This document shows, in pieces, positions 1 to 34,276 of a stretch of DNA of 34,276 bases. Position 1 is the first letter of the stretch. Each line of letters opens with the position of its first letter. Made by a program: the position numbers and the translations under genes. The stretch spans positions 1 through 34,276 of IMG/VR virus record IMGVR_UViG_3300032304_000103; one strand, written 5' to 3'. The notes beneath the pieces are model-generated. The model was given only the letters and a program-made list of their open reading frames with translations, had not been told where the DNA came from and made no database searches. This DNA comes from a virus.

Positions 1-32
1 AATAAAAATTCGGGTGAACAAAAAAGCCCGAT

Positions 33-46
33 CTAACAAATGTTAG
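33..46. promoter_or_regulatory. Operator-like palindrome, copy 1
   Basis: CTAACA-AA-TGTTAG is a perfect 6-bp inverted repeat with a 2-base spacer. It lies just beyond the terminator of the leftward gene. The same arms recur at 775-788, and the TAACA/TGTTA core recurs at 682-698. Both 14-bp copies have the 9-mer GGGTGAACA upstream (12-20 and 748-756). Such symmetry fits a dimeric DNA-binding protein; the protein is not identified here. Confidence 0.5.
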
Positions 47-55
47 AAGCAGGCG

Positions 56-80
56 AAAAAAAACCCGCCGAAGCGGGTTT
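56..80 (-). terminator. Rho-independent terminator of the leftward gene
   Basis: Read on the minus strand, the sequence forms an 8-bp perfect stem (AAACCCGC/GCGGGTTT) closed by a TTCG tetraloop and followed by a run of T. The stem spans 61-80 and the U-tract is 63 down to 56. It lies about 30 bases after the stop of the gene at 112-660. On the plus strand there is no T-run after the hairpin, so it is directional. Confidence 0.88.
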
Positions 81-111
81 GGATAAACTAGGGTTTCCCC
101 TAGTGTGTTGA

Positions 112-660
112 TTACTTGAGATCAGTATCAGGGTTTCCACCTAGGGTGCAAAACACAACTTCCAATTCCTCGTAAACCTCAAGCATCAATTCGAGCCCTT
201 CGGGTTTATCGGCGCGGGCTTTGTTGATTCGGTTTAGCATGGTTGCCAATTCACCCTTGCACATATCAACCAAGCCCTTTTTATCGGTCGCACCCTTTGC
301 GGCTTTCATTGCGGGTGTCATGTAACCCGATGCAACTTTGACCCTTTGCCAATACACATCACCCGTGCCATATGCGAATTGCCCCGCTTCTGGCTTTTCA
401 CCCTTGGCCGCTTCGGGAAATAGTGTCTTAAACTTGGCCTTTTCCTCTTGCACCTCAGTACCTAATTTGCCCTTGCGGTCAAACCATTTTGTAGTGATGC
501 CTTCGGCATTGGTCAAATCAAAGTACTTACAAAGGATATTAGAGTAATTACTAATCGCCTCGCCAGTCTTACTGGCCAAGGTTTTCACACCAAGCCGCGC
601 GTCATCCAAGTCACTACCAATTATTGCGGGTGTCGTTACATTGATTGAAAAGTCATTCAT
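112..660 (-). CDS. Hypothetical phage protein, 182 aa, leftward
   Basis: This is the only leftward gene in the left part and I do not recognise its function. The 182-residue product is soluble, with no signal peptide or membrane segment. It has a lysine-rich central part (about residues 60-130) with a YWQRVK stretch, and a helical, acidic C-terminus rich in LELMLEVYEELE-type heptads. The ATG at 660 is preceded by GGAGAT at good spacing. The gene has a near-consensus promoter (713-741), a palindrome between that promoter and the start codon (682-698), and its own terminator. It is therefore an independent, probably controlled unit diverging from the late operon. It could be an early or regulatory gene, but it contains no recognisable helix-turn-helix, so I do not call it a repressor. 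Confidence 0.75.
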   Translation of the reverse strand: MNDFSINVTTPAIIGSDLDDARLGVKTLASKTGEAISNYSNILCKYFDLTNAEGITTKWFDRKGKLGTEVQEEKAKFKTLFPEAAKGEKPEAGQFAYGTGDVYWQRVKVASGYMTPAMKAAKGATDKKGLVDMCKGELATMLNRINKARADKPEGLELMLEVYEELEVVFCTLGGNPDTDLK

Positions 661-681
661 TTGATAATCTCCAGTTATGGG

Positions 682-698
682 GATAACAATGTGTTATC
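682..698. promoter_or_regulatory. Operator-like palindrome in the leader of the leftward gene
   Basis: GATAACA-ATG-TGTTATC is a perfect 7-bp inverted repeat with a 3-base spacer. It sits roughly 10 to 25 bases downstream of the expected start of transcription from the promoter at 713-741, and upstream of the ribosome-binding site. A protein bound here could block early elongation or promoter clearance. Its core (TAACA, spacer, TGTTA) matches the palindromes at 33-46 and 775-788. Confidence 0.55.
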
Positions 699-712
699 TT
701 GTCCATGGATTG

Positions 713-741
713 ATTGTATCACAATGTAATGGATAAATCAA
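713..741 (-). promoter_or_regulatory. Sigma70-type promoter for the leftward gene
   Basis: On the minus strand there is TTGATT (736-741), a 17-base spacer and TACAAT (713-718), each one or two mismatches from the sigma70 consensus. Predicted initiation near 706 gives a leader of about 45 bases before the ATG at 660. The leader contains a 17-bp palindrome. This is the best minus-strand promoter I can see in the window. Confidence 0.72.
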
Positions 742-774
742 GTTTCTGGGTGAACAACATTAAATATATTTTTT

Positions 775-788
775 CTAACATTTGTTAG
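775..788. promoter_or_regulatory. Operator-like palindrome, copy 2
   Basis: CTAACA-TT-TGTTAG has the same 6-bp arms as 33-46 with a complementary spacer. It lies upstream of the leftward promoter's -35 box and about 25 bases before a possible rightward -35 box at 815. It could therefore influence both divergent transcripts. The 9-mer GGGTGAACA lies 18 bases upstream (748-756), as it lies 12 bases upstream of copy 1. Confidence 0.5.
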
Positions 789-814
789 CCCTACCCGCCA
801 CCCACCCACCCAAA

Positions 815-845
815 TTGACAGCAAGGGGAGGTAGGATCCTATACA
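815..845 (+). promoter_or_regulatory. Possible rightward promoter ahead of the terminase genes
   Basis: A perfect TTGACA (815-820) is followed after 19 bases by TATACA (840-845). The spacer is longer than the optimal 17, so the call is tentative. It would give a leader of roughly 190 bases before the TerS start at 1039. Two downstream C-run plus TATATATTTT elements (884-904 and 966-988) are alternative regulatory sites for the same transcript. Confidence 0.35.
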
Positions 846-1038
846 CTGGGTTCCGCACAAACGATGTTGCGTTTTTAAAATACCCCCCACCCCCTATATA
901 TTTTGTGGCACAAAGTTATCAAAGCCTTCCCAGCAGACCCACCCCCTTGCTTTTTATTTCGTCTACCCCCGGGGGGTATATATTTTTTAAAAAAATTCTG
1001 TTACATTTCGGCTACTCCTTCTTCCGAAGTGCAAATAC
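846..1038. other. Non-coding leader with C-runs and TATATATTTT boxes
   Basis: The gap between the leftward gene and TerS (663-1038) contains no credible gene. The one open frame there (782-1042) begins at TTG without a ribosome-binding site and has proline-rich, non-natural composition. Two copies of a C-run followed by TATATATTTT occur 82 bases apart (boxes at 895-904 and 977-986). The second is preceded by an almost perfect C5G6 palindrome (966-976). An A/T-rich segment (977-1000) follows. These look regulatory, but I cannot assign a factor. Confidence 0.4.
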
Positions 1039-1713
1039 ATGATTGAAATTCAGCCTAGCGCAGACAAACCTCTGCCCTTTGATTTATCCGATGAGCAACC
1101 TAAGACTCATGCGGATAGCATCGCTATTGCTGCCAACACAGTCGGCCTCGTCGAGAAGCTCGGTGGGATGCTTGATTACGACGCAAAAGATTTCCAAGCT
1201 GCCGCTGCGCTAGCTACGGGAAAAGTAAAACCCAACGTACCAACAACAGTCTCCAAGACTGGAGTAGCCAAAACCTTAGCTATTGCGGTACAAGAATATG
1301 ACTTCCAAGTATTTGCTGATGTACAGCAGGCCCGCAACTTCATAACAAACAAACTCGTAGCGCTCACCGACTGCGGAGATACAAAGATTGAGATAAAAGC
1401 GTTGGAGCTACTTGGCAAGCACAGCGACATTGGGCTTTTCACCGAGCGTTCAGAAATTACAGTCCACCACACTTCCAGCTCATCTCTGGAGAACTCTATT
1501 AAAGAGCGCGTGAAACGCCTGATGAACGCAGAGATTACAGACGTGACTCCGTTCGACGACCTCGATGCGCATCTGGGTGCTGTAGGAGAGGGAACGTTTG
1601 AGGACGAAAAAGAACACCCGCCGAAACGTACCGCTAGTGATACTGAAGAAGATGTAGACGATGAGCTAGCTCACATAGACGTCAAAAAATCCAAAACGTC
1701 AGGGCAAAAATAA
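1039..1713 (+). CDS. Terminase small subunit (putative)
   Basis: This is the putative DNA-recognition subunit of the packaging motor. It has 224 residues. The key signature is at about 121-139: ALELLGKH followed by GLFTERSE, the pattern that closes the DNA-binding region in many phage small terminases. A helical ENSIKERVKRL segment (151-161) follows, then an acidic tail rich in D and E (about 175-212) and a lysine-rich end. The position immediately before the large terminase supports the call. The ATG at 1039 lacks a strong Shine-Dalgarno sequence. The stop codon is 2 bases before the next ATG, so the two are probably translated together. The helix-turn-helix is not obvious by eye, so identification relies on the LLGKH motif and context. 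Confidence 0.78.
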   Translation: MIEIQPSADKPLPFDLSDEQPKTHADSIAIAANTVGLVEKLGGMLDYDAKDFQAAAALATGKVKPNVPTTVSKTGVAKTLAIAVQEYDFQVFADVQQARNFITNKLVALTDCGDTKIEIKALELLGKHSDIGLFTERSEITVHHTSSSSLENSIKERVKRLMNAEITDVTPFDDLDAHLGAVGEGTFEDEKEHPPKRTASDTEEDVDDELAHIDVKKSKTSGQK

Positions 1714-1715
1714 AA

Positions 1716-3242
1716 ATGAACCTCGACGTATCCAAAATGTCCTTAGCGGACGTCCTAAAAGTCCTGCCGAATCTATCGGAGTCGGACCAGCGGGTGCTGG
1801 AGGCGCAGCTTGCGAAGCTCGAAGAGCTCAAGGACAGGGAGTTGATGCAGGAGAAGTTCATTAAGTTTGTGGAAAGGGTCTGGCCGAGCTTCATTGCGGG
1901 CAGGCATCACAAGCGGATGGCCGAAGCGTTCGAGAGAGTGGCTCGTGGGGAGTGCAAACGGCTGATTATTAACATGCCACCACGGCATACGAAGTCAGAA
2001 TTCGCCTCATATCTGCTCCCAGCTTGGTTTTTGGGCAAGTTTCCGCACAAAAAGGTGATTCAAACGTCCCACACTGCTGAATTGGCGGTGGGTTTTGGTA
2101 GAAAAGTGCGTAACTTGGTGGATACAGAGCAGTATCACGACATTTTTCCCGAATTGGGGCTGCAATCTGACTCGAAAGCGGCGGGCCGGTGGAACACATC
2201 CAAGGGCGGTGACTATTTTGCGATTGGTGTGGGCGGTGCGGTGACCGGTAAGGGTGCCGACTTGCTCATTATTGACGACCCGCACTCAGAACAAGAGGCT
2301 GCGATGGCAGCTACCAACCCAGAAGTCTATGACAAGGTGTACGAGTGGTATACATCAGGCCCGCGTCAGCGTCTGCAACCGGGTGGGGCGATCGTAGTGG
2401 TGATGACTCGCTGGGCCCAGCGTGATTTGACTGGACAGGTACTTAAAAATGCAGCACTACGTGGCGAAACCGATTGGGAAGTCATTGAATTCCCCGCAAT
2501 CTTGCCCTCTGGCAACCCGCTTTGGCCTGAGTTTTGGAGCATGGCGGAGCTTTCTGCTCTACGCGAGGAACTGCCGAATTCGAAGTGGCAAGCGCAATAT
2601 CAGCAAAACCCAGTGGGTAATGAGAGCGCGATTGTTAAGCGGGATTGGTGGCAGTGGTGGGAGGAAGATGAGCCTCCTGAATGTGAATACATCCTCCAGA
2701 CGTGGGACACAGCGTTTGAGAAACACCAGCGGGCTGACTATTCAGCAGGAACGACTTGGGGTATCTTTACTCACCATAAAGACCAGTCGAAGAATATCAT
2801 TCTTTTGAACACATATAAGAAACGTGTCGAGTGGGTCGACTTGAAGCGCGACGTGCTCAAGGAGTACAACGAGTTTGAACCGGACGGTCTGTTGATCGAG
2901 AAGAAGGCGACCGGCGCACCGCTGATCTACGAATTAAGGGCGATGGGTATTCCGGTGATGGAATACACACCCAGTAAAGGGCAAGACAAAATCGCCCGAT
3001 TGAACTCAGTCTCGGACATAATTGCGTCTGGGAAAGTATGGGTTCCCAAGACTCGTTGGGCTGAAGAGCTAGTAGACGAGATTGCGGCGTTCCCGTCAGG
3101 CGAACATGATGACTTGGTTGACGCGACTACACTTGCGTTAATGCGTTTTCGTCAGGGTGGGTTTCTACGTCTGCCATCAGACGAGCCCGAAGATATTCAA
3201 TGGTTCCGAAGCCGCAATAAAGAGCGGTACTACACAGTGTAA
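1716..3242 (+). CDS. terL: Terminase large subunit
   Basis: This is the ATPase-nuclease that pumps and cuts phage DNA at the portal. At 508 residues it has normal family length. The N-terminal ATPase shows a Walker A-like MPPRHTKSE (87-95), Walker B LLIIDDP (183-189) and a coupling motif VVMTRW (228-233). The C-terminal RNase H-like nuclease shows WDTAF with D331, an acidic strand LLIEKK with E395, and HDDLVDA with D465/D466. These are the expected three metal-binding acidic positions. The order TerS, TerL, portal is canonical. The first ATG is used; a second ATG seven codons later (MSLADV) is an alternative start. Whether packaging is headful or site-specific cannot be read from the sequence. 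Confidence 0.97.
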   Translation: MNLDVSKMSLADVLKVLPNLSESDQRVLEAQLAKLEELKDRELMQEKFIKFVERVWPSFIAGRHHKRMAEAFERVARGECKRLIINMPPRHTKSEFASYLLPAWFLGKFPHKKVIQTSHTAELAVGFGRKVRNLVDTEQYHDIFPELGLQSDSKAAGRWNTSKGGDYFAIGVGGAVTGKGADLLIIDDPHSEQEAAMAATNPEVYDKVYEWYTSGPRQRLQPGGAIVVVMTRWAQRDLTGQVLKNAALRGETDWEVIEFPAILPSGNPLWPEFWSMAELSALREELPNSKWQAQYQQNPVGNESAIVKRDWWQWWEEDEPPECEYILQTWDTAFEKHQRADYSAGTTWGIFTHHKDQSKNIILLNTYKKRVEWVDLKRDVLKEYNEFEPDGLLIEKKATGAPLIYELRAMGIPVMEYTPSKGQDKIARLNSVSDIIASGKVWVPKTRWAEELVDEIAAFPSGEHDDLVDATTLALMRFRQGGFLRLPSDEPEDIQWFRSRNKERYYTV

Positions 3243-3251
3243 GGACACGAC

Positions 3252-5705
3252 ATGGAAAAAGGTTTATACGCAGCGCCCATGGGCTTATCTGATTTGGCCG
3301 AACAGCCAGACATTGAGATCGACATCATGCTGGAGCCTATCGACGGCGAAGAGCTAGACGACGAGACCGAAGGCACAGCTGAAGACTTTGATGCCAACCT
3401 CGCGGAGTTCATGGACGACGGCGCTCTGAGTGCTTTGGGCGAAGAGTTAGTTGGTGACTTCGATAAAGACACTGGCGACCGACGCGATTGGATTCAGACC
3501 TACGTTGACGGTATTAAGTTACTGGGGTTGAAGTATGAGGACCGGACTGAGCCGTGGCAAGGTGCTTGCGGTGTGTTCCACCCGATGTTGACCGAGTCAG
3601 TTGTACGCTTCCAGTCAGAGTCCATGATGGAGACGTTCCCAGCGATGGGCCCTGTCAAAACGCAAATCGTTGGAGCTATTGACGTACTCAGAGAAGAAGC
3701 AGCGGCACGGGTTCGCGAAGACATGAACTACCAGCTCACCGAGGTGATGACTGAATATCGTTCCGAGCACGAGAAGATGTTGTGGTCTCTGCCCTTGGCA
3801 GGTTCTGCGTTCAAGAAGGTGTACTACGACCCATCGAAAGGTCGCCAAGTAGCTACGTTCATTCCCGCCGAGGACATTGTTGTTCCGTATGGCGCATCTA
3901 ATATTGAAGACTCCGAGCGCGTTTCGCATGTGATGCGTAAGACCGAGAACGAGCTGAAGAAGTTAATGCACGCTGGGTTCTACCTAGACTGCGATCTGGG
4001 CGAGCCAGTGGTTGAGCTGGACGACGTGGAGAAGCAGAAGGCTGAAGAGAACGGCATGTCTGCTATTCAGGACGACCGCTACCGCCTGCTTGAGATGCAC
4101 GTCATGCTCGACTTGGATGGGTTCGAGGACAAGGAAGACGGTGAAGAGACTGGGATTGCGCTGCCATACGTGGTGACGTTGGAGAAGGGCTCACGCAAAA
4201 TTTTAGCTATTCGTAGAAATTGGTATGAAGATGACCCACTCAAACTCAAGCGCCAGCACTTCGTCCACTACCAATACATCCCCGGCTTTGGATTTTATGG
4301 TTATGGTCTTATCCACCTTATCGGTGGATACGCAAAATCGGCAACGATGCTCATACGTCAGCTCGTTGATGCTGGCACTCTCTCCAACCTCCCCGGGGGT
4401 CTCAAGTCGCGTGGTCTACGGATTAAGGGTGACGACACGCCGATCCAGCCGGGTGAGTTCCGTGACGTAGATGTTCCGTCTGGCAGTATCCGCGACAACA
4501 TCCTCCCACTCCCATATAAAGAGCCATCACAGGTTCTGTTCAGCTTGTTCAACCAGATCGTGTCTGAGGGCCGTGCTTTCGCATCATCTGGTGATATGAA
4601 TGTGTCTGATATGAGCTCACAGGCACCAGTGGGTACAACGCTAGCTCTGTTGGAGCGCACTCTTAAAGTGATGTCAGCTGTGCAGGCTCGCTTGCACTTT
4701 GCGATGAAGCAGGAATTCAAACTCCTCAAAGTCATCATTGCCGACTACACACCGGAAGAATACGCGTATGAGCCAGAAGAAGGTAGCCGTTCCATCAAGC
4801 GTGCCGACTACGACATGGTTGACGTTATCCCCGTGTCCGACCCTAACGCAGCCACTATGGCTCAAAAAGTCGTGCAGTATCAAGCAGTGTTGCAGTTGGC
4901 CCAAAGTGCACCGCAGCTGTATAACTTGCCCCTTTTACACCGTCAGATGATTGAGGTTTTGGGGGTGAAGAACGCTAACAAGTTGGTGCCGGTTGAGGAT
5001 GACGCTATTCCTACGGACCCAGTGCAGGAGAACCAGAACCTGTTGACTGGCAAGCCCGTGAAAGCGTTCATGGAGCAGAACCACAAAGCTCACCTTGGTG
5101 TACACATGGCAGCGATGCAGGACCCTAAGATCATGCAGATCGTTGGTCAGAACCCACAGGCTCAGATGATTCAGTCAGCGATGATGGCCCACATCAACGA
5201 GCACGTAGCGTTCGAGTACCGCAAGCAGATAGAGCAGACTATGGGTATGGTCTTGCCAAGCGAAGAGAACATGAAGAATCTGACTACAGAGCAAGCCGAC
5301 CAGATTGCGATGATGGCAGCTCAGGCTTCGCAGCAGCTACTTCAGCAGAACAAGCAAGAAGTTGCGCAGCAGCAAGCCCAGCAGCAGATGCAGGACCCTG
5401 TTGTACAAATGCAACAGCAAGAACTCCAGCTCAAGCAGCAAGAAATGCAGCTCAAAGAACGCAAACTTATGGTCGACGCAGGTGCGAAAGAGAACCAGCA
5501 ACAGATCGAAATGGCTCGAATTGCCGCTCAGAAAGAGATTGCTGCAATGCAGGTTGGGGCCAACGCCGCAGCTAAACGCGATCAACTGAACAAGCAGCAA
5601 GAAACTGAGGGTATGCGTATGGGCATTGATGCCGCTAAACATAAAGCTCAAATGGCGCAGCAGCGTGCTGCACAAAATCGCACACCACGCGATAAGAAGG
5701 AGTAA
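3252..5705 (+). CDS. Portal protein (P22-like, 817 aa)
   Basis: This is the dodecameric portal at the capsid vertex, acting as docking site for the terminase and the tail connector. The 817 residues begin with an acidic tail (about 15-65), followed by the portal core with RRDWIQTYVDGIKLLG and WQGACGVFHPML signatures (about 75-115). A stem and wing region includes WSLPLAGSAFKKVYYDP and PYVVTLEKGSRKILAI. The C-terminal part (about 640-817) is extremely rich in glutamine and methionine and predicts a long helix, comparable to the helical barrel of the P22 portal. It is longer than P22 gp1 (725 aa). ATG 3252 follows GGACACGAC, a moderate ribosome-binding site, 10 bases after TerL. A TTG-started small gene follows 3 bases after the stop. 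Confidence 0.9.
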   Translation: MEKGLYAAPMGLSDLAEQPDIEIDIMLEPIDGEELDDETEGTAEDFDANLAEFMDDGALSALGEELVGDFDKDTGDRRDWIQTYVDGIKLLGLKYEDRTEPWQGACGVFHPMLTESVVRFQSESMMETFPAMGPVKTQIVGAIDVLREEAAARVREDMNYQLTEVMTEYRSEHEKMLWSLPLAGSAFKKVYYDPSKGRQVATFIPAEDIVVPYGASNIEDSERVSHVMRKTENELKKLMHAGFYLDCDLGEPVVELDDVEKQKAEENGMSAIQDDRYRLLEMHVMLDLDGFEDKEDGEETGIALPYVVTLEKGSRKILAIRRNWYEDDPLKLKRQHFVHYQYIPGFGFYGYGLIHLIGGYAKSATMLIRQLVDAGTLSNLPGGLKSRGLRIKGDDTPIQPGEFRDVDVPSGSIRDNILPLPYKEPSQVLFSLFNQIVSEGRAFASSGDMNVSDMSSQAPVGTTLALLERTLKVMSAVQARLHFAMKQEFKLLKVIIADYTPEEYAYEPEEGSRSIKRADYDMVDVIPVSDPNAATMAQKVVQYQAVLQLAQSAPQLYNLPLLHRQMIEVLGVKNANKLVPVEDDAIPTDPVQENQNLLTGKPVKAFMEQNHKAHLGVHMAAMQDPKIMQIVGQNPQAQMIQSAMMAHINEHVAFEYRKQIEQTMGMVLPSEENMKNLTTEQADQIAMMAAQASQQLLQQNKQEVAQQQAQQQMQDPVVQMQQQELQLKQQEMQLKERKLMVDAGAKENQQQIEMARIAAQKEIAAMQVGANAAAKRDQLNKQQETEGMRMGIDAAKHKAQMAQQRAAQNRTPRDKKE

Positions 5706-5708
5706 CAG

Positions 5709-5906
5709 TTGGACAACAGCCGAGTGCTTGCTTACATCGTCAAGGAGATTGACAAACTCCGTGGCGACCAGATTTCCCACCTCGCAGGGGGTGGTGCCAA
5801 AACGTTTGACGAATATCGTCACGTCTGTGGAGTCATCCGAGGTCTGACTCATACAGAAACCATTGTCAAAGACCTTGTGCAACGAATGGAGCAATCTGAT
5901 GAGTGA
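5709..5906 (+). CDS. Small conserved-type phage protein, 65 aa, TTG start
   Basis: This small gene sits between the portal and the co-chaperonin. It starts at TTG, 3 bases after the portal stop, with AAGGAG correctly placed upstream (overlapping the portal's end). No ATG alternative covers the conserved-looking N-terminus. The 65-residue product is amphipathic and helical: an isoleucine/leucine heptad start (VLAYIVKEIDKL), a glycine break (AGGGAKTFDEYRH), then GVIRGL and a C-terminal helix. Its end overlaps the next gene's ATG (5899) by 8 bases. I do not recognise its function. Similar short genes accompany portals in podoviruses, so a head-assembly accessory role is a guess from context. Confidence 0.72.
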   Translation: MDNSRVLAYIVKEIDKLRGDQISHLAGGGAKTFDEYRHVCGVIRGLTHTETIVKDLVQRMEQSDE

Positions 5907-6312
5907 ACTTAATCTAGCGAGTGCAGTGGACCTATCTGGTCTATTGAACAAACCCGCTGAGGACAAGGCGAAGCAACTGCCTGACCCTAAACGCTTTCAT
6001 GTACTTTGTGTAGTCCCAGAGGCTATGGAAGAGTACGCCGAGAGCGATGCTGGCATTATCAAATCTAGCCAAGCTATGCACTATGAAGAAGTCCTGACTT
6101 CTGTATTGTTTGTAGTGAAACTTGGCCCTGACGCGTACAAAGACGTGACTCGTTTTCCGTCTGGTCCGTCATGCAGGGAAGGTGACTTTGTCATCGTCCG
6201 ACCCAACTCAGGCACCCGCCTGAAGATTCATGGCCGTGAATTCCGTATCATTAACGATGACTCGGTTGAAGCAGTTGTGGAAGACCCGCGTGGAATTGGC
6301 CGCGTTGCTTAA
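5899..6312 (+). CDS. GroES-like co-chaperonin
   Basis: The 137-residue product looks like a Hsp10/GroES-type co-chaperonin. After an N-terminal extension (1-30), RFHVLCVVPE (32-41) matches the first GroES strand. A flexible segment with AESDAGIIKSS (47-57) stands where GroES has its mobile GroEL-binding loop. VLFVVKLGPDAY (69-80) matches the EVLAVG strand. The C-terminus GDFVIVRPNSGTRLKI then EFRIINDDSVEAVVED (95-129) aligns with GDIVIF...EVLIMSESDILAIVE of GroES. In T4 a phage co-chaperonin (gp31) replaces GroES for capsid folding. Here the gene lies between portal and scaffold/capsid, which suggests help in capsid protein folding by the host GroEL. I chose ATG 5899 because GGAG lies 7 bases upstream; the frame is open further upstream only through a TTG. 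Confidence 0.72.
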   Translation: MSELNLASAVDLSGLLNKPAEDKAKQLPDPKRFHVLCVVPEAMEEYAESDAGIIKSSQAMHYEEVLTSVLFVVKLGPDAYKDVTRFPSGPSCREGDFVIVRPNSGTRLKIHGREFRIINDDSVEAVVEDPRGIGRVA

Positions 6313-6324
6313 TAGGAGTTAAAA

Positions 6325-7317
6325 ATGGCTGAATTTAAAGACGATTTTGAGTTTCCTGATGAGAAGGAAGCTAAACAAGCTGCTGCTGAAGACGCTAAGT
6401 TTGAAGTAGAGATTGAGGACGATACGCCTCTAGAGGACCGTGGCCGCAAAGCCGCGCCACCCCCAGAAGACCCAACCGAAGATGAGCTAAGTTCATACGA
6501 CGAGAAGGTCCAAGCGCGTATTAAGAAGTTCACACGTGGTTACCACGATGAGCGCCGCGCTAAAGAAGAAGCTCTGCGTGAGCGTCAGGCCGCTGAGTCC
6601 TACGCCAAGCAAGTTTTCGAAGAGAACAAACGCCTCCAACAACAGCTTGCCACCGGTAGCCAAGCCTATATCGAGCAGTCAAAGTCGTCTGCTGATATTG
6701 AATTAAGTTCCGCTAAGAAAGCGTTCCGCGACGCAATTGAAGCTGGCGATATTGATGCTCAAGCCGACGCCCAAGCAGAGATTGCCCGAGCTACGTTGAA
6801 AATTGAGAAAGCGCAGAATATGCGCCCTATCGAGGTAAGAGAGCAGAATAACTTTCAGGCCGCGCAACCTACCCAAGAAGACGCGCCTCGCTTAACTCCA
6901 CGCACTCAAAAGTGGGTAAACGCCAATTCTGATTGGTGGGGCGTTGACGAAGAAATGACTATGACTGCTATGGGTCTTGACAAGAAGCTAGCAAAAGAGT
7001 ATGGTTCGGGCTATGTAGGAAGTGAAGAATACTTCCGCACCATCGATAAAACGATGCGCAAGAGATTTCCTGAGCACTTTGATAGTGAGCAGAGCTATGA
7101 GGATGACGAAACGCCTCCACGAAAGACGTCAGAACCGGCAGATGAGGAAACTCCCCGCCGTGCAACAAAATCCGCTACTGTTGTGGCTCCGGCCTCACGT
7201 AGCACCCCGCCTAATCGTATTAAATTGAAGGCATCCGAAGCAGCGATAGCTCGCCGTCTTGGGGTCCCAATCGAACAATACGCTAAACAGGTTGCTTTGC
7301 TGAAAAGAGGTGAATGA
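6325..7317 (+). CDS. Capsid scaffolding protein (putative)
   Basis: This is a 330-residue, highly charged, helical protein directly upstream of the head genes. Residues 1-65 are acidic. About 65-190 is a long predicted coiled coil rich in E, K, R, Q and A (DEKVQARIKKFTRG, RRAKEEALRERQAAES, then QADAQAEIARATLKIEKAQ). A middle section contains WVNANSDWWGVDEEMT (about 196-211), typical of phage scaffold-type proteins. The C-terminus is basic (RIKLKASEAAIARRLG), as expected for a capsid-binding end. A strong AGGAG is 7 bases before ATG 6325. The stop overlaps the next start in ATGA. Assignment rests on composition and gene order; no protease domain is visible. Confidence 0.75.
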   Translation: MAEFKDDFEFPDEKEAKQAAAEDAKFEVEIEDDTPLEDRGRKAAPPPEDPTEDELSSYDEKVQARIKKFTRGYHDERRAKEEALRERQAAESYAKQVFEENKRLQQQLATGSQAYIEQSKSSADIELSSAKKAFRDAIEAGDIDAQADAQAEIARATLKIEKAQNMRPIEVREQNNFQAAQPTQEDAPRLTPRTQKWVNANSDWWGVDEEMTMTAMGLDKKLAKEYGSGYVGSEEYFRTIDKTMRKRFPEHFDSEQSYEDDETPPRKTSEPADEETPRRATKSATVVAPASRSTPPNRIKLKASEAAIARRLGVPIEQYAKQVALLKRGE

Positions 7318-7778
7318 TGGAAAACGATACTAAACAAAACCGACTGGATCGTAAATTAGAGGACCGCACAGTTTCGCAACGCCCAACGGCGTGGCGTCCG
7401 CCCGAGACTCTTCCTAGCCCTGATGCCCGCTCTGGCTGGTCTCATCGCTGGATTCGTACTGGTATTTTAGGTTCTGCTGACCCATCAAATATTTCTTCTA
7501 AGCTTCGCGAAGGATACGAACCCTGCAAAGCAGAGGATTATCCTGAGCTCATGATGCACGCTACTACCGAGGGTCGCTTTAAAGGCAACATCGAGGTGGG
7601 TGGTTTGTTGCTCTGCCGCATCCCATCGGAGTTCTTGGAACAACGATCAGCGTATTACGCTAATCAGAACAAGTCTCAAATGGAATCCGTGGACAACAAT
7701 TTCCTTCGAGAAAGTGATCCTCGTATGCCCTTGTTTTCGGACAAGAAGTCGAAGGTTACTTTCGGTTCTGGTTCTTAA
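7314..7778 (+). CDS. Conserved head-region hypothetical protein, 154 aa
   Basis: The 154-residue protein is encoded between scaffold and capsid proteins and is translationally coupled to the scaffold by ATGA overlap. A second ATG immediately follows (7317). It has a polar, arginine-rich N-terminus and a compact middle section with WIRTGILGSADPSNISSKL (about 46-64) and EGYEPCKAEDYPELM. GNIEVGGLLLCRIP and a YYANQNKSQMESVDNNF segment follow. It has no membrane segment. I recognise it as a type of protein often found beside podovirus capsid genes but know no function; a capsid or vertex component is possible. Confidence 0.68.
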   Translation: MMENDTKQNRLDRKLEDRTVSQRPTAWRPPETLPSPDARSGWSHRWIRTGILGSADPSNISSKLREGYEPCKAEDYPELMMHATTEGRFKGNIEVGGLLLCRIPSEFLEQRSAYYANQNKSQMESVDNNFLRESDPRMPLFSDKKSKVTFGSGS

Positions 7779-7793
7779 TTTTTGGAGTCACAA

Positions 7794-8390
7794 ATGGCAT
7801 TTCCTACCGTTTCGGCACCTTATGGCCTAGTGCCCATCAACTCGCTTGATGGTAAGCCCTATGCTGGTGCAATCCGCCAAATTCCTATTGCTGCTGGTTT
7901 CGGCACCGCTATCTTTGATGGCGACACCGTTCAAATCAACGCTGATGGTTATTTGATTAAATCAACTTCGACTAACGCTGGCACTATTGTTGGTGTTTGC
8001 ATGGGTGGTCAGTACGTGAACTCGTCAGGTCAAACTGTTCAAGCTCAGTACATCCCCGCGTCGATTTCTACCGCTGCTAACCCAGCTTACGCTTACGTTG
8101 TGGACGATCAACAAGCTTTGTTCAAAGTGGCCGTTGTTACCTCTGGTACAACTATGGGCACCGCGAGCCGCGCTGACGTTGGTTCTAACGTGGCTTTGGT
8201 GTTGAACGCTGGTTCTACTACTAACGGCAATTCCGGCTTTGCCGTGACATTGACTGGTGCTGGTACAACTTCGACCATCCCATTGCGCGTTATCGACGTG
8301 GTTGAGCAAACTGCAACTGCCCCCGGTGTTTACGCCGAGTTGTTGGTGAAGATCAACGCCCACCAATACAACAACACCACTGGTGTTTAA
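7794..8390 (+). CDS. Capsid-associated structural (decoration-type) protein
   Basis: The 198-residue, beta-rich protein begins MAFPTVSAPYGLVPIN. ATG 7794 is chosen because GGAG lies 7 bases upstream; the frame extends upstream only through a TTG. Sequence features are GAIRQIPIAAG then DGDTVQI, TIVGVCMGGQYVN and YVVDDQQALFKV. This type is common just upstream of major capsid genes and is usually annotated as a capsid or decoration component. It is rich in A, G, T and V with no charge clusters. The gene ends 13 bases before the capsid start, and their expression should be matched. The decoration role is inferred from location and family impression. Confidence 0.68.
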   Translation: MAFPTVSAPYGLVPINSLDGKPYAGAIRQIPIAAGFGTAIFDGDTVQINADGYLIKSTSTNAGTIVGVCMGGQYVNSSGQTVQAQYIPASISTAANPAYAYVVDDQQALFKVAVVTSGTTMGTASRADVGSNVALVLNAGSTTNGNSGFAVTLTGAGTTSTIPLRVIDVVEQTATAPGVYAELLVKINAHQYNNTTGV

Positions 8391-8403
8391 GGAGTAAATT
8401 ACC

Positions 8404-9336
8404 ATGGCTATTTCACGCGCACAACTGCTCAAAGAATTGCTCCCCGGCCTGAACGCTTTGTTCGGCATGGAGTACGCACGCTACGGCGAAGAGCACAAAG
8501 AGATTTACGAAACCGAAACTTCTGAGCGTAGCTTTGAAGAAGAAGTTAAGTTGTCTGGTTTCTCCGCTGCTCCAGTGAAGAACGAAGGCTCTGCAATCTC
8601 CTATGACAATGCACAAGAAGCATGGTCGACTCGCTACAACCACGAGACTATCGCTCTCGGTTTCTCCATCACTGAAGAAGCTGTGGAAGATAACTTGTAT
8701 GACAGCTTGTCTGCCCGCTACACCAAGTCTTTGGCTCGCGCCATGGCTTACACCAAGCAAGTAAAAGCTGCTGCCGTCTTGAACACCGGCTTCAACGGCG
8801 CTTACTTGGGCGGTGACGGTGTGTCATTGTTCGGTTACAACAGCTCTAACGCTCTGGTTAACCATCCTCTGGTTGCTGGTGGCACCAACGCTAACACTCC
8901 ATCTACTCAAGCTGACTTGAACGAGACTTCTTTGGAAGCCGCCGTTATTCAAATCGCCGCTTGGACTGATGAACGTGGTCTGTTGATCGCCGCCAAGCCA
9001 AAGAAAATGGTTGTGCCTCCAGCGCTCCAGTTCGTTGCTACTCGTTTGTTGGAAACCAGCCTCCGTGTTGGCACAACTGACAACGATATCAACGCGATCA
9101 AGAACAACGGTGCTATCCCTGAAGGTTATTGCATCAACCACTTCTTGACCGACAACAACGCTTGGTTCTTGACAACTGACGTGCCTAACGGTTTGAAGCA
9201 TTTCGTTCGTACACCATTGCAAAATTCTATGGATGGTGATTTTGACACCGGGAACGTTCGCTACAAAGCACGTGAGCGTTACAGCTTCGGCTACTCTGAT
9301 GCCCTCGGTATCTTCGGCAGCTCAGGCTCTAACTAA
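8404..9336 (+). CDS. Major capsid protein (HK97 fold, Mu gpT-like)
   Basis: This is the main shell protein of the head, 310 residues. The N-terminus SRAQLLKELLPGLNALFGMEY (4-24) is typical of the Mu gpT-like branch of HK97-fold capsids. It is followed by the E-loop region (about 35-75) with EVKLSGFSAAPVKNEG. The long spine helix region contains SLARAMAYTKQVKAAAVLN (109-127). The C-terminal P-domain includes RYKARERYSFGYSDALGIFG. GGAG is 9 bases before ATG 8404. No N-terminal prohead protease delta domain is visible. A strong terminator lies 24 bases after the stop, consistent with this being the end of the head transcript. Confidence 0.93.
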   Translation: MAISRAQLLKELLPGLNALFGMEYARYGEEHKEIYETETSERSFEEEVKLSGFSAAPVKNEGSAISYDNAQEAWSTRYNHETIALGFSITEEAVEDNLYDSLSARYTKSLARAMAYTKQVKAAAVLNTGFNGAYLGGDGVSLFGYNSSNALVNHPLVAGGTNANTPSTQADLNETSLEAAVIQIAAWTDERGLLIAAKPKKMVVPPALQFVATRLLETSLRVGTTDNDINAIKNNGAIPEGYCINHFLTDNNAWFLTTDVPNGLKHFVRTPLQNSMDGDFDTGNVRYKARERYSFGYSDALGIFGSSGSN

Positions 9337-9359
9337 TCTTAGAACTGAAGTCTCCAAGG

Positions 9360-9384
9360 AAGGCCCCCACAAGGGGCCTTTTTT
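9360..9384 (+). terminator. Strong terminator after the capsid gene
   Basis: A perfect 8-bp stem AAGGCCCC/GGGGCCTT (9360-9367 and 9373-9380) with a CACAA loop is followed by TTTTTT. It begins 24 bases after the capsid stop. It separates the head operon from the accessory island. Confidence 0.92.
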
Positions 9385-9464
9385 ATTGTCTCTTAACCTT
9401 CACAATGCTTCACTAGGATGGCGTTACAGCGCTAATGCTGTATTTAACGATCACAGGAGCTAGC

Positions 9465-9698
9465 ATGTATACAGTAAAAATTGACATCAGCGATTGGAGC
9501 AGCGACGAGTTCGTGACCATCGAGACCAGCGACTTTGATAAAGTCCATATCATCCAAGAGTTCGTCGAACTCCAGAAAGAGTACGGATGGGCTGTTGATT
9601 ACGACGTGGTTGTTGAAGAAGACGAAGAAGTTGACGGCATCGAAGAAGACGAGCCAAACACAGTCTCTACTTACATCATCACCAAGATTGAAGAGTGA
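9465..9698 (+). CDS. Small acidic hypothetical protein, 77 aa
   Basis: The function of this 77-residue, strongly acidic protein is unknown. It has an N-terminal beta segment (MYTVKIDISDW) and a helical middle (KVHIIQEFVELQKEYGWAVDY). An E/D-rich patch VVVEEDEEVDGIEEDE (about 48-63) precedes a final strand TYIITKIEE. The layout suggests a small alpha/beta fold with a charged loop. ATG 9465 is preceded by AGGAG 6 bases upstream. It is flanked by terminators on both sides (9360-9384 and 9701-9722), so it forms its own transcription unit or depends on read-through; I see no clear promoter between 9385 and 9464. Its extreme acidity could indicate mimicry of DNA, but that is only a possibility. Confidence 0.7.
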   Translation: MYTVKIDISDWSSDEFVTIETSDFDKVHIIQEFVELQKEYGWAVDYDVVVEEDEEVDGIEEDEPNTVSTYIITKIEE

Positions 9699-10079
9699 TT
9701 AGGGGGCTTCGGCCCCTTTTTTCTTTTTCTTTTTGGCTGCGTGCCGCTCGTCGTGGTGGTGTATACGGTGGCAGTTCGCGCATAGGACAACGCACTTTTT
9801 TACTTCTTCCATCGCCCGTTTGTATTGGCCGTCGCTAACAAATTGGTTAACGCTATCCGTCTTGGTCTTAGGGTCTACATGATGGAAGTCAAGCGCAGCG
9901 GGGTGAGCGAACCCACACTTTGTGCAATACAGCGTAGCCTTAAACGCCTTCCACTCTTTTCTCATCGAGGACCGTTTCTCCTTGGTCGTTATTTTTACTT
10001 CTTCTGTATTATGTTTATAGTGTTTAGCAGCGTAGCCCTTTTGCTTGCTCTTACGGACTTCGGGGTCTTTGTATGGCAT
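9699..10079 (-). CDS. HNH endonuclease
   Basis: This is a small (126 aa) stand-alone HNH nuclease. Zinc ligands are C52/C55 (YCTKCGF) and C100/C103 (LCANCH). The catalytic DFHHVDP (64-70) carries H66/H67, and the HRIHHHD end (104-110) supplies the final H. The N-terminus (MPYKDPEVRKSKQKGYAAKHYK) is a basic DNA-contacting segment common in phage HNH proteins. The gene starts at ATG 10079, which shares one base with the TAA stop of the upstream GNAT gene (TAATG), so the pair is coupled. The frame is open upstream only from a TTG. HNH genes inserted between phage late genes are often free-standing homing endonucleases. A packaging-associated nuclease is a less likely alternative because the gene is on the opposite strand and far from the terminase. 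Confidence 0.88.
   Translation of the reverse strand: MPYKDPEVRKSKQKGYAAKHYKHNTEEVKITTKEKRSSMRKEWKAFKATLYCTKCGFAHPAALDFHHVDPKTKTDSVNQFVSDGQYKRAMEEVKKCVVLCANCHRIHHHDERHAAKKKKKKGAEAP
9701..9722 (+). terminator. Terminator with UUCG loop
   Basis: GGGGC-TTCG-GCCCC (9703-9716), extended by a G-T pair and an A-T pair, is followed by six T. It starts 3 bases after the stop of the small acidic gene. The same hairpin recurs at 11162-11177 without the T-run. It also overlaps the end of the convergent HNH gene but lacks a T-run in that direction. Confidence 0.88.
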
Positions 10080-10507
10080 TACAGCTTGAGTCTCCAATAA
10101 AGGGTCTTATCGGCACCCCAAGGTTTAGTTGGGTTAAACATTTTGAAACCCCTAGCTATCAAGCTGTTAGCCGATGCCGGGTTGTCGTTTGTGTCAGTGA
10201 TCAGCCAATTCCAACCTAGGGCGCGGGCTTGTCGGACACGAACTCGAATAAGCTTTTTCTGTATTCCTTGTCCACGATGAGCCGGTAAAACGCCTGCGCG
10301 GCACAGATAGCCGCAATCACTCCAACGCTGAGAGGGAACAAGACCAGCAAAAGCAACCGGAACGCCATCTTCAGAATGAACAAGCCACCAGTAGCCAGAT
10401 GTTGTAGAAGTAGGTTCATCATAGGGTAAGCACTGTTTTTGGAGTCGAGTTAGCGCCAGCTGAGCGTCTAGACAGCCTAGATCAACACGGTGAATTTTGT
10501 AGCGCAT
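10079..10507 (-). CDS. GNAT family N-acetyltransferase
   Basis: The 142-residue GCN5-related acetyltransferase would transfer acetyl from acetyl-CoA to an unknown amine. Motif A is clear: CRAGVLPAHRGQGIQKKLI (69-87), with the pyrophosphate-binding loop RGQGIQ at 78-83. The last position is Q where G or A is usual. Downstream DTNDNPASANSLIARGFKMF (about 105-124) is the typical motif B region, in which a variable loop is followed by the conserved GF. An N-terminal strand carries WWLVHSEDGVPVAFAGLVP. It heads a two-gene leftward cassette with the HNH gene. I see no strong promoter for it upstream on the minus strand. The substrate is unknown; protein, antibiotic or tRNA targets are all possible. 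Confidence 0.88.
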   Translation of the reverse strand: MRYKIHRVDLGCLDAQLALTRLQKQCLPYDEPTSTTSGYWWLVHSEDGVPVAFAGLVPSQRWSDCGYLCRAGVLPAHRGQGIQKKLIRVRVRQARALGWNWLITDTNDNPASANSLIARGFKMFNPTKPWGADKTLYWRLKL

Positions 10508-10545
10508 GTTTGGTATTATTTTCCATCAATGTGACAAAATGATGC

Positions 10546-10573
10546 TTGACGACGGAAAGATTTCGTGTATATT
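10546..10573 (+). promoter_or_regulatory. Sigma70-type promoter of the right-hand late transcript
   Basis: TTGACG (10546-10551), a 16-base spacer and TATATT (10568-10573) form a near-consensus promoter on the plus strand. It lies just behind the leftward GNAT gene and about 80 bases before the next rightward start (10662). After the terminators at 9360-9384 and 9701-9722 this promoter would restart transcription of the tail block. Confidence 0.7.
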
Positions 10574-10661
10574 CACAGCAACCGGAACTTTTCGGTGTGT
10601 CAAACAGGTCCGGCTGACCTCATGCAGATTGACCACCACAACGCATGTTAAGGAGATCCTC

Positions 10662-11153
10662 ATGGGATTCGCAACTCACCTAGGTCCATGGTTACTGGGC
10701 ACCGTTAAGAACACTACTGGCTCTACTGCTGGCACCATTCGCAATATGGGCGCTACAACCGTCACCCAATCTTTTGCAACCACTGTAGCCGACACCACTG
10801 CGAAACGAGCTTTTGTTTTGCCAGCAGGCGCACAGATCACCAACATTTATGTTGACATCACTACCGCATACGCTGGTACGACTGGTAACACCATCACCGT
10901 TCAAACTGCTGCCGCTGCTTCCTTAGCTACCGTTGGCGGTGCAACCACTACTCCTTTGGCTATTGGTCGTGCAACTACAACTCTGACTGGCGCTCAAGTT
11001 GCTACGTTTGTAAACGTGGGTACAACTGATTTGGTCGTTAACGTCATCTATGCTTGCGCTGGTACAGCAAGTGGTGGCGCGGCTACTGTAACTATCGAAT
11101 ACATTGTTCGTGATTCCAGCGGCGCTGCTAACCCACCCGCAAACCAACAGTAA
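10662..11153 (+). CDS. Putative virion structural protein, 163 aa, beta-rich
   Basis: The 163-residue protein is rich in A, T, G and V. It has alternating strands such as RAFVLPAGAQITNIYVDITTAY and LVVNVIYACAGTASGG, with a conserved-looking N-terminal GPWLLGTVKNTTG (about 8-20). Strand-rich, low-charge composition and location in the structural block suggest a decoration or tail surface protein. ATG 10662 follows AAGGAG; the frame is open further upstream, but the promoter at 10546 and the ribosome-binding site favour this start. A UUCG hairpin follows the stop after 8 bases. Exact function is unknown. Confidence 0.68.
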   Translation: MGFATHLGPWLLGTVKNTTGSTAGTIRNMGATTVTQSFATTVADTTAKRAFVLPAGAQITNIYVDITTAYAGTTGNTITVQTAAAASLATVGGATTTPLAIGRATTTLTGAQVATFVNVGTTDLVVNVIYACAGTASGGAATVTIEYIVRDSSGAANPPANQQ

Positions 11154-11161
11154 TTGATCTC

Positions 11162-11182
11162 GGGGGCTTCGGCCCCTGTTTC
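11162..11182 (+). terminator. Weak terminator or attenuator hairpin
   Basis: GGGGGC-TTCG-GCCCCT (11162-11177) is identical to the terminator hairpin at 9702-9717. Its tail here is TGTTTCT, not a clean T-run, and AAAGGAG follows directly. It probably lets most transcription through and may act as an attenuator or an mRNA 3'-end stabiliser. Confidence 0.5.
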
Positions 11183-11197
11183 TAAAGGAGATTGATT

Positions 11198-11719
11198 ATG
11201 GGTATGCAAACTGATGTATTAGCCGGGCATCTTGATGTTTCGGGTTTTATTGTTCCTAGCGGTCGTTATCGTGTAAAGCAAATTACTTTTCAAGGTAGTG
11301 GCGCTGGCGCTGGCGTTGTTGAAATATTTGATACGACTGTAGCTCCCATATCTGCAACGTATGGCCGTAGCAGCGCTTTGATAACTGTTGCAAAGGTAGC
11401 TCACGGTTTAGTTACAGGCGACAGAGTAGGTATTGGTTTTAGTGCCGCAGGTGGCGCATCTGGTACAGATGGAAACTACTCTATTACCAGAGTCGATGCT
11501 GACAGTTTTACAATCACAGACCCAAACTCTGGGACTGTTACACCCGGCACAGCCTGCCGCTATGTGAATAGTGGAGCCCGTTGGTTGGTAAGTTTTGGTA
11601 CTCTTGTTAGTCAAACCACCGCTACAGCTGTCTTAATTCCCGGAGAGGGTATTTTGGCGGCAAAAGGTATCTACGCAAGCATCTCAAACACCAGCTTTAT
11701 AACGGTGTTCTATGGCTGA
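11198..11719 (+). CDS. Structural protein with FCCH-like beta domain, 173 aa
   Basis: The 173-residue beta-rich protein has a central segment AHGLVTGDRVGIGFSAAGG, then GNYSITRVDADSFTITD (about 68-109). This is the HGL-xxGD-V ... F-I pattern of the small beta domain seen in many phage tail proteins and comparable to the FCCH fold of E1 enzymes. A related segment occurs in the gp10-like protein at 29034. N- and C-terminal parts (SGRYRVKQITFQGSG and YASISNTSFITVFYG) look like strands of a host beta-sandwich into which the domain is inserted. ATG 11198 has AAAGGAG 7 bases upstream; a TTG 6 bases earlier is less likely. It overlaps the next gene by 8 bases. Role: probably a virion surface or tail component. 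Confidence 0.7.
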   Translation: MGMQTDVLAGHLDVSGFIVPSGRYRVKQITFQGSGAGAGVVEIFDTTVAPISATYGRSSALITVAKVAHGLVTGDRVGIGFSAAGGASGTDGNYSITRVDADSFTITDPNSGTVTPGTACRYVNSGARWLVSFGTLVSQTTATAVLIPGEGILAAKGIYASISNTSFITVFYG

Positions 11720-12464
11720 TACCGAGAAGAGCATTAACCTAGCGGGCCGCAAACTCATGATTTGCATCCCCGCTTACGACGGTAAGCTGAACATTGATTC
11801 AGCTTTTGCCTTGTCCAACCTCGCCGTTAAGGTGCAGCCGTTGGGCATTAAGCTCTATCTCACGCACCTCTCGGGGTGCTCCCTTATTACGAAAGCCCGC
11901 AATACCCTTGTCGGGGACTTTCTAGCGTCTGATGCAGACACGATGCTGTTTGTAGACGCGGACGTTGTTATCAACGCTGACGCAGTGCTCCGCCTTATGG
12001 CGCTGAGCCTAGACAAAGACATCACAGCAGGTATCTACCCACGTCGCGGTATGGATCGCAAGTTCTTCTTGGACTTCTACTTGGATGGCCAAGGCGCGTT
12101 TGAGTTTGACGACAACGGTTTGATGCGCGTAAAACGTATCGCCACGGGCTTCATGATGGTGCAACGTCACGTCTTTGAGACAATGATTGAGAAGCACCCA
12201 GAGTGGGCTTACGAGAACGATACGAGAACCCGTACAGACCACGCCATTTTCGATCTGGGTATCGTAGACGGCCAGTATTTTGGTGAAGACTATCTCTTCT
12301 GTGACCGCGCTGCCAAAGACGGTTTTACAGTCCACCTAGACCCAACAATCAGCCTGCCTCACGTGGGCCAAGAGAAGTTTTCCCGCGACTTTAACGAAGA
12401 CGTGTTGCAGCCGTTGCTGGCTGAGCATTGCACTCCCAGACTGAAGGTTGTAAATGGCAACTAA
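11712..12464 (+). CDS. Glycosyltransferase, GT-A fold (GT2-like)
   Basis: This 250-residue nucleotide-sugar glycosyltransferase shows LMICIPAYDGKLN at the N-terminus (15-27) for nucleotide binding and the ITKARNTLV motif (59-67). The metal-binding DxD is D82-A-D84 in LFVDADVVI. YPRRG (110-113) and an ATGFMMVQR segment (144-152) follow, and the acceptor/catalytic loop is FGEDYLFCDRAAKDGF (190-205). H217 in LPHVG could be a further metal ligand. It has no membrane segment, so it acts in the cytoplasm. It overlaps the preceding structural gene by 8 bases and the next by 11. Glycosylation of virion proteins or of modified DNA are both possible; there is no hydroxymethylase in this window to favour the DNA option. 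Confidence 0.85.
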   Translation: MADTEKSINLAGRKLMICIPAYDGKLNIDSAFALSNLAVKVQPLGIKLYLTHLSGCSLITKARNTLVGDFLASDADTMLFVDADVVINADAVLRLMALSLDKDITAGIYPRRGMDRKFFLDFYLDGQGAFEFDDNGLMRVKRIATGFMMVQRHVFETMIEKHPEWAYENDTRTRTDHAIFDLGIVDGQYFGEDYLFCDRAAKDGFTVHLDPTISLPHVGQEKFSRDFNEDVLQPLLAEHCTPRLKVVNGN

Positions 12465-12714
12465 AAAGAAAAGCCCTTCTTTAGCAATAGGTCGTGGCGA
12501 GAAGCTACCAGCGTCTAAGGGTGCTGGGCTGACAGCCAAAGGCCGCGCCAAGTACAACGCCGCTACCGGCAGTAACCTAAAGGCTCCGCAGCCCCAAGGT
12601 GGTAAGCGCAAGGATTCGTTCTGCGCACGTATGTCTGGTATGCCCGGCCCAATGAAAGACGAGAAGGGTAAACCCACTCGTAAAGCCGCATCTTTAGCTC
12701 GTTGGAAGTGCTGA
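12454..12714 (+). CDS. Small basic phage protein (DUF6321-like), 86 aa
   Basis: The 86-residue, very basic protein is rich in K, R, G and A and has a cysteine-containing end. The segment GLTAKGRAKYNAATGSNLKAP, then KRKDSFCARMSGMPGP and a final AASLARWKC, matches a pattern I know from many small phage proteins (annotated as DUF6321 from memory, not searched). Its function is unknown; the basic charge suggests nucleic acid binding or a packaged internal protein. ATG 12454 overlaps the glycosyltransferase end by 11 bases. It ends in a C-terminal cysteine, as do two nearby small proteins. Confidence 0.78.
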   Translation: MATKKKSPSLAIGRGEKLPASKGAGLTAKGRAKYNAATGSNLKAPQPQGGKRKDSFCARMSGMPGPMKDEKGKPTRKAASLARWKC

Positions 12715-12715
12715 T

Positions 12716-12913
12716 ATGACTGAATACTCTGAATCTACTAAAAATCTAATCGACGGCCTATCGCTGGTCACAGTCATAGGAACCCTCATGGACATGCTAC
12801 CCTCGGTATCCGCCCTACTCAGTATTGTCTGGGTTGGCATCCGCATCTACGAAACTGAAACAGTCCAAAAAATGTTGGGCCGTAAGGGGGGCAAAAATGC
12901 CAGCGACGAGTGA
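12716..12913 (+). CDS. Small membrane protein, possible holin
   Basis: The 65-residue protein has a short polar N-terminus and two closely spaced hydrophobic segments: LSLVTVIGTLMDML (15-28) and VSALLSIVWVGIRIY (31-45). A basic, polar C-terminus (KMLGRKGGKNASDE) follows. This is the layout of a two-TM holin or a small membrane-bound phage protein. It starts one base after the preceding stop and overlaps the next gene by 17 bases. It lies far from the endolysin (28543), which already has a holin-like gene beside it. A second holin, an antiholin or an unrelated membrane protein are therefore all possible. Confidence 0.7.
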   Translation: MTEYSESTKNLIDGLSLVTVIGTLMDMLPSVSALLSIVWVGIRIYETETVQKMLGRKGGKNASDE

Positions 12914-13382
12914 AAAGCAAAAGAAATTTATGGACGCCGCAGCGCATAACCCAAAGTTTGCGGAACAGGCCGGTGTCCCAACGGATGTGGCTAAGGACTT
13001 TAGCGAGAAAAGCAAAGGACTGAAGTTTGGTAAGGGCTCAAGCTCACGTGCCGATCTTCAGAAAGTGAACAAACCCAAAACCCGTCAGGGCAAAATGGAA
13101 CTTTTTAAAAAAGGTGGTGATACTATGGCTTCAAAAATGAATCCCGGCTTCATGGCAATGATGGCTAAGAAAAAAGACAGCGGCAAGAAAATGGCCGAAG
13201 GCGGCAAAGCCGACATGAAACAAGACAAAGCTACGGTTAAAAAGGCCGTAGGTATGCACGACAAGCAACAGCACATGGGCAAGAAAACAGACCTGTCCAA
13301 GCTGGCTAAAGGTGGTGGCGTTGAGTCCAAGGGTAAAACCAAGGGCACAATGGTCACTATGAAGCGCGGCGGCAAGTGTTAA
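12897..13382 (+). CDS. Basic small protein with KGKTKG C-terminal tail, 161 aa
   Basis: The 161-residue product is very basic, with K, M, G and A dominating. The conserved-looking N-terminus is PATSEKQKKFMDAAAHNP, then FAEQAGVPTDVAKDF (2-34). It is followed by a lysine/methionine-rich middle (MNPGFMAMMAKKKDSGKKMAEGG). A C-terminal tail GGGVESKGKTKGTM ends in RGGKC. The tail recurs in the next genes. ATG 12897 has AAGGGGGG upstream and overlaps the previous gene; the longer open frame begins at an internal ATT/ATG inside that gene and is not supported. The N-terminus resembles one I have seen in many aquatic phage genes; function unknown. An internal, DNA-associated head protein is a plausible but unproven role. 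Confidence 0.75.
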   Translation: MPATSEKQKKFMDAAAHNPKFAEQAGVPTDVAKDFSEKSKGLKFGKGSSSRADLQKVNKPKTRQGKMELFKKGGDTMASKMNPGFMAMMAKKKDSGKKMAEGGKADMKQDKATVKKAVGMHDKQQHMGKKTDLSKLAKGGGVESKGKTKGTMVTMKRGGKC

Positions 13383-13396
13383 TCTAGGAGCCCATC

Positions 13397-13669
13397 ATGG
13401 CAAAAGACAAAGTCTACACAGCAGAGATGGGTAAACCACCCCAAGACATCGACGGTAAGTCCGCCGGTAAAGTTGATAAGAAAGACGCACCTGAGCAACC
13501 CGGTAGCGGCATCTTTGTTGACGGTAAGCCTTTGAATGACATCAAGCCAATTAAAAGAGCTAATGGTGGCTCTGTTTCCGCTTCTCGTCGTGCCGACGGT
13601 ATTGCTACAAAGGGTAAAACCAAAGGCACTATGATAATGTGCGGTGGCGGCATGGCTAAAGGGAAATAA
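13397..13669 (+). CDS. Small phage protein with RADGIATKGKTKG tail, 90 aa
   Basis: The 90-residue protein has a polar N-terminus (VYTAEMGKPPQDIDGKSAG), a middle GIFVDGKPLNDIKPIKRANGG and a C-terminal SRRADGIATKGKTKGTM, then MCGGGMAKGK. The tail (codons near 13583-13640) is nearly identical at DNA and protein level to that of the gene at 14185-14661 and related to the tail at 12897-13382. AGGAG precedes ATG 13397 by 10 bases. Positive charge is concentrated at the end. Function is unknown; the shared tail implies a common binding partner or targeting role. Confidence 0.72.
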   Translation: MAKDKVYTAEMGKPPQDIDGKSAGKVDKKDAPEQPGSGIFVDGKPLNDIKPIKRANGGSVSASRRADGIATKGKTKGTMIMCGGGMAKGK

Positions 13670-13671
13670 CC

Positions 13672-13950
13672 ATGATGGCGAGCCGTGGCATGGGGGCTGT
13701 AAAAGCTTCTAAGATGCCTAAACCCAAGGTTATCAAGAAACGCGACGGGGATAACCCTGTTGACGTGTACGCTGAGGGCGGCTCGGTCAATGCTGCGGGT
13801 AACTACACCAAGCCATCTCTTCGCAAGAGGATCGTGTCTCAGGTGAAAGCCGCAGCAACGCAGGGTACAGGCGCAGGTCAGTGGTCAGCACGTAAAGCGC
13901 AGTTGGTGGCTAAGAAGTACAAAGCCGCAGGCGGCGGGTACAAGGACTAA
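13672..13950 (+). CDS. Small basic protein with GQWSARKAQL motif, 92 aa
   Basis: The 92-residue basic protein has a YAEGGSV motif (about residue 35) and a conserved block NYTKPSLRKRI, then TGAGQWSARKAQLVAKKYK and AAGGGYKD at the very C-terminus (about 45-92). I recognise the block as a small domain found in many phages and, from memory, in giant viruses of eukaryotes. Often it is fused to the domain encoded by the next gene. The start ATG at 13672 is the first of two adjacent methionines and lies 2 bases after the previous stop. No catalytic residues are visible. Possible role: nucleic-acid-binding accessory protein. Confidence 0.72.
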   Translation: MMASRGMGAVKASKMPKPKVIKKRDGDNPVDVYAEGGSVNAAGNYTKPSLRKRIVSQVKAAATQGTGAGQWSARKAQLVAKKYKAAGGGYKD

Positions 13951-13951
13951 A

Positions 13952-14185
13952 ATGAAAGCGCCGCAAAAATCCCTTAAAGACTGGGGCGACCAGAAGTGGC
14001 GTACTAAGTCTGGCAAACCGTCCTCCAAGACGGGGGAGCGGTATCTGCCTGAGAAGGCCATTAAGTCCCTGAGTGCTGCGGAATACGCAGCTACCACCAA
14101 GGCAAAACGCGCAGGTAAGGCGGCGGGGAAACAGTTCGTTGCCCAGCCAAAGACAGTTGCAAAGAAAACAGCGGGGTTCAGATAA
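13952..14185 (+). CDS. Small basic protein with WRTKSGK and GERYLPEKA motifs, 77 aa
   Basis: The 77-residue, lysine-rich protein begins with LKDWGDQKWRTKSGKPS (about 8-24). It continues TGERYLPEKAIKSLSAAEYAATT and KRAGKAAGKQFVAQPKTVAKKT. The pattern (WGxQKWRTKSGKP, GERYLPE, EYAAT, KxGKQFxxQP) is strongly conserved-looking and resembles the family I know as DUF5872, seen in bacteria, phages and large eukaryotic viruses (from memory, not searched). It starts one base after the previous gene's stop, and its own stop (TAA) overlaps the next ATG by one base. Function is unknown; high positive charge suggests DNA or RNA contact. Confidence 0.76.
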   Translation: MKAPQKSLKDWGDQKWRTKSGKPSSKTGERYLPEKAIKSLSAAEYAATTKAKRAGKAAGKQFVAQPKTVAKKTAGFR

Positions 14186-14661
14186 TGGCAAAAATTGGAA
14201 GACGACCTACGGACGACCAACTGCTTGAAGGCGGGGGCGCGGGTATGGGCGCTGGTGTTGGTGGCACTAAGTGGAGCAATATGCCTTCACTTAAAGGTAA
14301 AGCCAACGCAGTTGACGACATCAAAAAGATGGGTGCTGACACGTCCCACCTCAAAGGCAGTGCTAAAGATGCCGCCAACGAGGCTAAAGATCGCGCAGTT
14401 AACAGAACAGGCGTACGTATTGCAGGCGCAACTGCGCTAAGTGAAGGTACAAAAGCTGCTTTAGGTCGCCCCGCATCTGCAAAAAACGATGATGGAGATA
14501 GCTTCAAGGATATGGAACGCGCCTTACGTGCAGCAGATTCTGATATTGAGTCCAGCAAGTACGGTAAGGGCGACAACATGAAAAAGGGCGGTGTTGTATC
14601 CGCCTCTCGTCGCGCCGACGGTATTGCATCAAAGGGTAAAACCCGTGGAAAGATGTGCTAA
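14185..14661 (+). CDS. Small phage protein with RADGIASKGKTRGKMC tail, 158 aa
   Basis: The 158-residue, Gly/Ala/Lys-rich protein has an N-terminus KIGRRPTDDQLLEGGGAGMG. The middle is helical (DDIKKMGADTSHLK, AANEAKDRAVNRTGVRIAGA), and a further acidic segment is FKDMERALRAADSDIES. The tail is GGVVSASRRADGIASKGKTRGKMC. The last 25 residues repeat the tail of the gene at 13397-13669 almost exactly and end in a cysteine. The start overlaps the previous TAA stop by one base, and the stop directly abuts the next ATG. Function is unknown. It probably belongs with the neighbouring small basic proteins as structural or internal-head factors. Confidence 0.72.
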   Translation: MAKIGRRPTDDQLLEGGGAGMGAGVGGTKWSNMPSLKGKANAVDDIKKMGADTSHLKGSAKDAANEAKDRAVNRTGVRIAGATALSEGTKAALGRPASAKNDDGDSFKDMERALRAADSDIESSKYGKGDNMKKGGVVSASRRADGIASKGKTRGKMC

Positions 14662-15603
14662 ATGGCAGTTACATCCGGCTTAACCTCGTTTAACCTTGAC
14701 CTCACTGAGTTGGTCGAGGAGGCGTTCGAGCGGGCCGGACGTGAGCTGCGTTCTGGCTATGACCTGCGCACAGCTCGTCGTAGTCTCAACATTATGTTCG
14801 CCGACTGGGCAAACCGTGGCATCAACATGTGGACGATTGAGCAAGGTCAGATCGACTTGGTTCAAGGTCAGAGCACCTACGCCCTACCCGTCGATACCGT
14901 TGATTTACTTGAACACGTTATCCGCACGCAAGCTGGCCAGACTTCTAACCAAGCTGACCTGACCATCACACGTATTAGCGTTTCTACCTATGCGACCCTC
15001 CCAAACAAGCTTCAGCAGGCTCGTCCAATTCAGGTGTGGGTGCAACGGCTCGACGGCCAGACTGCGGCGGCAAACACGACTCTTAATGGCGGCATTTCGA
15101 ATACTGACACTACGATTACCGTAGCCTCCGCTCAAGGTCTACCTGCGGCTGGTTTTGTACAGGTCGGCACCGGAGTTACTGCTGAGACAATCAACTACAC
15201 CGCTATTAACGGTAACCAGCTCACAGGCTGTTTCCGTGGGCAGAATGGTACATCCGCCGCCAATCATTCGACTGGCGCAGCAGTGGCGGTACAAAGCCTT
15301 CCAGCTGTGTCCTTGTGGCCGACCCCAGATGGTGCCCAGACATATCAACTCGTTTATTGGCGTCTGCGCCGTACTCAAGATGCTGGTGGTGGTGTGAACG
15401 TGATGGACGTACCTTTCCGCTTTATCCCCTGTATGGCTGCTGGCTTGGCGTTCTACATCGCGGGCAAGATTCCCGAAGGCGCTGAGCGCATCATGATGCT
15501 GAAGCAACAGTACGACGAGGCTTGGGAACTGGCAGCTTACGAAGACCACGAGAAGGCTGCGATTCGGTTTGTGCCGCGTCAGCAGTACATCGGGGGCACC
15601 TAA
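14662..15603 (+). CDS. Tail connector / P22 gp4-like head-to-tail joining protein
   Basis: This 313-residue protein likely binds below the portal. The N-terminal helical core LTELVEEAFERAGRELRSGYDLRTARRS (positions 15-42) matches the gp4-like connector fold. WANRGINMWTIEQGQIDLVQGQSTY follows (50-74). Between about 133 and 212 is an inserted beta domain with GISNTDTTITVASAQGLP and FRGQNGTSAANHSTGA. The C-terminal part returns to helices (AAGLAFYIAGKIPEGAERI). The gene abuts the previous stop, and its stop overlaps the next ATG (TAATG). A second connector-like protein is at 16510-17187. Connector function is inferred from the N-terminal pattern and gene order. Confidence 0.75.
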   Translation: MAVTSGLTSFNLDLTELVEEAFERAGRELRSGYDLRTARRSLNIMFADWANRGINMWTIEQGQIDLVQGQSTYALPVDTVDLLEHVIRTQAGQTSNQADLTITRISVSTYATLPNKLQQARPIQVWVQRLDGQTAAANTTLNGGISNTDTTITVASAQGLPAAGFVQVGTGVTAETINYTAINGNQLTGCFRGQNGTSAANHSTGAAVAVQSLPAVSLWPTPDGAQTYQLVYWRLRRTQDAGGGVNVMDVPFRFIPCMAAGLAFYIAGKIPEGAERIMMLKQQYDEAWELAAYEDHEKAAIRFVPRQQYIGGT

Positions 15604-16031
15604 TGGCTAACCGGTTTGCGTCTGGTAAAAACGCGATTGCCCAATGCGACCGTTGCGATCAGCGGTTCAAGTTAAAGGTGCTCAAGCGCGAGATTATCAA
15701 GACTAGGAATTATGATCTCTTGGTGTGCCCAGAGTGTTGGGACCCAGATCAGCCGCAGCTTCAGCTGGGTATGTACCCCGTTGACGACCCTCAAGGTTTG
15801 CGTAGCCCGCGCCCTGACCGAAGTTATGTAGCGTCTGGCACTACAGGTTTGCAGATTCAGAACGGCAACAGCACAAGCACTTTGGAGCAAGGGTTCCAAG
15901 GTGAGGGTAGTCGCAACATACAATGGGGCTGGGCACCGGTAGGTGGCGCGGCTAACGATGACGCGGGGTTGACGCCAAATTACTTGGCTTTAACGGTAGA
16001 AATTGGTACAGTCACCATATCAACGACGTAA
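15603..16031 (+). CDS. Putative structural protein with Cys4 zinc finger, 142 aa
   Basis: The 142-residue protein starts MANRFASGKNAIAQCDRCDQ. Cysteines C15, C18, C42 and C45 form a rubredoxin-like zinc knuckle (CDRC ... CPEC), followed by WDPDQPQLQLGMYPVDDPQGLRSPRPD (46-72). The second half is a beta-rich segment rich in G, T and A. The combination of a zinc knuckle and a DPQ/RSPRPD stretch is characteristic of a protein family widespread in podovirus tail-connector regions. The start overlaps the preceding stop by one base; the frame's upstream extension lies inside the previous gene. Likely a connector or tail component. Zinc binding is inferred. Confidence 0.75.
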   Translation: MANRFASGKNAIAQCDRCDQRFKLKVLKREIIKTRNYDLLVCPECWDPDQPQLQLGMYPVDDPQGLRSPRPDRSYVASGTTGLQIQNGNSTSTLEQGFQGEGSRNIQWGWAPVGGAANDDAGLTPNYLALTVEIGTVTISTT

Positions 16032-16041
16032 GGAGTCGAAC

Positions 16042-16236
16042 ATGTTTAAATCAGGCGCTCAGGGTGTTAACACCAAAGGCAAAACTAAAGGCCGTAATCT
16101 CGGCGACAGTGGCCCAACCGTGGCTACCCAAAAGGGTAAAGCTGGCAAAGGCGGTAAAGGCGGCGGTAAAACTGACGCTGACATGCTGAGCATGGGTCGT
16201 GGTATGGCTAAAGTTGCTAACCAGAAGCGAGGCTAA
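16042..16236 (+). CDS. Small basic Gly/Lys protein with KGKTKG motif, 64 aa
   Basis: The 64-residue product is dominated by K, G and A (KGKTKGRN, GKAGKGGKGGGK), followed by TDADMLSMGRGMAKVANQ. GAQGVNTKGKTKGR (about 5-18) is the same KGKTKG motif that ends the genes at 12897, 13397 and 14185, here near the N-terminus. ATG 16042 follows AAGGAG at 8 bases. It lies 10 bases after the preceding gene and 2 bases before the next. Very low-complexity, probably disordered and positively charged; a DNA- or virion-interacting peptide is likely. Function unknown. Confidence 0.65.
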   Translation: MFKSGAQGVNTKGKTKGRNLGDSGPTVATQKGKAGKGGKGGGKTDADMLSMGRGMAKVANQKRG

Positions 16237-16238
16237 TC

Positions 16239-16508
16239 ATGGGTAAATTTAGTCAAAAAATGATGGGCAAGGAAGTTGGCTCCGCCAGCGTTTACGCCGA
16301 GCCTCACACAATGGACGGCAAGCCCCTCAAGGCTACGAAGAAGACCGACCCAAACACGTTATCTGGTAAACAGGTAAGCCCACGTACACCCGCAATGCGT
16401 GTGAGTGCTGGTGACCCTGCCGCCGACGACGTCAAAACTACGGGTATCAAAATCCGTGGCACAGGTGCAGCGACTAAGGGCTTGATGGCTCGCGGACCAA
16501 TGGCCTAA
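16239..16508 (+). CDS. Small phage protein ending in RGTGAATKGLMARGPMA, 89 aa
   Basis: This 89-residue polar, basic protein starts MGKFSQKMMGKEVGSASVYAEPH. A loop rich in K, T and P leads to the C-terminal tail KTTGIKIRGTGAATKGLMAR and GPMA (about 66-89). This tail type is familiar from many small phage proteins (memory, not searched) and is a relative of the KGKTKG tails of the neighbours. It begins 2 bases after the previous stop and ends 1 base before the connector gene at 16510. No domain is recognisable. Role unknown. Confidence 0.72.
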   Translation: MGKFSQKMMGKEVGSASVYAEPHTMDGKPLKATKKTDPNTLSGKQVSPRTPAMRVSAGDPAADDVKTTGIKIRGTGAATKGLMARGPMA

Positions 16509-16509
16509 C

Positions 16510-17187
16510 ATGACATACGACGAGCTTGTTGTTGCGGTAACCGACTACACAGAGAACACCGTCCCGAAGGTGGACATGGATATATTCATCCGTCAGGCTG
16601 AACAACGTATCTACAACTCTGTGCAGTTCCCATCACTGCGTAAAAACATGACGGGTACGACGCAGACCAACATCAAGTATCTCGCTTGCCCCGATGATTT
16701 TCTGTCCACGTTTTCGTTGGCAGTTATTGACTCCAGCGGCAACTATGAGTACCTGCTGAACAAGGATGTGAACTTCATTCGTCAGGCGTATCCAAACCCG
16801 GACGACCGCGCCATCCCGAAATACTACGCTCTGTTTGGCCCTGCGGTGTCGCAGTCAGCAACCCCTGCTATCAGTAATGAGTTAACGTTCCTTCTTGGCC
16901 CCACGCCTGATATGGCGTATGAAGTTGAGCTGCACTATTACTACTATCCAACATCTATTGTTATCGCAACAGATGGGCGCACATGGTTGGGTGATAACTT
17001 TGACTCTGTACTGTTGTACGGTACATTGGTTGAGGCGTATACCTACATGAAGGGTGAAGCGGACATCGCACTTGCCTACAACGCAAAGTACAAAGAAGCT
17101 CTGTCTATGGCTAAGCGTCTAGGTGATGGTCTGGAACGTGGCGATGCGTATCGTGATGGGCAGACAAAGATTAAGGTCACTTCATGA
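16510..17187 (+). CDS. Phage connector/adaptor protein (gp4-like), 225 aa
   Basis: This 225-residue helical protein is of the phage adaptor type that bridges portal and tail. The N-terminus MTYDELVVAVTDYTEN, then VDMDIFIRQAEQRIYNSVQFPSLRK (1-45), shows the FIRQAEQRIYxSVQ helix typical of the family. YLACPDDFLSTFSLAVIDSSG and LLNKDVNFIRQAYPNPDDRAIPKYYALF follow. A strand region LTFLLGPTPDMAYEVELHYYYYP comes next, and helices end the chain. It may be a second copy or a partner of the connector at 14662. The stop overlaps the next start (ATGA), so both are coupled. Role inferred from family pattern. Confidence 0.8.
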   Translation: MTYDELVVAVTDYTENTVPKVDMDIFIRQAEQRIYNSVQFPSLRKNMTGTTQTNIKYLACPDDFLSTFSLAVIDSSGNYEYLLNKDVNFIRQAYPNPDDRAIPKYYALFGPAVSQSATPAISNELTFLLGPTPDMAYEVELHYYYYPTSIVIATDGRTWLGDNFDSVLLYGTLVEAYTYMKGEADIALAYNAKYKEALSMAKRLGDGLERGDAYRDGQTKIKVTS

Positions 17188-17612
17188 CAATCGCTCAGGG
17201 CGCAACAAACACATTCAAGGTCGGGTTGCTTGACGGCAACTACGACTTGGCCGCTGGTAGTTTCAAGATTGCCTTGTACACCGGCGCGGCTTCGATTGGC
17301 CCAGATACAACCGCATACACCGCATTAAATGAGGTGGTTGCTTCAGGATACACCGCAGGGGGCGAACCGCTGACAATCTCTCAAGTGCCGACTATTGGAA
17401 ACCAATCTGGTAACGCAGTTGCGTATTTGTCGTTTAGTAATGTGACGTGGACTTCAGCCCTCACCACACGCGGCGCTTTGATTTATCAGGTGGGTGGGGG
17501 TAACCCATCTGTTTGCGTGCTGGACTTTGGCGCGGACAAGACATCCACCACCACTTTTACTGTACAGTTCCCTGCTGCTACCAACACGGCAGCAATCATT
17601 CGGATTAACTAA
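17184..17612 (+). CDS. Beta-rich structural protein, 142 aa (paralog of 17829 gene)
   Basis: The 142-residue beta-sandwich-type protein has FKVGLLDGNYDLAAGSFKIALYTGAAS (about 11-37), then TTAYTALNEVVASGYTAGGEPLTI and SFSNVTWTSALTTRGALIYQ. These match the protein at 17829-18329 in order: FKAALYFASATM, TTAYTTTGEVTNTSGTGYTAGG and SFSWTALTVNTAFDSVLLY. Low charge and repetitive strands suggest a virion surface or tail protein. The start overlaps the stop of the connector gene by ATGA. Exact function is unknown. Confidence 0.7.
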   Translation: MTIAQGATNTFKVGLLDGNYDLAAGSFKIALYTGAASIGPDTTAYTALNEVVASGYTAGGEPLTISQVPTIGNQSGNAVAYLSFSNVTWTSALTTRGALIYQVGGGNPSVCVLDFGADKTSTTTFTVQFPAATNTAAIIRIN

Positions 17613-17621
17613 GGAGAAACT

Positions 17622-17819
17622 ATGGCGTTAGTGAACACTACAAAAGGTGAGATGGACGAAACTTTGCTTGAAAAACGCGAAGGAACCGTCGATAATGACA
17701 ACGAAACAACCACTTGGGTTGAGTACTGGTTGGAAGGCGAGCTCGTCCACCGTTCCGCTCACGTGACTCTCAAAAAGATGCCAACCTTTGCAGGTGGCGA
17801 ATCAGCTTCTTTTGCATAA
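17622..17819 (+). CDS. Small phage protein, 65 aa
   Basis: The 65-residue acidic protein has TTKGEMDETLLEKREGTVDND (about 6-26), then TTTWVEYWLEGELVHRSAHVTLKK (28-51). AAGGAG precedes ATG 17622 by 6 bases. It sits between two paralogous structural genes. A two-strand hairpin with acidic start and a WVEYWLEGELVHRS core can be seen, but I do not recognise the function. It may be a small tail or assembly factor. Confidence 0.68.
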   Translation: MALVNTTKGEMDETLLEKREGTVDNDNETTTWVEYWLEGELVHRSAHVTLKKMPTFAGGESASFA

Positions 17820-17828
17820 GGATTTATC

Positions 17829-18329
17829 ATGGCAAATACTCAATCAATGTGCACATCGTTCATGAGTGAACTGATGCTTGGCCAACACCAGTTTGGCACT
17901 TCAACTATTGTGTCTCGCGGTAGCTTGACTTCACCAACTACAGACACTTTCAAAGCCGCTTTGTATTTTGCTTCGGCAACTATGAGCGCCGCTACGACTG
18001 CGTATACGACTACTGGGGAAGTAACAAACACTTCTGGCACAGGTTATACCGCTGGTGGCGTTACTGTTACAAACGGTACGGCCCCCACGTCAAGCAACAG
18101 TTCTGCTACTGTGGGTACGGCATACTGGACACCGACTGCTAGTTTCTCATGGACAGCATTGACCGTGAATACAGCGTTTGATTCAGTGCTTCTCTATAAC
18201 TCGACTCAAAGTAACAAGGCCGTGTCTGTGCATACCTTCGGTTCTCAAACAATTACCGCTGGTACATTCACTTTGACAATGCCTTCAAACACCACATCCA
18301 CCGCGTTGTTGCGCTTAGCTACGACCTAA
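17829..18329 (+). CDS. Beta-rich structural protein, 166 aa (paralog of 17184 gene)
   Basis: The 166-residue beta-sandwich protein is related to 17184-17612 across most of its length (SFKIALYTGAAS and FKAALYFASAT; SGYTAGG and TGYTAGG; ITAGTFTLTMP near the end). An N-terminal extension (ANTQSMCTSFMSELMLGQHQFG, 2-23) is absent from the paralog. AAGGA precedes ATG 17829 by 6 bases. Location between connector genes and the repeat-rich fiber-like gene suggests a tail or decoration protein. Function inferred from context only. Confidence 0.7.
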   Translation: MANTQSMCTSFMSELMLGQHQFGTSTIVSRGSLTSPTTDTFKAALYFASATMSAATTAYTTTGEVTNTSGTGYTAGGVTVTNGTAPTSSNSSATVGTAYWTPTASFSWTALTVNTAFDSVLLYNSTQSNKAVSVHTFGSQTITAGTFTLTMPSNTTSTALLRLATT

Positions 18330-18341
18330 TAAGGAGTAGCC

Positions 18342-20723
18342 ATGTACGGGGAATGGGGGAATGGACCGTGGGGTTCAGGCCCGTGGGGCTACGGCCCCAC
18401 CCCGACAGAAGGCTGGGGGGCTGGCGCTTGGGGTGATGGAGCATGGGGTGGCACTACTGCCACTTCTGTGGCTATTACTGGCGACGCCGCCTCCGGTTCT
18501 GCTGGGGCAACATCGGCAAACATAACCGTTGCGCTTTCAGGCGTAGCGGCTTCTGGCGCTTCTGGTGTAGCAACCCCCGTACGTACAAATGAGCTTACTG
18601 GCGACTCGGCCACAGGTTCTGTTGGTGCTGTAGTTGAAACCAATAGTTCAGGCCAAACTGGTGACGTAGCCACAGGTTTTGTAGGCACAACAGCCCCCGC
18701 AATTTCTGTTGCCCTTACTGGCGTAGCCGCATCTGGCGCAGTTGGTTCCGTTGTTCGCGGCGCTACATCTCTAGCTCTTACTGGCGACTCCGCCGCTGGT
18801 TTTGCTGGAACGACTACTCCGGTCAGCTCTTTCGCTATTACAGGTGACTCAGCCGCAGGTTCAGTTGGAACCACTACTCCCGTCAAGTCTTTTGCCCTTA
18901 CAGGCGACGTAGCGACAGGCGCTGCTGGGACGACAACTCCGGCCATTTCTGTTGCACTCACAGGTGTATCTGCTGCTGGCGCAGTTGGTTCTGTAGCACG
19001 TGGTGCTACATCTCTGGCTCTTACCGGCGACTCCGCCACAGGTTCAGTTGGGGACGTCACAGAGACCAACAGTTCAGGCCAGACAGGGGATGTGGCCACA
19101 GGTTTTGTAGGTGCAACGGCCCCCGTAATTTCTGTTGCACTCACAGGTGTATCGGCTGCGGGTTCAGTGGGTTCTGTAGCACGTGGTGCTACATCTCTGG
19201 CACTTACAGGTAATTCAGCCACAGGTTCAGTTGGAAGCATCACTGCTGTTCAGTCTTTTGCAATCACGGGCGACTCGGCCACGGGTTCAGTTGGAACCAC
19301 CACCCCTGTTAAAGCTCTTACTGGTGACTCAGCGGCAGGAACTGTTGGCACAACCACTCCTGTTATTTCTGTTGCGCTTACCGGCGTGGCGGCTTCTGGC
19401 GTTGTCGGGTCTGTTTCTCGCGGTGCTACTTCTTTTGCCCTGACAGGCGTTTCTGCCACAGGTTCTGTTGGTGATGTAACCGAGACAAATAGCTCAGGAC
19501 AAACCGGTGACGTAGCTACAGGCTTCGTAGGAACAACTACTCCAAACATTTCCGTGGCGCTTTCCGGCGTATCAGCTTCTGGCTCCGTGGGCACAGTCTC
19601 TCGCGGCGCTGTGTCTTTTGCCCTGACAGGTGACGTTGCTTCTGGTTTCGTTGGAACAGTCGTAGCCACAGGCAGCGTTGCAACAACAGGCGATTCAGCT
19701 ACAGGTACGACTGGTACCGTCACATCGAATATCAGCGTTGCCCTCACAGGTACTTCAGCTACGGGTCTATCTGGCTCAGTCGCAATCAGCAACATTAAGG
19801 CTTTGACCGGCGCGTTGGCCAACGGTTCTGTTGGTTTGGTGGCTCCTGCATCCAGCGTTGCCTTGACTGGCGATTTGGCTACGGGTTCTGTAGGTACTGT
19901 GTCTCGCGGCGCTACATCTTTTGCCTTAACCGGCGATCTGGCTACAGGCTCCGTTGGGGATGTTGCAGAAACAAACTCAGGAGGCCAAACTGGCGATGTT
20001 GCCACAGGCTCCGTGGGCGCGGTTTCTACCGTCATCACAATTGCACTGGCTGGCGTATCGGCTTCTGGCAACGTTGGCACGGTCGTGGCTTCCAGCGGAG
20101 TTGTTGCCGCTTTGTCCGGTGTGGCTGCATCTGGTCAGGTTGGCGCAGTTGCAGCTCAGGCTACGTCCGCAGAAGTCGGTGATGTTGCAGTTGGTAGCGT
20201 AGGTACAGCGTCCGCAGTCTTGACGATTGCCCTGACCGGTAATGCAGCTTCTGGCTACGTTGGTACGGTTACTACTACAACGGCAACAATTGTTGCTCTG
20301 ACAGGTGTGGCAGCTTCTGGTGATTTGGGCGCAGTGGCCCCAGCCAGCACCGTGGCTACAACAGGTGACGCAGCTTCAGGTGAAGTCGGTACAGCCACAA
20401 ACGAGATCGCCATTGAGTTGTTCGGCTCTCGCGCAAACGGGTTTGTGGGCACCGTTACGGCCACCACCGTAACCAGCATTGCTCTGACAGGCGTTTCTGC
20501 CGCTGGCTCTGTTGGCAACATGGGCGTCTTTTATTGGAATTTAATTGATGACAGCGAGACCGCTTCGTGGCAGAATGTCACAACTGCGGAAGAACCCGGT
20601 TGGGCTGCTGTCACAACAACGCAATCAGCCGGATGGCAAAATGTGATTAACACCGAAGAGCCAAACTGGGCAGAGGTGGCCACAGATGAAGACGCCGGTT
20701 GGGAACTCATCCCGCCACTATAG
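18342..20723 (+). CDS. Repeat-rich tail/fiber-type protein, 793 aa
   Basis: The product is built almost entirely from short repeats. Residues 1-36 are W/G repeats (WGNGPWGSGPWG, GWGAGAWGDGAWGG). Residues 46-728 are 34 units of 18-22 residues (mostly 20), each beginning T-G-D/V-x-A-x-G-x-V-G, with hydrophobic ends such as SVAL or SFAL. The last 60 residues have five tryptophans at 11-residue spacing in WQNVxTxEEPG-type units. It contains very few charged residues and no lysine-rich regions. Repeating glycine and valine strands suggest an extended beta-structured fiber or spike shaft, but no known fiber domain is visible. AGGAG lies 6 bases before ATG 18342. It is followed by fiber genes. Long open frames on the minus strand here are shadows of the repeat. 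Confidence 0.75.
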   Translation: MYGEWGNGPWGSGPWGYGPTPTEGWGAGAWGDGAWGGTTATSVAITGDAASGSAGATSANITVALSGVAASGASGVATPVRTNELTGDSATGSVGAVVETNSSGQTGDVATGFVGTTAPAISVALTGVAASGAVGSVVRGATSLALTGDSAAGFAGTTTPVSSFAITGDSAAGSVGTTTPVKSFALTGDVATGAAGTTTPAISVALTGVSAAGAVGSVARGATSLALTGDSATGSVGDVTETNSSGQTGDVATGFVGATAPVISVALTGVSAAGSVGSVARGATSLALTGNSATGSVGSITAVQSFAITGDSATGSVGTTTPVKALTGDSAAGTVGTTTPVISVALTGVAASGVVGSVSRGATSFALTGVSATGSVGDVTETNSSGQTGDVATGFVGTTTPNISVALSGVSASGSVGTVSRGAVSFALTGDVASGFVGTVVATGSVATTGDSATGTTGTVTSNISVALTGTSATGLSGSVAISNIKALTGALANGSVGLVAPASSVALTGDLATGSVGTVSRGATSFALTGDLATGSVGDVAETNSGGQTGDVATGSVGAVSTVITIALAGVSASGNVGTVVASSGVVAALSGVAASGQVGAVAAQATSAEVGDVAVGSVGTASAVLTIALTGNAASGYVGTVTTTTATIVALTGVAASGDLGAVAPASTVATTGDAASGEVGTATNEIAIELFGSRANGFVGTVTATTVTSIALTGVSAAGSVGNMGVFYWNLIDDSETASWQNVTTAEEPGWAAVTTTQSAGWQNVINTEEPNWAEVATDEDAGWELIPPL
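18477..20525 (+). repeat. 34-unit protein-coding tandem repeat with 7-unit super-repeat
   Basis: Thirty-four degenerate units of about 60 bases encode the TGDxAxGxVG pattern. The marker unit containing ETNSSGQ (or ETNSGGQ) occurs at units 3, 10, 17 and 25, starting at bases 18636, 19062, 19482 and 19968. The spacings are 426, 420 and 486 bases. Segments around 18955-19020 and 19130-19200 are nearly identical at base level. The array therefore grew by duplication of blocks of about seven units. Confidence 0.85.
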
Positions 20724-20732
20724 GAGTATTAA

Positions 20733-21197
20733 ATGACGGTAAACGCAACCAGCCTATTGGGCCTCGCGCTTCCAGTAACAGGCACCGAAACTGGTACGTG
20801 GGGCGACACGGTTAACAACGCGCTCACAGCATTGCTGGACACAGCCGTTGCCGGTGTGACTTCACTGACCACCGATGCTGACGTAACACTGACTACTACG
20901 ACCCTTGCTGCCAACGAAGCGCGGCAAGCCATTATTCTGTGGGCACCAGCTTCCGGTACTACCACTCGAAACATCACTGCGCCAGCTCGAAGTAAGACCT
21001 ATGTGGTCATCAATAACTCTGGTGGCACGCAATCCATTGTGATTCGCGGTGCTGGTCCCACTACAGGTGTTACAGTCATCAAAGGCGAGTATTGCACTGT
21101 GGCGTGGAACGGTTCAGATTTTGTAAAGACTGGCACAAACCAAGTCGGTGTTTCAACAGGTAAATCCATCGCAATGGCGATGATCTTCGGAGGCTAA
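20733..21197 (+). CDS. Putative tail/fiber structural protein, 154 aa
   Basis: The 154-residue beta-rich protein starts TVNATSLLGLALPVTGTETGTWGDTVN (2-28). VTSLTTDADVTLTTTT, RNITAPARSKTYVVINNSGG and SIVIRGAGPTTGVTVIKGE follow, ending in MAMIFGG. The LGLALP...GTWG...VN start is common to small phage proteins located beside tail fibers. It has no charged clusters or membrane segments. AGGAG lies 7 bases before ATG 20733, and the stop is 2 bases from the next ATG. A fiber tip or adaptor role is possible; nothing more specific is visible. Confidence 0.68.
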   Translation: MTVNATSLLGLALPVTGTETGTWGDTVNNALTALLDTAVAGVTSLTTDADVTLTTTTLAANEARQAIILWAPASGTTTRNITAPARSKTYVVINNSGGTQSIVIRGAGPTTGVTVIKGEYCTVAWNGSDFVKTGTNQVGVSTGKSIAMAMIFGG

Positions 21198-21199
21198 TC

Positions 21200-21577
21200 A
21201 TGGCAAACCCAAATATCGTAAACGTAACGACCATCTTTGGAAATACGTCCACAGCATCATTGAGCACAACCTCTGCAACTTCTGTTGCAAGCAACGCCGC
21301 TTCTAGCGGCAAGGTGTACAAGATCAACTCAATCGTGGTGGCTAACACCAACGGAACTACTGCTGCGAACATTACGATCAACGTCTACTCAGCCGCTGCG
21401 CTGGGCGGTACTGCGTTCCCAATTGCCTCCACAATCTCTGTGCCCGCAAACGCGACTCTGGTAGTGACAGACAAAACCACAACCTTTTATTTGCTGGAGA
21501 ACCAATCCATCGGCGCAACCGCAGGTACGGCAAACTACCTGACAGTCACTGCGTCTTGGGAAGAAATTAACAGCTAA
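21200..21577 (+). CDS. Putative structural protein, 125 aa, beta-rich
   Basis: The 125-residue protein is rich in T, A, N and S, with strands such as KVYKINSIVVANTNGTTAANI (about 38-58) and TISVPANATLVVTDKTTTFYLLENQSIG. The second half ends ASWEEINS. It resembles small beta-sandwich proteins found beside fibers and receptor-binding genes. It starts 2 bases after the previous stop and ends 9 bases before the first large fiber gene. Function unknown; a virion accessory protein is likely. Confidence 0.66.
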   Translation: MANPNIVNVTTIFGNTSTASLSTTSATSVASNAASSGKVYKINSIVVANTNGTTAANITINVYSAAALGGTAFPIASTISVPANATLVVTDKTTTFYLLENQSIGATAGTANYLTVTASWEEINS

Positions 21578-21586
21578 GGATCGAGC

Positions 21587-24070
21587 ATGTCTCAGCGTTA
21601 CCTCGGCGGTGTCATTACCGCAAACCCTACTGCGCCTACCTTGGCGTCGGCTTCGGGCGTGTGGACGCTTGAGCAGCAGTTCCAGTACGCCCAGACCATC
21701 CAGCCAAAGATCATCGGCAACAGCGTCCGACTGCGTGCATCTGGATATTTCGGCAGAACGATGAGTGCCAGCGGAACTACTGACACATTTTCATTTTGGG
21801 TCAAACGTGGAAAATTGGGTTCGGCACAATCTATATTTGATACATCAACCGGCGCAGTTTCATTTGGAATTATTTTTAATTCATCTGATTCACTTGAGTT
21901 TTATGATTATTCAGTCGCATATAGATTGCGTTTAATTACTACTCAAGTATTTCGTGACCCTTCTGCTTGGTATCATATTGTTTGTCAACTTAATACAACA
22001 AATGCTACATCTTCAAACAGAGCAAAAGTTTATGTCAATGGAGTTGAAGTTACTGCATTTTCAACAGCAACCTATCCAACGCAAAACACTTCATTAAATA
22101 TTGCAACCCTCCAACCGTTTGGTATTGGTATTGTTGGAAATATTGGAGGTCAAAACTTAGACGGCTACCTAACCGAATTTAACTTCGTCGATGGCCAAGC
22201 CCTGACCCCATCTTCGTTCGGTGCTTATGACAGCACGGGCGTGTGGCAACCTATGTCTTACGCAGGTACATACGGCACAAACGGTTTCTACCTAACCTTT
22301 GCTGACAACAGCGCAGCTACGGCTACGACTCTGGGTAAAGACTACTCAGGCAACGGCAACAACTGGACACCGACCAACATCTCTGTGACTGCTGGCGTGA
22401 CGTATGACTGGATGCTCGACTCGCCTACAAATTGGATTGGCGCGTCTGGTGGTAACGGCATTGGTAACTATGCGGTATTAAATCCTATAAAAACATATAC
22501 AGCAAACTTTGTTATTTCTCAAGGAAATCTTCAAGCCACTGATACTTCTTCATCTACCGTAACTGCCTCATCATCTTTAAGAACTCCAACTTCTGGTAAA
22601 TGGTATTGGGAAATTACGGCAACAACCATGTCAGGAATTTTGGGTTATATATGTGCGTCTAATGAATCAACAGCAGATTCAAATACAGGTGGCGCATCAG
22701 GATATTACAGGTCAAACGGTGCGATTGGAAATTTGACCAATGTTGTTCAAACTTCTGGAAATTCCTATACATCAGGAGATGTTATTGGTGTTGCTGTTGA
22801 TGTTGATAATGGAACTGTACAGTTTTATAAAAACAATGTGGCACAGGGAGCAACGCCGTCATTTACTTTTACAACGGGAACAGTTATTGTTCCTTTACTC
22901 GCTACAGACAATTCTGCGGGCACAAAAACTTTCAATTTAAACTTCGGACAGCGCCCCTTTGCCTACACCCCACCCACAGGCTTCAAGGCGCTGAACACGC
23001 AGAACCTGCCAGCAGTGACGATCAACAACGGCGCTCAGTACATGGCAGCTACGACCTACACGGGTAATGGTTATCCAACATCTGGAACTCAAACAATTGC
23101 CAACACAGTTAACGGTATTTCTTTGCAACCAGATCTTGTGTGGATAAAGATAAGAAGTGCAACGGGGAGCCATGTATTAACCGACTCAGTTAGGGGTGTT
23201 AATAGCCAACTGTTTTCAAATCAAACTGCGGCACAAGAAACCAATACTGACCATGTAACTGCTTTTACTTCTAGCGGATTTAGTTTAGGAACTGGAACAT
23301 CTGGAACTTATCCAAGTACAAACAACAATGGTGCAACCTACGTCGCTTGGCAATGGAAAGCCGCAGGGTCTTCTGTGTCCAACACATCTGGCTCTATAAC
23401 TTCAACCGTAAACGCAGGAACTACACAAGGTTTTAGCGTGGTGACGTATACAGGTACAGGTGCTAATGCTACTGTTGGTCATGGCTTGGGTGTTGCTCCA
23501 AAGATGGTGATTGTAAAAAGCCGTTCCCAACCGCAATCATGGGTAGTGTGGTTTACTAGTTTTGCTGGGACAGAATATTTGTTGTTAAACTCAACTGCGA
23601 CAAAAGGTACGGCGGCTAACATTTGGAATAGCACTGTACCAACATCTTCTGTGTTTAGCATTGGAACTGATGTTTCTGTAAACATCAATGGCGCTACGCA
23701 GGTTGCTTATTGTTTTGCAGAAGTCGCTGGCTACTCCAAGTTTGGCAGCTACACGGGTAACAACAGTACAGATGGCCCGTTTGCGTATTGCGGTTTCAGA
23801 CCTCGATTTGTCCTTATTAAAGACACAAACACTGCTGGTTATTGGGTCATCTATGACTCATCACGCGGCACTTACAACGTGGTTGCTGAATACTTGCAAG
23901 CGCAATCATCGGCAGTTGCCGTTTCTACCTATGCGCAGCTAGACTTATTAGCTAACGGCTTCAAGATCAGGCAGTCGAACGCAACAGCTGGGCAAAATAA
24001 CGTCTCTGGAAATACTTACATCTACATGGCCTTCGCCGAGAACCCCTTTAACACCGCCCGTGCGAGATAA
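21587..24070 (+). CDS. Tail fiber with LamG- and SPRY-like domains, copy 1 (827 aa)
   Basis: The 827-residue protein is modular. N-terminus (1-45): SQRYLGGVITANPTAPTLAS, an attachment-type segment. About 48-205: concanavalin/LamG-like domain with FSFWVKRGKLGSAQSIFD, RDPSAWYHIVCQLN and VYVNGVEVTAF. About 295-465: SPRY-like domain with SGKWYWEITATTMSG and DVDNGTVQFYKNNVAQG. About 470-827: a phage fiber region with GFKALNTQNLP, YVAWQWKAAG, GTGANATVGHGLGVAPKM and AYCFAEVAGYSKFG. Closely related to the next gene. LamG and SPRY modules suggest binding to cell-surface glycans or proteins, so a receptor-binding fiber is likely. Base composition is patchy: parts of the first domain and the SPRY part are clearly A/T-richer than the flanks. 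Confidence 0.85.
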   Translation: MSQRYLGGVITANPTAPTLASASGVWTLEQQFQYAQTIQPKIIGNSVRLRASGYFGRTMSASGTTDTFSFWVKRGKLGSAQSIFDTSTGAVSFGIIFNSSDSLEFYDYSVAYRLRLITTQVFRDPSAWYHIVCQLNTTNATSSNRAKVYVNGVEVTAFSTATYPTQNTSLNIATLQPFGIGIVGNIGGQNLDGYLTEFNFVDGQALTPSSFGAYDSTGVWQPMSYAGTYGTNGFYLTFADNSAATATTLGKDYSGNGNNWTPTNISVTAGVTYDWMLDSPTNWIGASGGNGIGNYAVLNPIKTYTANFVISQGNLQATDTSSSTVTASSSLRTPTSGKWYWEITATTMSGILGYICASNESTADSNTGGASGYYRSNGAIGNLTNVVQTSGNSYTSGDVIGVAVDVDNGTVQFYKNNVAQGATPSFTFTTGTVIVPLLATDNSAGTKTFNLNFGQRPFAYTPPTGFKALNTQNLPAVTINNGAQYMAATTYTGNGYPTSGTQTIANTVNGISLQPDLVWIKIRSATGSHVLTDSVRGVNSQLFSNQTAAQETNTDHVTAFTSSGFSLGTGTSGTYPSTNNNGATYVAWQWKAAGSSVSNTSGSITSTVNAGTTQGFSVVTYTGTGANATVGHGLGVAPKMVIVKSRSQPQSWVVWFTSFAGTEYLLLNSTATKGTAANIWNSTVPTSSVFSIGTDVSVNINGATQVAYCFAEVAGYSKFGSYTGNNSTDGPFAYCGFRPRFVLIKDTNTAGYWVIYDSSRGTYNVVAEYLQAQSSAVAVSTYAQLDLLANGFKIRQSNATAGQNNVSGNTYIYMAFAENPFNTARAR

Positions 24071-24073
24071 CAC

Positions 24074-26548
24074 ATGACCCAATACTCTGGAAAGATTATC
24101 CGCAAAAACCCTGTAGTGCCGACCCAACAATCGGCCTCTGGGGTGTGGACGGTGACTGATGCTGCGGTAGCCACTAGAAACAACACGTGGCCCGTGGCCG
24201 GTGTGCCTGACCCTATCAGCCGTTCTGTGCGTCTGCGTTCAAGTGCGACTGCTTACTTTACTCGGACATTCGCTGCGGCCCCAACCGTTCGCACGAAGCA
24301 GACAGTTTCCGCTTGGGTGAAGCGCGGTTCATTGGGCGCAAGCCAAGGCATTGTGTCTGGCTATGACGGCACCTCTGCAAGCCGTTCGGTGCTGTATTTT
24401 AGTTCGACAGATCAACTGGCGTATGACAACGGCGGCTCTGCCGCTGTGCTGCTTGCGTCAACGGCAGTCTACCGCGACCCAAGCGCGTGGTATCACATAC
24501 TTCTTTCCATCGACACCACGCAGGCGACAGCATCAAACCGAGTGCTGCTGTTCGTCAACGGTACGCAGTTGACGGCGTTCGCTTCGGCTAACTATCCCGC
24601 GCTGAACGCAAACACGCAACTGCTGTTGAACAACGCCAACAACTTCATTGGGCAGTTGGCAGCAAGCACATGGTTCTTCGACGGCTACATGACCGAAGTC
24701 AACTTCATTGACGGCCAAGCCCTAACGCCTTCCAGCTTTGGTACCACCGACCCAGAGACGGGCGCTTGGGAACCCATGCAGTACACAGGTACATACGGAA
24801 CCAACGGGTTCTACTTGGACTTCAGAGACAACACCAGCACCACAACGCTGGGGCTTGACTACAGCGGCAACAGCAACAACTGGACTACCAACAACATCTC
24901 GGTAACTGCTGGCATCACCTACGACTCAATGTTGGACGTACCGACTCCTTGGGTGGGCTACTCTGCTACGACAGACACCAGTGCGGTGACGCGGGGCAAC
25001 TATGCGGTGCTGAATCCTTTAGATAAGACCGCCTCCCTTTCTGTTATAAACGCCAATTTGACTGCATCATTCAACTCAACAAATCAAGTTTGTTTTTCAA
25101 CATTTGGCGTATCAAATGGCAAGTGGTATTGGGAGGTTAACCCATCAACAACTACCGAAGACATGATTGGAGTTGCAAATGCTTCTGCTACAAGAAGCGG
25201 ATATACAGGCAGTGATGCAAATGGATGGTCATATTACAAAACAAATGGCAATAAATACAATAATGCCACTGGAACTGCTTATGGTGCAACTTATGCTAAT
25301 ACAGACATCATAGGTGTTGCGTTGGACATGGATGCAGGAACTTTAACTTTCTACAAAAACAATGTAAGCCAAGGAACTGCGTTCACAGGGTTAACTGGAA
25401 CATTGTTTCCAACATTAAGCACAGCAGGAACTGGTGCGGCTCAGTCAATCAACTTCGGTCAACGTCCTTTCACCTACACACCCCCAACAGGATTCAAAGC
25501 ACTGTGCACAACCAACCTGCCTAACCCAACGATTAGGCTGGGCGCTCAGTATTTTGCTACGTCTTTGTATACGGGTAACGGCTCTACACAGAGCATTGTG
25601 AACAACAGTAACACCACTGCTACTACGTTCCAACCTGACTTTGTTTGGACCAAATCCAGAAGCTATGTAAACTCCCACCGCCTATTTGATGCTGTTCGTG
25701 GAACACAGGCAGTGTTGTATTCAAACTTAACTGCGGCAGAAACTACTGAAACAGGTACGCTTACAGCATTTAACAGCAATGGCTTTTCATTAGGCTCAAA
25801 CGGTGAATGTAATACCAACGCAGCTACATACGCTGCTTGGCAATGGCGGGCTGGCGTATCTGCGGTATCTAACACATCCGGCACAATCACCTCTACTGTA
25901 GACGCAGGGACTACACAGGGCTTCTCGATTGTGACTTATGCAGGCACAGGCGCAAATGCAACTGTTGGTCACGGGCTTGGGGTTGCTCCAAAGATGATTA
26001 TCGTTAAGTCGCGCAACGCATCGAACAACTGGCCTGTTTGGCATGGAGTTATAACAGGTTCGCAGTTTTTGCTTCTAAATACCACGGATGCGGTTGGCAC
26101 TGCTGCAAACGTATGGAACAGCACCGTACCGACTAGCAGCGTTTTCAGCGTTGGTACAAACATTGGTACAAACAACAGCGGCACAACCTATGTCGCCTAC
26201 TGTTTTGCAGAGATAGCAGGTTATTCCGCGTTTGGTTCGTACACAGGCAACGGGTCTGCTAACGGTCCGTTTGTGTACTTGGGGTTTAGGCCACGTTTTG
26301 TCATGATTAAGCGCACTGACAACACGGGGTTCTGGACAATGTTGGATTCTTCGCGCCTCGGTTATAACGTCACTGACAAACCGCTATACGCAAACGTATC
26401 GAATGCTGAGGCAACAGCGCAGGGAACAGACTTTATTGCTTCTGGATTCAAAGTCAGAGCAACAGACAATGATGTAAACACATCTAGTGGCACTTACATC
26501 TACGTGGCATTTGCCGAGAACCCCTTCAAATTTAGTAACGCTCGTTAA
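24074..26548 (+). CDS. Tail fiber with LamG- and SPRY-like domains, copy 2 (824 aa)
   Basis: The 824-residue tandem paralog of 21587-24070 has the same domain order. The N-terminal attachment segment is TQYSGKIIRKNPVVPTQQSAS. The LamG-like part has VSAWVKRGSLGASQGIVSGYD and RDPSAWYHILLSID. The SPRY-like part has NGKWYWEVNPSTTTEDMIGVA and DMDAGTLTFYKNNVSQG. The C-terminal part contains YVAYCFAEIAGYSAFGSYTG. Sequence identity to copy 1 is highest in the C-terminal half and lower in the LamG region. It begins 3 bases after copy 1. Two different binding modules in tandem would allow mixed fibers or a wider host range. Base composition is more uniform than in copy 1 except around 25020-25440, which is A/T-richer. 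Confidence 0.85.
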   Translation: MTQYSGKIIRKNPVVPTQQSASGVWTVTDAAVATRNNTWPVAGVPDPISRSVRLRSSATAYFTRTFAAAPTVRTKQTVSAWVKRGSLGASQGIVSGYDGTSASRSVLYFSSTDQLAYDNGGSAAVLLASTAVYRDPSAWYHILLSIDTTQATASNRVLLFVNGTQLTAFASANYPALNANTQLLLNNANNFIGQLAASTWFFDGYMTEVNFIDGQALTPSSFGTTDPETGAWEPMQYTGTYGTNGFYLDFRDNTSTTTLGLDYSGNSNNWTTNNISVTAGITYDSMLDVPTPWVGYSATTDTSAVTRGNYAVLNPLDKTASLSVINANLTASFNSTNQVCFSTFGVSNGKWYWEVNPSTTTEDMIGVANASATRSGYTGSDANGWSYYKTNGNKYNNATGTAYGATYANTDIIGVALDMDAGTLTFYKNNVSQGTAFTGLTGTLFPTLSTAGTGAAQSINFGQRPFTYTPPTGFKALCTTNLPNPTIRLGAQYFATSLYTGNGSTQSIVNNSNTTATTFQPDFVWTKSRSYVNSHRLFDAVRGTQAVLYSNLTAAETTETGTLTAFNSNGFSLGSNGECNTNAATYAAWQWRAGVSAVSNTSGTITSTVDAGTTQGFSIVTYAGTGANATVGHGLGVAPKMIIVKSRNASNNWPVWHGVITGSQFLLLNTTDAVGTAANVWNSTVPTSSVFSVGTNIGTNNSGTTYVAYCFAEIAGYSAFGSYTGNGSANGPFVYLGFRPRFVMIKRTDNTGFWTMLDSSRLGYNVTDKPLYANVSNAEATAQGTDFIASGFKVRATDNDVNTSSGTYIYVAFAENPFKFSNAR

Positions 26549-26560
26549 GGAGAAAACACC

Positions 26561-27151
26561 ATGAGCTTCGCAGTCGTTCAAAATGGCGCAGTCCGCCAAG
26601 TCCTGCAAATGGACGTTCCGTTCACCGTTGGTGAGAAGACCTACTCAAGCGCGTTTCTGCGCAACAGCACCCCTGCCGAAAAGCTGGAAGCTGGTGTGTG
26701 GGAGATCATCGACGGCCCCCGTGCCGACGACCGCTTCTACTGGGTGGATGGCGCAAGCTACCGCGTCAACGAAGTCAACAGCACCATAGAAACCTCGTAC
26801 CAAGCCACGCCAAAAGCGTTGGAAGATGTGGATGCAGTTGATGAAAACGGCAACCCTGTGTACGTCAAAGAACTGGGTGAAGTCGATGGCGAGCCAGCAA
26901 TGGTTGACACCGCCGAGCGCCTCGTGACCAAAGGCTTGAAGTCAACCTTCATTGCCCAAACAAAGCAAGCCGCTGGCTCTGCCTTGGCTGCTACCGACTG
27001 GATGGTGATTCGCAAGATGGAACGCGATGTGGCTATTCCCGCCGACGCGGTTGCTGAGCGTGCCAAGATCGTGGCCGACTGCACTGCCAAAGAAGCTGCT
27101 ATTGCTGCCGCTACTGACGTACCTACTTTGATCGCTGCGCTGCAAGGCTAA
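26561..27151 (+). CDS. Tail fiber assembly-like protein, 196 aa
   Basis: The 196-residue protein follows the two fibers. SFAVVQNGAVRQVLQMDVPFTVGEKTY at the N-terminus (2-28) is followed by FYWVDGASYRVNEVNSTIE. The C-terminal helix region AATDWMVIRKMERDVAIPADAV (about 143-164), then AIAAATDVPTLIAALQG, is shared with many proteins encoded next to phage fibers. It is probably a fiber-assembly chaperone or a fiber-associated protein. AAGGAG lies 10 bases before ATG 26561. Function inferred from position and C-terminal pattern. Confidence 0.72.
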   Translation: MSFAVVQNGAVRQVLQMDVPFTVGEKTYSSAFLRNSTPAEKLEAGVWEIIDGPRADDRFYWVDGASYRVNEVNSTIETSYQATPKALEDVDAVDENGNPVYVKELGEVDGEPAMVDTAERLVTKGLKSTFIAQTKQAAGSALAATDWMVIRKMERDVAIPADAVAERAKIVADCTAKEAAIAAATDVPTLIAALQG

Positions 27152-27157
27152 GCGGAT

Positions 27158-27904
27158 GTGGACCCAATCTCTCTATTGCTCATGGCTCAGAGTGCGGTCA
27201 GTGCTATCCGCGCTGGCTGTCAAATGCTCTCAGAAGGCAAAGCTGAAATTGGCAAGTTTAAAAAGCAAGTCGAAGGCGGCGTGGCTGACGCTAAAGCAAT
27301 TTACGCAGAAGTTACTGGACTCTGGGGCTGGGTCAAAGGTCTATTTGGAGCGCCTCCGAAACCTAGTGGAGGCTCTAAGCCCATCCAGACTCCACAACCA
27401 GTCTTGCCACTCACAGCCGCTCCACAAACCAAAAGCAGTAAGAAAACCCCGGAGCCCGAGCTCAGCTACGAAGAGTTCCAAGCCAGAGCCGTCCACGACA
27501 TCTGCGAAAACCTCAAGGTCTACTTCGAAGCCGTTCGCCAACTTAAAATCCACTGCCGCGAGCTCGAAGAAGAAGCCCTCATAACCGAGAAGGTAGCCGA
27601 CAGTGCCATCGACCGAATTGAAATCCAGTGGCAAATGAAACAACTGTCGGCGCAACTGAAGCAGTCTATGATCTACGGTACGCCCGAGTCACTGGGGTTG
27701 GGTGCGATGTACCAAGAGTTTTTGGCCAAGCAAGAGGAAATTGTTGAGGAGCAAGAAGTTGCCCGTGAGTTGAAACTCAAGAAAGAGCGAGACACAGCAT
27801 GGCAACACGAACACCGCGAGAAAATTCTGGTAGCCAAACTGATGTACGCAGTGGTGGTAGTAATCGTAATGTTAGAACTGATTGGACTGTATTTCGTTCT
27901 ATGA
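27158..27904 (+). CDS. C-terminally anchored membrane protein, 248 aa
   Basis: The 248-residue protein begins at GTG 27158 (VDPISLLLMAQSAVSAIRAG). An ATG 2 bases earlier is out of frame and opens only a shadow frame. The N-terminal part is helical, with SEGKAEIGKFKKQVEGG and a WGWVKGLFGAPPKP stretch. A proline-rich linker (about 67-100) leads to a long charged helix (ELSYEEFQARAVHDI, QWQMKQLSAQLKQS). The last 25 residues form one transmembrane helix (VAKLMYAVVVVIVMLELIGLYF). Proteins of this layout lie upstream of lysis genes in aquatic phages. Its end overlaps the next reading frame by about 105 bases in another phase. A lysis or membrane role is likely but unproven. Confidence 0.75.
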   Translation: MDPISLLLMAQSAVSAIRAGCQMLSEGKAEIGKFKKQVEGGVADAKAIYAEVTGLWGWVKGLFGAPPKPSGGSKPIQTPQPVLPLTAAPQTKSSKKTPEPELSYEEFQARAVHDICENLKVYFEAVRQLKIHCRELEEEALITEKVADSAIDRIEIQWQMKQLSAQLKQSMIYGTPESLGLGAMYQEFLAKQEEIVEEQEVARELKLKKERDTAWQHEHREKILVAKLMYAVVVVIVMLELIGLYFVL

Positions 27905-28077
27905 AAGAATTTTGGTTTTGGGTAGCAATCGTCACGCTCATCATATTTTGCTTGATGGGTATGTCCGTTGCCATCATCCACATGAACAAACAAATTAAAG
28001 AGATGGACGCGATGATTGCTCGGCTTGAAGAAAAGCATCGCAAGTTAAAAATGTTTGAAAGGAAAGACGATGAATGA
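27799..28077 (+). CDS. Small membrane protein, possible i-spanin, 92 aa
   Basis: The 92-residue protein has a polar N-terminus (1-34), one membrane segment FWFWVAIVTLIIFCLMGMSVAI (38-59) and a charged coiled-coil C-terminus (HMNKQIKEMDAMIARLEEK, then HRKLKMFERKDDE). The topology (N-in, periplasmic helix) resembles an inner-membrane spanin that helps disrupt the outer membrane at lysis. The first 34 codons overlap the previous gene out of frame. A shorter version can start at ATG 27901, which overlaps the previous stop by ATGA and still contains the membrane segment. No lipoprotein partner with a lipobox is seen, so the spanin call is tentative. Confidence 0.6.
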   Translation: MATRTPRENSGSQTDVRSGGSNRNVRTDWTVFRSMKEFWFWVAIVTLIIFCLMGMSVAIIHMNKQIKEMDAMIARLEEKHRKLKMFERKDDE

Positions 28078-28546
28078 TCTACTCAATCTGCTCAAGGGTA
28101 TTGCTCCTACTCTCGCAACTGCTGTTGCTGGTCCTCTTGGCGGCGCTGCCGTATCTGCCATTGCTAATCGACTTGGTGTGGGAGATAGCGTAGAAGCAGT
28201 AGCCAAAGCCATCGCAGGTGACCCCGCAGCCGCACAAAAGATAGCCGAGCTAGAGCTAGAGATGACCAAAGTCGCGATGGACGCGCAAAAGAACGAAGAC
28301 AACAACGTCACTGAGCGTTGGCAGTCTGACAACCAGTCTGAAGGCTGGCTAAATAAAAACATCCGCCCCGGAACATTGATCTACCTTTTGACCACCTACA
28401 ACCTATTTGCGCTCATGTCTGCGTTCGGGCATCAAGTCAACGAGTCATACGTTAACCTATTAGGTCAATGGGGCATGCTGGTCATGACCGCATACTTTGG
28501 CGGCAAGACGATTGAGAACATCATGAAGATTAAGGGCAGCAAATGA
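28070..28546 (+). CDS. Holin of the 3TM / GTA-holin type (putative)
   Basis: The 158-residue protein has an Ala/Gly-rich hydrophobic start (LLKGIAPTLATAVAGPLGGAAVSAIA, residues 7-32) and a charged helical middle (AAAQKIAELELEMTKVAMDA). After an RPGTLIYLLTTYNLFALM segment (about 96-120) comes LGQWGMLVMTAYFGGKTIENIM. Three hydrophobic segments, the IRPG entry into the second segment and the position right before the endolysin are typical of 3TM-type phage holins. ATG 28070 has GAAAGG upstream; the frame extends 5 codons further without a start. It overlaps the endolysin start by 4 bases. Confidence 0.75.
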   Translation: MNDLLNLLKGIAPTLATAVAGPLGGAAVSAIANRLGVGDSVEAVAKAIAGDPAAAQKIAELELEMTKVAMDAQKNEDNNVTERWQSDNQSEGWLNKNIRPGTLIYLLTTYNLFALMSAFGHQVNESYVNLLGQWGMLVMTAYFGGKTIENIMKIKGSK

Positions 28547-29010
28547 CACAGCTCACAGCCAACTTCTCCCTGCACGAACTCACCAAGAGTGAGACAGCCT
28601 TGCGTCTGGATATGCCCAACGAACCCGGCCCTGCTGAGATTGCAAACCTAACCACGCTGGCTGGCGAAGTCCTGCAAAAAGTCCGTGACCACTACGGTAA
28701 GGGCGTCAAAGTCAACTCAGGCTTTCGTCACCCAGAAGTCAACGCCAAGGTCGGCGGGTCTAAAACATCTGACCACTGCCTCGGTATGGCTGCTGATATT
28801 GAGATACCCGGTGTGCCGAACCACGAGCTCGCCGACTACATTGCCAAGAACTACAAGTTCACACAGGTCATTCTGGAGTTCTACACACAGGGTATACCCG
28901 ATAGCGGTTGGGTGCATGTGTCCTACGACCCAGCAAACCTGAAGTGCCAGACATTGACTGCGGTTAAACAAGACGGCAAAACTGTGTACCTGCCCGGCTT
29001 GCACGCCTGA
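28543..29010 (+). CDS. Endolysin, M15 family peptidase
   Basis: This 155-residue peptidoglycan peptidase of the M15 (VanY/D,D- or L,D-carboxypeptidase-like) family has zinc ligands H78 and D85 in SDHCLGMAADIE and H125 in GWVHVSY. A SGFRHPEVN motif (59-67) precedes them. E112 in VILEFY may be the catalytic glutamate. The start overlaps the holin stop as ATGA, a standard lysis-cassette coupling. It lacks a signal peptide, so release depends on the holin. It is likely an L-alanyl-D-glutamate or D-Ala-meso-DAP type endopeptidase acting on Gram-negative peptidoglycan. Confidence 0.92.
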   Translation: MTQLTANFSLHELTKSETALRLDMPNEPGPAEIANLTTLAGEVLQKVRDHYGKGVKVNSGFRHPEVNAKVGGSKTSDHCLGMAADIEIPGVPNHELADYIAKNYKFTQVILEFYTQGIPDSGWVHVSYDPANLKCQTLTAVKQDGKTVYLPGLHA

Positions 29011-29033
29011 CATATTGCTGAGAAAATGCCGCC

Positions 29034-30899
29034 ATGCCTTTACAGAAAATCCTCTTTAAACCCGGTGTAAACCGCGAAAATACCCGCTACACCACAGAGG
29101 GCGGTTGGTATGACGGTGACAAGATTCGGTTTCGCCAAGGCACGCCCGAAAAAATTGGTGGTTGGAACCGTGTATCTACCGATACATACTTAGGTGTTTG
29201 CCGTTCGTTATGGGCATGGTCTACGGTAGATGGCGTCAAGCTCATGGGTGTAGGCACTAACCTGAAGTTCTATATCCAGCGCGGCGGCGCGTACTACGAC
29301 ATCACCCCCATCCGTGGCACAGCTACGCTGACCAACCCGTTTGCAGCCACCAATGGTTCAAATATCATCACGGTTACAGATACGGCGCATGGTGCTATTG
29401 ACGGGGACTTTGTTACGTTCTCTGGTGCTACGGGCTTGGGCGGCGACATTACGGCTGCGGTACTGAACCAAGAGTATCAGATTGACTTTGTTGATTTGAA
29501 CACGTACAGAATCACTGCAACAGCTACGGCAAACGCTACGGATGTTTCAGGCTCTCCCGGCGGCGGAACTGTCACTGCGGCATATCAGATCAATACCGGC
29601 CCTGCCGAAGCTACGCCTATCAGTGGTTGGGGCGCGTCTGCATGGGGTAATGGTACTTGGGGTAATGGCGAAACATCTTCGGACCCTCTGCGTCTTTGGA
29701 CTCAAGCTAACTTTGGTGAGAACTTAGTATTTGGCCCTCGCGGTGGCGGGCTTTACTACTGGACGGCAGCTTCTGGCGTGACTACCCGTGGCGTTGCGCT
29801 GAGCACTATTGGAGATGCCGAGGCACCTACCGTACAGAACGCTATTGCTGTTTCCGACGCAAGCCGGTTTGTGTTTGCCTTTGGCTGCGATGACTACGGC
29901 AGTATTAACCAAGACAGAATGTTGATTCGCTGGTCTGACCAAGAAGACCCAACTGTCTGGGACCCTGCTATTACAAACCAAGCAGGTAGCATCCGTCTAT
30001 CGCACGGCTCCGAGATCATCACGTACTTACAAACCCGCCAAGAAATTTTGGTGTGGACGGACACGTCTCTGTACTCCATGCAGTACCTTGGCTCTCCTTA
30101 TGTGTGGGGCTCTCAGTTGTTGGGGGACAACGTATCCATAATTAGTCAGAACGCCGTGGCGGTTGCATCTGGTATTACATATTGGATGGGCGTTGATAAG
30201 TTTTATAAATACGATGGCCGCGTGCAGACTTTACGCTGTGATTTGCGCCAGTACATCTTCAGCAACATCAACATATTTGACTACGACCAAGTTTTTGCTG
30301 GTACGAACGAAGGCTTTAACGAAGTCTGGTGGTTCTACTGCTCATCTAACGCGACTGCCGTTGACAAGTATGTGGTCTACAACTACGCGGAAGACATTTG
30401 GTATTACGGCAGCATGTCTCGAAGCGCGTGGCTTGACTCAGGCTTGAACGATTTTCCTATTGCGGCTACCTACATCAACAACCTTGTAACGCACGAAGAT
30501 GGGCTGAACGACAACGCTACCGGCACCCCTGTGGCAATTGACTCGTTTATTACCTCGTCTGAATTCGACATTGGTGATGGGCACAACTTTGGTTTTGTGT
30601 GGCGCATCTTGCCCGATATTACGTTCCGTGGGTCTACGACAGCTAACCCTGCCGCCACTATGTATCTGTATCCGTTGCAAAACTCTGGGTCTGGCTACAA
30701 CAACCCAACGTCTGAAGGTGGAATTAACTACGGAGACGTAGTGCGTACTTCATCAGTCCCGATTGAGAAATTTACTGGGCAAGTCTATGTCCGAGTGCGT
30801 GGGCGTCAGATGGCATTTAAGATTACCAACAATCAGTTGGACTCAGCATGGCAGCTAGGCTCCCCGCGTATTGACATCAAACCAGACGGACGACGCTAA
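29034..30899 (+). CDS. Tail stabilisation hub protein (P22 gp10-like)
   Basis: The 621-residue protein starts KILFKPGVNRENTRYT (5-20), then EGGWYDGDKIRFRQGTPEKI (22-41) and GGW. This opening is typical of the P22 gp10-like packaged-DNA stabilisation protein. Residues about 111-185 are an FCCH-like beta insert (AHGAIDGDFVTFSGATG ... YRITATATA). SGWGASAWGNGTWGNG (197-212) is a W/G motif also seen at the start of the 793-aa repeat protein. The rest is a beta-propeller with repeated strand patterns (GGGLYYWTAASGV, DRMLIRWSDQEDP, YLQTRQEILVWTDTSLYSM). It forms the plug between connector and tail spike in P22. Unusually it lies downstream of the lysis genes. The stop overlaps the next ATG by one base. 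Confidence 0.87.
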   Translation: MPLQKILFKPGVNRENTRYTTEGGWYDGDKIRFRQGTPEKIGGWNRVSTDTYLGVCRSLWAWSTVDGVKLMGVGTNLKFYIQRGGAYYDITPIRGTATLTNPFAATNGSNIITVTDTAHGAIDGDFVTFSGATGLGGDITAAVLNQEYQIDFVDLNTYRITATATANATDVSGSPGGGTVTAAYQINTGPAEATPISGWGASAWGNGTWGNGETSSDPLRLWTQANFGENLVFGPRGGGLYYWTAASGVTTRGVALSTIGDAEAPTVQNAIAVSDASRFVFAFGCDDYGSINQDRMLIRWSDQEDPTVWDPAITNQAGSIRLSHGSEIITYLQTRQEILVWTDTSLYSMQYLGSPYVWGSQLLGDNVSIISQNAVAVASGITYWMGVDKFYKYDGRVQTLRCDLRQYIFSNINIFDYDQVFAGTNEGFNEVWWFYCSSNATAVDKYVVYNYAEDIWYYGSMSRSAWLDSGLNDFPIAATYINNLVTHEDGLNDNATGTPVAIDSFITSSEFDIGDGHNFGFVWRILPDITFRGSTTANPAATMYLYPLQNSGSGYNNPTSEGGINYGDVVRTSSVPIEKFTGQVYVRVRGRQMAFKITNNQLDSAWQLGSPRIDIKPDGRR

Positions 30900-31225
30900 T
30901 GGCACAAGTAAATACAACAGCCCCCAACTTACCACTGTCACCTGAAGTTCCAGATCGGCAGTACATGGACCAGCTCAACAACGTGTTGCGGCTTTTCTTT
31001 AACCAACTGACAAACAACGGCCCCATTCGGGCTTCGTCCCAAGACGTTGGAACTATCCGCGTAATTACAGCGCTGGCGCTTAGCCAACCAGACCCCGCAA
31101 ATGCGGGCAGTACTGTCATTAGTTTGCCCACTCAGGCCGACTTTGCAAACTTGCGTTCGGGGGATGTGTATTACGACACGTCAGGCGGCGCAGCCTCTAG
31201 CTATCCCTTGCGCATCAAGGCATAA
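30899..31225 (+). CDS. Small structural protein, 108 aa
   Basis: This 108-residue protein starts one base before the end of the gp10-like gene (TAATG). The N-terminal half TAPNLPLSPEVPDRQYMDQL, then NNVLRLFFNQLTN (7-39), forms a helix with a hydrophobic face. The C-terminal half is beta-rich (STVISLPTQADFAN, GDVYYDTSGG) and ends YPLRIKA. Similar genes follow gp10-like genes in several podoviruses (impression). A virion component that binds the tail hub is likely. No catalytic residues. Confidence 0.68.
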   Translation: MAQVNTTAPNLPLSPEVPDRQYMDQLNNVLRLFFNQLTNNGPIRASSQDVGTIRVITALALSQPDPANAGSTVISLPTQADFANLRSGDVYYDTSGGAASSYPLRIKA

Positions 31226-31226
31226 T

Positions 31227-31259
31227 ATGTTCAACCCACAATACATGAGGCAACCATGA
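31227..31259 (+). CDS. Ten-codon mini-ORF (possible leader peptide)
   Basis: ATG 31227 opens a 10-codon frame (MFNPQYMRQP) that ends in TGA 31257-31259. That stop overlaps the ATG (31256) of the next large gene by ATGA. AAGG lies 6 bases upstream. Translation of this peptide would deliver ribosomes to the downstream start, which has only a weak GAGG of its own. It may be an artefact of a chance ATG; the coupling geometry is the only evidence. Confidence 0.35.
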   Translation: MFNPQYMRQP

Positions 31260-32722
31260 GCCTACACGCAGCCGCACAACATCTTGCATCTAAAGGCCGT
31301 AACGGCGACACAACGCTTGTCCACATGACAAAAGGCGAGGTTGCTGGCCTGCAAGCTATCGCTAAACAGAATGGGGCTTCGTTAACTACCAACCCGCACA
31401 CTGGGTTGCCCGAAGCGTTTAGCCTTAAGTCCCTGATCCCTATTGCTGCTGGTCTTGCTCTTGGCCCAGCCGGTATGGGTATTGCGTCTTCAGCTATGGG
31501 TGCTGGCCTAATGGTTGGCGGAGCCACGGCTATTGGTACAGGCAGCTTAAAGCAAGGTTTGATTGCTGGTCTCGGCGCTTATGGTGGCGCAGGTTTGGGT
31601 GAAGGTATCGCCGCTGGTAGTAGTAGTATTACTGGCCCCGGTGCTGGTGGAGTGCCTGTAACAGATGTGGTCGCTACACCCGGTGTTACAGCAACCCCCG
31701 TAGTCGGCCCTTCACCTCTATCAACAAGCGCTGAACTTGGCCCAATCGTTGACACTCCATACGCTGCTACGTCTACAAACACTATCCCGCAGTTGAGCGG
31801 CCCAACTACCCCCGGCTACGAAATGTTGTCGGATATGGGGCAAACAGGTGTTTCCTCGCAGCCCGTAGTAACACCAACGCAATTTGCTACACCTAACGAC
31901 CCAAATGCCTTGAGCGGTATTGACCTCGGCGGTCCCGGTTCTAGTCCAGTCAATATGGGCGCACCTAAACCCACAGGCACGTTTGACCAGATTGTTGCAA
32001 ATGCTGAGAAGAACCCTAAGCTCATGGCGTATGCCGCAGCGCCAGCTATTTCTGAAGAGTTGACCCCTGCACCATATAACCCAGAAAAGGCTAACGTTGA
32101 CTCCGATATGGGCCAACGACTTGGGTATGAGTCTGGCTACGACCCGTCAATCCCCGGACGCACAGCAAGCCCAAGCTACACACAGATTAGCGGTGATGAA
32201 GCCAAACGACGTTACGGTTTCGCCGACGGCGGCGATGTTGATAACTATGGTTACCCCGGTGAGTCCGTGCTTCGCATGGGTATGGGTGGCATTGCCGAGA
32301 TGATTGACAAGATGAAAGCTCAAGGCGGGTTCGAAAGCACTGGCGGAGATACTGGCACGGGCTACACATTTGACCCCAAGACTAAGCAGTACACAGTTAA
32401 CGCGGCTGGTGGCGGTGGTATTTCCGATGCAGCCTCGCACCTTGGTAGCTATTCTGATGGTGGCCGACTGCTTCGTGGCCCCGGTGATGGCGTCTCGGAT
32501 TCCATCCCTGCGGTGATTGGTCGTAAACAGCCTGCTCGACTGGCCGACGGTGAATTTGTTGTGCCCGCACGTATCGTGTCTGAGATCGGCAACGGCTCTA
32601 CTGAGGCTGGTGCGCGTAAACTATATGCCATGATGGACAGAGTTCAGAAGTCTCGCGGTAAGACCGTGGGTAAAGGGAAAGTTGCCAAGGACACCAAATC
32701 GTATAAACACCTGCCAGCATGA
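31256..32722 (+). CDS. Internal virion / DNA ejection-type protein, 488 aa
   Basis: The 488-residue protein is of the podovirus ejection type. The N-terminus AAAQHLASKGRNGDTTLVHMT, then KGEVAGLQAIAKQNG (5-40), is common to these proteins. About 58-125 is an Ala/Gly-rich hydrophobic segment (PIAAGLALGPAGMGIASSAMG) that could insert into a membrane. The middle is Pro/Thr/Ser-rich and probably disordered. About 330-340: FADGGDVDNYGYPGE. The C-terminus (about 402-469) is a conserved-looking domain: LRGPGDGVSDSIPAVI, ARLADGEFVVPARIVSEIGNG, then RKLYAMMDRVQ. The C-terminal domain occurs in many phage virion proteins with unclear function. The gene overlaps the next by 4 bases. Confidence 0.75.
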   Translation: MSLHAAAQHLASKGRNGDTTLVHMTKGEVAGLQAIAKQNGASLTTNPHTGLPEAFSLKSLIPIAAGLALGPAGMGIASSAMGAGLMVGGATAIGTGSLKQGLIAGLGAYGGAGLGEGIAAGSSSITGPGAGGVPVTDVVATPGVTATPVVGPSPLSTSAELGPIVDTPYAATSTNTIPQLSGPTTPGYEMLSDMGQTGVSSQPVVTPTQFATPNDPNALSGIDLGGPGSSPVNMGAPKPTGTFDQIVANAEKNPKLMAYAAAPAISEELTPAPYNPEKANVDSDMGQRLGYESGYDPSIPGRTASPSYTQISGDEAKRRYGFADGGDVDNYGYPGESVLRMGMGGIAEMIDKMKAQGGFESTGGDTGTGYTFDPKTKQYTVNAAGGGGISDAASHLGSYSDGGRLLRGPGDGVSDSIPAVIGRKQPARLADGEFVVPARIVSEIGNGSTEAGARKLYAMMDRVQKSRGKTVGKGKVAKDTKSYKHLPA

Positions 32723-33180
32723 GCTACACCATTGCACTAGAGAAGTTCAAACAAACGTACATAGAGCTAGAGCCTCTGTACCGTCAGCACTACGCTGAAA
32801 TGACTTCACGACTTGCGGAACAAGGTGTAATCTACAGCCCGTACAACCCACGATTGGATAAGTACGGTGAGGCGTGTGATGGCGGATGGTTGTTAAATTT
32901 TGTGGTGCGTTTTGATGGCGTTGCGGTTGGGTACAGCAATGTGTATCTGACCAATGACATGCACAACCATGACTTGATTTGTCAAGAAGACACGGTGTTT
33001 GTCCTGAAAGAGCACCGCAACGGAATCGGCAAAAAGCTGGTCCAATGTGTAGTTGAAGAGCTACGCTCACGTGGTGTGAAGCGGCTTATGGTGTCGGCGA
33101 TGACCGACTTACGTGTAGCTAAACTCTGGAAGCGAATGGGCTTCAAAGAGATGGCTACGCAAATGATTTATGAATTTTGA
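32719..33180 (+). CDS. GNAT family N-acetyltransferase, second copy
   Basis: This 153-residue acetyltransferase has DGGWLLNFVVRFDGVAVGYSN (54-74) as the central sheet. CQEDTVFVLKEHRNGIGKKLV, with the acetyl-CoA loop RNGIGKKL near 100-107, is followed by LRSRGVKRLMVSAMTD and KLWKRMGFKEMATQMIYEF at the end. The loop is one residue shorter than the usual Q/RxxGxG/A form. Its start overlaps the stop of the ejection-type gene by ATGA, so it is co-translated with virion genes. The substrate is unknown. Acetylation of a virion protein or a host target is possible. Confidence 0.85.
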   Translation: MSYTIALEKFKQTYIELEPLYRQHYAEMTSRLAEQGVIYSPYNPRLDKYGEACDGGWLLNFVVRFDGVAVGYSNVYLTNDMHNHDLICQEDTVFVLKEHRNGIGKKLVQCVVEELRSRGVKRLMVSAMTDLRVAKLWKRMGFKEMATQMIYEF

Positions 33181-33188
33181 GGTGACCT

Positions 33189-34276
33189 ATGTGCGGTTCT
33201 AGTCCAGCTCCAGCCCCAGCAAATACAACGCAGCAAACAACAGCGGAGCTGCCCGAATGGGCGCGTGGCTACGCTAAAGACGTACTGTCAAAAGGCCAAG
33301 CCTTAACTGACCTTGGTCAAAACCCGTACCAGACTTACGGCGGCGAACGCACGGCTGGTTTCAACGACTTGCAAAATCAAGCTTTTGCTGGCGCAGGGCC
33401 ACAAGGCTTCCAAAACACTGTCGGCCAGTACATGTCTCCGTACATGCAGAACGTTATTGATAACCAGATTGCTGCATCCAACCGTGGTTACGACATTTCA
33501 GCGGCAAACGAGCAGGCGAAGGCTACTCAACAAGGCGCTTTTGGCGGCGGTCGTCAAGCCATCATGCAGGCGGAAAATGAACGTGCTCGTAACTCGGCCA
33601 ACCAAGCTATTACGGCTAAGGGGCTGCAAGACGCGTTTAGCGGCGCGACTGGTCAGTACAACACTGGCTTACAACAAATGGCTACCTTGGGTGGGCAGCA
33701 ACAAGCCCAGCGTCAAAAAGAATTGGATGTTGGTTACCAAGAGTTCCTCAACCAACAGAACCAGCCATACAAACAACTCAGCTACATGTCTGACCTTATC
33801 CGTGGCCAGCCACTCGGTCAGCAGACTAACCAACAGCTGTACCAAGCTCCCCCTACGGCGATTCAAAACCTTACGGGTCTGGGCCTCGGCGCGGCTGGTA
33901 TTGCTTCGCTAGCAAAAGCTGCGGGGGGTGGCTTGATGCAGAGTTACGCCGACGGCGGCTCGGTTAACACTTACGCTGGCGATAAAGGTTCTGTTACTAA
34001 TTCAGACAACGTGGAAAAAATTGTTGGCGACATTAAGTCTGACCAAGGATTACAGGCAGCGCTTGAGGCTGCTGCCGCACGGCGAGATATGGAGACAGTA
34101 CAGGCTATCCAACAAGAGATGGCGTTCCGTGCTTCTATGCGTAATGGTTTGGCCAGCGCAGTTACTCCAGAGATGTCTAAAAACATGGTTCGCGCAGCGG
34201 GCGGCGGCATCTTGGCTTTTGCTGGTGACGACGAAGAAAATGACCCAATGTCGGGGCAGATGGTTTCCTCCCCCGG
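33189..34276 (+). CDS. Internal virion protein, partial (runs off right end)
   Basis: The open frame starts at ATG 33189 (GGTGACCT upstream) and is still open at the window end, giving at least 362 residues. The start is MCGSSPAPAPANTTQQTT, then AELPEWARGYAKDVLSKGQAL. QTYGGERTAGFNDLQNQAFAG follows, and YMSPYMQNVIDNQIAASNRGY and ATQQGAFGGGRQAIMQAENER are typical of helical internal virion proteins. A Q-rich helix and a Gly/Ala stretch (LTGLGLGAAGIASLAKAAGGG) follow. YADGGSVNTYAG then appears (near base 33946), matching motifs in other proteins here. The N-terminal MCG is not a lipobox. The gene was probably missed by ORF callers because it has no stop in the window. Confidence 0.82.
   Translation, partial: MCGSSPAPAPANTTQQTTAELPEWARGYAKDVLSKGQALTDLGQNPYQTYGGERTAGFNDLQNQAFAGAGPQGFQNTVGQYMSPYMQNVIDNQIAASNRGYDISAANEQAKATQQGAFGGGRQAIMQAENERARNSANQAITAKGLQDAFSGATGQYNTGLQQMATLGGQQQAQRQKELDVGYQEFLNQQNQPYKQLSYMSDLIRGQPLGQQTNQQLYQAPPTAIQNLTGLGLGAAGIASLAKAAGGGLMQSYADGGSVNTYAGDKGSVTNSDNVEKIVGDIKSDQGLQAALEAAAARRDMETVQAIQQEMAFRASMRNGLASAVTPEMSKNMVRAAGGGILAFAGDDEENDPMSGQMVSSP

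Follow-up and report, generated by a model that had tools for sequence, protein, structure and literature searches.

Why do several small basic proteins of one phage, otherwise unlike one another, share the same short peptide, and what might this peptide do? The stretch of DNA analysed here (the window) comprises 34,276 nucleotides (IMG/VR virus record IMGVR_UViG_3300032304_000103, positions 1 to 34,276) and is the late module of a podovirus-like phage. Its genes are arranged in the order large terminase, portal, GroES-like protein, probable scaffold (6325-7317), capsid, glycosyltransferase-like gene and DUF6321 protein, followed by a cluster of small basic proteins, an SU10-type adaptor and the tail genes. 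The capsid protein gave hits to the Phage_capsid_4 and Mu-like gpT families, both of the HK97 fold. The GroES-like protein of the head module (5863-6312) is common to the Pag-Yong1 and HTVC023P relatives. Two tail proteins encoded next to each other (21587-26548; 827 and 824 aa) have similar ends (YIYMAFAENPF and YIYVAFAENPF) and are probably paralogues.

The features relevant to the shared peptide (the tag) are as follows.

8404-9336, +, major capsid protein (Phage_capsid_4 / Mu gpT type, family hits); upstream border of the slot
12454-12714, +, DUF6321 protein of the same cassette; untagged in the window, tagged in 13 of 66 orthologues
12897-13382, +, 161-aa basic protein, net charge +23, with a family-specific tag, GVESKGKTKGTMVTMKRGGKC-stop
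13329-13346, +, tag core KGKTKG, 11 aa before the stop of 12897-13382
13397-13669, +, 90-aa basic protein ending in SASRRADGIATKGKTKGTMIMCGGGMAKGK-stop
13589-13627, +, tag core RADGIATKGKTKG, 13 aa before the stop of 13397-13669
13672-13950, +, basic cassette member, phrog_17747; no tag seen
13952-14185, +, basic cassette member, phrog_14910, homologues 65-94% identical; no tag seen
14185-14661, +, 158-aa basic protein ending in SASRRADGIASKGKTRGKMC-stop, the canonical tag
14611-14649, +, tag core RADGIASKGKTRG, 3 aa before the stop of 14185-14661
14662-15603, +, SU10-type adaptor; downstream border of the slot
16042-16236, +, 64-aa basic protein with an N-terminal tag variant, AQGVNTKGKTKG
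16075-16092, +, KGKTKG of 16042-16236, residues 12-17, near the N terminus
16239-16508, +, 89-aa protein with a related C-terminal tag, RGTGAATKGLMARGPMA-stop
16455-16481, +, RGTGAATKG, 8 aa before the stop of 16239-16508

A first-pass annotation had pointed to five ORFs with these motifs, and all five and their motifs were found at the positions it gave. Four of the proteins contain KGKTKG or KGKTRG, as it had described, three of them in the C-terminal region and the fourth (16042-16236) near the N terminus. The SRRADGIA reported ahead of the motif in two proteins is likewise present, and SASRR directly precedes both RADGIA copies. These motifs are not due to chance: KGKT[KR]G occurs four times in the proteins of the window (0.02 expected) and RADGIAxKGKT[KR]G twice (none expected), and residue-shuffled proteins of the cluster gave a mean of 0.006 matches. 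The reported likeness at the DNA level was also recovered, with 52 of 67 bases identical between the two long copies (13568-13634 and 14590-14656). The fifth protein (16239-16508) had been said to end in a related motif; the related motif RGTGAATKG is there, but it lies 8 aa before the stop and the actual end is LMARGPMA. Searches of phages by tblastn with the 14185, 13397 and 16239 proteins yielded no useful match.

Distribution and form of the tag

A scan of IMG/VR viral contigs for exact RADGxAx[KR]GKT[KR]G identified at least 172 tags in at least 120 stretches, which are the first listed and not a random sample. Among the 172 listed matches, 138 end exactly 3 residues before the stop and most others 10-17 residues before it; counted by protein, 144 of the 180 tagged proteins among the matches listed end exactly 3 aa after the motif. 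Because the scan pattern contained no stop, this exact spacing is independent evidence of a C-terminal tag. The full tag reads [ST]AS[KSR]RADG[IC]A[QTV][RK]GKT[RK]G[KR][MIF][VCI]-stop, so that conservation extends beyond the searched pattern to [ST]-A-S-[KSR] ahead of it and [KR]-[MIF]-[VCI] behind it; among the matches listed, A is found at -3 in 130 of 141 and S at -2 in 138 of 141. Although K and R interchange freely, three Gly and one Asp are among the invariant positions (partly fixed by the search pattern), and the tag is thus more than a basic patch. One protein, encoded at L006:5303-5764, carries two tags in tandem.

In 21 records searched over their whole length, 46 matches were found to the tag and none to the reversed pattern. 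The tagged genes in the 20 larger-record regions annotated (1-5 per record) all reside in a single slot between capsid and adaptor, with the same neighbours as in the window. Homologues of window genes are present at 118 of the 120 listed loci; the other two loci are pieces of 1.1-1.2 kb, and the larger regions of their records do have such homologues. The phages with the tag form a large freshwater group. Of the eight relatives compared, all cultured or complete and reached via the capsid and portal proteins, only Planktothrix phage Pag-Yong1 has the tag, which forms the very end of UMO75986.1, encoded in the same slot. No such tag was found in CRP-902, GB2A, QDWS535 and HTVC027P, which have the same head type, and the tag is therefore not essential to that head type. 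A tblastn search of annotated phages with the 27-aa tag returned nothing, probably owing to the short query and the low-complexity filter. Matches in bacterial sequences of Chromohalobacter, Leeia and JAIUNW are internal to other reading frames and were set aside as apparent chance matches; the remaining matches in bacterial genomes are phage-like contigs in MAGs.

Proteins carrying the tag

The 171 tagged bodies among the matches listed fall into 90 BLAST clusters, an upper figure because disordered bodies evolve fast. When 89 cluster representatives were aligned, only the last ~25 C-terminal residues were common to all. Nearly all of these 89 carriers lacked a match in Pfam, PHROGs and NCBIfam, no family was common to two or more of them, and none of the three libraries contained a model covering the tag. 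Of 53 tagged bodies, 52 are net basic; for untagged ORFs of the same strand, the figure is 197 of 546 (p=2e-20), this untagged set coming from a simple ORF caller and including some false ORFs. A Shine-Dalgarno-like site lies ahead of 73% of the tagged genes (22% in the background), indicating that the tagged ORFs are real genes.

Since the bodies are of low complexity and mostly without a family match, they could constitute a single fast-evolving disordered family of hypervariable paralogues, in which the tag is the sole functional domain and the bodies are filler. We regard this as improbable, because at least three clearly different bodies are tagged, namely DUF6321, the 12897 family with its KQxKFM helical module, and a w16042-like protein in locus L111. 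In this last protein (L111:3135-3641), a w16042-like segment is followed by a RADGIA tag. DUF6321 proteins were found both with the tag (13) and without it (53).

The 12897-13382 protein consists of a folded N-terminal three-helix module (aa 1-40), a disordered linker and the tag; in the predicted structure, only aa 1-40 reach a pLDDT of 85-95, and the tag is predicted to be unfolded. Its tag is kept in 16 homologues, with T148 invariant. The 40-aa helical module (window 12897-13016) also occurs in the jumbo-phage proteins PHIKZ165.1 and 201phi2-1 gp383, and proteins annotated as virion structural begin with it in GAP32 (GAP32_317) and PBECO4, which is the one indirect link between a tagged protein and virions. 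Residues 104-140 (window 13206-13316) match separate proteins of 61-65 aa in loci L156 and L157 and appear to represent another shuffled short module. The 13952-14185 product is a 77-aa basic protein with 65-94% identity over 15 homologues and an AlphaFold model of pLDDT 84, and its predicted fold had no match in the PDB. PDB searches with the capsid, 12897, 13952 and DUF6321 proteins likewise gave no usable match, and no PDB chain matched the tag profile.

Conservation of the peptide and similarity of tags within genomes

Ka/Ks values for tags selected by a regular expression were set aside, as the pattern itself fixes residues, and were replaced by tests of silent sites and of positions outside the pattern. 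Between loci, 0.595 of the codons for the same residue differ (0.671 expected from codon usage), whereas within a locus 0.465 differ (0.665 expected); the three tags in L064 are identical as DNA. The peptide is thus retained as the underlying DNA changes, and some copying within genomes took place in the past. The DNA-identical copies and the within-locus deficit of silent differences would also fit a DNA element, mobile or regulatory, that sits at gene ends, or homology that promotes recombination, with copying from gene to gene. This origin is very improbable, given that silent sites are nearly randomised between genomes while the peptide stays, and that both the reading frame and the stop distance are fixed. 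Interpretation of the tag as a ribosome-binding site or DNA element was rejected because of the silent sites.

Tags from the same genome resemble one another. Among proteins whose bodies have no mutual BLAST match, agreement at the variable tag positions was 0.68 within a genome, whereas permutations gave 0.49 (sd 0.031, at most 0.59) and GC-matched genomes gave 0.52. The similarity extends to the non-charge position +6 (0.66 vs 0.27). This pattern fits coevolution with a common partner, and old duplication of the tag inside a lineage could also contribute. In a search for a receptor, no gene clearly tracked the tag in the compared set, w20733 doing so weakly.

The same data bear on whether the tag is instead a nucleic-acid-binding tail on DNA- or RNA-condensing or regulatory proteins, which would work either inside infected cells or on DNA already packaged, with no protein reading the tag. 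Bodies and tags are both basic, K and R replace one another, and the charge would fit a generic DNA-binding role equally well. Plain charge binding, however, needs neither the invariant Gly and Asp nor a fixed distance from the stop, and the agreement within genomes at non-charge positions such as +6 also argues against such a tail, which we consider rather unlikely.

A second, marine form of the ending

The ending of the fifth protein, RGTGAATKGLMARGPMA, represents a second form, RGxGAATKG. At least 120 viral stretches contain this form, usually at a distance of 7-8 residues from the stop; in HTVC023P, it is carried by gp32 and gp51. Like the freshwater tag, this marine form is arranged as R-[AG]-x-G-x-A-x-[KR]-G close to the stop, but it lacks KGKTKG, usually lies farther from the stop and mostly occurs once or twice per genome. 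The hybrids RGDGIAxKG and RGGGCExRGKTKG link the two forms, and the earlier suggestion that the fifth protein's ending is related was thus a reasonable guess. From these short motifs, we infer that the marine and freshwater endings may belong to one family. A small protein of phage DSL-LC04 starting with MAGRGMGCATRGGG (L135:1315-1542) has an RGxGxAxRG motif at its N terminus.

Comparison with known systems

In phage T4, the capsid targeting sequence (CTS) of the internal proteins IPI-III and of Alt is N-terminal and is cut off by the prohead protease gp21. These small head proteins are highly diverse and conserve only this short peptide at their ends (PMC3012670). The tag is likewise a terminal peptide common to otherwise diverse small phage proteins, but it differs in sequence and is mostly C-terminal, the N-terminal form being found only in 16042-16236. 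Furthermore, the T4 peptide is processed, and the head-module proteins scanned here gave no match to a protease family. Cargo peptides of encapsulins occur at either end of unrelated cargo proteins that are encoded beside the gene for an HK97-fold shell (PMC7355545), and the tagged genes similarly occupy a slot adjoining the capsid gene. However, the encapsulin peptides are ~10 aa long and bind a hydrophobic luminal pocket, whereas the tag is ~20 aa, rich in Gly and Lys/Arg, and belongs to a tailed phage. By these comparisons, the tag appears to resemble both systems in layout and to be a member of neither. DUF6321 (PF19846) is likewise a short basic module, one that contains Cys; it lies at the C terminus in several families of phage proteins, whose lengths differ widely, and is common in cyanophages and pelagiphages. 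It differs from the tag in sequence and is itself a body with or without the tag. The tag was not mentioned in the literature found among open-access papers.

Proposed function of the tag

The first-pass annotation had proposed one short, usually C-terminal peptide on differing small basic proteins, and the peptide indeed proved to be conserved as peptide rather than as DNA, modular and encoded beside the capsid gene. Its further proposal of a targeting signal, for which one common partner was among the options, fits the similarity of tags within genomes and the position of the slot, and its candidate virion system is our leading hypothesis.

The peptide, exposed and unfolded by prediction, its fixed C-terminal distance, its hypervariable basic carriers and the location of their genes beside the capsid gene point to an address tag in head assembly. 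From sequence features of this kind, we consider, with a probability of about 0.5, that the tag is an exposed linear peptide read by one head-assembly component, which loads varying small basic proteins into the virion. The tag, predicted to be unfolded, would be recognised by a single component common to head assembly, putatively the capsid, scaffold, portal or adaptor, and would deliver to the virion a set of proteins that can change and whose members are small, basic and for the most part disordered; their most likely destination would be the head interior with the DNA. The tagged proteins would then be present in virions, and their bodies may have DNA as their target or work in the host following ejection. 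That some copies of the tag are N-terminal or 10-17 aa from the end counts against a loading tag.

The slot also borders connector genes and the module includes a GroES-like gene, as might be expected if the tag were a processing site or if its common partner lay elsewhere than in the head lumen, for which the capsid exterior, the connector, the tail, a host chaperone and a secretion factor are candidates. This is unlikely, as no tail or connector protein with a tag was present among the regions annotated and no protease family was matched in the head-module proteins scanned, though a protease may have gone unrecognised there. More specifically, the loading tag may be an uncleaved, mostly C-terminal cargo-tag code particular to aquatic podovirus-like phages. 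RADGxAx[KR]GKT[KR]G would be the freshwater form of this code and RGxGAAxKG its marine form, and one receptor would bring interchangeable basic payload into the capsid; we put this forward tentatively, at somewhat below even odds. Overall, the tag has the appearance of an address label not yet catalogued, whose likeliest use would be to load proteins into virus particles.

Almost all head-module genes of the tagged phage group are of unknown function. Whatever its mechanism, the tag supplies a marker that neither the family libraries nor the papers searched contain. Should it prove to be a loading signal, it would have arisen independently of the T4 CTS as its C-terminal equivalent and could be used to place chosen proteins in such capsids. 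A 20-residue pattern would then single out the payload proteins of this phage group, which is very common and nearly uncultured.
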